This document shows, in pieces, positions 1 through 64,000 of a stretch of 64,000 nucleotides of DNA. Position 1 is the first letter of the stretch. Each line of letters opens with the position of its first letter. The notes under the pieces were generated by a model, which saw nothing but the letters and a program-made list of their open reading frames with translations, ran no database searches and was not told the DNA's origin. Source of the stretch: Myxococcus fulvus (GTDB lineage Bacteria > Myxococcota > Myxococcia > Myxococcales > Myxococcaceae); the NCBI RefSeq assembly GCF_900111765.1, contig NZ_FOIB01000001.1:496001-560000 (forward strand), in the 5' to 3' direction. The position numbers and the translations under genes are program-made.

Positions 1-566
1 GTTCCCCACTCGGAGAACAGCCGGCTGTTGCTCCACATGACGGTGGGCGACAGCGCGCCGATGCGGCCGAAGATGTTCGGGTAGCGCGAGCCCAGGTACA
101 GCGACATCAGCCCGCCGAGCGACGAGCCCATGGCGCCCGTCCACTCGGCGCCCTCGCGGGTGCGGTAGTGCTGGTCGACCAGGGGCTTCAAGTGTTCGAC
201 GAGGAAGCGGGCGTAGGACTCGCCGCGCGCCTTCACCCGGCCGCTCGCGTCGTCCCAGGGCGAGTACTCCTGGAGCCGCCCCTGGCCCGAGTCCACCGCG
301 ACGATGATCCACGGCTCCAGGTGGCCCGAGTCCACCGCCTGTTCGAGCGCGAGGTTGGCGCACCAGGTGTCGAAGAGCGCGGACTCCGGATGGGCGAAGA
401 CGTTCTGCCCGTCGTGCATGTACAGCACGGGGAAGCGATGCCAGGGCATCGAGTCGTACGCCTCCGGCGTGTAGATGCGCACGGTGCGGGAGAAGCCCTC
501 CTGGGGGGAGGGAAGGTCTCGGACGATGTGGACGTGGCCCATGTGGATGCGAGGGACAGCATACAT
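1..566 (-). CDS. Putative esterase, alpha/beta-hydrolase fold (3' part outside window)
   Basis: The reading frame runs off the left edge; about 188 residues are visible. Sequence shows a GSSLGG nucleophile elbow preceded by TGAM, and upstream the pattern VLYMHDGQNVF followed by IIVAVDSG, which is the usual order in the esterase D / enterochelin-esterase-like family (Pfam Esterase, PF00756). In that family a Ser-His-Asp triad hydrolyses ester bonds; the Asp and His would lie outside the window. No signal peptide is visible, so the enzyme is probably cytoplasmic. The start chosen is the ATG at 566, which begins MYAVPRIHMGHV; an internal ATG eight codons later is possible. It is transcribed away from the small gene at 743. 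Substrate unknown. Confidence 0.85.
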   Translation of the reverse strand, partial: MYAVPRIHMGHVHIVRDLPSPQEGFSRTVRIYTPEAYDSMPWHRFPVLYMHDGQNVFAHPESALFDTWCANLALEQAVDSGHLEPWIIVAVDSGQGRLQEYSPWDDASGRVKARGESYARFLVEHLKPLVDQHYRTREGAEWTGAMGSSLGGLMSLYLGSRYPNIFGRIGALSPTVMWSNSRLFSEWG

Positions 567-742
567 GGATGGGCCCCCGGCGCCCGCGCCGCCGCCGCCG
601 GTGGTTCTGGGGCGTACACCCGAGGGGTCATCCGCCTGACAGGACGGCTGGCCTCGGGAGTGCACCGCCCACGGGGACCTGGGGTCGTCGGTGCTTCCTG
701 TCATACTGGGAAGGCAGCGGCCGCCCCCCTCCGGAGTCTCCC

Positions 743-940
743 TTGTTGGAACTGAACCGACTGCACCTGTCCGCGTTGCTGATGTTGACCGAGGCCGACC
801 TGGAGCAGGCGCGGTCGGCGCTGGATGGCAGTGACGAGGCGCGGCTGCGCTATGCGGCGGCGCTGGCCCGCGCGGTGGCGGCCCGGTCCGTGATGGAGGA
901 GCTGCTGCTGGTGGACTCGCGGCATCAGGTCCTCGCCTGA
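743..940 (+). CDS. Small hypothetical protein (65 aa)
   Basis: The frame extends further upstream, but that part is arginine- and proline-rich and looks non-coding. A TTG at 743 is preceded by GGAG with six bases between, so it is taken as the start. The product begins (M)LELNRLHLSALL and is predicted to be entirely helical and rich in Leu, Ala and Glu, with no cysteine, signal peptide or membrane segment. It lies divergent to the esterase and 80 bases before the gene at 1021. No family is recognised; a small helical adaptor or regulatory protein would fit but nothing specific can be inferred. An ATG at 781 is a possible shorter start. Confidence 0.55.
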   Translation: MLELNRLHLSALLMLTEADLEQARSALDGSDEARLRYAAALARAVAARSVMEELLLVDSRHQVLA

Positions 941-1020
941 GGCCTCGCGCGGTGTCCGGAGGCTGGACGCTCAATCCCAGGTCCGGATGCGGGAAGCGTG
1001 GGGCGCCACTGTAGGGAAGC

Positions 1021-3123
1021 GTGGTCTCTGGCGTGCAGTGCCGGCGCCGCGTGCTTCGGTTCCTGGGGTGGTGGGGGTGGTTGTGGCTGTGGGGGATGTC
1101 GTCGGCCTGGGCGGCCCCGTACGAGGTGGAGCCCGACGTCGACGGTGAGCTGGAGCTGTTCGGGCTCATGGAGGAGGGGACGCTCTCCGCCGAGAGCTGG
1201 GCGGCGCTGGTGGCGCTGCGCCGGGTGGGCGTCGAGCCGGAGCGGGCGACGCGAGACACGCTCCATTCGCTCCCGGGCCTCACGTACGCGCAGGTGGATG
1301 CGTGGTTGCGTGCGCGTGACTCTGGTGACGCGTCGGCGTTCCTGACGGAGGCGGAGGCGCGGCGGCTCGCGCCGTTCCTGGTGGGGGAGGACGCGGGGCG
1401 CGTGACGGGGGACGCGAGGTTGCTGACGGCGTTCGCGCTGTCGGACTCGCGAGGGCCTCCGGTGGCGCTGCAGATGCGGGCCGGAGGGCTTCGGGGACTG
1501 CGCGTCGGAGTGCTCGCGGTGTGGGCGCGTCGCAAGGTGGGGACGCCTCGGCGGGATGCGCGGAGTCGGGCGCTCGTGGTGGAGGCGCCGGGCTCGGCGG
1601 TGTTGCTGCCCAAGTTCCATGCGCGGTGGACGGGGACGCGGGCCTCGGTGTTGGTGGGCACGTATCGGCTGGGGTTCGGTCAGCGGCTCACGCTGGACAC
1701 CACGGCGCTGCCCTCGCCGGAGGGTGTTCTTCCGGATGATGGCGTGCGTCCTCCGGGGGCGCTCGAGCGGGAGTGCCTGCTGACGTCCTCGGCATGTGAC
1801 GAGGACGCGCGCGACGCGGACATCACCCCGGACTTCCGTTGGGACGAGGCCTTTCGGGGTATCGCGGGGAGCGTGCGTGGGGCGCTGGGGAGCGGAGTGG
1901 AGCTGACGCTCACGGGCTTCGGTTCGTATCAGGGGCGCTCGGTGCGGCGCTCGGAGGTGTTGGACAGGGGCGGGTGTTCCTCGGACGCGTGCGCGGCGCC
2001 GGAGGTGCTGGTGGTGGGGGCGCGAAGGGAGAAGCTCCGGGCCAGCTCGTTGCCAGGGGTGTTTCGTGAATGGGCGGGAGGGGGCAACGCGACGCTGGCG
2101 GTCTCGCCGCGAGCGAGGCTCGGGGTGACGGGGTGGGGGGCGCGGCCTGGGTTCGCGGTGGAGGGCGCGGTGCTCGACTTCCAGCCGGGCGCTCGCTACC
2201 CGGCGGGAGGGGGCTTCGGTGCGGTGGGCGTGGATGCGGCGTGGGGTGCGGGGCCGGTGGATGTCTTCCTGGAGCTCTCGCGCAGCTTCGACTCCGTGCC
2301 AGGGGCGGGTGGGGGTTGGGCGGCGCTTCAGCGCACGGTGGTCTCGGGAGTGGGGCGCGAGCTGGAGGTGTCGCTGCGCTACTACGGACGGGGCTTCGTG
2401 AATCCCTACAGTGGCGCGACCTCGGGAGCGGACGTGCTGGAGGGGCAGCGGGTTCGCAACGAGCTGGGCGTGCGGCTGCGATACCTGCACCGCGACGTGG
2501 ACGCGTGGCGGTTTCGCGGACAGGTGGATGGCTGGACGTTGCCCTCGGATGGCGTGGTGGAGGGGACCGCGGGGCTGACGCGTCTGCGGGCCTCGGCTCG
2601 GGTGGATGTGTTGGCGTGGGCGTGGTTGCAGCCTTCGCTCCGGCTCGATGCGCGCGTGTCTGGAGCGGGCCTGTCCACGCTGTGCGCGGGAGTGGAGCGG
2701 GACGAGGACGCGGAGCCGGAGGAGGTCGCGGCGTGCTCGAACGGAGGACGACAGGGGGCCACGGCGCGGGTGCGCTCGGTGTTGTCGGAGCGGGTCGAGG
2801 TGGTCGCGGAGTACGGCCATGCGCGCGTGGTGGAGACGCAGGCGCGATGGGATGGGCGGGCGCTCGTCGAGCTGAAGCTTCGACCGGCGGAGTCCTGGAG
2901 AGTGGGAGGTCGGGTCCAGTGGAAGGACGAGGACCTGGCTGAGAGGACGCGGCTCCGACAGGAGGTGCGCACGACGGTGGACCTGCGCTGGAGCGTCCTG
3001 GAGGGGACGACGCTGCGAGGGCGCTACGCGTGGGTCGTGGACCTGAAGGACGCTCGGACCGCGCGCACTCCGCCGGATGCGCCGCGCCACCTGTTCCAGC
3101 TGGATGTGGAGACGCGGTTCTGA
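1021..3123 (+). CDS. Outer-membrane beta-barrel-like protein with N-terminal helix-hairpin-helix-like repeats
   Basis: About 700 residues from a GTG start; a second in-frame GTG lies four codons on. Residues 1-31 form a signal peptide (RRR, then a Trp/Leu-rich core, then AWA-AP). Residues about 35-125 are helical and contain a hairpin-like segment (SLPGLTYAQVDAWLRA) resembling ComEA-type helix-hairpin-helix units, which bind DNA non-specifically. From about residue 150 to the end the sequence alternates short polar turns and amphipathic strands and ends with an aromatic residue (VETRF), as outer-membrane barrels do. The same layout, helix-hairpin-helix followed by a barrel, is known in Bacteroidetes proteins annotated as ComEA-like. 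It precedes two lipoprotein genes with 27 bases between, probably one operon. Function in DNA binding or transport is inference from architecture. Confidence 0.6.
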   Translation: MVSGVQCRRRVLRFLGWWGWLWLWGMSSAWAAPYEVEPDVDGELELFGLMEEGTLSAESWAALVALRRVGVEPERATRDTLHSLPGLTYAQVDAWLRARDSGDASAFLTEAEARRLAPFLVGEDAGRVTGDARLLTAFALSDSRGPPVALQMRAGGLRGLRVGVLAVWARRKVGTPRRDARSRALVVEAPGSAVLLPKFHARWTGTRASVLVGTYRLGFGQRLTLDTTALPSPEGVLPDDGVRPPGALERECLLTSSACDEDARDADITPDFRWDEAFRGIAGSVRGALGSGVELTLTGFGSYQGRSVRRSEVLDRGGCSSDACAAPEVLVVGARREKLRASSLPGVFREWAGGGNATLAVSPRARLGVTGWGARPGFAVEGAVLDFQPGARYPAGGGFGAVGVDAAWGAGPVDVFLELSRSFDSVPGAGGGWAALQRTVVSGVGRELEVSLRYYGRGFVNPYSGATSGADVLEGQRVRNELGVRLRYLHRDVDAWRFRGQVDGWTLPSDGVVEGTAGLTRLRASARVDVLAWAWLQPSLRLDARVSGAGLSTLCAGVERDEDAEPEEVAACSNGGRQGATARVRSVLSERVEVVAEYGHARVVETQARWDGRALVELKLRPAESWRVGGRVQWKDEDLAERTRLRQEVRTTVDLRWSVLEGTTLRGRYAWVVDLKDARTARTPPDAPRHLFQLDVETRF

Positions 3124-3150
3124 GGCGTGGAGTAGTGGGGAGGGGAGTCG

Positions 3151-5028
3151 GTGATGAGGAGGGGTGACGTGAGTCGTTGGGGATGGTGGTTGTGCGTGGT
3201 GGGGTTGAGTGGCTGTGGGGCGCCGGCGGAGGAGTGGGCGGAGGACGCCTGCTCGGACCTGTTGCCGGGGGACGTCGTCATCACCGAGTACTTGAACGAC
3301 CCCGACGGAACGGACACGGGGCGCGAGTACGTGGAGTTGCACAATCCGCACTCGGTGCCGGTGAGCCTGGAGGGCCTGACGCTCCATGCATCGCGCTCGG
3401 ATGGCTCACAGGAGAAGACCTTCCTGTTCGACGAGCCGCTGTCGTTGGCACCCGGTGACTACCTGGTGCTGGGCGACGTTCGCGAGGGGACCGTGCCCGC
3501 GCACGTGGACCTGTCCTATGGGGATGCGCTGGGAGCGCTGGGGAACGCGTCGGGACGACTGGGGCTGCGGTGCGGTTCCCGGGTGATGGATGAAGTTCCG
3601 CTCACGGCGCCCTCGAAGAGCGGTGTCGCGCGTGTGTACGACGGGCGACTGGTGCCGGACTCCGCCGGCAACGACGACCCGACGCGCTGGTGTGATTCCG
3701 TGGGCTCCACCGTGGGTGGCTCGTTCCAGGGGAGTCCGGGCGCGGCGAACGCGCTCTGTGCTCCGACGGAAGGTGCCTCGGGAGGCGATGGGGGCGTGGA
3801 GAAATGCTCTCTGCTGGACGGGCTGGCGGCGCGTCCGGTGCGGTGGCCTCGCGTGGGGGAGTTGGTCATCACCGAGTTGATGGTGAACCCCATCGGCGAT
3901 GACACCTCTGCCGAGTGGGTGGAGGTCCTGGCCCTGGCGCCGGTGGACCTGAATGGATTGACGGTGGGCTCGGACACCGTGGGGACGCGGCTGCAGGGGA
4001 CGCAATGTCTGTCGCTCCCGGCGGGAGGGTACGCACTGCTGGCCCGTCGCGCGGAAGCGGTCCTGAACGGAGGGCTGCCCACGCCGCTGGCCACGTTCGG
4101 TGTGGACCTCCGCAACTCGGGCGGTGTCGTGCGCGTGCGTGCAGGGGAGGTGGTCGTGGACGCGGTCGAGTACGGACCCGCACGGGAAGGCGTGGCGACC
4201 CAGTTGTCGGCGGAACGGGCGAATGCGTCCGACAACGATTCACCGTCGTCCTGGTGCCCTGCACGCGAGCGCCATGGCGAGCGCGGCAACCTGGGAACTC
4301 CGGGACGGGTGAACACCCGATGCGCCGAGGGTGACGCAGACGCAGGCGCTTCGGATGGCGGAGGACAGGATGCCGGTCCATCGGATGGCGGACGCGATGC
4401 AGGTCCGACCTCGGACGCAGGGCCTCGCGACGCCGGTCCGCCGGATGCTGGACCGCCCGACGCCGGTCCTCCTGGCTCCACTTGCATCGACCGAATCACG
4501 GGACGCGCTCGCGCGGTCAGGGTTCCGGAGGTCGGCTCCATCGTCCTCACGGAGTTCATGGCGGACCCGACCGTGGTCGCCGACGGCGTGGGCGAATGGG
4601 TCGAGGTCCTCACGACACGCGAGGTGGACCTCAACGGAATCACGCTGATGAACGAGAGCGGGGCGAGCACGACGCTCGAAGCCGCGCTCTGTTTGTCGCT
4701 GAAGACAGGCACCCGCGCGGTGCTCGCGCGCAGCCTGGACCCTTCGCTCAACGGGGGCTTGCCGGCGGTGCTGGCCACCTTCTCCTTCAACCTCGCCAAC
4801 ACCGCGGGAGCCCGCTCGCTCCGGTTGATGAAAGACGGCCGGGCGCTGGACGCCATCACCTGGTCGAACGCCGCGACGCCGGGCGTATCCTGGCAGGTGG
4901 ACCCCGCGAGCAGCGACGCCCAGCGCAATGACCTGCCGGGAAGCTTCTGCGCCGCGCCTTCGAGCGCGCGCTATGGCCTGGGAGACCGGGGCACACCGGG
5001 ACTGGAGAACCGCGCATGCCCGCGCTGA
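3151..5028 (+). CDS. Lipoprotein with three lamin-tail domains
   Basis: Start is GTG 3151 (ATG 3154 also possible) after a GGGGAGGGGAG ribosome site. Residues 1-22 are a lipoprotein signal with lipobox LSGC (Cys22). Three lamin-tail (LTD, PF00932) domains follow at about residues 37-200, 235-390 and 455-620; each opens with a variant of VITE(Y/L/F)(L/M) plus EYVEL or EWVEVL and closes with a GTPG-type strand. A low-complexity linker rich in Asp, Gly, Ala and Pro (about 392-440) separates domains two and three. LTD domains in bacteria are commonly found in secreted proteins together with nucleases and phosphoesterases (known association). The downstream nuclease gene overlaps this one by 13 bases, which supports translational coupling and a shared job at the cell surface. 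Confidence 0.88.
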   Translation: MMRRGDVSRWGWWLCVVGLSGCGAPAEEWAEDACSDLLPGDVVITEYLNDPDGTDTGREYVELHNPHSVPVSLEGLTLHASRSDGSQEKTFLFDEPLSLAPGDYLVLGDVREGTVPAHVDLSYGDALGALGNASGRLGLRCGSRVMDEVPLTAPSKSGVARVYDGRLVPDSAGNDDPTRWCDSVGSTVGGSFQGSPGAANALCAPTEGASGGDGGVEKCSLLDGLAARPVRWPRVGELVITELMVNPIGDDTSAEWVEVLALAPVDLNGLTVGSDTVGTRLQGTQCLSLPAGGYALLARRAEAVLNGGLPTPLATFGVDLRNSGGVVRVRAGEVVVDAVEYGPAREGVATQLSAERANASDNDSPSSWCPARERHGERGNLGTPGRVNTRCAEGDADAGASDGGGQDAGPSDGGRDAGPTSDAGPRDAGPPDAGPPDAGPPGSTCIDRITGRARAVRVPEVGSIVLTEFMADPTVVADGVGEWVEVLTTREVDLNGITLMNESGASTTLEAALCLSLKTGTRAVLARSLDPSLNGGLPAVLATFSFNLANTAGARSLRLMKDGRALDAITWSNAATPGVSWQVDPASSDAQRNDLPGSFCAAPSSARYGLGDRGTPGLENRACPR

Positions 5029-5528
5029 ACCACGTCCCACCGTCACGGTGGTTCGTCCTCCTGACGGCATGGCTCGTCACGAGCGCCCTCGGGTGCGGTG
5101 CGGACCCCGGTGGCACGTGTGGACCCTCGACGGGGCTCGTGACGGAGGTCCTCGACGGTGACACCCTCGTCCTGGAGGGCGGCGGGCGTGTCCGCTATCT
5201 GCTCGCGGACACCCCGGAGAGCACGGCGGGCAAGCACGAGTGCTTCGGCCGCGAGGCGCACGCGTTCAACCGGAGCCTCGTCGAAGGTCGCCACGTGACA
5301 CTCGTCGACGCGGAGGCATGTGAGGACCGCTTCGGTCGCCGGCTCGCCTACGTCTTCGTCGACGACCGCGACGTGAGCGCGCTGCTCGTGGAGCGGGGCC
5401 TCGCCTGTGTGCTCCATGTCCCGCCCGCGGGTGACTCACGTCGCCAGGAATTCGAGGCCCTGGAGGCCCAGGCCCGGCGTGCCCGACGTGGCTTGTGGGG
5501 CGCCTGCTCGCCGGTGCCCTGCGCATGA
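5016..5528 (+). CDS. Lipoprotein thermonuclease (SNase-like)
   Basis: The 170-residue product has a lipoprotein signal (lipobox ALGC, Cys27) followed by one staphylococcal-nuclease domain (PF00565, residues about 38-165). The family landmarks are visible: VLDGDTLVL, the Arg in RVRYLLADTPE with its following Glu, and the second Arg in FGRRLAYVF; these correspond to the calcium/catalytic Asp-Arg-Glu-Arg set of staphylococcal nuclease. Four cysteines in the mature part may form disulfides, fitting an extracytoplasmic site. The predicted role is endonucleolytic cleavage of DNA or RNA at the cell envelope. It is the third gene of a run starting at 1021 and overlaps the lamin-tail gene, so the nuclease is probably made together with it. 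Well recognised. Confidence 0.93.
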   Translation: MPALNHVPPSRWFVLLTAWLVTSALGCGADPGGTCGPSTGLVTEVLDGDTLVLEGGGRVRYLLADTPESTAGKHECFGREAHAFNRSLVEGRHVTLVDAEACEDRFGRRLAYVFVDDRDVSALLVERGLACVLHVPPAGDSRRQEFEALEAQARRARRGLWGACSPVPCA

Positions 5529-5809
5529 ATCATGACTCCACGCCGGACGGCACACGAAGCGCCCTGACGCCCGCCTCTCGAGCGGGGCTGCGTCCAGGCG
5601 ACACGAGAGGGCAAGGAGCCCGCAAGCCTCGGGCGCAATATCCCATTGCTGACGGCCATGCCTCCGCGCGAATCATCCAACACGGTCCGCTCCCACGAGC
5701 GACCGGCGAAGGGCGGGCCAGCACGAGCGCGCCCCCGCGAGGACGCGCGCTGCGTGGCTGGGACGAGCCGGTCCTGGCCGCGTTCGAGACGGGGGAGGAG
5801 GGCGTGCCC

Positions 5810-8077
5810 ATGAACCCCTGCCCCATGCCCACCAGCCTCCTGCTGGACCTCCTCTCCTCGCGACGGGAGGACATCGCGCGGCGCTGGGAGGCCCGCGCGG
5901 GTGCGGCCGGAGCCAAGGCACCGCGCCGACGAGTCGAGCAGCTGACGGGCTCCCAGGCGTGGGTGGACTCGGTGGTGGAGCTGCTGCGGCGGCTCAGCGT
6001 CTCGCCCGAGTGGAGCGGCCCCCTGGCCTTGGGAGGGCGCGGCGCGGAGCATGCCCGGGAAGGCTCGGACATCGCCGCGGTGGTGCGCGAGTACGGCCTG
6101 CTGCGGGAGGTGCTCGTGGAGGTGCTGGAGGACGCGGGGTGGGCCCCGGACTTCGAGGGCATGCGCGCGCTCGACCGGGTCATCGACGTGTGCATCGCGG
6201 ACGCGGTCCAGCGCCACTCCAATGAACGGGAGCGGGCGCTGCGCGAGACGGAGACGAAGCTGCACGACATCCTGGAGCACGCGCCCGCCGCCATCTACGC
6301 GAAGGACGCCTCGGGGCGCTATCTCTTCGTCAACCGCGCCTTCGAGGTCCACGGCAGCGTGCGCAGGGAAGAGGCGGTGGGGCGCACCGATTACGAGCTG
6401 TTCTCCCGCGAGGTGGCGGACGTGTTCACCGCCAATGACCGGCACGTCCTCGCGACGGGCCGGCCCCTGGAGTCCGACGAGCACGTGCGGCGCCCGGACG
6501 GCTGGCACACCTATCACTCGCTCAAGTTCGCCCTGCCCGGCGTGGGCGGACAGGCGCATGCGGTGTGCGGCATCTCCACGGACGTCACCGAGGCGCGCCT
6601 GGCGCAGAAGGAGCGCGACGAAGCCCGGGAGCGGCTGCGCCGGGTCATCACCGAGCTGCCCGTCGTGCTGTGGGCCACCGACGCCGTGGGCAACATCACC
6701 CTCTTCGAGGGGCAGGGCCTGAAGGCCATGGGCGTGGAGCCCGGCACCATGGTGGGACGCAACACCGCGGAGGTGTACGCGGGCCGGCCGGAGCTGCTCG
6801 ACGCCGCGCGCCGCGCGCAGGCGGGCGAGACGTTCTCCCTGGAGATGGAGGTCGGCGGCGGGTGGTTCATGGCCTACGTCTCACCGGACCTGGGCCCGGA
6901 CGGACGGGTGCGCGGCGTGTCGGGCGTGTCCCTGGACATCACCGAGCGCCGCCGCGCCGAGGAGGTCTTGCGCCAGTCGGAGATGCGCTACCGGCTGGCC
7001 ACGCGCGCCACCAGCGACGTCATCTACGACTGGGACCTGGCCACCGGCCGCATCGAGTGGAGCGAGCTGGCCCTGCACCAGTTCCGCGTGGCGTCCCACG
7101 ACGCGCCCATGGACATCGACTGGTGGACCCTCAGCATCCACCCCGAGGACCGCGAGCGCGTCGCCCGGGACATGCAGGCCGTCATGGACCAGGGCCAGTC
7201 GCACTGGCACGACGAGTACCGCTTCCGTCGCGGCGACGGCACCTGGGCCGTCGTCGAGGACCGGGGCCAGGTGGTGCGCGACGCGGCCGGCCGGCCCCTG
7301 CGCATGGTGGGCGCCATGCAGGACGTCACCGAGCGGCGCGCCACGGAGGAGGAGGCCCGACGCCGCGCCGAGTTCGAGCAGCTGCTCATCGGCATCGTCG
7401 GCCACGATTTGCGCAACCCCCTGTCCGCCATCACCATGGCGTCCACCACGCTCCTGCGGCGCGAGAACCTGGACGAGCGCCAGCGCAAGGTCATCGACCG
7501 CATCCTCTCCAGCGCCAATCGCGCCACGCGCATGCTGCGCGACGTGCTGGACTTCACCCAGGCCCGGCTGGGCGGGGGCATCCCCATGCAGCCCCGTCCG
7601 CTGGATTTGCACGAGCTGACGCGGCAGGTGCTGGACGAGGTGCGGCTCGCGCACCCCGAGCGCACGCTGGAGCTCGAGTACGGCGGCAGCGGCGCGGGCC
7701 TGTGGGACGCGGACCGGCTGGCCCAGGTCATCACCAACCTGGTGAACAACGCCATCAGCTACAGCCCCGGCCACTGCCCGGTGCTGGTGCGCACCCATGG
7801 CACGCGCGACTGCGTGGCGCTCAGCGTGCACAACATGGGCGACCCGATTCCCACCGAGCTGCTGTCGCATCTGTTCGAGCCCATGAAGCGCGCCGAGCGC
7901 CCCGAGTCGAGGGACGGCCGCGGCGGCCTGGGCCTGGGCCTCTTCATCGTGAAGCACATCGTCGATGCCCACGGGGGCCGGCTGCGCGTGCGCTCCAACG
8001 CGCGCGACGGCACCCTCTTCATGGTGCGCCTGCCGCGCGTGCTCTCCGCCCCGGCCCATGTGGCCGCGTGGCCCTGA
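5810..8077 (+). CDS. Hybrid-input sensor histidine kinase with three PAS domains
   Basis: The frame is open further upstream, overlapping the nuclease gene, but AGGAG at 5796-5800 sits nine bases before ATG 5810; GTG 5804 is an alternative. The 755-residue protein has an N-terminal helical region (1-145) like the RsbR-type RsbRD sensor domain, PAS domains at about 155-265, 275-380 and 385-505, a HisKA segment with HDLRNP (phospho-acceptor His532), and a HATPase domain with an N box (ITNLVNNAISYS) and G boxes (GGLGLGLFIV). There are no membrane segments, so it senses a cytoplasmic signal. It carries no receiver domain, and no response regulator is adjacent, so it is an orphan kinase, common in myxobacteria. 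Signal and partner are unknown. Confidence 0.93.
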   Translation: MNPCPMPTSLLLDLLSSRREDIARRWEARAGAAGAKAPRRRVEQLTGSQAWVDSVVELLRRLSVSPEWSGPLALGGRGAEHAREGSDIAAVVREYGLLREVLVEVLEDAGWAPDFEGMRALDRVIDVCIADAVQRHSNERERALRETETKLHDILEHAPAAIYAKDASGRYLFVNRAFEVHGSVRREEAVGRTDYELFSREVADVFTANDRHVLATGRPLESDEHVRRPDGWHTYHSLKFALPGVGGQAHAVCGISTDVTEARLAQKERDEARERLRRVITELPVVLWATDAVGNITLFEGQGLKAMGVEPGTMVGRNTAEVYAGRPELLDAARRAQAGETFSLEMEVGGGWFMAYVSPDLGPDGRVRGVSGVSLDITERRRAEEVLRQSEMRYRLATRATSDVIYDWDLATGRIEWSELALHQFRVASHDAPMDIDWWTLSIHPEDRERVARDMQAVMDQGQSHWHDEYRFRRGDGTWAVVEDRGQVVRDAAGRPLRMVGAMQDVTERRATEEEARRRAEFEQLLIGIVGHDLRNPLSAITMASTTLLRRENLDERQRKVIDRILSSANRATRMLRDVLDFTQARLGGGIPMQPRPLDLHELTRQVLDEVRLAHPERTLELEYGGSGAGLWDADRLAQVITNLVNNAISYSPGHCPVLVRTHGTRDCVALSVHNMGDPIPTELLSHLFEPMKRAERPESRDGRGGLGLGLFIVKHIVDAHGGRLRVRSNARDGTLFMVRLPRVLSAPAHVAAWP

Positions 8078-8202
8078 CGCCTCGCCTGCCCTGGACGACT
8101 CTACGGGGTATTCCGGACCTGCCGAGCAGGCATGGCGCACTTGCTCCCGGGGACGCACCCGGATAGCACGGGGGGCATGACTCGTTTTTCTCGGAGGGGT
8201 GA

Positions 8203-9042
8203 ATGAAGAAGGTCCTCATCGGGGTGGGAATCGGCTGTGGCGTCATCATTCTCGGCATCGTCGGGTTCATGGTGGTGGGCGGGCTGTGGGTCGCGAACAA
8301 GGCGAGCGACGGCCTGGCGGCCGTCAAGAAAATCGAGACGCAGCAGAAGGAGCTGGTGGAGCTGAACAAGGCCCACCCCTTCACGGTGCCCGCCGACGGT
8401 GAGGTGCTGGCGCTGAAGGAGGACCGGCTGACGACGTACCTCTCGGTGCGCGAGTCGTCGCTGCCCGTCTTCAAGACCTACGAGGAGAAGTCCAAGGCCT
8501 TCGGGGACAAGCACGGCTCGGGTGACGACGCGAAGCCCTCCTTCGACTCCGCGATGGAGGCGATGAACCTGCTGGGCACGATGATGGCGGACGTGCGCGC
8601 CGCGTACATCGAGGGCCTGAAGAAGCACGGCATGTCGCCCAACGAGTTCCAGACCATCACCACCACCGTCTACGCGTCCATGGTGGCGGAGAGCTCGGCG
8701 GCGGTGCAGCAGATGAGCGCCAAGGCCGTGGAGGCCATGGAGAAGCAGGTCGTGGAGCTGGACAAGAAGCTGGAGGACGGCTCGCTGTCCGCCGACGCGC
8801 GCGCGCAGCTCGAGGAGGCGCGCACGGGCCTGGAGGAGCAGATTGAAGCGCTGTCGGACACCGCCAACGGCACCGGCGAGGCGCTCTCGGAGGCGTCCAA
8901 GAAGGCCGCCGCGGCGAACATGGCGCTCATCAAGAAGCACGAGGAGCGCGTGAAGGTCATGGCCAACGCGGCCTTCGACGGCTTCGTGCTCGGCGACGCC
9001 ACGGACGACCTGTCCGGCGCGGGCGCGGGCGTCGAGGACTAA
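8203..9042 (+). CDS. Membrane-anchored helical protein of unknown function
   Basis: A clear ribosome site (CGGAGGGG) precedes ATG 8203. The 279-residue product has one N-terminal transmembrane helix (residues 4-31, Gly/Ile/Val-rich), then a long, mostly helical region outside the membrane. Residues about 165-250 are rich in Glu, Lys and Ala with heptad-like spacing (VELDKKLEDG, EARTGLEEQIEAL) and probably form a coiled coil. No cysteines occur outside the anchor (one is inside it), and no enzymatic motif is seen. The stop overlaps the terC stop by four bases, tail to tail. I do not recognise a family; an envelope-associated structural or scaffold protein would fit the architecture. Confidence 0.8.
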   Translation: MKKVLIGVGIGCGVIILGIVGFMVVGGLWVANKASDGLAAVKKIETQQKELVELNKAHPFTVPADGEVLALKEDRLTTYLSVRESSLPVFKTYEEKSKAFGDKHGSGDDAKPSFDSAMEAMNLLGTMMADVRAAYIEGLKKHGMSPNEFQTITTTVYASMVAESSAAVQQMSAKAVEAMEKQVVELDKKLEDGSLSADARAQLEEARTGLEEQIEALSDTANGTGEALSEASKKAAAANMALIKKHEERVKVMANAAFDGFVLGDATDDLSGAGAGVED

Positions 9043-10004
9043 CGCCTCACGGTCGCATCCGGCCCCGGCCCCTCCTCTCGGGAGGCGGCCGGGGCCTCGC
9101 GACGGCGGGCGATGAGGCTGGCCACGACGGCGGTGCCCACCAGCGCGACGATGATGAGCACCGACGGCAGCGGCGGCACGTGGAACCAGGGCGTCACCAC
9201 CATCTTCAGCCCCGCGAACGCGAGCACGCCCGCCAGCCCGTAGTGCAGGTAGCGCAGCGTGCCCAGCGTGCCCGCCAGCACCAGGTACAGCGCCCTCAAG
9301 CCGAGAATCGCGAACGCGTTGGAGCTGTAGAGGATGAAGGTGTCCTTCGTCACGGAGAAGGCCGCCGGCACCGAGTCCACCGCGAAGAGGATGTCCGTCA
9401 GCTCCAGGCCCAACAGCGCCAACAGGAGCGGCGTGGCCACGCGGTGGCCGTCCTCGCGCCGGACGATGAACTTCTTGTCATGCAGGTGCTGCGTCACGGG
9501 CAGGTGACGCGACAGCCAGCTCACGGCCCGGTTGCCCTGCTGCTTCGCCGGGTCCTCGCGCAGCACGCGCCAGGCGGTGACCAGCAGGATGGCGCCGAAG
9601 ACGTAGGACACCCAGGACCAGCGCTCCAGCGCGGCCGCCCCCACGAAGATGAAGAGCGCGCGGAAGACGAGCGCGCCGAAGATGCCCAGGAACAGCACCT
9701 GGTGCTGCGCGCGCACGGGGACCGACAGGCTCTGGAAGATGACGAGGAAGACGAAGGCGTTGTCCAGGCTGAGGCTCTTCTCGATGAGCCACGCCGCCAG
9801 GTATTCCTGCCCCGCGTCGGCGCCGAGCACCGCCCACACCAGCCCTCCGAAGGCCAGGCCCGCGGCCACCCACACGCCCGTCCACATCCAGGCCGCCCGG
9901 CGGGACTCGCCGTGGTGGCCTCGGTGTCCGAGCAGGTCCACCACGAGCAGCGTCAACACCGCCGCCCAGAAGACGCCCCAGAGCCATGTGGGAATCGGGT
10001 GCAT
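9039..10004 (-). CDS. TerC/Alx family integral membrane protein
   Basis: A 321-residue protein with about nine transmembrane helices. The TerC signature is present: LIEKSLSLDNAFVF in the third helix and LELTDILFAVDSVPA near the middle, the two Asp-containing motifs that define the family (PF03741). Family members such as Alx of E. coli and MeeY/MeeF-type proteins export manganese or supply metal to secreted enzymes; earlier work linked TerC to tellurite resistance. Which applies here cannot be told. The C-terminal tail is short and basic-then-acidic. The gene is convergent with and overlaps the stop of the preceding gene. The leader between it and arsC contains hairpins (see separate entry). 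Confidence 0.92.
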   Translation of the reverse strand: MHPIPTWLWGVFWAAVLTLLVVDLLGHRGHHGESRRAAWMWTGVWVAAGLAFGGLVWAVLGADAGQEYLAAWLIEKSLSLDNAFVFLVIFQSLSVPVRAQHQVLFLGIFGALVFRALFIFVGAAALERWSWVSYVFGAILLVTAWRVLREDPAKQQGNRAVSWLSRHLPVTQHLHDKKFIVRREDGHRVATPLLLALLGLELTDILFAVDSVPAAFSVTKDTFILYSSNAFAILGLRALYLVLAGTLGTLRYLHYGLAGVLAFAGLKMVVTPWFHVPPLPSVLIIVALVGTAVVASLIARRREAPAASREEGPGPDATVRR

Positions 10005-10033
10005 GGTCGTCGCCTGAACCTATGCATCCTGTC

Positions 10034-10177
10034 CTGCGGGAGGCCCGGTGTCCCGCAGACAAGCGTTGACCAATGGGGCAGGGCAGACACCCCCGGGCTG
10101 TCCGCTGTGGCCTTACCAACCCATACAGACAGACAAGGGCCTTTCCGCTCTCTTTGCGAGCATCCCTTCACGGGATG
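10034..10177 (-). promoter_or_regulatory. Structured leader upstream of terC
   Basis: Two perfect inverted repeats lie in the 275-base gap between terC and arsC: an 8-bp stem with a 9-base loop at 10034-10058 and a 6-bp stem with a 5-base loop at 10161-10177. On the terC strand the first sits about 30 bases before the start codon and could affect ribosome access. TerC genes are often preceded by manganese riboswitches of the yybP-ykoY class, but I could not match the conserved loops of that class here, so no riboswitch is called. The same DNA must also carry the arsC promoter. Confidence 0.3.
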
Positions 10178-10279
10178 TGTCAGTTTCCGCGCGGGGCAGC
10201 CCATGAGGGGATGCCCTGATGACAAGCGTCGCGCGGGGGAGGGGCGCGGCGCGGCCAGGGACCAGGAGGAGTCGTAGCG

Positions 10280-10699
10280 ATGAACAAGGTCATCTTCGCC
10301 TGTGTGCGGAACGCGGGTCGCTCGCAGATGGCGGCGGCGTTCTTCAACGTGCTCGCGGACCCGGACAAGGCACGGGCCATCTCCGCGGGGACGCAGCCCG
10401 GCGAGCGGTTGCACCCGGAGGTGCTCGAGGCCATGGCCGACGCGGGCCTGGACCTGAAAGACGCCCGGCCGCAGCAGCTCACGAACGAGCTGGCGAAGGA
10501 CGCGCATTGGCTCATCACGCTGGGCTGTGGCGAGGCCTGCCCCAACGTGCCGGGGCTCAAGCGCGAGGACTGGCCTCTGGAAGACCCCCACGGCAAGCCG
10601 TCGGTGCTGGTGCACCGCATCCGCGACGAGGTGGCCGCCCGCGTGATGGGGCTGCTGGAGCGCGAGGGGTGGGTGAAGGCCGGTCAGCCGGGGACGTAG
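10280..10699 (+). CDS. arsC: Arsenate reductase, low-molecular-weight phosphatase type
   Basis: The 139-residue protein starts with the P-loop C-X5-R-S (Cys8, Arg14, Ser15) of the low-molecular-weight phosphatase fold. It also has two further cysteines in LGCGEACPNVPG (Cys83 and Cys87) and the acid loop DWPLEDPHGK, the arrangement of thioredoxin-coupled ArsC enzymes. These reduce arsenate to arsenite through a Cys8-Cys83-Cys87 relay and thioredoxin (family knowledge). The ribosome site AGGAG lies ten bases before the ATG. No arsenite pump, ArsR repressor or other ars gene is adjacent, so the gene stands alone. A pure tyrosine-phosphatase role is less likely because of the extra cysteines. Confidence 0.88.
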   Translation: MNKVIFACVRNAGRSQMAAAFFNVLADPDKARAISAGTQPGERLHPEVLEAMADAGLDLKDARPQQLTNELAKDAHWLITLGCGEACPNVPGLKREDWPLEDPHGKPSVLVHRIRDEVAARVMGLLEREGWVKAGQPGT

Positions 10700-10769
10700 G
10701 CCGGCCAGGTGGCGCGGGCGACCGCTCGCCCGCTCCGAGGCCCCCTGTGCGTGGGCAAGGCGCATCCTG

Positions 10770-10792
10770 CGGACGTCTTCAGCCGACGTCCG
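10770..10792. repeat. Inverted repeat before the DUF4173 gene
   Basis: A perfect 8-bp inverted repeat (CGGACGTC, seven-base spacer, GACGTCCG) lies 71 bases after the arsC stop and 16 bases before the next start codon. It could be an arsC terminator without a T tract or an operator for the following gene. No direct evidence separates these. Confidence 0.4.
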
Positions 10793-10808
10793 TCCGGGGT
10801 GTGCCGTC

Positions 10809-12374
10809 ATGTCATCGTCCTTGCCTGCTGTTCCCACGAACGCGCAGAGCGCCGCTCCGGTGGCGCCCGTCGTCCAGCCCCGGGTGAAGCCCTTCGCGCC
10901 CCGGCGCACGCTGGGCGTGGCGCTGGGGGTGGGCGTGCTCGCGGAGGTGCTCCTGGGGCGGGAGCACTGGGGGGTGTCGTTCCCGTTGATGGTGATGGCG
11001 CTGGTGGTCGCGCTCGTCGGAGTGGGGGGCCGCGAGGGCTGGCAGCGCGCCGCGCCGAACACGTGGCTCCTGACGCCGCTGCTGGTGGTCGCGGGCTTCA
11101 TGGGGGTGCGCGACAGCCCGTGGCTCCAGCTGTTGAACGTGGTGACGGTGGGGGCGCTGTTGGCGCTGTTGGCGCACTTCTGGGCCGCGGGCCGCGTGGA
11201 GTGGCTGGCGTTGGGGGACTACCCCGGCGTGGTGGTGTCCACGGTGTTCCGGAGCCTGGTGCAGCCGCCCGCGATGGTGCGCGAGGCGGTGGACCTGCGC
11301 GGGGCGATGTCGAGGATGCCCCGGCTCTTCCCGCTGCTGCGCGGGTTGGTGCTGACGCTGCCGGTGGTGGGGTTGTTCCTGGTGCTGCTCTGGTCGGCGG
11401 ACGCGGCGTTCGCCTCCGCGCTGGAGCGGGTGCTGGCGCTGGAGGTGGGGACGGTGTTGGAGGAGGGGGTGGGGCGGGTGTTGGGCGTGCTGTTCTCGGC
11501 GAGCGCCACGGCGGCGCTGGTGGGGCACGCGCTGCGGCGCCGGACGCGGCGGGAGTCGGGCGAAGAGGAGGTGGGCGAGGGCCGGGCGTGGCTGGGGCTG
11601 ACGGAGGCGCTGACGCTGCTGGTCGCGGTGGATGTGTTGTTCCTGGTGTTCGTGCGCTTCCAGGTGGCGTACCTCTTCGTGGGGGACGCGGTGGCGCCGG
11701 CGCCGGGGTACTCGTATGCGGAGTACGCGCGCCGGGGGTTCTTCGAGCTGCTGCTCGTGTCGATGCTGACCTTGTGCCTCATCATGGCGCTGGCACGGTG
11801 GACGGTGCGGGAGACGGCGAAGGCGAAGGTGGCCTTCCAGGTGGCGGCGAGCGTGATGACGGTGCTGACGGTGGCCATCCTCGCCTCGGCGATGAAGCGG
11901 TTGGGGATGTACGAGGATGCCTTCGGGTACACGCGGCTGCGGGTCTTCACGCACGTGTTCATGGTGTTCCTGGGCGGGGTGCTCGCGTGGCGCGGGGTGA
12001 CGCTGTGGTGGAGGCCGGAGCGCTTCGCGGTGGGGGCCTTCGCCGCGGCGCTGGGGGCGGTGGTGACGGTGAATGTCATCAACCCGGACGCGCTCATCGT
12101 GCGGCACAACCTGGCGCGGGAGCTGGCGCAAGGGGCGGGCGAGGGCGCGCCGCGCCCGGAGGGCGTGGTGGACGTGGGGTACCTGTACGAGCTCTCGCTG
12201 GACGCGGTGCCGGAGCTGGCGCGGGGGCTGCCGTCGACGAGGCTGCTGAGCGACGAGTTCAGGGCCCGGGCGTGCGAGGACGTGTCCTGGCCGGAGTGGA
12301 GCCTTTCGCGGTGGCGTGCGTGTCGGGCGCTGAGCGCGTTGGCGCCGGCGCCTGTCAGCGCAGGTGGTAGTTGA
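10809..12374 (+). CDS. DUF4173/DUF4153 family polytopic membrane protein
   Basis: A 521-residue protein with 10-12 predicted transmembrane helices, a Pro/Val-rich N-terminal tail and a soluble C-terminal region (about residues 420-521). The diagnostic segment YSYAEYARRGFFEL of the DUF4173/DUF4153 family is present near residue 305, followed by the conserved helix containing LARWT and later the INPDALIVRHN motif. The family has no established biochemical role; members occur near signalling genes in many Gram-negative bacteria. Its last 20 bases overlap the convergent tonB-like gene. An inverted repeat lies just upstream of the start. Family assignment is firm, function unknown. Confidence 0.9.
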   Translation: MSSSLPAVPTNAQSAAPVAPVVQPRVKPFAPRRTLGVALGVGVLAEVLLGREHWGVSFPLMVMALVVALVGVGGREGWQRAAPNTWLLTPLLVVAGFMGVRDSPWLQLLNVVTVGALLALLAHFWAAGRVEWLALGDYPGVVVSTVFRSLVQPPAMVREAVDLRGAMSRMPRLFPLLRGLVLTLPVVGLFLVLLWSADAAFASALERVLALEVGTVLEEGVGRVLGVLFSASATAALVGHALRRRTRRESGEEEVGEGRAWLGLTEALTLLVAVDVLFLVFVRFQVAYLFVGDAVAPAPGYSYAEYARRGFFELLLVSMLTLCLIMALARWTVRETAKAKVAFQVAASVMTVLTVAILASAMKRLGMYEDAFGYTRLRVFTHVFMVFLGGVLAWRGVTLWWRPERFAVGAFAAALGAVVTVNVINPDALIVRHNLARELAQGAGEGAPRPEGVVDVGYLYELSLDAVPELARGLPSTRLLSDEFRARACEDVSWPEWSLSRWRACRALSALAPAPVSAGGS

Positions 12375-13188
12375 AGGGCAGCTCCACGGTGACGCGGGGG
12401 CCGAGCGCGGACGGAGGAGGCGGGAAGGGGGCCGCCTCGCGCACGGCGGCCATCGCGGCGTCGCAGAGGACGTAGTGGGGGCAGCGGCCGACGATGGAGA
12501 GCGCGAGGAGCTGGCCTCGGGTGCCGACGGTGATGCGCAGCGCGAAGCGGCCCTCGATGCCGGCCATGGCGGCCTGGTGCGGGTAGCGCACGTTCTCGAA
12601 GCGGTCGCGGAACATCACCTCGAAGTATTCCTCCTCCCACGCGGTGCGCTGCTCGGCGGTGGGTGGGGGAGGGGTGATGGGCAACAGGCCCGCGCTGCTC
12701 GCGACGAGCACGCTGTTCACCATGCCGCCGATGATGCCTCCGGCGACGCCACCGGAGACGCCGCCGGGCGTGGCGGCGGCGACGGTGTCGAGCGCGGCGA
12801 CCTGGGGCTGGGCCACGGGCGGGTCGATGACGGGCGGTGTCTCGGGCCGTGGGGGATGGCGCCGGGAGAGGGTGGGCTTGGGGAAGGGCCGGGAGCGCCG
12901 GGCTGTCGCGAGGCGCGGAGCGGCGGCGGGGGCCGGCGGGGGCGGAGGTGGCGCGGCGAGGAGGCGCAGGACGAGGGTGTCCTCGTCATTCGTGGTGGAC
13001 GTGGAGGCACGGGTGGAGCCGTGCCAGATGCTGTCGAGGCCGACGAGGAGGAGGGCGTGGAGGGCCACCACGAGGGGGGCCACCCAGAAGGTGCGGGTGG
13101 TGTCGGCGGTGCTTCGTGAGCGAGCGTCAACGACGGAGGCGAAGAGCCTCGTGTCGGCGGCGCCGTCCTTCGGACTCTCGTCCGGCAT
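12355..13188 (-). CDS. TonB-family energy transducer
   Basis: Starts considered were GTG 13209, ATG 13194 and ATG 13188; the last has GGAAGGGGGA six bases upstream and is preferred (277 residues). Residues about 33-53 form one transmembrane anchor (VAPLVVALHALLLVGL), followed by a Pro/Ala-rich periplasmic spacer (about 80-130), a Gly-rich patch (about 140-155) and a TonB C-terminal domain (about 195-277) with YPHQAAMAGIEGRF, a close match to the usual YP..A...G.EG. TonB proteins couple the inner-membrane proton motive force to outer-membrane receptors. No exbB, exbD or receptor gene is adjacent, which is common in myxobacteria with many TonB paralogues. The gene is tail-to-tail with the DUF4173 gene. 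Confidence 0.87.
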   Translation of the reverse strand: MPDESPKDGAADTRLFASVVDARSRSTADTTRTFWVAPLVVALHALLLVGLDSIWHGSTRASTSTTNDEDTLVLRLLAAPPPPPPAPAAAPRLATARRSRPFPKPTLSRRHPPRPETPPVIDPPVAQPQVAALDTVAAATPGGVSGGVAGGIIGGMVNSVLVASSAGLLPITPPPPTAEQRTAWEEEYFEVMFRDRFENVRYPHQAAMAGIEGRFALRITVGTRGQLLALSIVGRCPHYVLCDAAMAAVREAAPFPPPPSALGPRVTVELPFNYHLR

Positions 13189-13373
13189 GACCATTCCCCC
13201 TTCCCTCACGCGGTAGACCGGAGTCTAGCGAAGGGCCCCATCCATCCGACACGTGTTAGTGGCGAGCTCTTCGTTCGTGAAGGGAAGCTGCCCTCGGAGG
13301 CGAAGGGGCGATATCCTCCGCACGCGTTGGCTGCCCTCAGGGTCGGTGCCCGGCGCGCCGCTGCGGGCGAGCG

Positions 13374-13484
13374 TGGCCGACCACCACGAAGCGGTTGCTC
13401 AGCGAGCACCAGTCCACGAGTGTCGCGGACCGCATGCGGAGCTTCGACATCCCGGTGAAGTTCACCAAAAGAGTAAGCCGATGA
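13374..13484 (+). pseudogene. 3' remnant of an unknown gene, ATGA-coupled to the next
   Basis: This frame reads RLLSEHQSTSVADRMRSF then DIPVKFTKRVSR and stops at TGA 13482-13484, which overlaps the ATG of the following gene (ATGA). It has no convincing start: the frame is open only from 13281, and the upstream residues look non-coding. The overlap is typical of translationally coupled partners, so this is read as the surviving tail of a decayed first gene of a two-gene unit. The 270-base gap before it holds nothing else recognisable. Confidence 0.35.
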
Positions 13485-13950
13485 CGGATGGGCGTTCATG
13501 GCAGGGGAACTGGAAAGCACGCCTCTATGAACGGGTCCGCGAACGTGGGTTTGATTCGCTGACCGCATTCGCTGAGGCACGTCCTGCTGTCCCGTTGAAC
13601 GCTCTTGCCGAGGAACTTGGCCGGGATGATGTCGCCGGAGTTCAGGTGATGAGAGGGCTGTTTGCCGAGGCGGAGCAGCGGAAGCAGGTCACGCGTTTTG
13701 TGCGGGACGTGCTTGTCGCGAACTATCAGAGACTCTTCCTCAGGGCTGGCCAGTCGTCATGGACGACGAGAGCCGCTTCCAAGTTGCCAAAGCGCTCGGC
13801 TGTTGGTCTGCCGATACTCCGAACTCGCACAAGGAGCGAGTTCGTCAAGCGAGAGCCATGCTTCGCGCCAATCCGCCGCCCGCCGGGTGGCGCCCGCTCG
13901 GACCTGATGACGAGCTTCTCCGGACACTCCTCCCCGACGACGAAGCCTGA
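13481..13950 (+). pseudogene. Frameshifted gene of a myxobacterial hypothetical family
   Basis: From ATG 13481 the frame encodes a helical protein (NWKARLYERVRERGF, then SLTAFAEARP) up to VRDVLV near 13717. A different frame continues smoothly with RELSETLPQGWPVVMDDES and ends at TGA 13948-13950. The original frame instead yields arginine/serine-rich text. The change falls within GTCGCGAACTATC around 13715-13722 and corresponds to loss of one base (or four) from a CG repeat. The joined product would be about 156 residues. I recall related small proteins of unknown function in Myxococcus genomes but cannot verify a family name. A sequencing error is possible; programmed shifting is unlikely because no slippery heptamer is present. 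Confidence 0.6.
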
Positions 13951-13981
13951 TCGACAGCCGCAATTCAGTGCGGACGGGAGC

Positions 13982-15046
13982 CTAGCCAGCAGCAGACGGG
14001 CGCCACGCTTCGACGAGTCCCTTCCCATCGTCGCCGTACCTCACGGTGTAGACCTCACGCCGGAGCGCACCCGACGCCTCGCGCGAGTGATGGACGATGA
14101 GCGGCGCCACGGGGAGCCCAGGAATCGCCTCGCGCAGCTTCTCGAGCACACCCTCGGGGCTCGACGCCTCGAGCACGAACGCAGTGGCATGGCCCGTGAG
14201 CGCGCAGTTGAGCAGCAACTCCAGGTCCTTCGTCGTCCGCGCTTCGTCCGCCAGCACCACATCCGGGTCCTGCCGCAGGAACGCGCGCAGCACCTGCGCG
14301 AGCGGCATCGACTCCCCCAGGCGCGCCGTACCCATCCGCGTATCCACCGACCTCGGCTGCTCCATCGCGGCGAGCACATTCGTGAAGTCCGGCAGCACCT
14401 CCATCACCGCGTGCAGTGACGTGCTGCGCCCCGTCCCCCTCTCCCCCGAGAACACCACCGGCGTCCCCTGGAACAGCGAGTCCAGACGCAGGAACCGCTC
14501 CGAGAGGTACACCGCCTCCTCGCGCCCCAGGCTCAGCGTGGAGAACGCCGGCTGGTCCGCGCGCAACCGCCGGCTTCGCGCATGGGCGACGATGCTCGGC
14601 GCCACCTCGCTGTCCGCGAACGTCACCCAGAACAAGACCTCCGGGTCCGTCTCCACCTCGAACGGATACGTCACCGTTCCCCGCGCGGGACGCGCCGTGT
14701 CCCGCCCCTGCTTCGACAGCTCGGCGATGGCCTGTTCCAGCGGCGCATGCAGCTCCCGCGCGAACGGCTGACGCACCGGCTTGCGCTCCTGCCCGAGCAA
14801 CCCCTCATGTCCAGGCGCGTCCGCGACCGGGAGGACGAACGACGCGCCCGCCTCATCCGTCTCCGCGTCCGCCCACACCGAGAACACCAACGTCCCCGTG
14901 TGCGCCGCGAGCGAGAACAGCGCCGACGCGGCCTCGGCGGGGGACTCGGGCACAGGCGCGGACTCGGAGACGACGAGGCCCTCGGCGGCGAAGCCCGCGT
15001 ACAGACCGGTGAGCAGCTCGACGAAGGTGGTGGCGGGGGGGCTCAA
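13982..15046 (-). CDS. GspE/PilB/PilT-like secretion ATPase with altered Walker A
   Basis: The frame extends to 15151, but a TTG at 15046 has AGGAG five bases upstream and begins just before the conserved part, giving 354 residues. The C-terminal half (about 170-340) resembles type II secretion/type IV pilus ATPases: VVFSGERGTGRSTSLHAV for Walker A, an Asp-box-like stretch, RAFLRQDPDVVLADEART for Walker B and a His-containing segment (LTGHATAF). The catalytic Walker A lysine is arginine here (GTGRST instead of GSGKST). The N-terminal half is unlike GspE N domains. It stands alone with no pilus or secretion genes nearby, so it may be a regulatory or non-hydrolysing paralogue. It is divergent from the gene at 15121. 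Confidence 0.75.
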   Translation of the reverse strand: MSPPATTFVELLTGLYAGFAAEGLVVSESAPVPESPAEAASALFSLAAHTGTLVFSVWADAETDEAGASFVLPVADAPGHEGLLGQERKPVRQPFARELHAPLEQAIAELSKQGRDTARPARGTVTYPFEVETDPEVLFWVTFADSEVAPSIVAHARSRRLRADQPAFSTLSLGREEAVYLSERFLRLDSLFQGTPVVFSGERGTGRSTSLHAVMEVLPDFTNVLAAMEQPRSVDTRMGTARLGESMPLAQVLRAFLRQDPDVVLADEARTTKDLELLLNCALTGHATAFVLEASSPEGVLEKLREAIPGLPVAPLIVHHSREASGALRREVYTVRYGDDGKGLVEAWRPSAAG

Positions 15047-15120
15047 GGACGCTCCTGGATGGACGCCGATGATGGCACGGGTGGAGGTGACGAGGGGACG
15101 TCCCCGGGTTACGAAGGGGC

Positions 15121-15666
15121 ATGAGCCAGGACTGGAACGCCACCAACGCACCCACGACGCAGTTCGACCCAGCGCCGCAGCACCAGCTGCTGCTCCGGAT
15201 GACGGGCGACTGGGAAGGTCCCACGAGCACCTGGTTCGACCCCACCGCCACGCCCGAGGAGTCCCGCACGCACGCGCGCATCGAGCCGCTGCTCGGCGGC
15301 CGCTTCGTCCGCGTCGACTATCACTCCACCGCCATGGGCAAGCCGCACGCGGGCCAGCTCATCCTCGGCTTCGACAAGACCGAGGAGCACTTCACCGCGG
15401 CCTGGGTGGACAGCTTCCACATGAGCGCGAACATGATGCTCTCCACCGGCGCGCCCCGGGAGGACGGCCACGTGTCCGTGCTCGGCGGCTACACCGCGAG
15501 CATGTGCGACGAGCAGGGCGTCACCCAGAAGCAGAAGTGGGGCTGGCGCACCGTGATTCACCAGCCCGACGCGGACACCCTCGTCCTCCAGTCCTTCAAC
15601 ATCTGGCCCGAGGGCCGCGAGGACCGCGCGGTGGAGACCCGCCTGACGCGCCGCCGTCAGGCCTAG
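15121..15666 (+). CDS. DUF1579 domain protein
   Basis: A 181-residue soluble protein with the DUF1579 pattern: an opening helix with LLLRMTGDWEG, then THARIEPLLGGRFVRVDY, LILGFDKTEEHFTAAWVDSFH and a final strand segment. The family is a lipocalin-like beta-barrel of unknown ligand; members are small cytoplasmic or periplasmic proteins often annotated only by domain. No signal peptide is seen, so it is probably cytoplasmic. AAGGGGC lies directly before the ATG. The promoter must fit in the 75 bases shared with the divergent ATPase gene. Nothing in the surroundings points to a substrate. Confidence 0.85.
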   Translation: MSQDWNATNAPTTQFDPAPQHQLLLRMTGDWEGPTSTWFDPTATPEESRTHARIEPLLGGRFVRVDYHSTAMGKPHAGQLILGFDKTEEHFTAAWVDSFHMSANMMLSTGAPREDGHVSVLGGYTASMCDEQGVTQKQKWGWRTVIHQPDADTLVLQSFNIWPEGREDRAVETRLTRRRQA

Positions 15667-15820
15667 CCTCCCCAGTCCCCAAGAGCGTCGACGCCCGACA
15701 CTCGAGGGAATGGACGTGCCCCCGTGAGCGCGAGGGCATGGGATAACGCAGGTGGACGGGTGCCCGTGATGGGAGGGACGCGTGGGCCGAAAGGCTCGCG
15801 GGTTCCGGGAGAGGACGTGC

Positions 15821-17431
15821 ATGAAGCTGGATGACCTGGTGCTGGCGTTGACCGTGTCGCTGCTCCGCGTGGAGAAGGAGCAGTGGCTGGACGTCCTGAC
15901 CCGCCTGGAGACGGAGCTGGGCTCGGGGTGGACGCTGCGGCTGTTGGAGGTCCCAGGCACGTACTCGGTGGGCGCCCGCACCAAGGAGGGACGCGAGCTG
16001 CCGCTGGAGGCGTGGCGCGAGGTGCTCGACGGCGAGGAGCTGGTGAGCGTGCGCGCCATGGACCTGGGCGGCATGGGGCCCGGGGAGATGCCGGACCACG
16101 TGGCCGCGGCCTTCGTCAACTCGGAGGCGCTGGTGCTCGACGTGCGCACGAAGCGCGGCAACAACCTGTACCAGCTGGAGGTCGTCTTCAGCAGCGCGTC
16201 GCTCATCACCCCACGCCAGTTCGTGGACTTCGCGCGCGCCCAGCCCCACCCCGAGAAGGTCCTGGAGGCGCTCTCACGCGTCATCACGGACTCCAATCTA
16301 TTGAACCAGCGCCCCGCTGTCGCCGCATCCCAGGTGGCCGACTACCTGGCCTCGCGCGAGGGCTCGGCGCTGTTCGACCTGCTCGGGGGAGATTTGCTCA
16401 AGGAGCTGCAGTCCGCCGTGCTCCGGAGCGGCGCGCAGGTGTCGCTCCCCGATGCGTTCCAGCCGTTCTTCCGCACGCTGGACCCGGACGACTTCGAGCG
16501 CGGCCTGCTGCCCCCCGAGCGCCTGTCGGAGTTCGTGCCCTCCGACGAGCGCCTGTACCTGGCCAGCCCCGACGCCGCGAAGGACTTCGCGACGCTGACG
16601 GACGCGCAGCCCTTCGCGGAAGAAGTCTGGGCGCGCGCGGCGGAGAACCTCAACCGCTTCCTGCCGGAGGGCGAAGCCCCCCACACCGGCGAGTCCCTGC
16701 GCGCGCTCCTGCGCGACGGCCCCGAGGAGAAGACCCAGGGCATCCCCATGGGCAACCTCATGGAGGAGCTCCAGATGACGTGCAAGGCGCGCGGCGCGGA
16801 GCTCCTCATCCCGGACGGCTTGCGCGAGCGCGTCAAGTCCATGGGCCCCACGAAGGAGGAGCGCGCCCAGGACCCGGGGATGATTCCGGAGCGCGAGCGG
16901 CTGCGGCTGGCACCCAACGACGCGCGCTACCAGATGTATCTGTTCAACGCGCTGAAGGTGGCGCGCTCGCCGCTCCTGTCGCCGCGCGCGACGACGGACA
17001 CCCGCGCGGAGCTGCTGTCGAGCCTGAAGGACACCGAGGAGTTCGCCGCGCGCAAGGGCTCCCCCTTCGCGGAGGCGTTCCGGCTGGCGCGCTTCGTCCT
17101 GGAGAACACCGGCTTCCAGCTGCGCGACGCCACCCCCGAGCGACTGGCCGCGGTGCACGAGGCGCTCCGGGCCGAGGGGCTGGGGGAGCGCGCGTGGGAC
17201 GTGTTCGAGCGCCGCTTCTCCCTGGTGACGCTGTTCCAGGTGTTCCCCTCGTCGGAGGAGCGCCTGCGGGGGCTCTTCGCGTGCTCGCTGGCGGATGTGT
17301 TCGGCGGCATGGGCTCGTGGAACGACGAGTTCTTCGAGTCCGACGAGGACCAGGCCTGGTACGAGCGCGTCACGCAGCGGCTGTTCCGCGCGCTGCGCGA
17401 GTTCTTCGTGACGATGGTGAACGCGCGCTGA
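15821..17431 (+). CDS. Large soluble protein of unknown function
   Basis: ATG 15821 follows GGGAGAGGA by about five bases and begins MKLDDLVLALTVSLL; the frame is open 13 codons further but without a good ribosome site. The 536-residue product is acidic, lacks a signal peptide, membrane segments and cysteine clusters, and is mostly helical. No catalytic motif is evident; segments such as LFDLLGGDLLKELQSAV and FEAFRL-like helices suggest a multi-domain helical scaffold. The gene ends six bases before the convergent cupin gene. It is not recognised, although coding character (third-position GC, good initiation site) is strong. Confidence 0.8.
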   Translation: MKLDDLVLALTVSLLRVEKEQWLDVLTRLETELGSGWTLRLLEVPGTYSVGARTKEGRELPLEAWREVLDGEELVSVRAMDLGGMGPGEMPDHVAAAFVNSEALVLDVRTKRGNNLYQLEVVFSSASLITPRQFVDFARAQPHPEKVLEALSRVITDSNLLNQRPAVAASQVADYLASREGSALFDLLGGDLLKELQSAVLRSGAQVSLPDAFQPFFRTLDPDDFERGLLPPERLSEFVPSDERLYLASPDAAKDFATLTDAQPFAEEVWARAAENLNRFLPEGEAPHTGESLRALLRDGPEEKTQGIPMGNLMEELQMTCKARGAELLIPDGLRERVKSMGPTKEERAQDPGMIPERERLRLAPNDARYQMYLFNALKVARSPLLSPRATTDTRAELLSSLKDTEEFAARKGSPFAEAFRLARFVLENTGFQLRDATPERLAAVHEALRAEGLGERAWDVFERRFSLVTLFQVFPSSEERLRGLFACSLADVFGGMGSWNDEFFESDEDQAWYERVTQRLFRALREFFVTMVNAR

Positions 17432-17436
17432 GGCGC

Positions 17437-17799
17437 TCAGTCGTCGCGGTGCACCGTCTTGGGGGAGAACGCGGGCAGGCAGATGGCGACGTACTCGGCG
17501 CCCTCGGCCTCCGGGGTGCTGTAGCGCACCCACTCGCCGGGCTCGCAGATGACGGCCTGTCCGCCGCGCACGTCGAGCACGCCGCCCTTGTGCTCCACGC
17601 GCAGCACGCCCGCGAGCACCAGGGTGATTTCCTTGAACTCGGGCCGCTGCCCCGGCTCCTCCCACCCCCCGGGGCTGTTCATGTGGGCCACGCTGACGTC
17701 GCCCGTGCGCGTGGTGGCCTTGCCCACGAACTCGTGGATGAGCTTCGGCTTGTTGCCCACGGCTGTCACGCGCAACGGGGCGGGTATCAGGGTCGGCAT
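17437..17799 (-). CDS. Single-domain cupin protein
   Basis: A 120-residue protein with the cupin beta-barrel order: GGWEEPGQRPEFKEITLVLAGVLRVE (motif one, with Glu residues in place of some of the usual histidines) followed by GQAVICEPGEWVRYSTP (motif two). The metal-binding His of classical motif one is largely replaced by Pro/Glu, so metal ligation is uncertain. Small cupins may be isomerases, dioxygenases or sensors. The gene lies 40 bases downstream of the glyoxalase-family gene on the same strand and is probably co-transcribed with it. Fold assignment is good, function unknown. Confidence 0.85.
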   Translation of the reverse strand: MPTLIPAPLRVTAVGNKPKLIHEFVGKATTRTGDVSVAHMNSPGGWEEPGQRPEFKEITLVLAGVLRVEHKGGVLDVRGGQAVICEPGEWVRYSTPEAEGAEYVAICLPAFSPKTVHRDD

Positions 17800-17838
17800 C
17801 GAGCGCTCCGGGTTCGGGTTCTCGGCGAAGGCCGCAGG

Positions 17839-18564
17839 CTACCGCACGCGGCCCGTCTCACCCACCTCTTCGCTCCTGCCCAACAGCCCCCACACGTCGA
17901 GCCCGATTTGAGCGGGGGGCCGGTAGTCCGCGAGCCGGGGCATGGGGCTGGGCTGTCCGGCCTCGCCCATCATGTCCGCGAACTCCAGCCAGCGGCCGTC
18001 CGGCGCGGTGACGCGGATGATGTAGTCCCACTCGAAGGCGTCGCTGAAGATGACGAAGCACCACCCGTTCGAGCACACGAAGGGCACGCCCCCGCTGGGC
18101 GCCTCCTCCGCGCGCCGGCGCTGCGCGTCCGGGATGGTGACCTCCTCCTTCTCCAGCGCGTACAGCACCGCGAGCACCTCGTCCTCGGTGAGCTTGTGCT
18201 CGCTCGGGTGCTCCTGGAACTCCAGCCGGTTGCCGAACGGGTCCTCGCCGTGGAAGCGCCGCACGTCCGGCACCTCGTGGCTCCACTTCACCGGCGCCTT
18301 CGCCTGGGACACGCGCTCGGCCAGCAGGTCCAGCGTGAGCACGCGGAAGGCCGGGTGCGCCTTCTTCGCGGGGACGAAGGGCTCCTCCACGCCCAGGTGC
18401 AACCCGCGCCCGTCCGGGAGCTCGAACCAGAGGCCGCCGCGTTTCGCGAGTTCTGGCGGTTTGGGAATCTCTCTCAGTCCCAACAGCTCGCCGTAGAAGG
18501 CGCGGGCGCGGGGCTCGCCGCCCGGGGGCATGGCGAGCTGGATGTGATCAATCCCTTGAATCAT
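17839..18564 (-). CDS. VOC (glyoxalase/dioxygenase superfamily) protein with C-terminal extension
   Basis: Residues 1-118 form one vicinal-oxygen-chelate unit: GIDHIQLAMPPGGE, ARAFYGELLGL, LHLGVEEPF and the closing DPFGNRLEFQE, with His7 and a Glu near 117 as likely metal ligands. Such proteins catalyse glyoxalase, fosfomycin-resistance-type or ring-cleavage reactions, or act as binding proteins. The second half (about 119-241) is an extension of unknown fold with WCFVIFSDAFEWDYIIRV, possibly a degenerate second VOC unit or a separate domain. It is followed by the cupin gene on the same strand. ATG 18564 begins directly with the VOC motif; no alternative start is attractive. Confidence 0.82.
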   Translation of the reverse strand: MIQGIDHIQLAMPPGGEPRARAFYGELLGLREIPKPPELAKRGGLWFELPDGRGLHLGVEEPFVPAKKAHPAFRVLTLDLLAERVSQAKAPVKWSHEVPDVRRFHGEDPFGNRLEFQEHPSEHKLTEDEVLAVLYALEKEEVTIPDAQRRRAEEAPSGGVPFVCSNGWCFVIFSDAFEWDYIIRVTAPDGRWLEFADMMGEAGQPSPMPRLADYRPPAQIGLDVWGLLGRSEEVGETGRVR

Positions 18565-18705
18565 CGTGCTGGCTCCCCCTGTCGAGGGGCGTGAGTCTGC
18601 CTGGACTCCGGGTGCGGCAGAAGGCCCTCGTTGGCGCCGGCTCGCGTGGTTGCCTGCCCGCGCCCATGACGCGCGTCGACGGAAATCCGCGAGGTTCCGC
18701 CCCTA

Positions 18706-18778
18706 TTGACGATTGGCAGGCGACTTGAAATGGAAGGCGGAGGGGGCGCAGTCTGCCCGTCACCGACACCTCTGTCGG
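18706..18778 (+). promoter_or_regulatory. Promoter/operator region of the macroglobulin operon
   Basis: Within the 239-base gap before the operon lie TTGACG (18706-18711), a sigma-54-like string TGGCAGG-N4-TTGAAA (18714-18730) in which the -12 GC is GA, and a perfect inverted repeat CCGACA-N4-TGTCGG (18763-18778) about 25 bases before the start codon. The repeat could be an operator or leader hairpin. Neither promoter match is strong; the sigma-54 match fails at an important base. Which is used cannot be told from sequence. Confidence 0.35.
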
Positions 18779-18803
18779 GCCCATTTCCTATCAAGGACGC
18801 GTG

Positions 18804-19700
18804 ATGCTTCCCGTCATCCTCGCCCTGCTCTTGTCGCAGACGCCGCCCGCCGCCAACCCGCGCCAGCAAGGTGTGCCCATCGGCAAGGGCAAGACGCTGC
18901 CCACGGTGCGCCTGAGCGCGCCCTCCGGCGGCTGGACGGTGGACCGGATGATGCTCATCGAAGGCACGGTGAGCGACGCCACCATCGACCCCATCGTCGT
19001 GTCCATCAACGGCGACCGCTACCTGATGCGCACGTTCAACGGGCGCTTCAGCCGCAGCTTCCCCGCGGCGAGCGGGAAGAACGTCGTCACGGTGATGGCC
19101 ACGAACCAGGCGGGCACCGCGCGCGCGCAGGCGACCAGCTACGCGCAGGTTCCTCCCGTGCCCTTCAAGGTCATCCTCACGAGTGACACGGATGGCGTGT
19201 ACACGGACCTGCACGTCTACGAGCCCACGGACTCGAGCGTGAAGGATGGGAATCTCACCATCTCGTCCATGGCGCACGTGTACTGGGCGGACACGGCGAG
19301 CCCGTCGGGCGGCACGTTCTATCTGAACTCGCAGGGCGGTGACTTCGACCAGCCCGCGTACGGCCCCTACCTCTACATCCACCGCGCGCCGCCCAAGGGC
19401 GTGTACCTGGTGGCGACGAACTACTGGCCCAGCGGCGACAAGGCGCACACGGTGGCCACGCTGAACCTGTCGCTGTTCGAGGGCACGCCGCAGGAGGTGC
19501 GCCGCATGGTGCGCATCCCGCTGGCGACGCCGGGCACCACGCGCGTGCTCGCGTGGGTGAACGTGCTCGGGGACGGACAGGCGGAGGTCTACGTGCCGTC
19601 GGCGGACCCCAAGCCCACGCGCGCCGGCTGGCCGACGAACCTGGCCGAGGCCCTCAAGGAGCTCCAGTCGAACGGCGGCGGCGGCGAGGGCGACTACTGA
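18804..19700 (+). CDS. Secreted DUF2135 protein (YfaP-like)
   Basis: ATG 18804 lies six bases after AAGGA; GTG 18801 is too close. The 298-residue product has a short signal peptide (LPVILALLLSQTPPA). Residues about 30-115 look like an immunoglobulin-like beta domain (RLSAPSGGWTVDRMMLIEGTVSD, typical of cell-surface Ig-like folds). Residues about 120-235 match DUF2135: LTSDTDGVYTDLHVYEP, a Gly/Ser-rich loop, GPYLYIHRAPPKGVYLVATNYW. In E. coli the DUF2135 protein YfaP is encoded with an alpha-2-macroglobulin (YfaS), DUF1175, DUF2138 and DUF2300 proteins; the same set follows here. Biochemical role unknown; probably a periplasmic binding or adaptor protein. Confidence 0.85.
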   Translation: MLPVILALLLSQTPPAANPRQQGVPIGKGKTLPTVRLSAPSGGWTVDRMMLIEGTVSDATIDPIVVSINGDRYLMRTFNGRFSRSFPAASGKNVVTVMATNQAGTARAQATSYAQVPPVPFKVILTSDTDGVYTDLHVYEPTDSSVKDGNLTISSMAHVYWADTASPSGGTFYLNSQGGDFDQPAYGPYLYIHRAPPKGVYLVATNYWPSGDKAHTVATLNLSLFEGTPQEVRRMVRIPLATPGTTRVLAWVNVLGDGQAEVYVPSADPKPTRAGWPTNLAEALKELQSNGGGGEGDY

Positions 19701-19734
19701 CGCGCGCCCGTGTGACGCGCACCGGTCCCTGGCC

Positions 19735-20343
19735 ATGTTCGCCCTGCCTCTCATCCTGCTCTTGAGCGCCTCCGCGCCCGCGGCCGCCTCGGGGACCGAG
19801 GCCGTGCTGGCGCCCGAGTCGCGAGACGTGCTCCTGCGCCGACAGGTGGCGCAGGTGGCGCTCGCGCAGGTGCGCAAGCAGGACCCGGCGTGGCATCCGG
19901 ACCAGCGTGACTGCGCGGGCCTCATCCGCTTCGCCGTGCGCACCGCGTACAAGCGCATCGCCCCCGCGCGGCTGGAGACGCCGCTGTGGACCGACGCGCG
20001 CGGCACGCCCACCGACTTCGCCGACGCGGAGACGCTGGTGCGCCGCAACCTGGTGCTGCTGGGCCGCGACGACGCCACGCGCGAGTCGCTGCGCACCGGT
20101 GATGTGCTCGCGTTCCTCCACGAGCACGACGCCGGCCCCGTCTTCCATCTCATGCTGGTGGTGCGCCCCGAGGACCGGGCGCATGCGCCAGCGCGTGTCG
20201 TCTACCACCCGGGGGAGAAGGGCGCCCAGGTGCGCACCGGGCTCCTCCATCAGCTCGCCGATGAGGCGCCGCGCGAGTGGCGTCCAGTGCCCTCCAACAA
20301 CGCCTTCCTCGGCTATTTCCGTCTCAAGGAGTGGATGCCATGA
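19735..20343 (+). CDS. DUF1175 protein (YfaT-like), NlpC/P60-like signature
   Basis: A 202-residue protein with a signal peptide (residues 1-19, cut after AAA-S). It matches DUF1175 by context and by its conserved core. The core itself resembles NlpC/P60 cysteine peptidases: RDCAGLIRFAV (Cys60 as nucleophile), then GDVLAFLHEHDAGPVFHLMLVV (His138), the same order and spacing type as DCSGL...GDLLFF...H in peptidoglycan endopeptidases. Activity against cell-wall peptides is therefore an inference. Second gene of the macroglobulin operon, 34 bases after the DUF2135 gene; its TGA overlaps the next ATG (ATGA), indicating translational coupling. No convincing ribosome site precedes the ATG at 19735. 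Confidence 0.8.
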   Translation: MFALPLILLLSASAPAAASGTEAVLAPESRDVLLRRQVAQVALAQVRKQDPAWHPDQRDCAGLIRFAVRTAYKRIAPARLETPLWTDARGTPTDFADAETLVRRNLVLLGRDDATRESLRTGDVLAFLHEHDAGPVFHLMLVVRPEDRAHAPARVVYHPGEKGAQVRTGLLHQLADEAPREWRPVPSNNAFLGYFRLKEWMP

Positions 20344-21962
20344 CGTCTGTGTCGAGCCCGCCTCCGGGCACGCCGCCGCCCCCGGCGAGCCCTCCGCCCC
20401 GCTCGGGCCCTCCCAAGGGAGTGCTCATCGGCGCGGGTGTGGTCGTCGTCGGCGCGCTGGTCGCCGGCGCGTTCCTGATGGGCCGCCGCACCGGTTCCAC
20501 CGGCGGCGACGGCACGCCCCACACGCCCCTCATCACCGGCGCCGGCCCCAACGGCTCCGTGCCGCCTCCCGAGGTGGAGGGCCTGCCGGACCCGACCTCG
20601 GCCGACATGGAAGTGCCCGGCTCGAGCGCGCCCCAGGCCGTGTGGCTGGACGTGCACCACCCCGCGAAGGTGCGTGACGCCCTGGCGCGCAACGCGTGGC
20701 TGCGCTCGCAGCTCTCCCAGCCCCTGGGCCAGGGCTTCGTGGGCGGCTGGGCCGCGTTCTTCGGCTCCACCGGCGAGGACCTCAAGGCCGACTTCAAGGG
20801 CGCGGTGCTGGACCTGATGCTCGGCAAGCTCGGCGACACGCCATTCCGCGTGACGTGGTTCGCCGGTGACGCGCGCGCGAGCACGCCCGCCTTCATCGTC
20901 CCCGGCTCGCAGACCTCCGCCTTCTCCTCCTTCGACGTGCTGGACTCCGTGGCGAGCCGCGGCACGCTGACGGCGAAGACGTGTCCGGGCGGTACGCCCC
21001 CGCCGAAGGCGGACGGCGTGGAGCTCAAGCGGTGGCTGGTGGCGGAGCAGACGCTGTGGGCAGGCAAGGGCGTCGACCGGGTCGTCTTCGCGCGCCACCC
21101 GGTGGCGGTGCTCCAGGGCCTGTGCGCGGACCTTCCGAAGCTCAAGGCCAGCGACGGCGTGGACGTGGAGCTGGGCTTCCAGCCGCAGACCTTCGGCCGC
21201 GACGCGCACCTCTTCACGCACGTGCTGGGGCTGTCCCAGGACACGCGCCTGCAGTTCGGCGTGGAGGGCGACCGGCTGGTGGGCCGTGGCATCGCGGGAG
21301 AGCTGATGGAGGGCACCGCGCGCCTGGACTCGGCGCCCCTGTCCGACGACCTGCTGAAGCTGGTGCCCGAGGAGACGCCGGTGTTGATGGCGATGCAGCT
21401 GAAGCTGCCCGAGACGCTGACGGCCGAGTCGCTCAAGGCGTTCTGGGAGTCCGGCGGCGAGGGGCCCACGCGCACGCGCCAGGTGGCGGTGACGTGGACG
21501 CCGCGCGGAGACGCGTCGCTGCCGCAGGAGGTCGCGGTGCTGTGGGGCCGCGCGGAGGACGCGCCGGCGCTGGAGGCCATCTTCACCGGCGGCAGCCACA
21601 CCGTGCAGCGGGCCACCCTGTGCAATCACGTGGTGCTCGCGTCGAGCGAGTCGGAGATGAACACGCTGCGCATGTCGTGCTCGGGCAACAAGCCCAGCAT
21701 GCTCGCGGCGGCGGGGCCGGTGGTGGCGGGGCTGCGCGAGCCGACGTCATTGTCCTTCGGGGTGAACCTGGGACGGCTGTTCGGCGGGCTCACCATGGAC
21801 GGGTACCTGTCCGAGTCCCGCGTGGGGCGTGGCGCGCCGATGCAGAAGGCGACGCCCCCTGAAATCGAAGCGGCGCGGCGCGACCTGGAGTCGCTGCCGT
21901 ACCTGGGCCTGCGCGGCACCGTGCGCGGCGATTCGTTGGTTCCTGGAGGTTTCGGGTCATGA
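20340..21962 (+). CDS. DUF2138 inner-membrane protein (YfaA-like)
   Basis: From ATG 20340 (overlapping the previous stop) the product is 540 residues: a Pro-rich cytoplasmic tail, one transmembrane helix at about residues 27-47, then a large periplasmic domain. The segment VWLDVHHPAKVRDALARNAWLRSQLS and later LMAMQLKLPETLTAESLKAFW match the DUF2138 family represented by E. coli YfaA. The frame is open 21 codons upstream but those codons overlap the DUF1175 gene. It is coupled at both ends by ATGA overlaps. The family function is unknown; position suggests it holds the macroglobulin complex at the inner membrane. Confidence 0.82.
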   Translation: MTSVSSPPPGTPPPPASPPPRSGPPKGVLIGAGVVVVGALVAGAFLMGRRTGSTGGDGTPHTPLITGAGPNGSVPPPEVEGLPDPTSADMEVPGSSAPQAVWLDVHHPAKVRDALARNAWLRSQLSQPLGQGFVGGWAAFFGSTGEDLKADFKGAVLDLMLGKLGDTPFRVTWFAGDARASTPAFIVPGSQTSAFSSFDVLDSVASRGTLTAKTCPGGTPPPKADGVELKRWLVAEQTLWAGKGVDRVVFARHPVAVLQGLCADLPKLKASDGVDVELGFQPQTFGRDAHLFTHVLGLSQDTRLQFGVEGDRLVGRGIAGELMEGTARLDSAPLSDDLLKLVPEETPVLMAMQLKLPETLTAESLKAFWESGGEGPTRTRQVAVTWTPRGDASLPQEVAVLWGRAEDAPALEAIFTGGSHTVQRATLCNHVVLASSESEMNTLRMSCSGNKPSMLAAAGPVVAGLREPTSLSFGVNLGRLFGGLTMDGYLSESRVGRGAPMQKATPPEIEAARRDLESLPYLGLRGTVRGDSLVPGGFGS

Positions 21963-24900
21963 GGATGGTAGCTCGACTCGCGGTACTGGCGGCGGTGGCG
22001 CTGTCCGGCGTGGCGATGGCCAAGCCGCTCTACATCACCGTGCCGCGCGCGTATGGCAGCGGAGAGCCGGTGGCGGTGGACGTGGCCTTCGAGGACAAGG
22101 GGCCCGTGGAGCTGCGCGTGCTCAAGCCGGACAACCTGGACGCGTTCATCCGCGCCCAGGGAGATCTGCGGCGCGCGTACCAGACGCCGCCGACGATGAA
22201 CAACCCGGGCCGCGCGCTCAGCCGCGGCGTCAACGCGGTGACGCTGCCGGGCCACTGGCTGCTCAACGCGCTCAACGTGGGCTTCCGCGACACGGTGAAC
22301 GACGCGCTGCCCGAGGCGGCGGACGTGCCCGGCTCCAGTGAGCCGCTGGCCAAGGTGTCCGAGGGGCCGAAGAAGCTCGTCGGCGTGCCGCCGGGCTTCA
22401 CCGTGACGCGCAGCCAGTGGCTCAACCTGGACCTGGGCGGCGCCGAGCGCGACTTCAACGTGCCGGGCTTCAGCTCGGGCGGGGGCTACGGCTTCCAGGA
22501 GCGCCGCGTGCTGCTGGCGCCGCTGCCCGCGGGCACCTACGTGCTCCAGCTGGTGCAGGGCCTCATCGAGGGCCAGGTGGTGCTGGTCGTCACGGACCTG
22601 ACGGTGCAACTGAAGCAGACGGACAATGAAGTGCTGGTGCGCGTGGCGGGCAAGGACCAGAAGCCCGCGGTGGGCGCCCAGGTGCAGGTGTTCCTGTCCA
22701 AGGGCAAGGGCCCCACGGGCAAGACGGACGCGAAGGGCGAGGTGCGGCTGGAGGTGACGGAGCCGCGCATCATCGCCACGGCGTCGGCGGGCGGGGACAC
22801 GGCCATCGTCGACACGGACTTCTACTCGACGCTGGCGGTGACGCCGGACGTGTTCATCTACAGCGACCGCCCCATCTACAAGCCGGGCCACGAGGTGAAG
22901 TTCCGCGGCGTGGTGCGCCAGCCGGACACGTTCCTGGCGCGGCTGTTCACGCCGAAGAAGCGCGAGGTGACGGTGAAGCTCATCTCGCAGGAGGGCCGGG
23001 CCCTCACCACGCGCGCGTCGGTGGACGAGTTCGGCGCGTTCAACGGCACGCTCAAGGTGCCGGACGATTTGGGCACGGGCGTGCTGCGCGTGTCGGCGGA
23101 GCTGGACGGGCAGCCGCACCAGGGCGAGGCGCGCGTGCAGGACTACGTGAAGCCGACGTTCTACCTGGAGGCGGAGCCGGAGTCGGAGACGGTGGTGCCC
23201 GGCCAGGCGCTGCGCGTGAAGGTGCGCGCGCGTCGGTACGCGGGCGGCGTGCCCGAGGGCGCGAAGTACGAGGTGTTCCTCTACCGCAGCCTGCTGGACG
23301 CGCCCGCGTGGGTGGATGACGCCGGCAAGGGCGGGCAGGGCAGCGACGTGACGTACGGCTCGGCGTCCAGCACCGAGGGCAAGCTGAGCGTGCCCGAGCG
23401 GCTGTACTCCTCCGTGGCGGAGCGCGGCGCGAGCGAGGACCCGTGGGCGAGCGCCACCACGTTCAGCGCGGAGGGCGAGGCGCAGATTGAAGTGGCGGTG
23501 CCGGAGCTGAAGCCCGGTGAGGACCGGCTGCCGTACCGGTACTCGCTGACGGTGCGCGCGCGGGATGACCAGGAGACGTTCGCCAACTCGACGACGTCGT
23601 TCTTCCTGTCGAAGGTGGAGGTGCTGGGCACCGCGCGCTACTCGGACGCGGTGGTGTCCAAGGGCGGCGAGGCGACGCTGTCGGTGCGCGCCACCACGCT
23701 GTCGGGCAAGGCGTACGGCGTCACGCAGGGCGAGGTGGAGTTCGTGCTCCGCCGCGCGGACGGCGCCGAGAAGAGCCTGGGCAAGCGCTCGTTCACCACG
23801 GCGGCGGACGGCACGCACCGCGAGAAGGTGCCCACGTCCGATGTCGGCGCGGTGCTCTCGCGCGTGACGGTGAAGGACAAGCGCGGTGAGACGTGGCAGG
23901 GCGAGGAGTCGCTCCTGGTCATCGGCTCGGCGGACGAGGCGGTGGCGCAGGTTCCCAACCTCACGCTGGCCTCGCTGTCGGGCACGCTGGAGCCGGGCGA
24001 CACGGCGCGGCTGGTGGCGCTGATGCCGGACGGCTGGGGCGCGGGTGGACGCGACGAGGGCCCGGTGTGGGTGACGCTCGCGGGCGCCACGCTCTTCGAC
24101 ACGCAGGTGGTGGCGCTGAAGGGCCGCACGCTGGTGCACAGCTTCAACGTGGAGAAGCGCTTCGGCGGCGCGGTGTACGCGTCCGTGGCGTACCCGACGT
24201 CGACGGGCCGCTGGGAGGAGCGCACGGTGGCGTTCCGGGTGATTCCGCGCGAGCGCACGCTCACCGTGGAGCTCCAGCCGCGTCGGGCCGAGGCCACGCC
24301 GCTGACGGAGCAGACCATCGACCTGCGCGTCACCGACTACGAGGGCAAGGGCGTGGTGGCCCAGCTCTCCGTGGGCGTGGTGGACAAGGCCGTGTACGCC
24401 ATCCAGTCCGAGTTCCGCCCGCGCGTGCTGGACTTCTTCTACCCGCCGGCGCGCAACAACGTGTCCAACTTCTACTCGGCGGAGTTCCAGGGCTACGGCT
24501 ACGGCGAGGCGCTGGCGCGCAAGATGGCGGGCCTGCCCGACCACGCCTTCGCGTCCATCAAGCCTCCCAACCGTCAGGCGAAGGATTTGGAGAAGGACAC
24601 GGCGCACTGGGACCCCACGGTGGTGACGGACCGCGATGGCCGCGCCACGGTGCGCTTCACGCTGCCGTCCAACCAGACGCTGTGGGTGGTGACGGCGGTG
24701 GCGGCGGACACGTCCGGCCGCTTCGGTGAGAGCACCTCCGAGTTCGCCACGCGCGGCGGGCTGAACCTGTACGCCGCGCTGCCGCAGTTCCTGCGCGAGG
24801 GGGATGAGGCGCTCGCCTCCATCCGCCTGTCCGCGGGGGAGAAGTCGCCGGCCAGCCAGCTGCTCGACGTGAAGCTCGCGTCGGCGGGCGCGCTGAAGGC

Positions 24901-26677
24901 GGACCAGTCCCAGCACAAGGTGGAGCTGGCCAAGGGTGGTGAGAAGGTGGTGCCGCTGACGCTGCGCGCCTCGGCGACGGGCGACGCGCAGCTGCTGGTG
25001 GACGTGTCGGGCGCCAAGGACCCGCTCAAGGACCGCAAGCTGTTCCAGGTGGAGCCGGCGGCGGTGCAGGACGTGGTGAAGGTGAGCGCCTGGGGTGGCG
25101 GCGCGCTGGAGGTGCCGGCGGCGAAGGAGGCGACGCTCGCGAGCGTGGAGCTGGTGCTCCAGCCGTCCATCGTCGACGCGGCGCTGTCCAACGTGCGCGA
25201 GCTGCTCACGTACCCGTACGGGTGCCTGGAGCAGCTGGTGTCCACGACGGTGCCCAACGTGGCGGTGTACCAGGTGCTGCAGCAGGCGGGCGCGGTGGCG
25301 AAGCTGGACACCGACACGCAGGCCTTGCTGGCGGAGGCGCGCAGCCGCTCGGTGCAGGGCACCGCGCGCATCCTCAACCTGTCGGTGAAGGGCGGCGGCT
25401 TCACGTGGTTCGGCGGTTACGAGACGCCGAGCCTGCCGCTCACGCTCATCGCGCTGGACGGCCTGGCGTACGCGGCGGAGGCGGGGCTGGTGGAGCGCAC
25501 GGACCCGCGCCTGGTGGAGAGCGCGCGCTGGCTGGAGGCGCAGCAGGGCCTGTCGCCCGAGTACGACGCGACGCGCGCGTACGTGCTGGCGCGGCTGGAC
25601 GGTCCGAAGCAGGCGGCGCGGGTGCGTGCGCTGGTGGAGTCCTCCGAGTCCGGGGAGCTCTACCCGCTGGCGCTGGCGGTGCTCGCGGCGGAGAAGGCGG
25701 GCATCATCAAGGAGCCGGCGCTGCAGGCGCGCATCAACGCGCTGGTGAAGCGCAGCTCCGAGGGCTTCACCACGCTGGCCGCGTACAAGCCGGGCCAGCA
25801 GCTGGAGCAGTCGGAGGCGTTCTTCCGCTTCCCGCTGCGCCGGGTGGGCCTGACGGCCATCGCCGCGCACGCGGCCTCGTTCGGCACGCTGGATGTCACC
25901 CGGGCGCGCCGTCGCATCCTGGAGATGCTGTCGGAGCCGGACCTGTCCACGTTCGACCGGAGCACGGCGCTGTTGCACTCGCTGTGGCTCTTGGAGCGTG
26001 ACGCGAAGGCGTTCAAGGGCATGACGCCGCCGGAGGTGAAGGGCCTGAAGGGCGCGGTGAAGTTCTCGCCGCGCGGCATGGGCCTGGTCGCGACGCTGCC
26101 CGCGGGGACGCGGACGGTGGACGTGGGCGGCTTCGACGGCGTGGCGACGTTGCAGGCCACGACGCTCACGCCGCTCTCCGCGGTGCGCGAGCAGTCCGAG
26201 GGCATGTCGCTGCAGCGCGCCTACTACGTGCTGCGCGAGGGCGGGAAGGTGAAGCTGGGCGCGGGCGACACGGTGGCGCAGGGCGAGGAGGTCTACGTGG
26301 AGCTGACGATGGACGCTCGCGGCGGCAACAAGGTGCGCTCGGCGTACTACGTGGTGGAGGACGCGGTGCCCGCGGGCTTCGTGGCGCTCCAGGAGGACAA
26401 GGCGTTCCGTGGTCCTCCGCACTCGCTGCCGTTGGTGCCGGAGGCGCTCAAGCGCCGGGTGCTGAGCCCGGAGCGCGCGACGTTCTTCTTCGAGGAGCCG
26501 GCGTGGTGGAGCGACAGCCCGCGCACGGTGGGCTACGTGCTGCGCGCGCAGTTCCCCGGCACTTTCTCCGCGCCGCCCGCGCGCATCGAGGACATGTACG
26601 CCGCGAGCATCCGGGGCCGCACGGCCGCGGACTCGCTCAAGGTGGTCCCGTCGAAGAAGGGCACGGGAGACCTGTAG
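21959..26677 (+). CDS. Bacterial alpha-2-macroglobulin with intact thioester motif (YfaS-like locus)
   Basis: A 1572-residue secreted protein with a signal peptide (cut after AMA) and no lipobox, unlike the lipoprotein ECAM (YfhM) of E. coli. Domains in order: N-terminal MG domains, MG2 with DRPIYKPGHEVKFRGVVR (about residue 302), a Gly/Ala-rich bait-like stretch, the A2M segment HWDPTVVTDRDGRATV (about 883), then the thioester motif C-L-E-Q at Cys1089-Gln1092 within YPYGCLEQLVS, the alpha/alpha thioester domain and a receptor-like C-terminal domain. Family knowledge: cleavage of the bait exposes the thioester, which traps the attacking protease covalently. In a predator this could guard the periplasm against its own or foreign proteases. 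ATGA-coupled to the DUF2138 gene. Confidence 0.93.
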   Translation: MRMVARLAVLAAVALSGVAMAKPLYITVPRAYGSGEPVAVDVAFEDKGPVELRVLKPDNLDAFIRAQGDLRRAYQTPPTMNNPGRALSRGVNAVTLPGHWLLNALNVGFRDTVNDALPEAADVPGSSEPLAKVSEGPKKLVGVPPGFTVTRSQWLNLDLGGAERDFNVPGFSSGGGYGFQERRVLLAPLPAGTYVLQLVQGLIEGQVVLVVTDLTVQLKQTDNEVLVRVAGKDQKPAVGAQVQVFLSKGKGPTGKTDAKGEVRLEVTEPRIIATASAGGDTAIVDTDFYSTLAVTPDVFIYSDRPIYKPGHEVKFRGVVRQPDTFLARLFTPKKREVTVKLISQEGRALTTRASVDEFGAFNGTLKVPDDLGTGVLRVSAELDGQPHQGEARVQDYVKPTFYLEAEPESETVVPGQALRVKVRARRYAGGVPEGAKYEVFLYRSLLDAPAWVDDAGKGGQGSDVTYGSASSTEGKLSVPERLYSSVAERGASEDPWASATTFSAEGEAQIEVAVPELKPGEDRLPYRYSLTVRARDDQETFANSTTSFFLSKVEVLGTARYSDAVVSKGGEATLSVRATTLSGKAYGVTQGEVEFVLRRADGAEKSLGKRSFTTAADGTHREKVPTSDVGAVLSRVTVKDKRGETWQGEESLLVIGSADEAVAQVPNLTLASLSGTLEPGDTARLVALMPDGWGAGGRDEGPVWVTLAGATLFDTQVVALKGRTLVHSFNVEKRFGGAVYASVAYPTSTGRWEERTVAFRVIPRERTLTVELQPRRAEATPLTEQTIDLRVTDYEGKGVVAQLSVGVVDKAVYAIQSEFRPRVLDFFYPPARNNVSNFYSAEFQGYGYGEALARKMAGLPDHAFASIKPPNRQAKDLEKDTAHWDPTVVTDRDGRATVRFTLPSNQTLWVVTAVAADTSGRFGESTSEFATRGGLNLYAALPQFLREGDEALASIRLSAGEKSPASQLLDVKLASAGALKADQSQHKVELAKGGEKVVPLTLRASATGDAQLLVDVSGAKDPLKDRKLFQVEPAAVQDVVKVSAWGGGALEVPAAKEATLASVELVLQPSIVDAALSNVRELLTYPYGCLEQLVSTTVPNVAVYQVLQQAGAVAKLDTDTQALLAEARSRSVQGTARILNLSVKGGGFTWFGGYETPSLPLTLIALDGLAYAAEAGLVERTDPRLVESARWLEAQQGLSPEYDATRAYVLARLDGPKQAARVRALVESSESGELYPLALAVLAAEKAGIIKEPALQARINALVKRSSEGFTTLAAYKPGQQLEQSEAFFRFPLRRVGLTAIAAHAASFGTLDVTRARRRILEMLSEPDLSTFDRSTALLHSLWLLERDAKAFKGMTPPEVKGLKGAVKFSPRGMGLVATLPAGTRTVDVGGFDGVATLQATTLTPLSAVREQSEGMSLQRAYYVLREGGKVKLGAGDTVAQGEEVYVELTMDARGGNKVRSAYYVVEDAVPAGFVALQEDKAFRGPPHSLPLVPEALKRRVLSPERATFFFEEPAWWSDSPRTVGYVLRAQFPGTFSAPPARIEDMYAASIRGRTAADSLKVVPSKKGTGDL

Positions 26678-26680
26678 TCG

Positions 26681-28918
26681 ATGGGGTGGGCCTCCATGGT
26701 GGCCGTGTTGCTGGCGGCCACCCCCACCTTCGTCACGCGAGGTGACGTGACGCCCGAGTCGGAGCTTCGCCGCGAGGCGGAGGCCGGCTGGGCGTCGCTG
26801 GAGGCGGTGTATTCCGCGGAGGCGGGTGGGGCGCCGACGAAGGCCCCGGCCTCCATCCTCCTCCAGCGCGGCGCGGCCCTGTCGTCCGAGCGCAACGCGC
26901 AGGGCCGGCCGGGGCTCGTCGAGCTGAGGCAGAACACGCCCGGCGTGCTGGATGAGCGGCTGCGCGTGGCGCTGCGGCACGAGCTGGCGCACCAGCTCCT
27001 GTGGTGGGCGTGTCCGCAGTCGAGCGAGGACCGGCTGTTCCACGAGGCCTTCGCGGTGGCGGTGAGCGGCGAGCTGCCGGCGTGGCGCGAGGGGGGCTAT
27101 CAATCCCTCTCCCGCGCGGCCTCGGAGCTGGCGGCGTCGCCCGCGGTGGATTCGACGCGGGCGCGGCGGGCGCTGGCGCGGCTGCTCAGTGAGTCGGTGG
27201 GGTTCCCCAAGGCGCTGTCGCGTCGGCTGCGTCAGTGTCACGACGGCGCGCGGTGGGTGGTGCCGCTGTCCATCGACGAGCTGGCGGAGGTGGAGGTGCG
27301 CGCCGCGGGGCCGGCCACGGTGGTGGTGAGCCGGCACTCGGGTGAGGTGCTGTTGTCGGAGGGCGAGGTGCGGCGCGCGCTGCCGTATGGCTCGGTGCTC
27401 AAGCCCTTCGTGTACGCGGCGGGCGTGGGGCACCCGGTGCTGGCGCCGCGCGTGGACGTGCAGGAGTGGAGCTGCGGGCCCGGGCTGCCGGCGAAGGTGG
27501 ACGCGCGCACGGCGCTCCTGCGCTCGTGCAACGGGTACTTCCTGGACTGGGAGGCGGCGGGCTCGGCGCCCAGGGCCTTGGGTGCGTGGGGCCCGGTGCT
27601 GTCGGCGCTGGGGATGACGGGGACACCCGCGGACATGGCGGACATGGTGGGGCTGCGCTCGACGCTGTCGCTGTCGCCGTGGGGACTGGCGCAGGCGTAT
27701 CGGCTGCTGGCGGAGGCGCGGCCGGACGTGCTGGCGCTGCTCGCGGACAACGCGGACCGGGGGACACTGGCGGAGCTGCCCGCGTCGAAGGCGTTGTCAG
27801 GCGTGGCGACGAAGACGGGGACGGTGCGGGACGCGGCGAGCCGTCCGCAGTACGGCTGGATTGCCGCGGTGGACGGGGACCTGGTGGTGGTGGCGGTGCG
27901 GCCGGGGAAGATGCCCAGGCAGTTCGCGGAGGAGATTCCGGCGGCGCTGGCGCGCGCGCGCAAGCAGGCGGGCGTGGAGGCGGCGCGGGTGCAGGTGTTG
28001 GGGCTGGTGCCCGCGCGCGAGGTGGAGGCGCGGTGTCCGGGCGTGGGGTTCTCGGTGGACGGTGGGATGCCGAAGCCCTCTCTGATGGAGTGGACGCGGC
28101 TGGAGACGTTGACGACGAAGGGCGCGGCGGTGTGCCTGGGCGCGCCGTGGCGCGTGCGCTTCCCGAAGGGGCCGGAGGATGGGCGCGACTACGCGGGCGT
28201 GTTCACCTGGTCGCCCCCGCTAGCGTATCGGCCGCCCGAGGGGGTGCCCACGTCACCGAGCGCGATGAAGGCGCGGCGGGGCTCGGACTTCGTGTTCCGC
28301 ACCACGCGGTTGCAGTACACGGCGGGCGTGGTGGCGGCGGAGGACGTGACGCTGAAGGGCGAGCCGCGCGTGGCGCTGGCGCGCGTGGTGGCGCACAACG
28401 AGCGGCACAGCCGACACCCGGGTCGCGCGGTCTGCGACACGACACACTGTCAGGCCTTCCGGGGCACGGTGCGCGTGCAGCGCGATGACGCGAAGGCGCT
28501 GGGGATGCCCGCGCTGAAGTGGAGGGAGTGGCTGCTCTTCTCGCAGGGCGGCGAGGAGCCGTGGAGACAGGAGCGTCCGCGCGGAGAGGTGGAGCGCCTG
28601 CTCGGGCGAGGGCTGGTGTCGCTGCGCTTCGAGGCGGGCCGGGTGAACTACCTGCTCACCGAGCGCGATGGGACGGCGACGTACGAGGACGGGCGCTCGC
28701 TGCCGTGTGAGCTGCTGCGCTCGGGGTTGAAGCTGCCGTCGTGTCCGCGCACGGCCTCGTTCAACGGGAGCGTGCTGGTGTTCGAGGGACGCGGACGTGG
28801 ACACGGCGAGGGGCTGGACGTGGAGGCGGCGAAGGCGAGCGGCCTGCGCAGCGATGCGATTCTCGAGGCCGCGTACGGGAAGAAACGCCCGGAGCCTCGC
28901 GACGTGGATGGGGAGTAG
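26681..28918 (+). CDS. DUF2300 protein (YfaQ-like): metalloprotease-like, PBP-like and SpoIID-like regions
   Basis: Starts three bases after the macroglobulin stop; 745 residues with a signal peptide. Residues about 85-130 contain HELAH (100-104) and a following HEAF with Glu122, a gluzincin-like zinc site. Residues about 200-430 contain the three penicillin-binding/beta-lactamase motifs in order: S238-V-L-K241, S282-C-N284 and K378-T-G-T. Residues about 535-730 match SpoIID: YTAGVVAAED, CDTTHCQAFRG (Cys585, His589, Cys590) and GRGHGEGLDVEAAKASGL. In E. coli the DUF2300 protein YfaQ accompanies the macroglobulin YfaS. Seen together, these motifs predict a periplasmic peptidoglycan-binding or -modifying protein. 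Whether each site is active is unknown. Confidence 0.85.
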   Translation: MGWASMVAVLLAATPTFVTRGDVTPESELRREAEAGWASLEAVYSAEAGGAPTKAPASILLQRGAALSSERNAQGRPGLVELRQNTPGVLDERLRVALRHELAHQLLWWACPQSSEDRLFHEAFAVAVSGELPAWREGGYQSLSRAASELAASPAVDSTRARRALARLLSESVGFPKALSRRLRQCHDGARWVVPLSIDELAEVEVRAAGPATVVVSRHSGEVLLSEGEVRRALPYGSVLKPFVYAAGVGHPVLAPRVDVQEWSCGPGLPAKVDARTALLRSCNGYFLDWEAAGSAPRALGAWGPVLSALGMTGTPADMADMVGLRSTLSLSPWGLAQAYRLLAEARPDVLALLADNADRGTLAELPASKALSGVATKTGTVRDAASRPQYGWIAAVDGDLVVVAVRPGKMPRQFAEEIPAALARARKQAGVEAARVQVLGLVPAREVEARCPGVGFSVDGGMPKPSLMEWTRLETLTTKGAAVCLGAPWRVRFPKGPEDGRDYAGVFTWSPPLAYRPPEGVPTSPSAMKARRGSDFVFRTTRLQYTAGVVAAEDVTLKGEPRVALARVVAHNERHSRHPGRAVCDTTHCQAFRGTVRVQRDDAKALGMPALKWREWLLFSQGGEEPWRQERPRGEVERLLGRGLVSLRFEAGRVNYLLTERDGTATYEDGRSLPCELLRSGLKLPSCPRTASFNGSVLVFEGRGRGHGEGLDVEAAKASGLRSDAILEAAYGKKRPEPRDVDGE

Positions 28919-28930
28919 GGAGCCCGACGG

Positions 28931-29507
28931 ATGGCCGAGGTGAAGCGACTGGACGCGATGGGGCGTGAGGTGTCCTTCGAAGAGCTCGCGGAGCGCTTCA
29001 AGGGTCATGAGCTGTTGCCCTGGTTGATGGACAACCGCACGCTGGTGAGCAAGGAGCCCCAGCCCCGGCTCATCTGGTGACGGGCGGCTCCGGGCTCGAA
29101 ACATCCGCTACATGAGCAGCGCGCGCGTGGCGGTGGACGGAGACCTGGTGGCGTCGGGAGTCATCGTCGGCACCGGAGGGGACTCCGAGGCGAACCTGGG
29201 CACCCGCGGGACGCTGACCGCGCTGGCGGTGCTGTTGAATGCGCACACGTCCATCTGGGCGAACGGGGGAGGACCGGACTCCATCCAGGAGGCCTTCCGC
29301 ACGCTCATCGTGGGCGGCAGGGCCTGGCAGGAGTTCAAGCAGGACGTGGATGTGGACGACCTGGACATCCACGAGGCGACCTTCGTCCCCGAGGTCCTCG
29401 ACGACGGCATCCTGGACGTCGACAAGGCGATGGAGCGTGCCCGCGCGGGCCTCGGTCCGTTCCTCCCCGAGGTCGAGCGCGCGCTGAAGGCGAAGCGCGG
29501 CCTCTGA
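28931..29507 (+). pseudogene. Broken upstream copy of a tandem gene pair
   Basis: The first 48 codons (from ATG 28931, GREVSFEELAERFKGHE, DNRTLVSKEPQPRLI) and the part from about 29081 (GRLRARNIR, SSARVAVDGD) to the stop at 29507 are both closely similar to the intact gene at 29548. Between them, right after PRLI, about 131 bases present in the intact copy are missing. The loss shifts the frame, and TGG TGA follows immediately. A separate product from ATG 29112 (131 residues) is possible but would lack the N-terminal domain. This is a duplicated gene with an internal deletion, not two genes. Confidence 0.8.
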
Positions 29508-29547
29508 CGAGGATGCGGAGTGGGTCTCCCTGTGGGAGGCTCCACGC

Positions 29548-30255
29548 ATGGCGGATGCGGAGACGTTGGACAGGCTGGGGCGCGAGGTCTCGTTCGAGGA
29601 GCTCGCGGAGCGCTTCAAGGGCCACGACATGCGGGACTGGCTGCTGGAGAATCGCACGCTGGTGAGCGAGGAGCCCAAGCCTCGGCTCATCGAGGGAAGC
29701 CTTCAGGTGGACCACGACCTGGAGACGGGAGATGGGCCCTGGGTGCTGGTCATCGACGGTGACCTGGTGACGACGGGCGACCTCGTCTGCACGACGGACG
29801 ACTACGCGGTCAGCACGCTGTTCATCACGGGCCAGCTCCGCGCCCGCAACATCCGCTTCCAGAGCAGCGCGCGCGTGTCGGTGGACGGTGACGTCGTGGT
29901 GTCCGGAGTCATCGTCGGCACGGGCGGTGACTCGGAGGCGAGCCTGGGCACGAGCAGCACGCTCACCGCGAGGGCCGTGGTGCTCGATTCGAACACGGCC
30001 ATCTGGGCCAAGGCCGGCCAGCCCCGCTCGGTGCCCGAGGCCTACCGCACGCTCATCGTGGGCGGCAAAGGCTGGCAGTCATTCATCCCGGACGTCGACG
30101 TCGGCGACCCGTCGCATCACCAGCAGACCTTCGTCCCCGAGGTCATCCGGGGCGGGGTCCTGGATGCGTACAAGACCTGGTCTCACGTGCGGACGGGCGG
30201 AGGTCCGCTCCTCCCCGAGGTCGAACAGGCGCTGAGGCAGAAGAAGGGCCTCTGA
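29548..30255 (+). CDS. Beta-solenoid-like cytoplasmic protein of unknown function
   Basis: The intact member of the tandem pair, 235 residues. The N-terminal 45 residues are helical (GREVSFEELAERFKGHDM). Residues about 55-150 are strand-rich with repeated V-DGD-V, TTGDLV, VDGDVVVSGVIVG and GTLTA steps, reminiscent of short parallel beta-helices such as bactofilin-type or DUF342-like proteins, but no family signature is certain. The C-terminal 80 residues are helical and charged and end in KKGL, as does the broken copy. No signal peptide. The gene is convergent with the histidine kinase gene, three bases away. Function unknown; a polymer-forming or scaffold role is only a guess. Confidence 0.8.
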   Translation: MADAETLDRLGREVSFEELAERFKGHDMRDWLLENRTLVSEEPKPRLIEGSLQVDHDLETGDGPWVLVIDGDLVTTGDLVCTTDDYAVSTLFITGQLRARNIRFQSSARVSVDGDVVVSGVIVGTGGDSEASLGTSSTLTARAVVLDSNTAIWAKAGQPRSVPEAYRTLIVGGKGWQSFIPDVDVGDPSHHQQTFVPEVIRGGVLDAYKTWSHVRTGGGPLLPEVEQALRQKKGL

Positions 30256-30257
30256 CC

Positions 30258-31640
30258 TCAGGCGGCGGACTGGAGGTCCCGCGTCTTCGGGAACACGAGC
30301 GTCGCGCGGGTGCCCTTCTCGGCGGCGTGCTGGAACGACAGCGTGCCGCCGTGCGCCTCGACGATGCGGCGCACCAGCGTGAGCCCCAATCCGACGCCTC
30401 CCGTCTCCCTCGCGCGGCTGCGGTCCGTGCGGAAGAAGGGCGTGGTGAGCTGCGGCAGGTCCGTGGTGCTCACGCCGATGCCCCGGTCCTCGACCTCTAC
30501 TCGCACCGAGTCTCCATCAACGGAGGCCCGCAGCGTCACGGCGCTCCCCGGCTCCGAGTACTTGCGCGCGTTGTCGAGCAGGTTGTGGATGGCGCGTCGC
30601 ACCAGCACTGGGTCCACCTCCAGCGAGGGCAACGTCTCGGGCAGCTCCAGTGAGAGCGGGCACTCGGGCGCGGTGCGCTGGAAGCGCTCGGCGGTGTCCC
30701 GCAGGAAGTCCGGCAGGGACACGCTCACCCGCTGGATGCGCGGCCCGGGTTGTCCCGCCTGGTTCGTCTCCAAATCCAGCCGCGCCATCTGCATCACCCC
30801 GTCGACCAGTTGCTGGAGCTCACCGATGTCCCGACGCAGCTCCGGCAGTCGGGTCGCCAGCTCCTCGGGCTGACCGTCCTCGACCAGGTCCAGCGTCACG
30901 CCCAGGCGCGCCAGCGGCGTGCGCAGCTCGTGTGACACGTTGGCCATCAGCTCCTTCTGCCCTCGGATGAGCGCCTCCATCCGCGCGGCCATCTCGTCGA
31001 AGGCGCGGCCCAGCATCGCCACCTCGTTGCGCCCCTTCAGGTTCGCGCGCGCGGACAGTCGCCCCTGGCCGAACTCGTCCACCACCTTCGTCAGCCGCTC
31101 CAGCGGAGAGGCGATGGCGCGCGCGAGCGGGATGGACAAGAGCGCGAGCACCAGCAGGACGATGGTGATGACGAGCCCCAGGAACATGTAGCTGCGGTTG
31201 GTCCGGGAGGCCTCGCGGAGCATGTAGCCATCCATCGTCGAGCCGCGCCACGTGAACGTCACCCAGAAGTGGGTCCCCTCGCGATTGACCCAGCTGTATC
31301 CCAGCCGGATGCCCTGCCACTCGGTCTCATCGAGCATTCGCGGAGGAGGATTCGCCGTGCTCCGCCGCAGTCGCCCCTGGGCGTCGAACAGGGTGACGTG
31401 GTGTCCGTGCTCCGCGACGATGGACTGCATCAGCGGCTGGAGCTCGGGAGGGTCCGTCGGCGCGAGCTTCACCACCTGCTCGAGCTTGCGGTCCAGGTCC
31501 GGGATGCGTCCTCCGCCCTGGGCCTCGATGGCTTCGGCGACGATGCCCAGGGCGACGACGGAGCTGCCCAGCATCAGCAGGCCGTACAGGTAGATGCGCC
31601 AGAACATCCGGCGCGGGCGCAGGTGCTCGGAGAGCTTCAT
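30258..31640 (-). CDS. HAMP-type membrane sensor histidine kinase (CpxA/EnvZ-like)
   Basis: A 460-residue protein with transmembrane helices at about 12-34 and 150-172 enclosing a periplasmic sensor domain of about 115 residues. A HAMP segment (about 170-225), a HisKA domain with SHELRTP (His237) and a HATPase domain with IHNLLDNARKYS, DRGIGV and GGVGLGL follow. This is the class that pairs with OmpR-family regulators. Its ATG overlaps the stop of the response-regulator gene (ATGA), so the two are co-translated and are cognate partners. Signal unknown; the CpxR-like box upstream of the operon would fit an envelope-stress system. Confidence 0.95.
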   Translation of the reverse strand: MKLSEHLRPRRMFWRIYLYGLLMLGSSVVALGIVAEAIEAQGGGRIPDLDRKLEQVVKLAPTDPPELQPLMQSIVAEHGHHVTLFDAQGRLRRSTANPPPRMLDETEWQGIRLGYSWVNREGTHFWVTFTWRGSTMDGYMLREASRTNRSYMFLGLVITIVLLVLALLSIPLARAIASPLERLTKVVDEFGQGRLSARANLKGRNEVAMLGRAFDEMAARMEALIRGQKELMANVSHELRTPLARLGVTLDLVEDGQPEELATRLPELRRDIGELQQLVDGVMQMARLDLETNQAGQPGPRIQRVSVSLPDFLRDTAERFQRTAPECPLSLELPETLPSLEVDPVLVRRAIHNLLDNARKYSEPGSAVTLRASVDGDSVRVEVEDRGIGVSTTDLPQLTTPFFRTDRSRARETGGVGLGLTLVRRIVEAHGGTLSFQHAAEKGTRATLVFPKTRDLQSAA

Positions 31641-32353
31641 GGCTCCTCACCCTGTTCCAGCACGTACCCCACGCCGCGCACCGTCTTGAGCATGCGCGGG
31701 TTGCGCGCGTCGTCCCCCAGCTTCTGGCGCAGCCTGGACACGTGCACGTCGATGGCCCGGTCCACGGGGCCGTCCGGGTCGCCGCCCTTCGCCAGCTCCA
31801 GCAGCTGCTCCCGGGACAGCACGCGTCCCGCCCGCTCGGCGAGCCCCAAGAGCAGCGTGAACTCGTGCCGCGTGAGCGACAGTGGCTGTCCGTTCAGCGA
31901 GGCCCGCATGGCGCTCCGGCTCAGCGAGAGGCCGCCCACGCGGACCACGTCGCGCGTGGGGCCCAGGTGTCCCCGGCTGCGGCGCACCAGGGCCTGGATG
32001 CGCGCGAGCAGCTCCCGCGAGGAGAAGGGCTTGGGCAGGTAGTCATCCGCGCCAAGCTCCAGCCCCATCACCCGGTCCGCCTCTTCCCCGCGCGCGGTGA
32101 GCATCAGGATGGGCACCGCCGAGCGCTCGCGCAGCTCCCGGCACACGGTGAGCCCGTCCTTCCGGGGCAGCATGATGTCGATGAGGATGGCGTCGAACGC
32201 GCGGCGCGAGGCCTCCACCAGCCCCTGCTCCCCGTCCCGGGCGAGGCAGGTCTTCACGCCCTGGCGCTCCAGGTACTCGGCGGTGAGCCGCGCCAGGTGC
32301 GCGTCGTCCTCGATGAGGAGCACTTCGATGGCGGAGGCGGGTGACGAGGCCAT
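31637..32353 (-). CDS. OmpR-family response regulator
   Basis: 238 residues: receiver domain (1-125) with the acidic pocket EDD (15-17), phospho-acceptor Asp59 in ILIDIMLP, a conserved Thr in LMLTARG and Lys in YLPKPFS. A winged-helix DNA-binding domain (about 140-235) follows, with LTRHEFTLLLGLAERAGRVLSREQL and VHVSRLRQKLG. It belongs to the OmpR/CpxR type that binds direct repeats as a dimer. It is the middle gene of a three-gene operon with a small membrane protein upstream and the kinase downstream. It probably controls its own operon through the box at 32762. Confidence 0.95.
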   Translation of the reverse strand: MASSPASAIEVLLIEDDAHLARLTAEYLERQGVKTCLARDGEQGLVEASRRAFDAILIDIMLPRKDGLTVCRELRERSAVPILMLTARGEEADRVMGLELGADDYLPKPFSSRELLARIQALVRRSRGHLGPTRDVVRVGGLSLSRSAMRASLNGQPLSLTRHEFTLLLGLAERAGRVLSREQLLELAKGGDPDGPVDRAIDVHVSRLRQKLGDDARNPRMLKTVRGVGYVLEQGEEP

Positions 32354-32363
32354 GGGTCGAAGT

Positions 32364-32690
32364 CTAGTCCCGCTCGGCGCCCGAGCCCGAGGTCAGCAGC
32401 TGCTCCACCCACGCCCGGGGATGCAGCCGGCGCAGCTGCCACACGCTCCCATCCATCAGCCACCGTCCCCACTGCGCCGGGCCCGAGGGCCGTCGCCACA
32501 GGTCGACCAGCGATTGACGATGCACGGACAGGTCCGTCATCGGGGTGAAGGACAGCGCTTCGTTCCGGGCCGGGGCGAGAGGGCGCTCCCATAGCGCGGC
32601 ATAGGTCGATGTCGCCACCAGCAGGCAGGCGGCGAGGACCTGGAACACGGCGCGGGACACATCGGTACGGCAGGTCTGACACAGGGACAT
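32364..32690 (-). CDS. Small single-pass membrane protein, first gene of the two-component operon
   Basis: ATG 32690 has a GGGGGG run six bases upstream; the product is 108 residues. It has CQTC at residues 4-7, one transmembrane helix (about 13-33, VFQVLAACLLVATSTYAALW) and a Trp/Arg-rich remainder without a known domain. It ends ten bases before the response-regulator start on the same strand, so the three genes probably form one operon. By position it could act as an accessory sensor or feedback protein for the kinase, in the way small proteins accompany Cpx-type systems, but there is no sequence similarity to CpxP or CpxQ that I can see. Confidence 0.65.
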   Translation of the reverse strand: MSLCQTCRTDVSRAVFQVLAACLLVATSTYAALWERPLAPARNEALSFTPMTDLSVHRQSLVDLWRRPSGPAQWGRWLMDGSVWQLRRLHPRAWVEQLLTSGSGAERD

Positions 32691-32761
32691 CGGGCACCCC
32701 CCAGGAACCTCGGGATGGTGGGTACTCAAGACGCCCGATGTCGCGTGGGTATGTGGCGAAT

Positions 32762-32776
32762 GTAAACGATTGTAAC
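32762..32776. promoter_or_regulatory. CpxR-like direct repeat box upstream of the two-component operon
   Basis: GTAAA-N5-GTAAC on the plus strand, 71 bases upstream of the small-protein start codon. The CpxR consensus of enteric bacteria is GTAAA-N5-GTAAA, so this differs in one base. Read on the operon strand it appears as a ten-base-spaced direct repeat, as OmpR-family dimers prefer. Autoregulation by the adjacent OmpR-family regulator is the simplest inference. Confidence 0.5.
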
Positions 32777-32979
32777 GATGGGATTGGCACGTCGGAGCGA
32801 AGTGCACGCGGACGGCGCCGAAGGACGCGAGCGGCCACTGCCCCTCGGAGCCGCCGACCTGCCCACGCAGTCCGAGAGGTAGGGCTGGGTTCGGGGACAG
32901 AGTATGCCGGGGTTGGCGTACTGGCTGCGGTCCGCGTACAGGGACGTGTCGTCGCGGCCCCACGGCAGGTGCACGGCGG

Positions 32980-34773
32980 TCAGGCTCGACACCTCAGTGT
33001 GTACGTCATGTACTCGCTGTACCACCCATCGGGCGAGGACCATCGCGGAGGCCAGGCCTCTTCCGTTGCGCCCTCCTGGCGTGCCAGGTGGAACCTCAAA
33101 TGCGCGTCGATGGTGGACGCGAAGCAACCCTTCAAGCGCACTTCCAGCAGGAGCGAGAGGTCTTCTTCCTGACCTCGACGGGAGAGCGCGACGAGGGCCC
33201 AATTGGCCTCCCGATGCCTGCGCGAACTGGCCTTGCGCGCGGCGTCCGGTTGGCACTCGTCAGCGATGAGCTCCAGGAACAGGGGGCGGCTGTCCTCGAT
33301 ATCCAACTGCCCGAGCCACTGGACGGCTTCAATCCGAACCGATGAATCCCGTTCCTCGACAGCGAGTCGTCGAAGCGGTTCCAACCATTCCCGATGGCCG
33401 TGCTGAACCAGTCCGGCGAGTGCTTGGACACGGACCTTGGGGCTCTCCGCATGCGCCAGGGAGTGGAGTCGATCGACCCACCCCGCTCCCGCCTCCCCCA
33501 AGGTGAGCAACGCGGAGAGCGCCGGAACCTGGACGCCCGCATCCGTATCCTTGAGCGCCGCGAGGAGCAGGGGGCGGTCCTCGGGCATGGGCGCTTGGGA
33601 CACGACTTGTTCGAGCACATCCCGGATGAGCTCTTCATTGCCCGGGTAGCGTCTGGCGACGAGTGCCCACCGCGTGGCCACGTCCGGGGCGTGCTCCCGA
33701 AGTTGGCGGTACAAGTCGCAGCGCACCGTCGACGCAGTCCCGACATCGCACAGACGTCGATACAGTACGCGCCGCCGCGCGACGTCCCAGCTCCCCATCA
33801 GCTCCAGGTCGCGCGGGAAGAAGGGGGCACCTTTCACGAGCCATTGCGGCACGGTGTCCGCGACATGTTCCTCCTGGATTCTCCGGTCCAGCCGACGCAG
33901 CAGCTCCTCCTCGCCCCAATACGCCAGGAGCGCATCGAGTGGGAGCATGAGCTTCCTCGCGGCATACGCACGGAAGACGCTCGATGACTCCGCGAGCCGC
34001 CCGACCTCTTCGCGACCGCACCGCGCCAGAGCCAAAAGCAGTTGATGCAGTTGCTGGTCGTCCATCGCCCCGCTCCATTCCGCGAGCAACTGGAGGGCCT
34101 CTGGGCGCGCGCGGTATGCGAGTGCCACCTGGACATCGCACCGGTCCTCGCCGTCGGAGTCATCTGGCGAGTGACGGTCGACCTGGTACCACTGCGTGAA
34201 CAACCATTCCGTAAGCTCGGGAGGCTGCGGGACGTGGGAGCAGAAGCGGAGCAGCCTCGTCCGTTCAGAGGAAGTCAGGCGCAGCAGCGCCTCCCTCATG
34301 ACGTCATCGAAGGACTCGAGCCTCGCGTGGTCGAGGAGGTCTTCCAGATGAACGGCGAAGCCTTCTTCGAGCCCTTCACCTTCATGGAGCTGCACGAACT
34401 CCCGGGACGAGAGACGCAGGCCGAGGACGGCGGCGGCATGGAGCGCGGTGAGGTAGACCTCACCGGACTCCCGTGGGTCGCAGAAGAGCTCCCGCAGGAG
34501 GGGGAGGTCTTCGGCACTCCCGAAGATGTCGAGCAACGAGACGATGCGACGCCTCGTGTCGGACTCTTCGCGGGGCAACTGCTTCAGGAGGGCAACCAAC
34601 TGCGCGCGGATGCTCTCGCGCGAGGACCACACCAGCCGGGGCTGCAGGGACAATTCAGACGCCGAGTTGGGACCGGCTGGCGAGACCGACCGCGAACGCG
34701 CGGGATGTCCCTCCAAGCTAGTGGAGGCCCCCCCGGCACGCAACCTGACATGACGACGCCGGAGCCTCCCCAT
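32980..34773 (-). CDS. HEAT-repeat protein
   Basis: Up to 597 residues, mostly alpha-helical, arranged as repeated pairs of about 30-35 residues: for instance DRPLLLAALKDTDAGVQVPALSAL, then SLAHAESPKVRVQALAGLV, then RLAVEERDSSVRIEAVQWLG, each with the Asp/Arg pattern of HEAT/PBS repeats. Earlier repeats are more divergent. No enzymatic domain, signal peptide or membrane segment. The start is unsure: the first 45 residues from ATG 34773 are Arg/Ser-rich and there is no ribosome site, so the real start may be a TTG or GTG near residue 45. HEAT proteins bind partners or help phycobilin-type or protein-complex assembly; no client is evident here. Confidence 0.75.
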   Translation of the reverse strand: MGRLRRRHVRLRAGGASTSLEGHPARSRSVSPAGPNSASELSLQPRLVWSSRESIRAQLVALLKQLPREESDTRRRIVSLLDIFGSAEDLPLLRELFCDPRESGEVYLTALHAAAVLGLRLSSREFVQLHEGEGLEEGFAVHLEDLLDHARLESFDDVMREALLRLTSSERTRLLRFCSHVPQPPELTEWLFTQWYQVDRHSPDDSDGEDRCDVQVALAYRARPEALQLLAEWSGAMDDQQLHQLLLALARCGREEVGRLAESSSVFRAYAARKLMLPLDALLAYWGEEELLRRLDRRIQEEHVADTVPQWLVKGAPFFPRDLELMGSWDVARRRVLYRRLCDVGTASTVRCDLYRQLREHAPDVATRWALVARRYPGNEELIRDVLEQVVSQAPMPEDRPLLLAALKDTDAGVQVPALSALLTLGEAGAGWVDRLHSLAHAESPKVRVQALAGLVQHGHREWLEPLRRLAVEERDSSVRIEAVQWLGQLDIEDSRPLFLELIADECQPDAARKASSRRHREANWALVALSRRGQEEDLSLLLEVRLKGCFASTIDAHLRFHLARQEGATEEAWPPRWSSPDGWYSEYMTYTLRCRA

Positions 34774-34824
34774 GGGAGACCCCGGCGCCGGGTCCGACAG
34801 GCTGTCCGTCGAACGTCGTCGCGA

Positions 34825-35712
34825 CTAGCGGTACGCCGCCGACAGGTCGTCGGCGCGCGTGATCTGGCCGGCGCTGAACGTGTTCATGCAGCTGTCGTCG
34901 GTGTAGTCCATGAAGTTGGTGATGGGGTCCGCGCCGCCACCCGAGCAGGTGTCGCGGCCGGCGGGGCAGCCGTACGCCGGCGAGGCCTCGGCCGGGGTGT
35001 CGCTCACGCTGTCGCCCGTGGCGGTGCAGCCGCCCTGGAACGTGTGGTACAGGCCCAGCCAGTGGCCGACCTCGTGCGTGCCCGTGTCACCCTCGTTGTA
35101 GGGCACCGCCGTGCCACCGGGGACGCTGCTGTAGAGGATGACCACGCCGTCCTGCTGCGGGTTGGACGCGTAGCTGGAGGGGAACGTCGCCCAGCCGAGC
35201 AGACCGCCGCTCAGGTTCGCCGAGTAGATGTTGAGGCTCTCCTTGCCACCCTGGCGCAGGGCCTTCTTCATGGCGCGCTCGTTGGCGCTGCCGCTCTTGA
35301 GCGCGTACCACTTGGAGTTCGTGGTGCGGGTGATGCCCTGCAGCACGAAGCGGAACGGCGTGTTCTGGTAGGCCGCGTTCAGCACCGCGAGCTGCGCGTT
35401 GATCTGCGACTCGGGGATGTCACCGTTCGCGATGCCCGTGCCCTTGTTGACCACGTGGAAGTACGTCGGCACCGTCACCGAGCCCACCGCGCGCAGCTCG
35501 CCCTTGCGCGTGGCCAGGAACGCGTCGATGGCCTGGCGCTCCTCCGCCGAGGGCTCCTCCGCCGCGCAGCCGCGGTGCGCCGCGACCTGCTCCGTGGTCT
35601 CCGCCGGGGCCTCCGCCTCCGGAGCCTCGTCTCCGCGACACGCGGCCAGGCTCAACAGTGCACCCGCGACCACGGCCAGACGACCATTCCTCTTCGCGAC
35701 GCTGCCAATCAT
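34825..35712 (-). CDS. Lipoprotein zinc metalloprotease, pappalysin (M43) type
   Basis: ATG 35712 follows GGAG by six bases; the TTG two codons upstream is less likely. The 295-residue product has a lipobox LAAC (Cys25), a propeptide-like stretch rich in Glu and Ala, then the catalytic domain. The zinc site is [11 protein letters not shown] (His212 onward), the extended HExxHxxGxxH of metzincins, and the Met-turn is [15 protein letters not shown]. The domain matches cytophagalysin/pappalysin M43B proteases. Cysteines in GCTATGD and DTCSGG probably form the family disulfides. It is a surface or secreted protease; in myxobacteria such enzymes serve predation or matrix turnover (inference). Confidence 0.93.
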
Positions 35713-35733
35713 TGTCAACTCCAGGGAAGTTGG

Positions 35734-35760
35734 TGATTCATTGGATACTCGAATGATTCA
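35734..35760. repeat. Direct repeat in the 315-base protease/DUF4142 intergenic gap
   Basis: TGATTCA occurs twice, 20 bases apart, in an unusually AT-rich stretch just upstream of the protease gene. A second AT-rich patch lies at 35836-35865. Both would suit promoters for the divergent genes at 35712 and 36028. Two helical turns between repeats suit a dimeric regulator. Nothing else is seen in the gap. Confidence 0.35.
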
Positions 35761-36027
35761 GCCAGAGTCAATCCCTGCCCAGACGGAAGCCCCCGAGGGC
35801 GGGTGTATGAGACATGGATGCACCAACGGAAAATCTGTATGTAAAATGTCTTTAATTGGTCCGGAAATACCCGGAGAGCGGCCACGGGAAATCGACGGTG
35901 CCCGGAGCGGGAGCGTCAGGCGGCGCACGCGGGCGCGCGGCCCGGGGGAGGGGCTGGCTGGCGGGCGGGGTTTGCCGGGACGCGGGGGGCGGACCACTTT
36001 CGGGCAATCCCTGTCCAGGAGGACGGC

Positions 36028-36693
36028 ATGGCTCGAAGGATTCGTGGTGGTGGAGTGGCGGCCCTGGCGGCGGCGCTGGTGTTCGGCTCGATGACGGGCT
36101 CCGCGCTCGCGGACGATGCGAAGAAGGACCACAAGGAGCAGAAGCGCATCGGTGAGTCCGTGGCCGAGAAGGAGCTGTATGTCGGAAAGCTGGCGCTCTT
36201 CGACGCCAAGCAGATTGCCCTGGGCAATCTGGCGTTGGAGAAGTCCCAGGACGAGAAGGTGCGCACGTTCGCCCAGAAGCTGGTGGACGACCACAAGCAG
36301 CACCTGTCCGGCCTGAAGGCGTGGGCGGACAGCAAGCAGATCGAGGTGGCCACCATCGACCTGAACCAGCCCGCGTCCGGCACGGGTGGCTCTGGCGCGA
36401 TGCAGGAGGGCTACGACAAGAAGATGGAGGGCGTCGACAAGCGCCTGAACAAGGCCATCACCGAGGCCGAGGAGGACCTGGACAAGCTGCGCGAGAAGGA
36501 CGGGAGGGAATTCAACAAGGACTTCCTGTCGCGCGTCGCCGATGACGGCAAGAAGGGGCAGGACATGGTGAAGGACGGCATGGACAAGTACCGCACCGAC
36601 GCCGCCTTCAGCGAGCTGCTGCGCCGCACCCGCGAGGGCATCGCGAGCAACGAGCGGGAGGCCAAGGAGATGGAGAAGTCCTTCCGCCGCTAG
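36028..36693 (+). CDS. Periplasmic DUF4142 protein
   Basis: ATG 36028 follows CAGGAGGACGGC. The 221-residue product has a signal peptide (cut after ALA-DD) and a single DUF4142 domain: helices with LALFDAKQIALGNLALEKSQDEKVRTFAQKLVDDHKQH in short conserved steps, a Gly/Ser-rich loop, then DKRLNKAITEAEEDLDKL. The fold is a ferritin-like four-helix bundle; role unknown, often linked to envelope stress. A strong hairpin 28 bases after the stop probably ends transcription. The gene appears to be a single-gene unit. Confidence 0.9.
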   Translation: MARRIRGGGVAALAAALVFGSMTGSALADDAKKDHKEQKRIGESVAEKELYVGKLALFDAKQIALGNLALEKSQDEKVRTFAQKLVDDHKQHLSGLKAWADSKQIEVATIDLNQPASGTGGSGAMQEGYDKKMEGVDKRLNKAITEAEEDLDKLREKDGREFNKDFLSRVADDGKKGQDMVKDGMDKYRTDAAFSELLRRTREGIASNEREAKEMEKSFRR

Positions 36694-36721
36694 GACCCGG
36701 GCGCTCGACGCATGACGGCAC

Positions 36722-36758
36722 CCGCGCGGTGACCCGGGCCTCCGGAGTCACCGCGCGG
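36722..36758 (+). terminator. Strong hairpin after the DUF4142 gene
   Basis: A perfect 12-bp inverted repeat, CCGCGCGGTGAC and GTCACCGCGCGG, with a 13-base spacer that itself contains a CCGG/CCGG pair. No T tract follows, which is usual for terminators in very GC-rich genomes. Confidence 0.6.
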
Positions 36759-36818
36759 TGTCGTCTCGGGGAGGGAGGCGCTGTGTGTGCGCCGCTGGGC
36801 GCCTTCCGCGCTCCTGGG

Positions 36819-36846
36819 TTGACGCCGTGGGCGGTGGGTGTTTATC
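36819..36846 (+). promoter_or_regulatory. Sigma-70-like promoter, possibly leaderless
   Basis: TTGACG (36819-36824), a 16-base spacer and TTTATC (36841-36846). The next gene's ATG is at 36854, seven bases after the -10 box, where transcription would start. No ribosome site is present, so translation may begin on a leaderless message. Confidence 0.45.
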
Positions 36847-36853
36847 CCGACGC

Positions 36854-37834
36854 ATGGCGAATGCCTGGAAGTGGGTAGCTGCCTGGTGGTGTGTCGTCCT
36901 GTGCTCGTGCGCGACGTCCGCGCCCCATGTCCCGCCTGTCCCGCCGGAGGGCGCCACGCCCGTGGGGCCGTTCCTGCCGGCGGCGCGCGCGCTCTTCGCG
37001 GGGTGCACGCCGGTGCCCGACAGCGCCACGTCGCGCGTCTACCAGTGTGGTGACTCCACGGTGTGGCTGGTCGAGCGCAAGGCGGTGCCGGCCGAGCGCG
37101 TGCTGACGCTGGCTCGGGCCCGGCTGGTGGAGCGGCTGGGCGAGCGCGTGGTGGTGGCGGAGGGCGCGCTGCCGTTGGCGGACCGCTCATGGCCCGCGGC
37201 CCGCTTCGCGGTGTGCGACGCGGAAGGGGGAGGCACGGAGGCCTCGACGCCCTGTCGCGCGGGCGGCTACCTGGTGTCCGTGGCGGGGCCGCTCGGCCGA
37301 CAGCGGGAGCTGGGCTGCGTGGCGAAGAACAACGCCCAGCCCGCCGTGGCGCGCTGCCTGGAGCTGTTCGAGTACCTCGCGGCGAAGGGCAGTCCCGAGG
37401 GGGAGCTGCTCGACGAGCAGGCGATGTTGCTGCCGCCGCGCCTGCCCTGGCGCTCGCTGGCGGTGCCCGAGAAGTGTCAGCCCTCCGAGTCCACCAGCCG
37501 CGCGGGACGCATCCGCTGCGACGACGCGTCCTTCGTGTGGAGTGTGTATCGGCCCGCGCGCACCGAGGTCACAGTCCGCTGGAGGGACCAGAGCGTGTCC
37601 GAGCTGCGCGCCGCCCTGCCCGGCGCCGGGCCCGTGAAGGAGGTGGCCTGCATGCTGGAGCAGCAGCCCGCGCGGTGCCTGCGCTTCACCGCACCCACGG
37701 CGCGTGGGCCCCTGGTCGTCTGGGCGGGGGCGACGCACTGGGATGACCGCGCGGTGTTCGCGGCGTGCAGCTTCCTCGAGTCCGAGGAGCCCGCGTTCCC
37801 CGCCGTCTGCAATGGCGCCTTCTCCGTCCCCTGA
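36854..37834 (+). CDS. Lipoprotein of unknown function
   Basis: A 326-residue product with a signal peptide ending in the lipobox LCSC (Cys19). The mature part has about twelve cysteines, several in pairs (CRAGGYLV, LGCVAKNN, ARCLELF), which suggests disulfides outside the cytoplasm. There seem to be two related halves, each with a CxPxxSxxxRxxxC-like opening (CTPVPDSATSRVYQC; CQPSESTSRAGRIRC), followed by an AR-V segment, so an internal duplication is likely. No known domain. The gene stands alone between a terminator and the ABC transporter genes, 24 bases before the latter, so it could be co-transcribed with them. Confidence 0.75.
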   Translation: MANAWKWVAAWWCVVLCSCATSAPHVPPVPPEGATPVGPFLPAARALFAGCTPVPDSATSRVYQCGDSTVWLVERKAVPAERVLTLARARLVERLGERVVVAEGALPLADRSWPAARFAVCDAEGGGTEASTPCRAGGYLVSVAGPLGRQRELGCVAKNNAQPAVARCLELFEYLAAKGSPEGELLDEQAMLLPPRLPWRSLAVPEKCQPSESTSRAGRIRCDDASFVWSVYRPARTEVTVRWRDQSVSELRAALPGAGPVKEVACMLEQQPARCLRFTAPTARGPLVVWAGATHWDDRAVFAACSFLESEEPAFPAVCNGAFSVP

Positions 37835-37858
37835 ACGAAGCGAGGAAGGAGCCCGCCC

Positions 37859-38611
37859 GTGTACGCGTTGCAGCAGGTCTCCAAGCGCTTCGGTGACACC
37901 CACGCGCTGGACGCGGTGACGCTCACGCTTCAGCCCGGGCGGACCACGGCGCTGCTCGGGCCGAGCGGCTGCGGGAAGTCCACGCTGGTGCGCCTGCTCA
38001 ACGGGCTGCTCCGTCCGGACACGGGCCACGTGCTGTACGCAGGGCAGCCGCTGCCCGCGGACGAGAAGGCGTTGCTCGCGCTGCGGCACCGCGTGGGCTA
38101 CGCGCTCCAGGGCGGCGGTCTCTTCCCTCATCTGACGGGGGAGGAGAACGTCGTGCTGATGGCCCGGCACCTGCGCTGGCCGGAGGCGCGCATCCGGGAG
38201 CGCCGGGAGTTGTTGGTGGAGCTGACGCGGTTCCCACCCGAGGGGCTCGCGCGTTATCCGGCGCAGCTCTCGGGAGGTCAGCGACAGCGTGTGGCGTTGA
38301 TGCGCGCGTTGATGCTGGACCCGGAGGTGCTGCTGCTCGACGAGCCGCTGGGCGCGTTGGACCCGCTGGTGCGCCATGAGCTCCAGGCGGACCTGCGCGC
38401 CATCTTCGCGCGGCTCGGCAAGACGGTGGTGCTGGTGACGCATGACCTGGCGGAGGCGGGGTTCCTCGGGGATGACATCGTGCTGATGCGAGACGGGCGC
38501 GTGGTGCAGCAGGGCTCGCTGACGGAGTTGGAGACACGGCCCCAGGACACGTTCGTCACGCGCTTCATCCAGGCCCAGCGGCTCCCTCCCGGGGGAGGCG
38601 TCACCGGATGA
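37859..38611 (+). CDS. Glycine betaine/choline-type ABC transporter ATPase
   Basis: GTG 37859 is preceded by GAGGAAGGA. The 250-residue protein has Walker A GPSGCGKST, Q-loop LQGGGLF, signature LSGGQRQRVAL, Walker B LLLDEPLGALD and the switch His in VTHD. By sequence and by the fused partner encoded next, it belongs to the OpuA/OpuC/OsmV group, which drives import of quaternary ammonium osmoprotectants. It lacks the C-terminal CBS domains found in some OpuCA proteins that sense osmolarity. The next gene overlaps by four bases (ATGA). Confidence 0.9.
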   Translation: MYALQQVSKRFGDTHALDAVTLTLQPGRTTALLGPSGCGKSTLVRLLNGLLRPDTGHVLYAGQPLPADEKALLALRHRVGYALQGGGLFPHLTGEENVVLMARHLRWPEARIRERRELLVELTRFPPEGLARYPAQLSGGQRQRVALMRALMLDPEVLLLDEPLGALDPLVRHELQADLRAIFARLGKTVVLVTHDLAEAGFLGDDIVLMRDGRVVQQGSLTELETRPQDTFVTRFIQAQRLPPGGGVTG

Positions 38612-40134
38612 GCGCTCGCGCGATGTGGACCATGCTGGTGTTCGTGCTGTCGATGGGGGCCTGCTCCCGCGCGTCGAGCACGACGGAGGGCACGGCGTCC
38701 GTGCGCGTGGGCTCCAAGAAGTTCACCGAGTCCGTCATCCTCGGCGAGATGGTGACGCAGCTCGCGCGGAGCACGGGGGCGGGCGTGAGACATCGGCGCG
38801 AGCTCGGAGGCACCGCGGTGCTCTGGGAGGCGCTCAAGCGGGGCGAGCTGGATGTGTATCCCGAGTACACCGGCACGCTGCGCCAGGAGCTGCTCTCCGG
38901 ACGCGCGCTGCCCGATGACGCGGCCCTGCGCGCCGCGCTCGCCGAGGTGGGCCTGCGCATGAGCAAGCCCCTGGGCTTCAACAACACCTATGCCCTGGGC
39001 ATGAAGGAGGCGGAGGCCGAGCGGCTGGGCATCCGCCGCATCTCCGACCTGCGCGAGCACCCGGAGCTGCGCTTCGGCTTCAGCAACGAGTTCATGGAGC
39101 GCGCCGACGGCTGGCCCGCGCTGCGAGACACGTACAAGCTCCCGCAGCGCGACGTGCGCGGCCTGGACCATGACCTCGCGTACCGGGGACTGGAGGCCAA
39201 CTCCGTGCAGGTGACGGACCTGTACTCCACGGACGCCGAAATCGCGGCCTACGGCTTGCGCGTCCTGGAGGACGACGCGCGCCACTTCCCCGCCTACGAC
39301 GCCGTGCTGCTCTATCGCGAGGACCTGGAGTCGCGCGCCCCCGACGCCCTCGCGGCCGTGCTGCGCCTGCAGGGCAGCCTCTCGGAAGACGCGATGGTGA
39401 AGCTCAACGCCCGCGCCCGACTGGAGCGCGTGCCCGAGCCGCAGGTGGCCTCCGACTTCCTCGCCGCGAAGCTGGGCGTCTCCACCGAGGTCCACGGCGA
39501 GGGGCTCGCCTCGCGCGTCCTGCGACGCACGCGCGAGCACCTGTTCCTCGTCGGCGTGTCGCTCCTGGCCGCGCTCGCGCTCGCCGTCCCGCTGGGTGTG
39601 CTCGCCGCGCGCAGCCCTCGGTTGGGGCAGGGCGTGCTGGGCCTCGCCGGCATCATCCAGACGATTCCCTCGCTGGCGCTGCTGGTGGTGATGATTCCGC
39701 TGCTCGGCATCGGCTCGCGGCCGGCCATCGCCGCGCTGTTCCTCTACAGCCTGCTGCCCATCGTCCGGAACACCACCGCGGGCCTCACGGGAATCCCGCT
39801 GGAGGTGCGCGAGTCCGCGGACGCGCTCGGCCTGCCTCCGCGCGCGAGGCTCTGGCGCATCGACCTGCCCATGGCCTCGCCCTCCATCCTCGCGGGCATC
39901 CAGACGGCCGCCGTCATCAACGTCGGCACCGCCACGCTGGGCGCGCTCGTGGGCGCGGGAGGCTACGGCCAGCCCATCCTCACCGGCATCCGACTGGACG
40001 ACACCCGCCTCATCCTGGAGGGCGCCGTCCCCGCCGCCGTGCTGGCCCTGCTCGTCAGCGGCCTGTTCGAGGCCCTGGGCCGCGCGCTCATCCCCAAGGG
40101 ACTGCGCCTGCGCGCCGAGTCGGAGTCGCGCTGA
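38608..40134 (+). CDS. Fused substrate-binding/permease subunit of a betaine/choline-type ABC importer
   Basis: 508 residues. The N-terminal 290 form an OpuAC-type substrate-binding domain (VRVGSKKFTESVILGEMVTQLA; YPEYTGTLRQELL) preceded by a lipobox-like MGAC (Cys19). The C-terminal 210 form a permease with five to six transmembrane helices and the EAA-like loop ESADALGLPPRARLWRIDLP. Fused permease-binding proteins are known in this family, usually with the binding domain at the C-terminus; here it is N-terminal. Aromatic residues in the binding domain that cage the trimethylammonium group cannot be assigned by eye. Expected to import glycine betaine, choline or a related osmolyte. Confidence 0.88.
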   Translation: MSARAMWTMLVFVLSMGACSRASSTTEGTASVRVGSKKFTESVILGEMVTQLARSTGAGVRHRRELGGTAVLWEALKRGELDVYPEYTGTLRQELLSGRALPDDAALRAALAEVGLRMSKPLGFNNTYALGMKEAEAERLGIRRISDLREHPELRFGFSNEFMERADGWPALRDTYKLPQRDVRGLDHDLAYRGLEANSVQVTDLYSTDAEIAAYGLRVLEDDARHFPAYDAVLLYREDLESRAPDALAAVLRLQGSLSEDAMVKLNARARLERVPEPQVASDFLAAKLGVSTEVHGEGLASRVLRRTREHLFLVGVSLLAALALAVPLGVLAARSPRLGQGVLGLAGIIQTIPSLALLVVMIPLLGIGSRPAIAALFLYSLLPIVRNTTAGLTGIPLEVRESADALGLPPRARLWRIDLPMASPSILAGIQTAAVINVGTATLGALVGAGGYGQPILTGIRLDDTRLILEGAVPAAVLALLVSGLFEALGRALIPKGLRLRAESESR

Positions 40135-40138
40135 CGCC

Positions 40139-41113
40139 TCAAGCGGCCGAGGCGTGTGTCGGCACCGGCTCCGACACCAGCTCCGCGCGGGGCGCGTCCT
40201 TCGACAGCCCCGCCGCGCACATCCGCACCACCGTCATCCACACGAAGTCCGCCAGCAGCAGGTGCACCAGCTGCAGCCACACCGGCGCGAGCAGCACCAC
40301 GTTGACGAGCCCCGCCCCCAACTGCAGGACGTAGAGGCCGGTGAGCAGCATCGCGGACTGCTTCACCTCCGGCGACGGCCGCAGCCGCGACATCCACCGG
40401 CCCACGTACACCAGCGCCGCGCCCATCAGCACCGCGATGATGGGGTGGTAGATGCGCCGGCGCACGAAGAGGTGGGCCTGGTCATTCGCGTGCTGCGCCA
40501 GCCCCTCCGCCAGCGTCTCCGAGGGGAACAGCGTGTCCCCGAGCGCCGCCACCGCGCCGCTCACGCCCAAGAGCATCATGCCGGCCACGCACACGCCCAC
40601 CAGCACGCCCACCCAGCCCTGGCCCCGGAAGGCCAGGTTCGCCCGGCCCTTCGAGAACCACACGACCATCGTCTGCGCGCCCACCAACAGGAACGTGTTC
40701 ACCAGGTGCACGCCCATCCACACCGCGCGGCCGACGGACGCGTTGTCCGCCACGTACTGGAGCAGCACGATGCCGGCGCCCACCAGCGCCTCCGTCATCA
40801 TGAAGAACAGCGCCCAGTTCGCCGCCTTGCGCACCGGGTGCCCCTTGGCGTGCGCCCGCATGGCCCACACGCTCAGGGCCACCGCGAGCAGCATCACCAC
40901 GCCGCTGGTCAGCCGGTGGGTGTACTCGATGAGCGTCTGGACCGTCGGCTCGCGGGGCACCACCTGCCCGTTGCACACCGGCCAGTGGTCGCCGCAGCCC
41001 GCGCCGGAGCCCGTGGCGCGCACGAAGGCGCCCCACAGAATCACCCCCAACGTGAAGACGAGCACGCCGATGCTGAAGCGCTGGAACGAGCGGGTCGAGG
41101 CGGGATGAGTCAT
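40139..41113 (-). CDS. ctaA: Heme A synthase (COX15/CtaA family)
   Basis: A 324-residue membrane protein with eight helices in two four-helix halves. Conserved segments include GAFVRATGSGAGCGDHWPVCNG (opening loop with the Cys pair), IEYTHRLTSG (first heme-ligand His), HLVNTFLLV, and YHPIIAVLM and VWLQLVHLLLADFVW in the second half. The enzyme hydroxylates the C8 methyl group of heme O to make heme A for aa3-type cytochrome oxidase. Convergent with the transporter gene, four bases apart. No ctaB or oxidase gene is in the window. Confidence 0.93.
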   Translation of the reverse strand: MTHPASTRSFQRFSIGVLVFTLGVILWGAFVRATGSGAGCGDHWPVCNGQVVPREPTVQTLIEYTHRLTSGVVMLLAVALSVWAMRAHAKGHPVRKAANWALFFMMTEALVGAGIVLLQYVADNASVGRAVWMGVHLVNTFLLVGAQTMVVWFSKGRANLAFRGQGWVGVLVGVCVAGMMLLGVSGAVAALGDTLFPSETLAEGLAQHANDQAHLFVRRRIYHPIIAVLMGAALVYVGRWMSRLRPSPEVKQSAMLLTGLYVLQLGAGLVNVVLLAPVWLQLVHLLLADFVWMTVVRMCAAGLSKDAPRAELVSEPVPTHASAA

Positions 41114-41263
41114 CGCGCTCCCCCCTTATCGCAACCTCGCTCCACCCGCCGCCCACGCACCCCATCCAGCGTCACCCCGCCCATCAGCCCGCCTGCTCGG
41201 CCACTCCCTCGCTCGGCGCCGGGGCATATCCGGATAGGGCCCGCCGGATGTCCCACCCGGCCT

Positions 41264-41316
41264 ATTGGATATGCCTGCTCCCTTTGACTACCTCATTGGA
41301 TGATGTCCATTGGACA
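41264..41316 (+). promoter_or_regulatory. Repeats upstream of a sigma-54 promoter
   Basis: ATTGGA(T/C) occurs three times (41264, 41295, 41309), and the last copy is part of a perfect palindrome TGTCCA-T-TGGACA at 41304-41316. They lie 20-70 bases upstream of the -24 box at 41336. They are candidates for an enhancer-binding-protein site, although such sites are usually further upstream. Confidence 0.4.
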
Positions 41317-41335
41317 CTTCCCTGCCTCTAAGGGC

Positions 41336-41352
41336 TGGCACGTAGAGTGCTT
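41336..41352 (+). promoter_or_regulatory. Sigma-54 promoter in the gene-free gap
   Basis: TGGCACG-N4-GTGCTT, with the required GG and GC exactly ten bases apart (GG 41337-41338, GC 41349-41350). Only one base of the -12 TTGC is off. Transcription would begin near 41362 and run right. No protein gene lies downstream on this strand, so the product should be a non-coding RNA. Confidence 0.65.
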
Positions 41353-41361
41353 AGCGATCGC

Positions 41362-41640
41362 TCAGTGCGCGACGGACCTCTCCGGAGGCTGGCGACACAC
41401 GGTTTGAACAGGTGACCGCCCTCGGGCGGTCCCGGCACCCAGGGTCGAAGCTTCCCCCCTCTTGGGCCCATGGGTGTGTTCTTTGAGAGGCAACAGTCGG
41501 AAGCAGTACCGCGCTTCGGGCCGGGGTTCCCCCCCTCCCCGGCCCGGAGCGGACCTCTTCCGACGCGGCCTCAGCGGGTTCCCACAGGGGTGTGGGGAAA
41601 CAGGGCGGGGCGCATCGCGGGTTGGGGTAGTTCCTCGACT

Positions 41641-41656
<16 letters not shown>
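41362..41656 (+). ncRNA. Candidate sigma-54-dependent small RNA, Pxr-like
   Basis: The interval between the promoter and the terminator has no credible open frame but has three strong structures: a 7-bp stem with a CTCG loop (41414-41431); a 10-bp perfect stem, extendable to 14 bp, at 41513-41550 whose 10-base loop holds seven cytosines; and the terminator stem at 41610-41656. Myxococcus xanthus Pxr is a small RNA under a sigma-54-type promoter that blocks fruiting-body development; from memory, the suppressor mutation that revealed it lies in a run of seven cytosines. The resemblance is suggestive, not proven. Processed shorter forms ending near 41550 are possible. The RNA faces the 3' end of an enhancer-binding-protein gene. 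Confidence 0.45.
41610..41656. terminator. Bidirectional terminator with 12-bp perfect stem
   Basis: GCGCATCGCGGG (41610-41621) and CCCGCGATGCGC (41645-41656) form a perfect 12-bp stem around a 23-base loop. It overlaps the last codons of the enhancer-binding-protein gene. It can end both that gene's transcript and the plus-strand RNA coming from 41362. Confidence 0.6.
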
Positions 41657-44589
<2,933 letters not shown>

Positions 44590-44643
44590 GACACCGAACC
44601 CCTTGTGCCCCCCGCGAACACAATCTCATGGGCCTTTTCCAGG

Positions 44644-44670
44644 GGGAATGCAAACGATTGAGCATTTCCC
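44644..44670. repeat. Inverted repeat between divergent genes
   Basis: GGGAATGC and GCATTTCCC form an eight-base inverted repeat with one bulge and a ten-base spacer, 55 bases before the GTG of the enhancer-binding-protein gene and 110 bases before the gene on the other strand. A plausible operator for one or both. The rest of the 190-base gap shows nothing further. Confidence 0.35.
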
Positions 44671-44781
44671 GGGATTACCCACGAGTATCACCCGTCTCGA
44701 CTCGGTGCGGGGTACCGCGAGGTGCCCAACATGATGTGGGATTCACCTCCCCGATGGCGGGGGAGGTCGTTATCGTATCGC

Positions 44782-45789
44782 GTGCCCCGAGCCTCCGAGC
44801 CACCCCCTCCGAGCGAGCCTCCCCGCCAGCAGGACGAGCGCCTGCGCCGCCTGGAGGAAGCCTTGTCGGAGGGCCAGGCCCGGGAGGACGCGGCCGTCGA
44901 GGCGTGGGTGCGCAAGACGGGGCGCCTGCCTCCCCGGAAGGTCCGCCGACAGTGGGAGAAGCAGTGGCGCAAGGAGGCCCGACGGGACGCGAGCGCGGCG
45001 ACGCGGCGACGCTCGCGGCGGCGCTCCTCGAAGGCCTCCAGGGACCCGGCCAAGGCGGCGATCTTCATGTCCACGGCGATAACGTGCCTGCTGCTGGCGA
45101 TAGGTCAGCCCCGCCGGCTGTGGTGGCTCGTCTTCGTGGCGCTGGGGTTCTTCCTGGTGGCGGCGAAGTTCATGAAGCGCCCCTCGGAAGAGGAGGAGGA
45201 GGCCACCGGGCTGCGTCCCGCCACGGCCCAGCCCGTGGACCCGGTGGACCCCAAGGTGGCGCGCGTGGACGCGGTGTGCGCGAAGCTGCTGGCGGAGCTG
45301 GCCCAGGGGCCCGCGGTGCTGCGCGAGGTGGTGCACGCGCCCGAGCGCACGGTGGAGGCGCTGCGCCAGGGATGCCACGCGCTGGCGAGCCGGGAGCGGA
45401 CACTGCGCGCGCTGGCCACGCCGGAGGAGGCGAGCCGGTTGGAGGAGGAGCACCGCGCGCTGACCGCACGGGTGGCGGCGGAGCCGGACGCGGTGGTGCG
45501 CGAGCGGCTGCAGGGCGCGCTGTCCGCGCTGGAATCGCAGCGTCAGCAGCGCGCGGAGCTGTCCACGGCGGCGGACCGGCTGGAGGCCGAGTACACGCGG
45601 CTGTTCTACACGTTGGAGAGCCTCTACGCGCAGGTGCTGCGGGTGCGCACGGCGGACGCGTCCGGCGAGGACGTCGCCGGGCTGGGCCTGCGCCAGAGCG
45701 TGGAGCAGCTCGGCGCCGAGGTGGAGGCCGTCACGGAGGCGCTGGAGGAGGTCCATCGCCCGCCGGACGGCCGGGTGCGCACGCGCTGA
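44782..45789 (+). CDS. Membrane protein with coiled-coil domain, unknown function
   Basis: Three starts are possible (GTG 44722, ATG 44731, GTG 44782); codon use becomes typical of the genome only from about 44782, so that is chosen (335 residues). The N-terminal part is Pro/Glu/Arg-rich and very basic (about residues 60-95), followed by two closely spaced transmembrane helices (about 95-135). The long C-terminal part is charged and helical with heptads (SRLEEEHRALTARVAAEPD, DRLEAEYTRLFYTLE) and probably forms a coiled coil. No known family. Five bases before the convergent aldehyde-dehydrogenase gene. Confidence 0.65.
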   Translation: MPRASEPPPPSEPPRQQDERLRRLEEALSEGQAREDAAVEAWVRKTGRLPPRKVRRQWEKQWRKEARRDASAATRRRSRRRSSKASRDPAKAAIFMSTAITCLLLAIGQPRRLWWLVFVALGFFLVAAKFMKRPSEEEEEATGLRPATAQPVDPVDPKVARVDAVCAKLLAELAQGPAVLREVVHAPERTVEALRQGCHALASRERTLRALATPEEASRLEEEHRALTARVAAEPDAVVRERLQGALSALESQRQQRAELSTAADRLEAEYTRLFYTLESLYAQVLRVRTADASGEDVAGLGLRQSVEQLGAEVEAVTEALEEVHRPPDGRVRTR

Positions 45790-45793
45790 AGCG

Positions 45794-47203
45794 CTACTCG
45801 CTGAGCGCGCCGCCGCGAGCCGGAGGCGCGTCCCCACCGGAGGCGACGCGCACCGTCTTGGCGTTGAGGAACTCGTGGATGCCCAGGTCGGCGAGCTCGC
45901 GCCCGTGGCCGGAGTTCTTCACCCCGCCGAAGGGCAGCCGCGCGTCGGACACCACCATCTGGTTGACGAACACCATGCCGGACTCGATGCCGTCGATGAA
46001 GCGGCGCTGCTCGCCCGCATCGCGCGTCCACACGCTGGCGCCCAGGCCGAAGGGCGTGGCGTTGGCGAGCTCCACCGCGTGCTCCACGTCGCGGGCACGG
46101 AGCAGCGTGGCCACCGGACCGAACAGCTCGTCATGGAACGCGGGCGCGGCAGGCGGCGGGTCCGCGAGGAGGGTGGGCGGATAGAAGTTGCCGGGGCGCT
46201 CCAGCGGCTTGCCGCCGAGGAGCAGCCTCGCGCCGGCCTTCACGCTCGCCTCCACCTGCGCGTGCAGGCCCTGGAGGATGCCCTGCGTGGCCAGCGGGCC
46301 CAGGTCCGTCTTCGGGTCCATGGGGTCGCCCACGGTGACCTTCTTCAAGCGCTCGACGAAGCGGCGCTCGAACTCGGCGGCGATGGGCTCGGCGACGATG
46401 AAGCGCTTGGCGGCGATGCAGGACTGGCCGTTGTTGATGAGGCGCGCGGACGCGGCCGTCTCCACCGCCTTGTCTAGGTCCGCGCTGGGCATGACGATGA
46501 ACGGGTCGCTGCCGCCCAGCTCGAGCACCACCTTCTTGAGCGACTTGCCCGCCGACGCGCCCACCGCGCGGCCCGCGCCCTCGCTGCCGGTGAGCGTCAC
46601 CGCGCGCACGCGGGCGTCCTCGATGACGCGGTTGACGTCGGCGGTCTCGATGAGGAGCGTCTGGAACGCGCCCTTCGGGAAGCCCGCGTCCAGGAACAGC
46701 GTCTCCAGCGCGAGCGCGCACTGGGGCACGTTGTGCGCGTGCTTGAGCAGGCCCACGTTGCCCGCCATCAGCGCGGGCGCGGCGAAGCGCACCACCTGCC
46801 AGAAGGGGAAGTTCCACGGCATGATGGCCAGCACGGGTCCCAACGGCTGGTAGCGCACGAAGGCGGTGTCTCCGCCCACGTCGATGGGCCGGTCCTTGAG
46901 CAGCCCCTCCGCCTTGGCCACGTAGTAGCGGCACGCCGTCGCGCACTTCTTCGCCTCGGCCTTGGCGGCCTCCAGCGGCTTGCCCATCTCCTCGGTCATG
47001 ATGCGGCCGTAGTGGTCCGCCCCCGCGTCCAGCAGCTCCGCGGCGCGGCGCATCCAGCGGGCGCGCTCGGCGAAGGGCGTCTGGCGGTACGCGCGGAACG
47101 TGTCCGAGGCGAGCTGGAGCTTCGACTCCAGCTGCTCCGGGGTGAGGGCGTCGAACGTGCGCAGCGTCTTGCCGGACGTCGGGTCGATGGTGGCGATGGC
47201 CAT
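45794..47203 (-). CDS. NAD(P)-dependent aldehyde dehydrogenase, succinate-semialdehyde type
   Basis: ATG 47203 begins MAIATIDPTSGKTLRTF; 469 residues, the length of the short YneI/Sad group. Catalytic features: Glu in VVLELGGSDPFIV and nucleophile Cys in NNGQSCIAAKRFIV, the oxyanion Asn in PWNFPFWQV, and the closing PFGGVKNSGHGRELADLGIHEF. The PWNFPFWQVVRFAAPALMAGN segment is typical of succinate-semialdehyde dehydrogenases of this group, which convert the aldehyde to succinate in GABA or related degradation. Substrate is inferred by family only. No transaminase or transporter is next to it. It lies divergent to the FHA regulator gene. Confidence 0.88.
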   Translation of the reverse strand: MAIATIDPTSGKTLRTFDALTPEQLESKLQLASDTFRAYRQTPFAERARWMRRAAELLDAGADHYGRIMTEEMGKPLEAAKAEAKKCATACRYYVAKAEGLLKDRPIDVGGDTAFVRYQPLGPVLAIMPWNFPFWQVVRFAAPALMAGNVGLLKHAHNVPQCALALETLFLDAGFPKGAFQTLLIETADVNRVIEDARVRAVTLTGSEGAGRAVGASAGKSLKKVVLELGGSDPFIVMPSADLDKAVETAASARLINNGQSCIAAKRFIVAEPIAAEFERRFVERLKKVTVGDPMDPKTDLGPLATQGILQGLHAQVEASVKAGARLLLGGKPLERPGNFYPPTLLADPPPAAPAFHDELFGPVATLLRARDVEHAVELANATPFGLGASVWTRDAGEQRRFIDGIESGMVFVNQMVVSDARLPFGGVKNSGHGRELADLGIHEFLNAKTVRVASGGDAPPARGGALSE

Positions 47204-47338
47204 GCGAGGCTCCTTGCGGGAGCGCGGTGATAGCAGCCGGGCGCGCGCGCACAATGCCCGGGGGTGGCCAGCGTCAGGGCCCGCACGCGCCGGGGCCCCC
47301 GTGTTCCTGATATGCGACACATGTCGCCCGCGTCCGCC

Positions 47339-49072
47339 ATGCCCCAATTCCTCGTCCTGCCCGACGGCCACCGCCTCCCCCTGGACAAGCCCGTCCTCTC
47401 CCTGGGCTCCGACGCCACGTGTGACGTGGTGCTCACGGGCGCGGGTGTGAAGCCGAGCCACGCGCTGCTGTTTCGCGACGCGCGCGGCTGGAGCGTGTCC
47501 CCGGCGGGGCGCGGCTGTGACGTGCGGGTGAAGGGCCGGCGCGTGGACCTGGCGCCGCTGGAGCCCGGCGACCGCATCCGCCTGGGCACGGTGGAGGTGG
47601 AGCTGGTCGAGATGGGGGAGGGGCGCGCGGAGGGCTCGCGGACGCCCGAGCCCCGACGCTTGGTGGCGGTGATGGCGGAGCTGTCCTCGCGGCTGCTCGC
47701 GCAGCGTCCTCCGCTGGAGCTGCTCGACGTGGCGATGCGCGGCCTCGCCGATGTGGTGGGCGCGGACGTGGGCTTCCTCGTCGCGGCGGACTCGAGCCAC
47801 GGGCCTCGACGCGTGTTGTTCGCCACGGGCGCGAAGGCCGAGGCCGCGGTCGTGGACAGCCTGGTGGACCGGGTGCTGACGTCGGGCGCGCCCGTGCTCG
47901 TGGCGGACGTGGCGGCGGACGCGGCGCTGGCGGGGGCTCCGAGCCTGGAGGCGCTGCGACTGGGCTCCGCGCTGGTGGTGCCGCTGCGCGTGGAGCTGGT
48001 GCCGTTGTCGGTGGTGTACCTGGGGCGCAAGCTCGGCGCGCCCGGGTTCACCTCGGCGGACCTGGAGGAGGCGCTGGCGCTCTGCGCGATGACGGCGCTG
48101 CTGTTGTCGACGCGGCGTGAGCTGACGGAGCTGCGCTCGCGGGTGGAGGGGCTCACGCGGCGCATCGAGGCGGCGACGTTCGAGGGCCTCATCGGCGAGT
48201 CCCCCGCGATGCGCGCGCTGTATCGCCAGGTGGAGCGGCTGGGGCCCACGCCGCTCAACGTCCTCATCCAGGGCGAGACGGGCACGGGCAAGGAGCTGGT
48301 GGCCCGCGCGCTCCATCGACGCGGAGGACGTCCGGGGCGCCTTGTCGCCATCAACTGCGCCGCGCTGCCGGAGAGCCTCATCGAGCGCGAGCTGTTCGGC
48401 CACGCGCGCGGCGCCTTCACCGGCGCGGGCGCGGAGCGGGCGGGGCTGGTGGAGGCGGCCGACGGAGGCACGCTGTTCCTGGACGAGATTGGCGACATGC
48501 CGCTGTCGCTCCAGACACGCCTGTTGCGCGTGGTGCAGGAGCGCGAGGTGACGCGGCTGGGCGAGCACACGCCGCGCAAGGTGGACGTGCGGGTCGTCTC
48601 CGCGACGCACGTCCCGCTGGAGGAGGCGGTGCGCAAGGGCACCTTCCGCGCGGACCTGCGCTACCGGCTGGAGGAGGTGCGCGTGGACGTGCCGCCCCTG
48701 CGCGAGCGCGGTGACGACGTGCTCCTCCTCACGCACCACGTGCTGACGCAGGAGTCGCGCAAGGCGCGGGGCCTCACCCAGAAGGCCATGGAGGCGCTGC
48801 GAGGCCACCCGTTCCCCGGCAACGTGCGGGAGCTGGTGTCACGCGTGCGGCGCGCGGCGGTGCTGGCCACGGACGAGCTCTTGCGCCCCGAGGACCTGGA
48901 GCTGGGCGCGGAGGACGGGCCCATGGTGCCGCTGGAGGAGGCGCGTGAGGCCTTTGTCCAGCGCTACGTGCGCGAGGCGATTGCCCGCTGTGGCGGCAGC
49001 AAGAAGGACGCGGCGGCGGCGCTGGGCATCGGCCTGCGCTCACTGTTCCGCTACCTGGGCGAGGGGGACTGA
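47339..49072 (+). CDS. Sigma-54 enhancer-binding protein with FHA and GAF domains
   Basis: 577 residues from ATG 47339 (ATGs at 47312 and 47321 are alternatives; no strong ribosome site). An FHA domain (about 1-95: [22 protein letters not shown]) binds phosphothreonine; a GAF domain follows (about 115-250). The AAA+ domain (about 275-510) has Walker A GETGTGKE (about 311), GAFTGA (about 358) and [14 protein letters not shown], and a Fis-type HTH ends the protein ([22 protein letters not shown]). FHA-type activators are a myxobacterial speciality, controlled by Ser/Thr kinases. A sigma-54 promoter lies 130 bases downstream, and a Ser/Thr kinase gene is three genes on. Confidence 0.94.
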
Positions 49073-49077
49073 CACGC

Positions 49078-49119
49078 CGCCTCCTCGGGAGGCCCTGTCC
49101 GCGTGCCAGTCCTGGCACG
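49078..49119 (+). terminator. Two hairpins after the FHA regulator gene
   Basis: GCCTCC-N3-GGAGGC is followed by the palindrome CGTGCCA-N4-TGGCACG (49102-49119), which is trailed by TTT. The second can end the regulator transcript, but it also lies about 85 bases upstream of the -24 box at 49203, the usual place and form for an enhancer site. Both roles are possible. Confidence 0.5.
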
Positions 49120-49202
49120 TTTCCCCCGACGCCGCGCGGCTGTGAGCGCCGTTCTTCGCGCAACCCCTTGGAATCGCGGGGCCTCGCGCCCGCATGTGCC
49201 CG

Positions 49203-49220
49203 CGGCACGGCGGTTGCGAT
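49203..49220 (+). promoter_or_regulatory. Sigma-54 promoter of the Cys-rich lipoprotein gene
   Basis: CGGCACG-N4-TTGCGA with GG (49204-49205) and GC (49216-49217) ten bases apart; the only departure in the -24 box is C for the first T. Transcription would start near 49229, giving a leader of about 58 bases before ATG 49287. The enhancer-binding protein encoded immediately upstream is the obvious candidate activator. Confidence 0.65.
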
Positions 49221-49286
49221 GGGGCCTGGTCATACGCCGCTGACGGAAGGGCCGGCGCGGCGAGAACGACCTTCACGGAGAAGAAC

Positions 49287-50024
49287 ATGAAGCGATGGCT
49301 GATGGCGCTGTTCCTGGCGGTGGTGGTGACGGGCTGTGGCAGCACGAGCGAGGACGATGACAAGGGCCCCAACAACCCTGACCCGAACGACCAGGAGAAG
49401 ATGCTCTGCAGCGCGAGCAAGGCCTGTCCCTCCGGGCAGTTCTGCTTCAACGGCTTGTGTGCCCTGGGCTGCCAGTCGAACGCGAACTGCGCGGCGGACC
49501 AGTACTGCGACACCGAGGACACGGGCGCCCTGGCCTCCTACTGCAAGAACAAGAAGGTGCCGACGTGCACCGCCGACACCCAGTGCCTGAGCAACCAGAC
49601 CTGCATCGAGGGCCTGTGCAGCCTGCGTCCGCCCGCGAACCCGCCCACGTGCGACCCGGACACGTCCGACTTCAAGGACGGCTGCGACAACTACTCGGTG
49701 TGCATGGACCCGGATGACGACGGCGCGCGCCAGCCGTACTGCGCCAGCTTCGCGCCGTGCGCAGAGGACGGGGCCTGCCCGGTGGGCCTGGGCGGCGCGG
49801 TGTGCAACGACGGCTACCTGTCGAACAAGGGCCGCTTCTGCATGCAGGGCCTCTGCCGCGACAACTCCAACTGCCCCTCGGAGTGGAGCTGCGTGAAGCC
49901 CTTCACGGGCTCGGTCATCGGCTTCTGCAGCCCGGGCGCCTTCGGCTTCCCGTGCCAGGAGAACTCGCAGTGCAAGAGCGGCCAGTGCTTCGGCACGCCG
50001 GGCATCATGGGCACCTGCATGTAG
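49287..50024 (+). CDS. Cysteine-rich lipoprotein with repeated small disulfide modules
   Basis: 245 residues; lipobox VTGC (Cys17), then an Asp/Asn-rich linker and about 28 cysteines. The cysteines repeat in a pattern like C-x4-CPSGQFCFNGLC, CQSNANCAADQYCD, CTADTQCLSNQTCIEGLC, resembling the Dickkopf/granulin-like small disulfide repeats often seen in myxobacterial surface proteins. No enzymatic motif. It is probably exposed on the outer membrane and may bind ligands or partners. GGAG lies nine bases upstream of the ATG. It is directly downstream of a sigma-54 promoter and is followed by a related lipoprotein gene. Confidence 0.85.
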   Translation: MKRWLMALFLAVVVTGCGSTSEDDDKGPNNPDPNDQEKMLCSASKACPSGQFCFNGLCALGCQSNANCAADQYCDTEDTGALASYCKNKKVPTCTADTQCLSNQTCIEGLCSLRPPANPPTCDPDTSDFKDGCDNYSVCMDPDDDGARQPYCASFAPCAEDGACPVGLGGAVCNDGYLSNKGRFCMQGLCRDNSNCPSEWSCVKPFTGSVIGFCSPGAFGFPCQENSQCKSGQCFGTPGIMGTCM

Positions 50025-50130
50025 CAGGGCGCTGAAGTCGGTCCTCGTGCTTCCAGGGAGTACGAGGACCGTGCCTCGCGGGGGCTCGCGCTCCCGCGGG
50101 GATTTGCGCGTAGAGTGGCGGGCCTTGCTG

Positions 50131-51183
50131 ATGCGTCGCTTCCTTTCCTGCTGCTGGCTGGCCGTGCTCGTGCTGCTGTTCGCGCCGGGCTGTCCTCTCG
50201 ACATCCGTGTCCGCTGTGACGAGTCACACGCCTGCGCCTCGAACGAGGTCTGCGTTCGGGGAGGCTGTGAGCCTCGGGCCGTGGAGCGGGTGGGGGAGGA
50301 CTGTGACGGGGACTCGGAATGTGGCCCCGGGCTCACCTGCGGCATGGGCTTTCCGGGGGGGTACTGCCTGCTCGAGTGCTCCGCCGACTCGCCGTGTCCC
50401 TCTGGCACCGTGTGCGCCAAGGACCTGGGAGTCTGCCTGCTCGGGTGTGGCGAGGACTGCTATCGCCCGGGCTACGGCTGTGGACCGGTGCCCGATGCCT
50501 CGGGACCGCTGAACGCCTGCGTGCCCGTGGTGACGCAGGCGGATGGGGGTGGCTCGGACGGCGGCGGTGGCTCGGATGGTGGTGGCGGCTTGGATGCGGG
50601 GTGCACGAGCGCGATTTGCGAGGCGCCGGACGCGGGCTGCTCGGGGCCGACGTGTGGCTCGCCGGATGGGGGCTGCGCGGCCACGGTGGGGATGGGGGGC
50701 ACCTGTGCTCGCGCGTGCGAGTGTCTGGAGGCGGCCGCGGCCTGCGTGGAGGGGCGGTGCACGCAGACGTGTACGTCCGACTTCACGTGCCGGGACGGGC
50801 GACGGTGCAACAACGACGTATGCGAGGTGGGGCCCCGGCTGGGCGAGGCGTGCAAGGACCCGTTCGACTGCGCGGGCACCGCGACGTGCCGTCCGGAGCG
50901 GCCCCGGTGCGAGGAGTCCTGCAACCCGAACGCGGGAGGCGGCATCTGTCCCGCCGGCTACCAGTGCGCGCTGGACGGGCTGTGTGTGCGGGAGTGCACG
51001 GGAATCCCTGAATCGACGGGCGAGGTCTGCGAGAACTCGTGGGACTGCGCGACCTGCGCGGTGTGCCTGAGCTCGGGGGCGGAGTCGCGGTGTCGGCGCA
51101 CCTGTCGGCTGGACCGGGACTGCCCTGGGGGCGCTGTGGGAGCGTGCGAGCAGGTGGGCGAGACGAAGGCCTGCCGGCTGTAG
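50131..51183 (+). CDS. Second cysteine-rich lipoprotein
   Basis: 350 residues; signal peptide with lipobox APGC (Cys21); a TTG two codons earlier is a possible start. The mature part carries over 40 cysteines in modules such as CDESHACASNEVCVRGGC, CDGDSECGPGLTC and CRDGRRCNNDVC, broken in the middle (about residues 135-160) by a low-complexity Gly/Ser/Asp stretch. It is a paralogue of the preceding lipoprotein in style, not closely in sequence. The 106-base gap between them has no clear promoter, so co-transcription is likely. It ends 43 bases before the kinase gene. Function unknown; surface adhesion or signalling is a guess. Confidence 0.82.
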   Translation: MRRFLSCCWLAVLVLLFAPGCPLDIRVRCDESHACASNEVCVRGGCEPRAVERVGEDCDGDSECGPGLTCGMGFPGGYCLLECSADSPCPSGTVCAKDLGVCLLGCGEDCYRPGYGCGPVPDASGPLNACVPVVTQADGGGSDGGGGSDGGGGLDAGCTSAICEAPDAGCSGPTCGSPDGGCAATVGMGGTCARACECLEAAAACVEGRCTQTCTSDFTCRDGRRCNNDVCEVGPRLGEACKDPFDCAGTATCRPERPRCEESCNPNAGGGICPAGYQCALDGLCVRECTGIPESTGEVCENSWDCATCAVCLSSGAESRCRRTCRLDRDCPGGAVGACEQVGETKACRL

Positions 51184-51226
51184 CGCTTGGGTTGCTCGCG
51201 GGAGGCGGCTCCCCGAGAATGCGCCC

Positions 51227-53572
51227 GTGATGAAGGGTGAGGTGGTTTCGGGCCGCTACCGACTCGAGCGGGAGCTGGGGCGTGGAGGAATGGCCACGGT
51301 CTTCCTGGCCGTGGACCTGCGCCTGTCACGGCCCGTGGCGTTGAAGCGGATGCACCCGGGCAGGGACGCCGGGCGCGCGGAGCGCTTCCGACGCGAGGCC
51401 GAGCTGGCGGCCTCCCTGCGTCACCCCAACATCCTGGAGGTGCACGACTTCGGTGAGGACGCGGAAGGGCCGTTCCTTGTCTGCGAGTGGGTGCGGGGCG
51501 AGGACCTGCGGAGCCTGGCCGCGAAGCTGGGCCCGGTGCCTCCCGAGGCGGCGCTGGTGCTGGGCTGGGAGCTGGCGCGCGCCCTGTCCGCGGCGCACGC
51601 GAGCGGTGTCGTGCACCGTGACGTGAAGCCGGACAACGTGTTGGTGGCGGAGGGTGGGCCGCTGAAGCTGGCGGACTTCGGGCTGGCCGCGCTGGAGGAC
51701 CAGGAGCGGCTGACGAGCACGGGCGCGGTGACGGGCTCGCTGGCGTACATGGCGCCCGAGCGCATCGACACGGGCGCGTTCTCCCCGGCCTCGGATGTGT
51801 ATGCCGTGGGGGTCATCCTGTTCGAGCTGGTCTCGGGCGGAACGCCTCATGCGGGCAAGGGCGCCGCGCACCTGGCCGCCTCGGTGATGACGCGGGATGC
51901 GCCGTCGCTGACGGAGGTCGTGCCGGGGACCCCCGAGTCCCTGTCGGCCCTGGTGTCCAGGTGCCTGGCGAGGGATGCCCGGAACAGGCCGACGGACGGA
52001 GGCGTGCTGGCGGCGGAGCTGGAGGCGCTGCTGCGGCAGGAGGTCGGGCCGCCCGCCGAGGTGGCTCGCGGGTTCTTGAGCAACCCCGTGGCGGGTGCCA
52101 TCCAGTGGCGGAAGTCTCGCTTCCAGCGCTTGCTCGCGGAGGGGCGTGCGCTGCTGGCGAAGGGCGAGGGTGCGCGCGCCGCGAAGGTGCTCAACGCCGC
52201 GCTGGTGTTGGAGCCGGCGTCATCCGAGGTGGTGGCCTTGCTGCGGGAGCGGCAGCGGCCCAGGCGCTCGCGGGCGCGGTGGGCCGCGGGGTTCGTGCTC
52301 TGCGCGGCGACGGGGCTGGGGGGATGGACGTTGTCTCGCCATCACGAGGCGTCGCGAGCCGAGGATGCGCGGTCGGCGCCAGGGGCTGGGGACTCGACGC
52401 TGTCCCCGGATGACGCGACACGGTTGCGTGAAGGCCCGTGGGGTGCACGAGCCGACGACGCGACGCCGCTCCGTGAAGGTCCGTCGGGTGCGCGGGCCGA
52501 GGACGCGACATCGCCCCGGGATGGACAGGCAGGCGCGGGGGGCGTGGGCTCGACGCCGTCCCGAGAGGGACCTGCGGGGGCACGGCCGGAGGGCTCAACG
52601 CTGTCCCGAGGGGAACGCGCGGGCGCACGAGCCTCGGACGTTGGAGCGGCGGGCGCGGGGAAGGCGTCGTGCGCGGAGGGAGGCTCGTCTTCGGAATGTC
52701 TGAAGGCGCTCGCGCGAGGGAGCGAGGACGCGGGGCGCGGAGCCGAGCCCCTCCTGGATGACGGGCTGGGAGGCGAGAGCGTCATCGCGGCGCGCGAGGC
52801 CCTCGCCGAGCTGTCGCGGACGCAGGCGAAGAAGTCGATGGGTGCACGGTCCACCGGAGGCCCTTCGATGCGCGCCGGGAGCGCCTCCGTGCCCGTGGCT
52901 CCGCGGCCGGGCACTGTGGGCGAGACGACCGTGGGGACTTCGACGCGGGCGGAGCCGACTCCCGTGACTCCGGGCACGGACGTCGCGGGTGGTGGCGAAT
53001 CGAATACACGGGAAGACGTGACGTCGGTAGCGCATGTACCCGTGGGAGATTCAGTGAAGCCGGAGTCGATGGAGGGCTCACCCGTCGTTCCCGGGGCGGG
53101 TGACTCCGCGCAGCCGGCGAACTCGGACTCGAGCGCCGCCGCGCCCGCGAGCCCCGGGGTGCTGAAGCTGACGGCGCGCCCGTGGGCGGAGGTCTTCGTG
53201 GACGGAGAGAGCCGGGGCTACACGCCTCGGGTGCGCGAGCTCTCGTTGCCCGCGGGGACGCACCATCTGCGCTTCGCCAACTCGTTGTGTGACGAGGTGG
53301 AGATGCAGGTGTCGCTCGCGCCCGGCGAGACGGTGACGCGGGACGTGGTGTTGCCGCTGCGCAAGGCGGAGGTGCTCATCCTCGCGCCCGTGGGCTCGCG
53401 ACTCTTCGTGGATGGCCGGGAGGTGGGCGTCGCGCCGCTGGCGAGCGCGGTGAAGGTGGAGCACGGCCGCCACACCGTGACGGCGCGTCGCGCGGGTGCG
53501 CCCGTGTTGCAGCGCGAGGTGGACGCGGTGGCGGGACGGCAGCTCGAGGTCTCGATGGAGGGGCCGCCGTGA
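51227..53572 (+). CDS. Membrane Ser/Thr protein kinase with two PEGA domains
   Basis: 781 residues from GTG 51227 (ATG 51230 next). Kinase domain at about 9-275: GRGGMATVF, catalytic Lys in ALKRM, HRDVKPDN, DFGLA, and APE in MAPERI, all intact. After a short helical link there is one transmembrane helix (about 352-370). A long disordered extracytoplasmic part follows, including five 15-residue repeats (about 397-471). Two PEGA domains end the protein (about 645-705, WAEVFVDGESRGYTP; about 712-781, SRLFVDGREVGVAPL). PEGA domains are thought to contact envelope or peptidoglycan-associated partners. It probably senses the envelope and phosphorylates cytoplasmic targets, possibly the FHA regulator. 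Confidence 0.94.
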   Translation: MMKGEVVSGRYRLERELGRGGMATVFLAVDLRLSRPVALKRMHPGRDAGRAERFRREAELAASLRHPNILEVHDFGEDAEGPFLVCEWVRGEDLRSLAAKLGPVPPEAALVLGWELARALSAAHASGVVHRDVKPDNVLVAEGGPLKLADFGLAALEDQERLTSTGAVTGSLAYMAPERIDTGAFSPASDVYAVGVILFELVSGGTPHAGKGAAHLAASVMTRDAPSLTEVVPGTPESLSALVSRCLARDARNRPTDGGVLAAELEALLRQEVGPPAEVARGFLSNPVAGAIQWRKSRFQRLLAEGRALLAKGEGARAAKVLNAALVLEPASSEVVALLRERQRPRRSRARWAAGFVLCAATGLGGWTLSRHHEASRAEDARSAPGAGDSTLSPDDATRLREGPWGARADDATPLREGPSGARAEDATSPRDGQAGAGGVGSTPSREGPAGARPEGSTLSRGERAGARASDVGAAGAGKASCAEGGSSSECLKALARGSEDAGRGAEPLLDDGLGGESVIAAREALAELSRTQAKKSMGARSTGGPSMRAGSASVPVAPRPGTVGETTVGTSTRAEPTPVTPGTDVAGGGESNTREDVTSVAHVPVGDSVKPESMEGSPVVPGAGDSAQPANSDSSAAAPASPGVLKLTARPWAEVFVDGESRGYTPRVRELSLPAGTHHLRFANSLCDEVEMQVSLAPGETVTRDVVLPLRKAEVLILAPVGSRLFVDGREVGVAPLASAVKVEHGRHTVTARRAGAPVLQREVDAVAGRQLEVSMEGPP
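52415..52639 (+). repeat. Five tandem 45-base repeats inside the kinase gene
   Basis: Five consecutive 15-residue units with the consensus (A/S)T-x-L/P-R-E/D-G-x-x-G-A-R-x-(D/E)-x, from ATRLREGPWGARADD to STLSRGERAGARASD. They lie in the disordered linker between the membrane helix and the PEGA domains. Copy number may vary between strains. Confidence 0.7.
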
Positions 53573-54303
53573 TGATGGGGGTGGCCCTGGTGCTCGGGGT
53601 GCTCGCCGCGTCGCCGCTGGATGGCGCGCGGGAGGCCTACCAGTCCGGTGAGCTGTCCCGGGCGCGCGCGGAGCTGGAGTCGCTGCTCTATCCGCTGAGG
53701 CTCGATGGCGACGAGCTGGAGGCGCATGCGCACCTGCTGCTCGGGGCGACGTGGCATGCGCAGGAGGAGCTGGCGCGCGCCGAGGATGAGGTCGTGCGCG
53801 GGCTGTCCGCCCACGAGGGCACGGCGTTGGACCCGCTGTTGTATCCGCCGGACTTCCTCGCCTTCGTGGAGCGCGCGAGGAGCCAGCATGCCTCGCGCAT
53901 CGCGGAGCTGCGGGCCGAGCGGCGTCCGCGCCTGATGCCTCCGCCGACGCCCATCGCCACGCCGGTGCGCGAGGTCGCGACACGAGAGACACATCCGACG
54001 ATGTCCCGGGCCTGGTACCTGGCGCCGATGGGCGTGGGGCACTTCAAGCAGGGACGCTCGGGCATGGGCACGGCGCTGGCGGTGAGTCAGGGGCTGGGGC
54101 TCGCGCTGGCGGGTGTGTCGCTGGGGACGTCGCTGTCGCTGCGGGGCCCGGATGGGCGCTACAGCGCGAAGGACGAGGGGACGGCGCGCACGCTGAACGT
54201 GACGTACCTGGTGGGCGCCTATGCCTTCGCGGCGGCGTATGCGTATGGTGTGTTCGACGGGCTGGTGCTGACCTCCGAGCCGCCCGCTCGCCCGGTTCCC
54301 TGA
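53569..54303 (+). CDS. Envelope protein with TPR-like N-terminus and membrane helices
   Basis: 244 residues; the GTG start overlaps the kinase stop (GTGA). A signal-like N-terminus (VALVLGVLAASPL) is followed by helical TPR-like pairs (about 20-110: AREAYQSGELSRARAELESLL; AHAHLLLGATWHAQEEL). A Pro-rich link and two C-terminal hydrophobic segments (about 158-190 and 205-230) follow. The layout resembles proteins often encoded next to PEGA kinases in myxobacteria, but the family has no name that I can confirm. Coupling to the kinase gene suggests they work together, perhaps as sensor partner. Confidence 0.75.
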   Translation: MMMGVALVLGVLAASPLDGAREAYQSGELSRARAELESLLYPLRLDGDELEAHAHLLLGATWHAQEELARAEDEVVRGLSAHEGTALDPLLYPPDFLAFVERARSQHASRIAELRAERRPRLMPPPTPIATPVREVATRETHPTMSRAWYLAPMGVGHFKQGRSGMGTALAVSQGLGLALAGVSLGTSLSLRGPDGRYSAKDEGTARTLNVTYLVGAYAFAAAYAYGVFDGLVLTSEPPARPVP

Positions 54304-54369
54304 GGGACGGGCGGGATTTTCGTGCCGCGCCGCGCCCTTTTAGAGAGGGCAGGAGGACTGGAGACCGCC

Positions 54370-54612
54370 ATGACCACCGACATCATCCGCGAGCGCCGCT
54401 TCAACCCCATCATCGCTGGTGTGTTGTCGTTCTTCTTCCCGGGTCTGGGGCAGCTCTACAAGGGCCAGCTCTTCCGGGCCATCCTGTGGTTCTGCTTCGT
54501 GGGCGCGGGGTACTGGTTCTTCGTCTTCCCCGGAATCGTTCTGCACTTCTTCTGCGTGCTGGGCGCGGCGTTCGGCAGCGCGGGGCAGGACCGGTTCCGC
54601 CTGTCGCGGTAG
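54370..54612 (+). CDS. Small TM2-like membrane protein
   Basis: 80 residues from ATG 54370 (AGGAGGACTGG upstream). Two to three transmembrane segments: IIAGVLSFFFPGLGQLYKGQ, then AILWFCFVGAGYWFF, then IVLHFFCVLGAAFG. The FPGLGQLYKGQ motif is the hallmark of the TM2/DUF5683-type small membrane proteins. No biochemical role is established. It follows the kinase-associated gene by 66 bases and may be in the same transcript. It marks the end of the conserved block before the accessory island. Confidence 0.8.
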   Translation: MTTDIIRERRFNPIIAGVLSFFFPGLGQLYKGQLFRAILWFCFVGAGYWFFVFPGIVLHFFCVLGAAFGSAGQDRFRLSR

Positions 54613-54924
54613 CGGCACGCCGTGACGGAACGATGACCGCTCGCGGGACGTCCGCCCGCCAGCCGCGTCTCGAGGCCGTGTACCCATGTGACTGTCCCTT
54701 CGAGCAAGGAGCAGCCGCATGGGTATGTCCGTCGAATGAGGCTGGACGCGTGGCAGTCCAGGCAGCCCTTGCGAGGCCCGGCGCGCCGCCGGTAGCGCGC
54801 CACGTGTGCGCTGGTGATGGTGGGATCGCGACCGACACGCTTCAACTTGGCGATATGCACCACCGTGCACGTTGCCCATAATAATCATATCTTTAATCAT
54901 AGTGAAGCGACGTTGATTCGTGCG
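54613..54924. other. Gene-free gap at the edge of the accessory island
   Basis: No credible frame. It contains an 8-bp inverted repeat, TACCCATG (54681-54688) and CATGGGTA (54718-54725), that could end the upstream transcript, and an AT-rich patch at 54879-54903 (ATAATAATCATATC followed by TTTAATCATAG) unlike the rest of the window, which may be the promoter of the decayed gene that follows. Confidence 0.4.
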
Positions 54925-55151
54925 ATGTCTGGTCGTAGCTTCAGGCCCATGCCAGTCCTGCGGTCCCGTGGAGCCGAGGAGAAGACGAAGCCGGTAACAG
55001 TCTCGCTCCCCATCTGGCTTGTCGAGCGGGTCGACCAACTTGCCGACGGCTCGGGTATCGCGGGCGCGGCGAGCTGGTGACGAAGGTGCTGGAGGGTGCT
55101 TTGCCTGAGCTTGAGCAGATTGCCGAGAAGGGCCCGCCCAAGGTTCGTTGA
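54925..55151 (+). pseudogene. Frameshifted ribbon-helix-helix DNA-binding protein
   Basis: From ATG 54925 (or 54949) the frame gives KPVTVSLPIWLVERVDQLADGSG, the strand and first helix of a ribbon-helix-helix (CopG/MetJ-like) protein, then meets TGA at 55078. The other frame continues with RGRGELVTKVLEGALPELEQ, the expected second helix, and stops at 55151. The shift falls at GGTATCGCGGG (about 55053-55063), where one base is missing. The intact protein would have about 75 residues. Such proteins usually act as antitoxins or self-repressors. It lies upstream of a Doc-like pair but separated by 95 bases. Confidence 0.65.
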
Positions 55152-55246
55152 CTGTCGTCACCAACAGGTCCAAGCACTGGAGTTCAACCCGCTTGACGTG
55201 CGATGTTCCTCGGCTCCAGCACTTGCAGTGAGGCAGGAGGAATACG

Positions 55247-56050
55247 GTGGGCACGCAGCTTCGCATCTACTGGGATGGGCGGACGCCTGGCCTGAAGGAG
55301 GGCCGGCTCAGCATTGCCTCGTTTGGCCCGGCCCTCCAGGCACTCCTCAAGGCTGCAAGGAACATCGCTCGCCACCAAGTTGCCGCCGCCACGGGCGATG
55401 AGGACTACAACACGGAGCGGGGCACGCGTAGCACACTGGTTGACCTCCAACTGAGCACCTACGAGGGCGGTTCTGCTCAGCCCACCCTCGACGTTGTGCC
55501 GATGCCCAGTAGCTTCGGCGCCTTCCAGGCAATCGGCGACCTTCCGGACCGGGTCACCGAGGAACTCTTCACGTCCATTGAGCAGGAGAGCACGGGGAAG
55601 CGGCGCAACCGCTTCATCAACGAGTACCTCCACTCCCTCCCTGACGACGTGGAGATTCAGCGCTACTCCATTCTCAAGAACGGCACGGAGGTGAAGACCT
55701 TCTCCATCGCCTCGCGCGATTTGATGCTGTTGGAGCCGGCTGCGGATTACCCGCGCGTCGTCATGCTTCGTGGGAAGGTGGAGGGCGTCAACTTTGGTGA
55801 GTGGAGCACCCCACGGGTGAAGTTCATCCCAATGAAGGGACGTCCATTCTCTGCCTCCGCCACGGAGGAGCAAGTCCAGCAGGCCATCCAGGTCCGCGAG
55901 AACGCAAAGGCACTCTTCGTTATGGGGGATGCCCCCCGGGTGCTGTGGATTCGAGCGGACGACGAGCGGGTCCCATCGCTATCTCCTGAGCAGCGCATCG
56001 AGCACATCGAGGAGAGGTGGGGGTCGGTTCTTGAAAGGCTGGATGACTAA
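55247..56050 (+). CDS. Partner protein of a Doc-like gene, unknown function
   Basis: GTG 55247 is preceded by AGGAGGA. 267 residues, soluble, without known motifs; conserved-looking segments are RIYWDGRTPGLKEGRLSI at the start, ATEEQVQQAIQVRENAKAL and RVLWIRADDE near the end. Its stop overlaps the next start (TAATG), so the two proteins are co-translated. I recall similar proteins encoded beside death-on-curing family genes; on that basis it may be an antitoxin or a target-binding partner, but this is inference. Base composition is less GC-biased than in flanking genes, as expected for acquired DNA. Confidence 0.7.
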   Translation: MGTQLRIYWDGRTPGLKEGRLSIASFGPALQALLKAARNIARHQVAAATGDEDYNTERGTRSTLVDLQLSTYEGGSAQPTLDVVPMPSSFGAFQAIGDLPDRVTEELFTSIEQESTGKRRNRFINEYLHSLPDDVEIQRYSILKNGTEVKTFSIASRDLMLLEPAADYPRVVMLRGKVEGVNFGEWSTPRVKFIPMKGRPFSASATEEQVQQAIQVRENAKALFVMGDAPRVLWIRADDERVPSLSPEQRIEHIEERWGSVLERLDD

Positions 56051-56520
56051 TGGGCCAGCCAGCCTCGTATGCGGCTCTCCTCAGCATGGAGCGGCTGAAG
56101 GAACTCAACGCGCGGGCGCTCCGACGGAGCGCCCAGCCAATCCATCCGGGCCAATCTCACTTCGATGACGCCGAAGCGACTCTGGGCAACGCGTGGACGG
56201 CGACGATGTACGATGTGGCTGGGGAGGAGATGCCAGAGATAGTCTTCGGCAGCTACGTCCTCTACTACTTCGCCACCAAGCAGGTGTTCCCCGACGCGAA
56301 CAAGCGCACGGGGTGGTACGCGTTCCTGGATGTGCTGGCGACCATCGACGTGACGGTCAACGCATCGGACGATGAGGCGGCAAAGTTCGTCATGGACATC
56401 GCCAACAAGGTCATTGCCGACGTCGAAGGCATTGTCGGGTGGGTGATGCCGCGCTTGGTGGAGTTGAAACGGACACCAGTCTTGGTGCCGACTGGCGCCA
56501 CTAAGCTTCAGTCTATCTGA
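56050..56520 (+). CDS. Doc/Fic-family protein lacking the catalytic histidine
   Basis: 156 residues. The Doc-type Fic core is recognisable: YYFATKQVFPDANKRTGWYAFLDVL followed by SDDEAAKFVMDIANKVI. The Fic motif is H-x-F-x-D-(G/A)-N-K-R; here the first position is Gln78 (Q-V-F-P-D-A-N-K-R-T). In Doc and other Fic enzymes that histidine is the general base for adding phosphate, AMP or other groups to a target, so this copy is probably inactive or uses different chemistry. The anion-binding NKRT is kept. Co-translated with the preceding gene. A death-on-curing toxin role is expected from the family but doubtful here. Confidence 0.8.
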   Translation: MGQPASYAALLSMERLKELNARALRRSAQPIHPGQSHFDDAEATLGNAWTATMYDVAGEEMPEIVFGSYVLYYFATKQVFPDANKRTGWYAFLDVLATIDVTVNASDDEAAKFVMDIANKVIADVEGIVGWVMPRLVELKRTPVLVPTGATKLQSI

Positions 56521-56556
56521 CAGCGCGCCGCCGTCCTGTTGACCATGCCCCTGGTT

Positions 56557-57042
56557 TCATTCATCAGCCTGAGCTGCCGCAGCAGGCTCGTACACAGGGT
56601 ACTTCGCCCGGCGCAGCGCGCTTCGGCACGTTGCCTCCAGCACTTGGCGAAGCAACCTCACCTTCTCCTGTCGTTGCTCCCAATGTCCCTGGACAACTGG
56701 AAGTGCTGTCGAGAGTCGCGCGTCGGCTTGCTCAAGTTGCTCGGCGAGAACCTCGGCCTGGACGAGTTGCTCCTCGTTTAGCGCTGCGATCTCGACACCA
56801 AAGGCCGTTCTTGCTGCCCGCAATAGGCGGACGTCAGAGGGCTGCATCTGCGATGGCAGGTCTCCCTTGAGGCACTTCTCGAGGGGGGATAGGTCAGGTG
56901 GCGCGGGTGCCGGCGCTGCGACTGGTTTGGGCTTGTGGTCCTGGTACGTCCGGTACACGCCAACGCCCGCGAAGTAGAGGATCCCCAGCGTAATGCCGAG
57001 TCCAATCAGACACCCCACATCGCTGTCGCTTGATGCGGCCAC
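56557..57042 (-). CDS. Single-pass membrane protein of unknown function
   Basis: 161 residues from a GTG start preceded by GGGGG. One transmembrane helix near the N-terminus (about 10-30, VGCLIGLGITLGILYFAGVGV), a Pro/Ala linker, then a helical, Gln/Glu/Leu-rich domain (about 65-145) that may form a coiled coil, ending with CRSALRRAKYPVY. No family recognised. It is convergent with the Doc-like gene, 36 bases away, within the accessory island. Confidence 0.65.
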   Translation of the reverse strand: MAASSDSDVGCLIGLGITLGILYFAGVGVYRTYQDHKPKPVAAPAPAPPDLSPLEKCLKGDLPSQMQPSDVRLLRAARTAFGVEIAALNEEQLVQAEVLAEQLEQADARLSTALPVVQGHWEQRQEKVRLLRQVLEATCRSALRRAKYPVYEPAAAAQADE

Positions 57043-57130
57043 ATAGCCCCCGGTTGCCGTGTTGCTGGGAGACAGTGACGCCTATCCACAACTGTGGTCA
57101 AGCCGGCGGGGTCTTGCGCATCACCCAGGG

Positions 57131-57480
57131 ATGGTGGTGACGCCGATGATGCAGCGAGGCCAGCAGGTGGACCTGCCTCCGTCACAGCAGCCGGATCCGG
57201 AGACGGCGACGCTGCGGGATCCGCTCATCCTCTCGATGATGTCGGACCGCCGCCTGTTCGTGGAGGCCGAGTCGTACGCGAACGAGAAGGCCTTCCAGGC
57301 GAGGCTCCAGGCCGCGATTCGAGCGGAGCCGGGCCGGGGGGCGCAAGGCGGACCAGTCGCTCACCCACGGTGACGTGTTGAGGGTGAGGCGACTGGCCCA
57401 GGGTGCCGGTGCGAAGCAGGTGGCGCTCGCGGTGGTGAAGCCCGGAGAGGGCGCTTCACCGTCGGCCCGCGTGTCGAGCG
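57131..57480 (+). pseudogene. Possible frameshifted gene
   Basis: From ATG 57131 one frame gives a plausible protein (DPETATLRDPLILSMMSD, then RRLFVEAESYANEKAF and QARLQAAIRAEPG) until the G-run at 57334-57340. A second frame then continues with RKADQSLTHGDVLRVRRLAQG and KQVALAVVKPGE. Both parts look coding and neither makes sense alone. A shift in the run of G is the simplest reading. The 3' end is unclear because the frame runs into the opposite-strand gene. Family unknown. Confidence 0.35.
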
Positions 57481-57481
57481 G

Positions 57482-57790
57482 TCACTCCAGCTCCAGCTCG
57501 ACACCGCCTCCGAGGCGCAGCGCGAGGTTGACCAGGGCGCCGGTGATGAGCCCGACGACGAACCCTGCGAGGCCGTAGACGATGACGGCTCCTACCATCA
57601 GGAGGAGCCCGCCACCCAATCCCAGCTCACCCAAGTGCAAGCCCTTGCCAATCATGGAGTACGTGCGAGGCGAGCCGAGCAACAGCACCGCCATGCTCGT
57701 CAGTGTTCCCACGGTGATGCCAATCAACGCATAGAAAGCACCCAGACACTTGCCGAGCGAGATGGCGCCGACGCCGCGAATCACTGTCAT
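57482..57790 (-). CDS. Small Gly-rich integral membrane protein
   Basis: ATG 57790 follows GGGGAGGA by six bases; 102 residues. Nearly the whole protein is hydrophobic with three to four transmembrane helices (GKCLGAFYALIGITVGTLTSMAVLLL; GGLLLMVGAVIVYGLAGFVVGLI in short parts), rich in glycine, ending in an acidic ELELE tail. The frame is open further upstream but that part is Arg/Pro-rich. No family is recognised. It lies alone in the accessory island; a role as immunity protein or holin-like protein is possible but unsupported. Confidence 0.6.
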   Translation of the reverse strand: MTVIRGVGAISLGKCLGAFYALIGITVGTLTSMAVLLLGSPRTYSMIGKGLHLGELGLGGGLLLMVGAVIVYGLAGFVVGLITGALVNLALRLGGGVELELE

Positions 57791-57961
57791 TCCAGATCCT
57801 CCCCCTCCGCCGGGGCTGGCGGCACTTCTCACCCCTCTAAGGGGCCGACGACCTGGGCGAAAGTGAAGCTGCCGCGGAGGTGCCGTACCTTTGTCATGGC
57901 GACCCATCAAGGGCGCCGGCATGGTGACCCTTCGATGTAGGTCATGAACTTGGCGGGTTCC

Positions 57962-58457
57962 ATGAGATGGGCAGTGCTGGTGGTGACGCTGGCGTCAGCC
58001 AGCATCGGTTGTTCCCACTCGGCAACCGGAGCGACAAGTCTACGTTATTGCCGATGACGCGAACGGTGTCGGTGTCGACAACGAGAGCGGAACTGGCGGT
58101 TCGGGTGTGGAGTCGTACTGCAATGAGCTGCAAAGGCAGTGCTTCCAAAAGTGCTGGGATCGCAAGCCAAGTATTTCAAGCATCAAGAAGGGCTCTGCGA
58201 TGCACCATCATCACTGTACCCAGATATGCCGCGAAGAGTTCATGAGGTGCATCGAGAAGCAGGAGGAGGCAGAGCGGCAGGATTCTTCGCAGAAGGAGAA
58301 GCTTCACTTCCCTACGATGGATGCCGCGCTCGTCTGGCTCAGGGAGCACAAGGCCGAGGTGGCGATTGGAACCGTTGTCATCATCGCGGGCGTGGTTGCC
58401 GCGCCCTACGTCATTACCATCGCAGCGGGTGGCGCGCTGGTTCTGGCCCCGTTGTGA
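57962..58457 (+). pseudogene. Frameshifted lipoprotein, possible remains of a SitA-like toxin
   Basis: ATG 57962 starts a lipoprotein signal (MRWAVLVVTLASASIGC, Cys17), but that frame stops at 58058. A +1 frame carries on with RQVYVIADDANGVGV, then the Cys-rich SYCNELQRQCFQKCW and HCTQICREEFMRCIE, then a hydrophobic stretch (AIGTVVIIAGVVAAPYVITI) and ends in GALVLAPL at 58457. Joined, it would be about 165 residues. Lipoproteins with Cys-rich and hydrophobic central parts followed by a variable toxin domain are exchanged between myxobacteria (Sit system, transferred by outer-membrane exchange). Here no C-terminal toxin domain follows. The link to SitA is from memory and tentative. Confidence 0.5.
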
Positions 58458-58468
58458 GCAAGTGACCT

Positions 58469-58864
58469 ATGTCCCGTGACGATATGGCGAACACCCCCGG
58501 TCTCGATTTGGACAGCATGCTGCTGGCGCTGAATCCCTTCATCGACAGTCAGGAGGAGGGCTCGAAGGAGCAGGAAGCGCTCAAGCTTGCCCAGGCTGCC
58601 CTCCTTTACATTCGGGACAGTGCGAAGGAGGCTGAGTTCGCCAGGTACTACACGCAGTTCTCCGATACCTCCTTCACGGTCGAGGTCTCCCAGGACTTCG
58701 AGTCGAGAGCGGAGGCAGACCAGTGGCTTGCCAGCGGGAAGGCCCGGGACTCCGAGCGGGTGAGAATCGCAGGCAAGGGCTACATGGTCGTCGAGGCGCA
58801 AGGACGGTTGTTGTTCATGGTTGCGCCTCTTCCCGAAGAACTGAAGACGGATGAGGCCGAATAG
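58469..58864 (+). CDS. Small acidic protein, possible immunity partner
   Basis: 131 residues starting 11 bases after the lipoprotein stop, no signal peptide or membrane segment, strongly acidic. Helical first part (SMLLALNPFIDSQEEGSKEQEALKL), then a strand-rich end (TVEVSQDFESRAEADQWL; RVRIAGKGYMVVEAQGRLLFMVAPLPEEL). Position right behind a decayed, possibly toxic lipoprotein, together with small size and acidity, fits an immunity protein. The reading frame is intact while its partner is broken, as seen for orphan immunity genes. No named family. Confidence 0.65.
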   Translation: MSRDDMANTPGLDLDSMLLALNPFIDSQEEGSKEQEALKLAQAALLYIRDSAKEAEFARYYTQFSDTSFTVEVSQDFESRAEADQWLASGKARDSERVRIAGKGYMVVEAQGRLLFMVAPLPEELKTDEAE

Positions 58865-58894
58865 GAGTCCGGTCCGCCTCGGGACGTCCCGCTG

Positions 58895-59461
58895 TCAGTC
58901 GGACTCCTCCTCGTCGAAGAGTCCGGTCGGCAGGCCGTCGATGCTGTGCGCGTTCTTCTTGCGCCGGTACTCCGTCAGCCCGTCCTCGCCCTTGTTCTCC
59001 GCCCAGCGCGTGAGCGTGGGCCTCTCAGCGGTGAACTCGTAGAGGGGCACGCTGTATCCACAGGACTTCTGCACGAGGTCGATGTCGAGCTTCACCATCT
59101 GCCGCGCCCCCAGCGGCTCCACGCCGCCGAACTCGTGGGCCAGCAGCCGCGTGTACTCGGCGCTGCCCCGACGCAGCACCTGTCCCCGCCCGTAGAGGCG
59201 CAGAATCATCGGCGGTCCCTCGAAGGCGCAGAACATGAGCGTGAGGCGTCCGTCGGCGCGCAGGTGCGCGGCCGTCTCGTTCCCGCTGCCGGTGAGGTCC
59301 AGGTAGACGACCTCGTTGGGCCCGAGCACGCGCAGCGAGTCGAGCCCCTTGGGGGACAGGTTCACCCGACCCGTGCTGGCGGCGGAGGCCGTGAAGAACA
59401 TCCGCTGGCGCAGGATGAAGTCGCGGTGGAGGGGCTCGAGGTGCGGATATTGGGTGGCCAT
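58895..59461 (-). CDS. Pyridoxamine 5'-phosphate oxidase family protein
   Basis: ATG 59461 gives 188 residues (the frame is open 17 codons more without a ribosome site). The split-barrel flavin-binding pattern is visible: FFTASAASTGRVNLSPKGLDSLRVLGPNEVVYLDLTG in short steps, then LTLMFCAFEGPPMILRLYGRG. This is the general FMN-binding PNPOx-like family, whose members reduce or oxidise varied small molecules or handle heme; true PdxH activity is not implied. It is divergent from the PAP2 gene and lies just outside the accessory island. Confidence 0.87.
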   Translation of the reverse strand: MATQYPHLEPLHRDFILRQRMFFTASAASTGRVNLSPKGLDSLRVLGPNEVVYLDLTGSGNETAAHLRADGRLTLMFCAFEGPPMILRLYGRGQVLRRGSAEYTRLLAHEFGGVEPLGARQMVKLDIDLVQKSCGYSVPLYEFTAERPTLTRWAENKGEDGLTEYRRKKNAHSIDGLPTGLFDEEESD

Positions 59462-59546
59462 GAGGAGCGTCCCTAGGGAAGGCGCGTCGAAGGCGTGGAG
59501 GACAGCGGACACTCATCGCTTCCCAGGAGTCGCGGGGCGCGCATCC

Positions 59547-60302
59547 ATGCATAGTGTCACGAACATGTGGCGTGGCTTGTGGGCTCAGTGGGCGAGGATG
59601 TCGGACCGGAACGTGGCGGTGACGCGGCTCTTCGGGATGCTGCTGCTCCTGGCGGTGTGCTGCCTGGGCTTCATCGCGCTCTCGGACGAGGTGTCGGAGG
59701 GCGAGACCCAGGACTTCGACGAGCGCGTGCTGCGGCTCTTGCGCAGCCCCGAGGACCCGTCCCTTCCGCGAGGACCCTGGTGGCTGCGGCTCACCGCGGA
59801 GGACGTGACGTCGCTCGGCGGCGCGCCGGTGCTCTTCCTGGTGACGCTGGCCGTGTGCGGCTTCCTGCTGCTGGTGCGTCGCTACCGGACGCTGCTGCTC
59901 GTCCTCCTCGCCACCGTGGGCGGCACGCTGCTCAACGGCCTGCTCAAGCAGTTCTTCTCGCGCCCCCGTCCCTCCGTGGTGCCGCACCTCAAGGAGGTGA
60001 TGACGACCAGCTTCCCGAGCGGCCACGCGATGCTGTCCGCCATCGTCTACCTCACCCTGGGCGCGCTCCTGGCGCAGCTCACCGAGCGCCGACGCCTCAA
60101 GGCGTACATCCTCACCGTGTCGCTCCTGCTTCCGCTGCTCGTGGGCCTGACGCGCGTGTACCTGGGCGTGCACTACCCCACGGACGTGCTGGGCGGCTGG
60201 GTGGCGGGGCTCGCGTGGGCGCTGCTCACCGCGCTCTCCGCGCGCGGCCTGCGCCGTCGCAGCCCGGCCCTGCGTGAAGAGGCCCGGCGTCAGGTGGAGT
60301 GA
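59547..60302 (+). CDS. PAP2-family membrane phosphatase
   Basis: 251 residues from ATG 59547 (ATG 59565 is another choice; neither has a good ribosome site). Five or six transmembrane helices carry the three motifs of lipid phosphatases: K-x6-RP in KQFFSRPRP, PSGH in FPSGHAM, and the third motif in TRVYLGVHYPTD with its catalytic His. Family members remove phosphate from undecaprenyl pyrophosphate, phosphatidate or phosphatidylglycerophosphate, with the active site facing the periplasm. Which substrate applies is open. Single gene. Confidence 0.92.
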   Translation: MHSVTNMWRGLWAQWARMSDRNVAVTRLFGMLLLLAVCCLGFIALSDEVSEGETQDFDERVLRLLRSPEDPSLPRGPWWLRLTAEDVTSLGGAPVLFLVTLAVCGFLLLVRRYRTLLLVLLATVGGTLLNGLLKQFFSRPRPSVVPHLKEVMTTSFPSGHAMLSAIVYLTLGALLAQLTERRRLKAYILTVSLLLPLLVGLTRVYLGVHYPTDVLGGWVAGLAWALLTALSARGLRRRSPALREEARRQVE

Positions 60303-60400
60303 ACGCAGCCCTCGTCCACCAGGGCGCTCGGTCGCCCGGTCGACGACTTCCGGACCCTCTCAGCGGTCGAGAGCGGACGACCCTCGCCTCCTCACCCACG

Positions 60401-60429
60401 AAAAAGCCCCCACGGGCCTCCCGCTGGGC
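60401..60429 (-). terminator. Orphan intrinsic terminator on the minus strand
   Basis: Read on the minus strand, GCCC-N2-CGGG-N3-CCCG-N2-GGGGC is followed directly by TTTTT, a classic intrinsic terminator and rare in this window. No minus-strand gene lies upstream of it (the next genes to the right are all on the plus strand), so it would end an antisense or small unannotated transcript. Confidence 0.5.
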
Positions 60430-60506
60430 GAAAGTCGCGCTCCCGTGCGCCGTCCATCCCGCTGCCCTCCGTGCCGTCCGCTCCCACCTCGCGCGGGGTG
60501 CGCGGC

Positions 60507-62255
60507 ATGAGCGTGTGGAGCTGGCTGGGCCGGTGGCTTCCCTTCGCTCGCGGCGAGCACGTCCCCATCTTCTACGACGAGGACTACCGCCTCCCGCTCA
60601 CCGGCATCGAGACCACCGTCGGCGTCGAGCCTCGCGGCGTGGACTTCACCACCTGGTATCTGCTCGAGAAGCACGTCGTCCGCCCAGAGGACGTCTACCA
60701 CCCCAGGCAGGTCAGCTACGCGGAGCTGTCCCGCGTCCACGACGCCGCCTACCTGGAGTCCCTCGGCCAGCCCGAGACGCTCGCCCGCATCTACGCGGTG
60801 GACCCGTCCGAGGTCCCCGTCGACACGCTCCTCTCCAACGTGCGCCTCGTCTGCGGCGGAACCCTGGGCGCCGCCCGGCTCGCGTTCGGCCGCCGGGGCC
60901 CCGTGGTCAACATGGCCGGCGGCTTCCATCACGCCGCTCCAGGACGCGGTGGCGGCTTCTGCGCCGTCAACGACATCGCCGTGGCGCTCGCCGCCCTGCA
61001 GGCCGATGGCTACGAAGGCCAGACGGTCGTCCTCGACCTGGACGCGCACCCACCCGACGGCACCGCCGAGTGTCTCGCCGGCCACCCCAAGGTGTGGATC
61101 GGCTCTCTGTCCGGCAGCGACTGGGGCTCGCTGCCCGAAGGCGTCGACGAGACGCGCGTGCCCGAGGGCGTCACCGACGAGCAGTACCTCGCCCTCCTGG
61201 AGGCGATGCTCGCGCGCATGCCCAAGCCGCGCCTCGCCTTCGTCATCGCGGGCTGCGACGTGCTCGCCGGAGACCGCTTCGGCCGCGTGGGCCTCACCGT
61301 GAAGGGCGCGCGGCGCAGGGACGAGCTCCTCGCCCGGGCGCTGCGCGGCGTGCCCAGCGTGTGGCTCCCCGGCGGCGGCTACCACGCCGAGTCGTGGAAG
61401 GTCTTCGCCGGCACGGTGCTCGTGCTGTCCGGCATGGCGGGCCGTCGCATCAAGGCGCGCTATGACCCGATGAGCGCCCGCTACCAACGCATCTCCCGGA
61501 TGCTGTCCCAGGAGGGCGCGCCGCTCGATGAGCCGCTGACGCTCGAGGACCTGGAAGGCTCACTGGGCCTGGGCGGCGCCGTGCAGCCGCGCGTGCTCGG
61601 CTTCTACACGGCGCAGTCGCTCGAGTACGCGCTGTTCCGCTACGGCCTGCTGTGGCAGGTGGAGCGCCTGGGCTACAGCCGCCCCCGCGTGGAGGTCAGC
61701 TCCACCGGCGCGGGAGACCGCATCAAGGTCCTGGGCCGCGCGGGAGGCGAGGAGCACCTGCTGGTGGACGTCGTCGTGGAGAAGCGCTCCATCACCGGCG
61801 AGCCGTACTTCTTCGTCAACTGGCTCAGCCTGCGCCACCCCCGCGCGCGCTTCAGCGAGCGGCGTCCCCAGCTCCCCGGCCAGGACGTGCCCGGCCTGGG
61901 GCTCGCGCGCGAGGCCACGGAGATGTTCGTGCTCATGGCGCGGCGCCTGGGGCTCGCGGGCGTGGCCTTCCGCCCCATGTGGTACCACCTGGCCGTCGTG
62001 GCCCGCGCGCGCTTCCGCTTCGCCGACCCCGCCAGGCAGGGGCGCTTCGAGGCGATGATGCGTGACCTCGCGTCCATGCCGCTGCTGGAGGCCACGCGCG
62101 CGATGGCCGAGGGCCGCGTGCTGCTCGACGGCGAGCCCTACCGCTGGGAGGCCGACGACATGGTGCTGCCGCTCGAGCCTGGCCCCGTCGACACCGACGC
62201 CATCGCCGCCGAGCGCGAGCGCCACCACTTCACCGTGGAGCCGAGGCTCGGCTGA
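60507..62255 (+). CDS. Histone-deacetylase-superfamily protein with C-terminal extension
   Basis: 582 residues from ATG 60507. The N-terminal half (about 15-330) is an arginase/deacetylase-fold HDAC domain: GGFHHAAPGRGGGFCAVND (His141, His142), DLDAHPPDGTAE (zinc ligands Asp179, His181), CDVLAGDRFG (Asp251) and PGGGYH. Compared with typical class I/II proteins, DVHHGNGT is DAHPPDGT and GADVL is GCDVL. Bacterial relatives deacetylate acetyl-lysine, polyamines or acetoin-linked targets. The C-terminal 250 residues (LGGAVQPRVLGFYTAQSLEYALFRYGLL) are of unknown fold, conserved-looking. No regulator is adjacent. Confidence 0.85.
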   Translation: MSVWSWLGRWLPFARGEHVPIFYDEDYRLPLTGIETTVGVEPRGVDFTTWYLLEKHVVRPEDVYHPRQVSYAELSRVHDAAYLESLGQPETLARIYAVDPSEVPVDTLLSNVRLVCGGTLGAARLAFGRRGPVVNMAGGFHHAAPGRGGGFCAVNDIAVALAALQADGYEGQTVVLDLDAHPPDGTAECLAGHPKVWIGSLSGSDWGSLPEGVDETRVPEGVTDEQYLALLEAMLARMPKPRLAFVIAGCDVLAGDRFGRVGLTVKGARRRDELLARALRGVPSVWLPGGGYHAESWKVFAGTVLVLSGMAGRRIKARYDPMSARYQRISRMLSQEGAPLDEPLTLEDLEGSLGLGGAVQPRVLGFYTAQSLEYALFRYGLLWQVERLGYSRPRVEVSSTGAGDRIKVLGRAGGEEHLLVDVVVEKRSITGEPYFFVNWLSLRHPRARFSERRPQLPGQDVPGLGLAREATEMFVLMARRLGLAGVAFRPMWYHLAVVARARFRFADPARQGRFEAMMRDLASMPLLEATRAMAEGRVLLDGEPYRWEADDMVLPLEPGPVDTDAIAAERERHHFTVEPRLG

Positions 62256-62293
62256 GTCACCGCGCCTCCGCGCGGACATGGTAGGCAGGAAAC

Positions 62294-62953
62294 GTGGACC
62301 TGGACGCGCTCCGCCGTGAGCAGCACAAACGCAGACTCTCCTGGATGCCGTGGCTCTACTTCGTCCTCAAGCCCCGACACCGGGGCTGGGCGGAGGCCTG
62401 GCAGCAGGAGGTCCAGGCGCTCCTGATGGAGCTGGAGACGGTCACCATCGCCGAGGGCTGCTTCGTCGCCCCCGAGGCCCGCATCTTCGCCGAGCCCGGT
62501 CGCACCGTCGCCCTGGGCCCCGGGTGCAGCATCGCCGCGGAGGCCTTCGTCCACGGGCCCGTCACCCTCGGTCCGCGCGTGAGCCTCAACGCCCGCGTGA
62601 GCCTGGATGGCGGCGCGGCCGGCATCCGCGTGGGAGAGGGCACCCGCATCGCCAGCGGCGCCACCCTCTACGCCTTCGACCACGGCCTCGCCCCGGACCG
62701 CCCCGTGCGTGACCAGCCCGTCACGTCCCGAGGTATCAATGTGGGCGCGGATGTATGGATAGGTGCCAACGCGGGCGTGACGGATGGCGTCACGATTGGC
62801 GACCACGCGGTGGTGGGCATGGGGGCCGTCGTCACTCGCGACGTGCCGCCCTGGGCCATCGTCGGCGGGGTGCCCGCCCGCGTGCTCGGCGACCGCCGCG
62901 AGCGCCCCCGCTCGGGGATGCCGGGCGGGTGGGAGCCAGGCGACCAGGGGTGA
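62294..62953 (+). CDS. Hexapeptide-repeat acyltransferase
   Basis: 219 residues from GTG 62294. After a helical lead (residues 1-50) the rest is a left-handed beta-helix of hexapeptide repeats ending in GADVWIGANAGVTDGVTIGDHAVVGMGAVVTRDVPPWAIVGGVPARVLG, with the catalytic-type His in YAFDHG. This matches maltose/galactoside O-acetyltransferase-like enzymes (LbetaH, PF00132 type), which transfer acetyl groups to sugars or antibiotics. The leading extension is longer than usual. The gene is 38 bases after the HDAC-family gene on the same strand and may be in one transcript. Confidence 0.9.
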   Translation: MDLDALRREQHKRRLSWMPWLYFVLKPRHRGWAEAWQQEVQALLMELETVTIAEGCFVAPEARIFAEPGRTVALGPGCSIAAEAFVHGPVTLGPRVSLNARVSLDGGAAGIRVGEGTRIASGATLYAFDHGLAPDRPVRDQPVTSRGINVGADVWIGANAGVTDGVTIGDHAVVGMGAVVTRDVPPWAIVGGVPARVLGDRRERPRSGMPGGWEPGDQG

Positions 62954-63034
62954 ACCTTCTCCGCCTTCATTGACTTCCCGACATTCGCCGGCCCTATGCT
63001 GGAGGGGAGGTCGCCACCGGGAGGGGCACAGGGT

Positions 63035-64000
63035 TTGGAGCGGTTTTCACCCGACCCCCCGACGCGGGCGCAGGAGGCCGAAGTGGCAGACGAGCGGCGG
63101 GACGTGGGGCGCGTCGAGGCCCTGGCACAGGTTCCCGAGGCGAGCACGAGCGGCCTGACCGCCCGGCCCGCGTCCACGGATGGCGGAGCCGCGGTGGCGC
63201 GGCGGCTCCAGTCCCTGGAGGGACTGCTCAGCGAGGTGGTCTTCCAGCTCGACGCCCAGGGGCGTGTCACCTACCTGGGGCCCGGGTGGGAGAAGCTCAC
63301 CGGGGCGCTGGGCGTGGTGTCGCAGGGGCATCCGCTGACGGACGTGGTGCATGGCCTGGACCGCGAGAGCGCGCGGCACCTGCTGGAGTTGGTGGCCACG
63401 CAGCAGGTGACGGACGCCCGGCAGGAGCTGCGCCTGTTCGTCGGCGGCGAGTCGCGCTGGGTGGTGCTCACGGCGCGCGGCGTGCCGGGGCAGCCCGGTG
63501 AGGTGGTGGGCACGCTCCTGGACATCGACTCGCGTCGGCGCGCCGAGGAGGCCGTCGCCACGCGCGAGCGCTACCTGGAGACGATGGTGGAGGTGCAGCG
63601 GCGGATGATGCCGCACCAGGACCCTCGGGACTTGTACACGTCCGTCGTCGAGCCGCTGGGGCGCGTGTCCGCGGCATCCCGCGTCTATGTCTTCGAGATG
63701 CACCGCGCGCAGAACGGGGCGCTGCTCGCCTCGCAGCGCGCCGAGTGGTGTGAGCCGGGCATTCCTCCCAACCTGGAGGACCCGAACATGCACGGGCTGC
63801 CGCTCCTGGAGGCGCTGTGGCCCGAGCAGGCCGCGGACCTGATGCGCGGCGAGCCGGTGCAGGGCCTGCCCCAGGACTTCACCGAGGTGCTCACGCCCAT
63901 GCTGGAGGCGCAGGGTGTGCGCTCGGTGCTGCTGTTGCCGCTGCACGTGCATGGGCAGCTCTTCGGCGTCATCGGCTTCGACAACTGCCGGGAGGCGCGG
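63035..64000 (+). CDS. PAS/GAF signalling protein (5' part; runs off window)
   Basis: The frame is open from before 62996 to the window end. A TTG at 63035 with GGGAGGGG eight bases upstream is preferred; ATG 62996 has no ribosome site. About 322 residues are visible. A disordered start is followed by a PAS domain (about 60-180: SEVVFQLDAQGRVTYLGPGWEKLTG, ending GTLLDIDSRRRAEEAV) and a GAF domain (about 190-322: RVYVFEMHRAQNG, LLLPLHVHGQLFGVIGFDN). The linker and the order suggest a histidine kinase or diguanylate-cyclase-type output beyond the edge; this cannot be decided. Confidence 0.85.
   Translation, partial: MERFSPDPPTRAQEAEVADERRDVGRVEALAQVPEASTSGLTARPASTDGGAAVARRLQSLEGLLSEVVFQLDAQGRVTYLGPGWEKLTGALGVVSQGHPLTDVVHGLDRESARHLLELVATQQVTDARQELRLFVGGESRWVVLTARGVPGQPGEVVGTLLDIDSRRRAEEAVATRERYLETMVEVQRRMMPHQDPRDLYTSVVEPLGRVSAASRVYVFEMHRAQNGALLASQRAEWCEPGIPPNLEDPNMHGLPLLEALWPEQAADLMRGEPVQGLPQDFTEVLTPMLEAQGVRSVLLLPLHVHGQLFGVIGFDNCREAR

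Follow-up and report, generated by a model that had tools for sequence, protein, structure and literature searches.

Does a macroglobulin operon of a predatory bacterium carry its own enzymes for the cell wall? The question is raised by a locus in Myxococcus fulvus, within a 64,000-nucleotide stretch of contig NZ_FOIB01000001.1 (positions 496,001 to 560,000; hereafter, the window). A sequence-only reading took its five genes for the Escherichia coli yfaP/T/A/S/Q set in another order, and their products for a trap-and-repair system directed at peptidoglycan. It also held that the E. coli set has no assigned function, which is outdated, as the orthologous Pseudomonas aeruginosa operon has already been studied.

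A divergent Mag operon

The ORF scan bears out a tightly coupled operon of five genes on the plus strand (Table 1), separated in order by a 34-base gap, two 4-base overlaps, and a 3-base gap. A YfaS-type macroglobulin adjoins DUF1175, DUF2135, and MagE homologues, and by these sequence relationships the set is a real, divergent Mag (Yfa) operon. The best-matching piece of the macroglobulin (MagD) scores 140 bits to yfaS vs 61 bits to yfhM, and the MagA-like protein matches proteobacterial YfaP with a profile probability of 99.3. Export is predicted from the N termini of MagA, MagC, MagD, and MagE; that of the MagA-like protein resembles a signal peptide in its hydropathy. A candidate sigma-54 promoter upstream of the operon was dropped because consensus matches (15) were fewer than in shuffled sequence (mean 24.85).

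The third protein agrees with YfaA in size, position, and membrane anchor, the last being a single strong N-terminal hydrophobic stretch (hydropathy 2.52 from residue 28). It has no Pfam match and no BLASTP similarity to YfaA, and homology to the DUF2138/YfaA profiles is undetectable (hhalign probability 0.5 and 0.9). The proposed match to the yfa set is borne out for four of the five families and for the altered order.

Table 1. Coordinates of genes, modules, and motif codons of the operon within the window
Feature	Position	Strand	Evidence or motifs
MagA/MagF (YfaP)-like protein, DUF2135 and glucodextranase-B-like domain	18801 (GTG) or 18804 (ATG) to 19700	+	PF09906 7.3e-7; PF09136 1.7e-7
MagC (YfaT), DUF1175, NlpC/P60-like	19735-20343	+	PF06672 2.2e-29; PDB 7bk8 profile match
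MagC Asp59-Cys60 codons	19909-19914	+	45/45 rows; 15/15 rows
MagC His138 codon	20146-20148	+	45/45 rows; 15/15 rows
MagC His158 codon (second invariant His)	20206-20208	+	
Protein in MagB position, N-terminal anchor	20340-21962	+	Hydropathy; no Pfam match
MagD (YfaS)-like alpha-2-macroglobulin, 1572 aa	21959-26677	+	Pfam MG2, A2M, BRD, TED, bMG10
MagD thioester CLEQ, residues 1089-1092	25223-25234	+	
MagE (YfaQ)-like three-module protein, 745 aa, order HExxH-PBP-SpoIID	26681-28918	+	
MagE HExxH zinc-peptidase-like module	26741-27280	+	HELAH 26978-26992; Glu122 27044-27046
MagE PBP transpeptidase module	27290-27997	+	SVLK 27392-27403; SCN 27524-27532; KTG 27812-27820
MagE SpoIID-type module (approximate limits)	28256-28903	+	Glu554 28340-28342; CDTTHC 28433-28450; GHG 28799-28807

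The catalytic-type motifs read from the window are all in place: the DUF1175 protein has C60 and H138; the last protein has HELAH at residue 100, SVLK at 238-241, SCNG at 282-285, and KTGT at 378; and the macroglobulin has CLEQ at 1089.

MagC resembles NlpC/P60 enzymes

A DUF1175 profile built from 45 of the 80 MagC rows finds in the PDB a chain named MagC (7bk8, 1.3e-66), followed by 11 weak matches (E 0.023 to 1.9), mostly named NlpC/P60 or cell-wall hydrolases. The Cys and both His residues are invariant (45/45 rows), forming an NlpC/P60-like Cys-His(-His) motif, and the assignment made from the window is supported. 7bk8 and the window protein share the DUF1175, NlpC/P60-like character; compared with the Pfam DUF1175 model, the window protein is missing a middle stretch (about positions 75-114). 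Zouhir et al. (2021, FEBS Lett) reportedly describe P. aeruginosa MagC as NlpC/P60-like and interacting with peptidoglycan, so the link between MagC and the wall is an already published part of the finding.

Three modules in one MagE chain

The last protein had been read as DUF2300. It has no match to Pfam DUF2300, BLASTP relates it to YfaQ with an E-value of just 0.18, and a DUF2300 search of 146 genomes of the window's phylum returned none, with E. coli as the positive control. The assignment survives in profile comparison over the PBP-SpoIID part, with a probability of 57.8 (P 1e-4) to the proteobacterial DUF2300 form and of 97.6 and 98.4 to better-preserved forms.

A 32-row MagE profile matches SpoIID structures (8.6e-46) and PBP structures (1.7e-28) in the PDB, and an AF2 model contains a transpeptidase domain of the PBP kind that aligns with PBP3 over 220 residues (Z 20.9), with pLDDT above 85 in most ten-residue blocks of residues 211-430 and dips at 251-270 and 291-300. 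The SxxK, SxN, and KTG motifs lie within the predicted transpeptidase fold, and Glu554, in a conserved context, is presumably the catalytic Glu of SpoIID-type lytic transglycosylases. Taken singly, the window MagE does not match PF00905 (Transpeptidase), reaches 13.4 bits to PF08486 (SpoIID; cut-off 23), and its PBP region alone finds nothing in a single-sequence search of the PDB. Some relatives score clearly for Transpeptidase (3.5e-24, 8.2e-39, 3.9e-35; L032, L057, L062, L087, and L049 pass PF00905) and for SpoIID (1.8e-23 in L032, 1.7e-21, 1.3e-22). One Pfam scan of ten MagE ORFs found each domain in four of them, and neither in L114, L107, and both L091 ORFs.

Across the window and 14 myxobacterial orthologues (L036, whose contig ends in MagD, was omitted), all catalytic positions tested are kept in 15/15 rows, although merely 212 of the 745 MagE columns are invariant; conservation at these positions therefore exceeds chance. 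Among PBP-bearing rows, the SxxK Ser and Lys, the SxN Ser, and the KTG Lys and Thr are each kept in 27/27, as is the SpoIID Glu in 27/27 SpoIID-bearing rows. Loss of such residues across orthologues had been named beforehand as evidence against the reading; it is absent from the 15 myxobacterial rows and the 45 MagC rows, but SxN and KTG are altered in five proteobacterial or bdellovibrio MagE rows. The SxN Asn of L114 sits in an alignment gap, and the other non-proteobacterial rows are intact.

In a free tree of PBP modules the MagE rows do not form one clade, and L114 joins a different PBP encoded in the window genome; a single MagE clade is not rejected (p-AU 0.734). This tree omitted 16 near-duplicates, three poorly trimmed rows, and 16 of the 20 Pseudomonas-family rows. 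Two PBPs of class A, and those encoded on the minus strand in L072, L075, and L082, were set aside from the counts as not MagE.

For the N-terminal module the zinc-protease-like signature holds. HExxH is present in 38/38 profile matches not chosen for it (its invariance in the dedicated alignment is by selection), and a downstream Glu in 18/18 aligned rows completes an HExxH...E motif. Pfam Peptidase_MA_2 is weak in 6 of these 18 rows and absent for the window row. Modelled alone, the module reaches a mean pLDDT of 59.4 with no PDB match at E ≤ 0.001, leaving a Peptidase MA fold unconfirmed; its profile retrieves HExxH enzymes among others, with nothing better than E 0.16. The proteobacterial HExxH type resembles the other type weakly (probability 14.8, P 4e-4), so common descent is not established. 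HExxH-only rows were misaligned in the joint MagE alignment, and were aligned apart and omitted from the 32-row profile. In the literature searched, we found no description of HExxH, D,D-transpeptidase (PBP), and SpoIID modules in one 745-aa chain.

The MagE modules recur across phyla and look reduced in laboratory models

Of the 52 loci that could be compared, drawn from several phyla, 42 have all three modules downstream of MagD, 36 with the window HExxH type and six with the proteobacterial type. The count pools both types (11/52 loci are of the proteobacterial type), and 27 of 79 loci were omitted for no or a short MagD, a contig end, or fewer than 4000 bases after MagD. The three-module loci show four fusion or fission arrangements, and the window order, which L114 and the window-type myxobacterial loci share, is a fifth. 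Five of the 52 loci keep HExxH alone with MagD still present, so the wall modules seem dispensable there.

Among the copies examined, those of the Pseudomonas family, Escherichia, and most other proteobacteria have altered PBP and SpoIID motifs or lack these modules, while retaining HExxH; judged by these motifs, the laboratory-model copies look reduced. The altered motifs in E. coli and Pseudomonas-family copies also suggest why the wall modules of MagE were overlooked. Of ten published P. aeruginosa primers, only RB and RC matched in the DNA stretches examined.

The thioester of MagD

The macroglobulin thioester is intact, as read, yet ordinary: CXEQ occurs in 65/67 macroglobulin relatives from the scan, and in 8/20 in the Pseudomonas family. 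The available text of PMC5764988 defines Type II bacterial macroglobulins as lacking CXEQ, a definition that excludes the window MagD with its CLEQ. The thioester is a Type I feature, but the other, an adjacent PBP1c gene, is missing; the PBP module of MagE is a transpeptidase domain within a multi-module chain, and a PBP profile search of the window ORFs found none besides MagE. Given 65/67 relatives with the motif, the sequences suggest that the Type II state, with no thioester, is derived by loss rather than the rule.

What the operon may do

The link between this macroglobulin operon and the wall is supported; that it is a self-contained trap-and-repair system we infer. By a narrow balance of probability, we favor a myxobacterial Mag system with a wall enzyme that appears fully equipped, combining a periplasmic trap with wall editing. 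The complex would be periplasmic and placed at the wall, tethered by the membrane protein and MagC; there MagD would trap entering enzymes and MagE would edit the wall at damage sites or where the large complex must pass. Its SpoIID module may remove denuded glycan, its PBP module rework peptide cross-links, and its HExxH module process MagD or trim captured protein. The wall modules would have decayed in those proteobacteria that were examined, with the peptidase module retained; this fits the altered MagD amounts published for P. aeruginosa without MagE (in the available text of PMC5764988). On this trap-and-editing explanation, the way in which MagE affects MagD, so far unexplained, is reduced to a single-residue question.

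The wall enzymes might instead be dedicated space-makers that open and reseal peptidoglycan for placing or anchoring a macroglobulin complex of at least 165 kDa, with no repair of attack damage. Specialised lytic enzymes make room in the wall for secretion machines, the recurrent neighbors of MagD are wall-type modules, and a SpoIID-type module paired with a PBP module could do both the cutting and the rejoining. We hold this to be unlikely: MagD is retained even in loci that have HExxH alone, and magD protects against two wall-degrading T6SS effectors, VgrG3 and, in limited measure, Tae1, a finding more in line with protection than with assembly alone. Against the trap-and-editing explanation, in turn, the available text of PMC12663445 reports no protection against TseH or Burkholderia thailandensis. 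Somewhat less probable still is a pseudo-enzyme scaffold, in which MagC and the modules of MagE are non-catalytic peptidoglycan binders that do no more than place the trap at the wall. The altered proteobacterial motifs and the description of DUF1175 as inactive and peptidoglycan-binding (PMC10318531, available text) would suit it, but the motifs are intact in the other rows save for the L114 gap, 15/15 myxobacterial rows included, and an invariant MagC Cys and both His (45/45) are unexpected for mere binding, though binding could fix residues too.

We give little credence to a complement-like circuit, in which HExxH would be a MagD convertase, the freed thioester would tag damaged peptidoglycan or the attacker, MagC and the MagE PBP and SpoIID modules would edit the tagged wall, and the E. 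coli and P. aeruginosa macroglobulins would be reduced remnants. Myxobacteria are predators, so lytic enzymes are a likely threat to them, and the strict first reading, in which all parts act together to trap proteases and mend wall damage inflicted by predatory enzymes, shares its evidence with trap and wall editing. It is nonetheless the least probable of those we weighed; a pairing of trap and repair had earlier been suggested for PBP1c and the other macroglobulin type (PMC5764988, available text).

Comparison with known systems

With P. aeruginosa magABCDEF, as described in the available text of PMC5764988 and PMC12663445 and judged on Pseudomonas-family and E. coli relatives, the window shares MagA/F-like, MagC, MagD, and MagE homologues, predicted export, and a membrane-anchored partner. 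It differs in its order A-C-B-D-E, its single MagA-like gene, its thioester, a MagB-position protein that is not recognisably related, and, judged on the same relatives, a MagE with permuted modules and intact PBP and SpoIID motifs. In P. aeruginosa, MagB holds MagD at the inner membrane (PMC5764988). Zouhir et al. considered MagE cytoplasmic and not stably bound, a view that speaks against the trap-and-editing explanation.

E. coli K-12 transcribes yfaA-T-S-Q-P, with yfaS a pseudogene, against P-T-A-S-Q in the window, and four of five families are common to both; unlike the window MagE, YfaQ has a C-terminal HExxH and reads SCG in place of SCN and KTW in place of KTG. The Type I pair yfhM-pbpC shares with the window a thioester macroglobulin coupled to a PBP, but its PBP is a separate class A enzyme and no SpoIID or HExxH module accompanies it. 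The window genome holds a macroglobulin-PBP pair of this kind elsewhere (L190), and its two other macroglobulin loci have no SpoIID or HExxH module. Set beside these systems, the window operon resembles a more complete form of a self-defence system already known in bacteria, part of whose wall chemistry has apparently been lost in the laboratory models.

A three-module MagE in the window operon

The last gene of the operon encodes MagE, whose combination of zinc-peptidase-like (HExxH), PBP (transpeptidase) and SpoIID-type modules seems, from sequence comparison, to be the new part of this finding. Our literature search returned no mention of DUF2300 and no macroglobulin described with both SpoIID and transpeptidase, although a 2013 mBio paper and a 2021 MagC paper that lay outside the search could mention MagE domains. 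The protein had been labelled DUF2300; Pfam gives no DUF2300 match and BLASTP against YfaQ reaches E 0.18, but a profile comparison ties it to known MagE proteins, with probabilities of 98.4 for those of Acidobacteria, 97.6 for that of a second myxobacterial operon and 57.8 (P 1e-4, weak) for those of proteobacteria.

The PBP, SpoIID and zinc-protease-like signatures of the sequence-only reading all correspond to modules in window MagE, backed by profile and motif data. A 32-row MagE profile matches solved structures of SpoIID (8.6e-46) and PBPs (1.7e-28), and judged by sequence the Pfam assignment is unambiguous in the relatives at loci L057 (Transpeptidase 8.2e-39, SpoIID 1.7e-21), L062 (3.9e-35, 1.3e-22) and L032 (3.5e-24, 1.8e-23). 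Ten MagE ORFs were scanned with Pfam: Transpeptidase was found in four and SpoIID in four, and neither was found in L107, L114 or either L091 ORF. Window MagE itself falls under the cut-offs for both. The structure model of window MagE is confident for most of residues 211-430 and poor for the remainder; that region aligns with PBP3 transpeptidase domains (Z 20.9, rmsd 3.2, 220 residues), and in one acidobacterial sequence aligned to the PBP2 MrdA the SxxK motifs coincide. A single-sequence search of the PDB with the window PBP region alone gave no match.

The modules recur together across mag loci

One scan with a MagC query supplied 79 loci from the 80 matches nearest a myxobacterial MagC, a restriction by which the sample leans to Acidobacteriota. 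Fifty-two loci were comparable (a MagD ORF 1300 aa or longer, with 4000 bases or more 3' of it), and among these, from the best 80 MagC matches, all three modules lie 3' of MagD in 42. The E-values of this module scan are partly circular because many loci helped build the profiles; independent support for the modules is provided by the Pfam and PDB results. Applied for control to E. coli yfhM-pbpC and to the other two macroglobulin loci of the window genome, the module profiles picked up neither SpoIID nor HExxH.

Arrangement of MagE modules 3' of MagD
Arrangement	Loci
Fused PBP-SpoIID-HExxH	24 of the 42
PBP + HExxH-SpoIID	12 of the 42
PBP-SpoIID + HExxH	3 of the 42
Three separate genes	2 of the 42, plus L051 (SpoIID ORF with weak extra PBP match)
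HExxH alone	5 of 52
PBP alone	2 of 52
PBP + SpoIID, where the sequence stretch ends	1 of 52
SpoIID alone	1 of 52
None	1 of 52

The window-type HExxH module occurs in 36 of the 52 loci, all within the 42, and a proteobacterial type, weakly like it, in 11. The window's own order, HExxH-PBP-SpoIID, recurs at L114 and at window-type myxobacterial loci; at L035 the HExxH motif is present, with the module match under threshold.

Features near mag operons (coordinates within the window or the named locus)
Feature	Coordinates	Strand	Remarks
Acidobacterial hydrophobic proteins, 262-303 aa	L057:15690-16478; L062:15689-16600; L076:15725-16570		Between MagD and MagE, MagA's slot elsewhere; no Pfam match for L057
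Long PBP gene, two Aeromonadaceae MAGs	L109:3098-5605; L113:5579-8068		Upstream of mag operon; class A judged from the N terminus, read for L109 only
Adjacent ORFs resembling paralogues	window 29112-29507; window 29548-30255		3' of operon; weak DUF7305 match under cut-off for the second, none for the first
Histidine kinase + response regulator pair	window 30258-32353	-	3' of operon

Conservation of the predicted catalytic residues

Loss of the proposed catalytic residues across orthologues, named beforehand as evidence against the reading, was absent among the myxobacterial rows: every tested position of MagE, MagC and the thioester is kept in 15 of 15 rows (the window plus 14 myxobacterial orthologues; mean identities 65-72%). 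In the wider MagE alignment, all 27 PBP-bearing rows have Ser and Lys in SxxK, Ser in SxN, and Lys and Thr in KTG, and all 27 SpoIID-bearing rows have the SpoIID Glu. Five proteobacterial or bdellovibrio rows have an altered SxN Asn, KTG Gly and Cys-His-Cys cluster (L127 keeps the His), and L114 has a gap at the SxN Asn. HExxH is present in all 38 module matches not selected for it, and a downstream Glu in 18/18 aligned rows. The family of genome G346, taken as the Pseudomonas family from an OprF match, has MagC in 61 of 298 genomes; in the 20 read, MagE carries HEYLH (20/20), SCG (20/20) and KTW in the expected context (19/20), and relatives of the model organisms therefore carry the altered form.

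The DUF1175 protein, MagC, was rightly read as NlpC/P60-like with a Cys-His pair. The DUF1175 profile matches 7bk8, a chain named MagC, best among solved structures (1.3e-66), followed by 11 weak chains (E 0.023 to 1.9) mostly named NlpC/P60 or cell-wall hydrolases; E. coli YfaT reaches 0.00038 against Pfam NLPC_P60, below the family cut-off. This is already in print and not new, MagC being termed NlpC/P60-like and peptidoglycan-interacting in the title of a 2021 paper, as given in the reference list of PMC10318531. The excerpted text of PMC10318531 terms DUF1175 inactive. The invariance of D59, C60, H138 and H158 (45/45 rows) is hard to square with a family lacking activity, although a function in binding could fix these residues too.

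Operon content and the thioester

All five ORFs were recovered with the couplings described earlier. Their likeness to the E. coli yfaP/T/A/S/Q set stands for the DUF1175 and DUF2135 genes (Pfam matches; profile comparison probabilities of 99.5 and 99.3 against the proteobacterial families), for the YfaS-like macroglobulin and, by profile, for the last gene, but not for the third gene, in the MagB position, whose kinship to YfaA is not detectable (probability 0.5). The window genome is 10.8 Mb; DUF1175 is present in 72 of the 96 genomes of its family, four of which (G002, G003, G005, G033) have a second full-length match. At the loci read (L032, L033 and L050, in G003, G033 and probably G005), the second copy lies within a second, better-preserved mag operon of order B-C-D-A-E with a separate HExxH gene.

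Window MagD has MG2, A2M, bait-region, TED and bMG10 domains (Pfam), its best aligned piece scores 140 bits with E. coli yfaS versus 61 with yfhM, and its thioester is intact as claimed (CLEQ at residue 1089). This is the ordinary condition: among the 79 loci from the best 80 MagC matches, CxEQ is present in 65 of the 67 MagD ORFs that reach 1300 aa, the two exceptions both being Escherichia. CxEQ is also kept in 8 of 20 Pseudomonas-family loci (absent from 12). On these counts, the Type II state without a thioester would most simply be explained by loss. Elsewhere in the window genome, on contigs 8 and 9, L190 has a macroglobulin then a long PBP gene, a Type I-like pair, and L189 a third macroglobulin; both carry CxEQ.

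Comparison with the Mag system of Pseudomonas aeruginosa

Gene content, modules and conserved residues are shown for the window operon itself; membrane placement, MagC-wall contact (from a title) and protection against some wall-degrading effectors are published for a relative. In the excerpts of PMC5764988, the P. aeruginosa operon is magABCDEF and MagD binds MagA, MagB and MagF; MagB retains MagD at the inner membrane, little MagD being left without it. The Figure 6 legend there has 100-kDa MagD absent in a magC mutant, and the text reports no pronounced effect of magC deletion. In the excerpts of PMC12663445, magD gives protection from VgrG3, an effector that degrades the wall, and to a limited extent from Tae1, but none from TseH, and it is dispensable against B. 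thailandensis.

MagE may act on the wall, and it may also act on MagD. HExxH is the part of MagE left where the wall modules are lost (5/52 loci), and without MagE P. aeruginosa MagD is altered in amount, with higher-mass forms (PMC5764988, excerpts), so that processing of MagD by MagE would be a simple, testable idea. Against it stand the assignment of MagE to the cytoplasm and the linking of the 100-kDa MagD step to MagB by the authors of PMC5764988, as excerpted, as well as a HExxH fold that is unconfirmed. For MagB the same excerpts give a predicted transmembrane segment, and the window's third protein likewise has a single strong N-terminal hydrophobic stretch. Unlike the cytoplasmic MagE of that account, the window protein has a stretch resembling a signal peptide at its N terminus.
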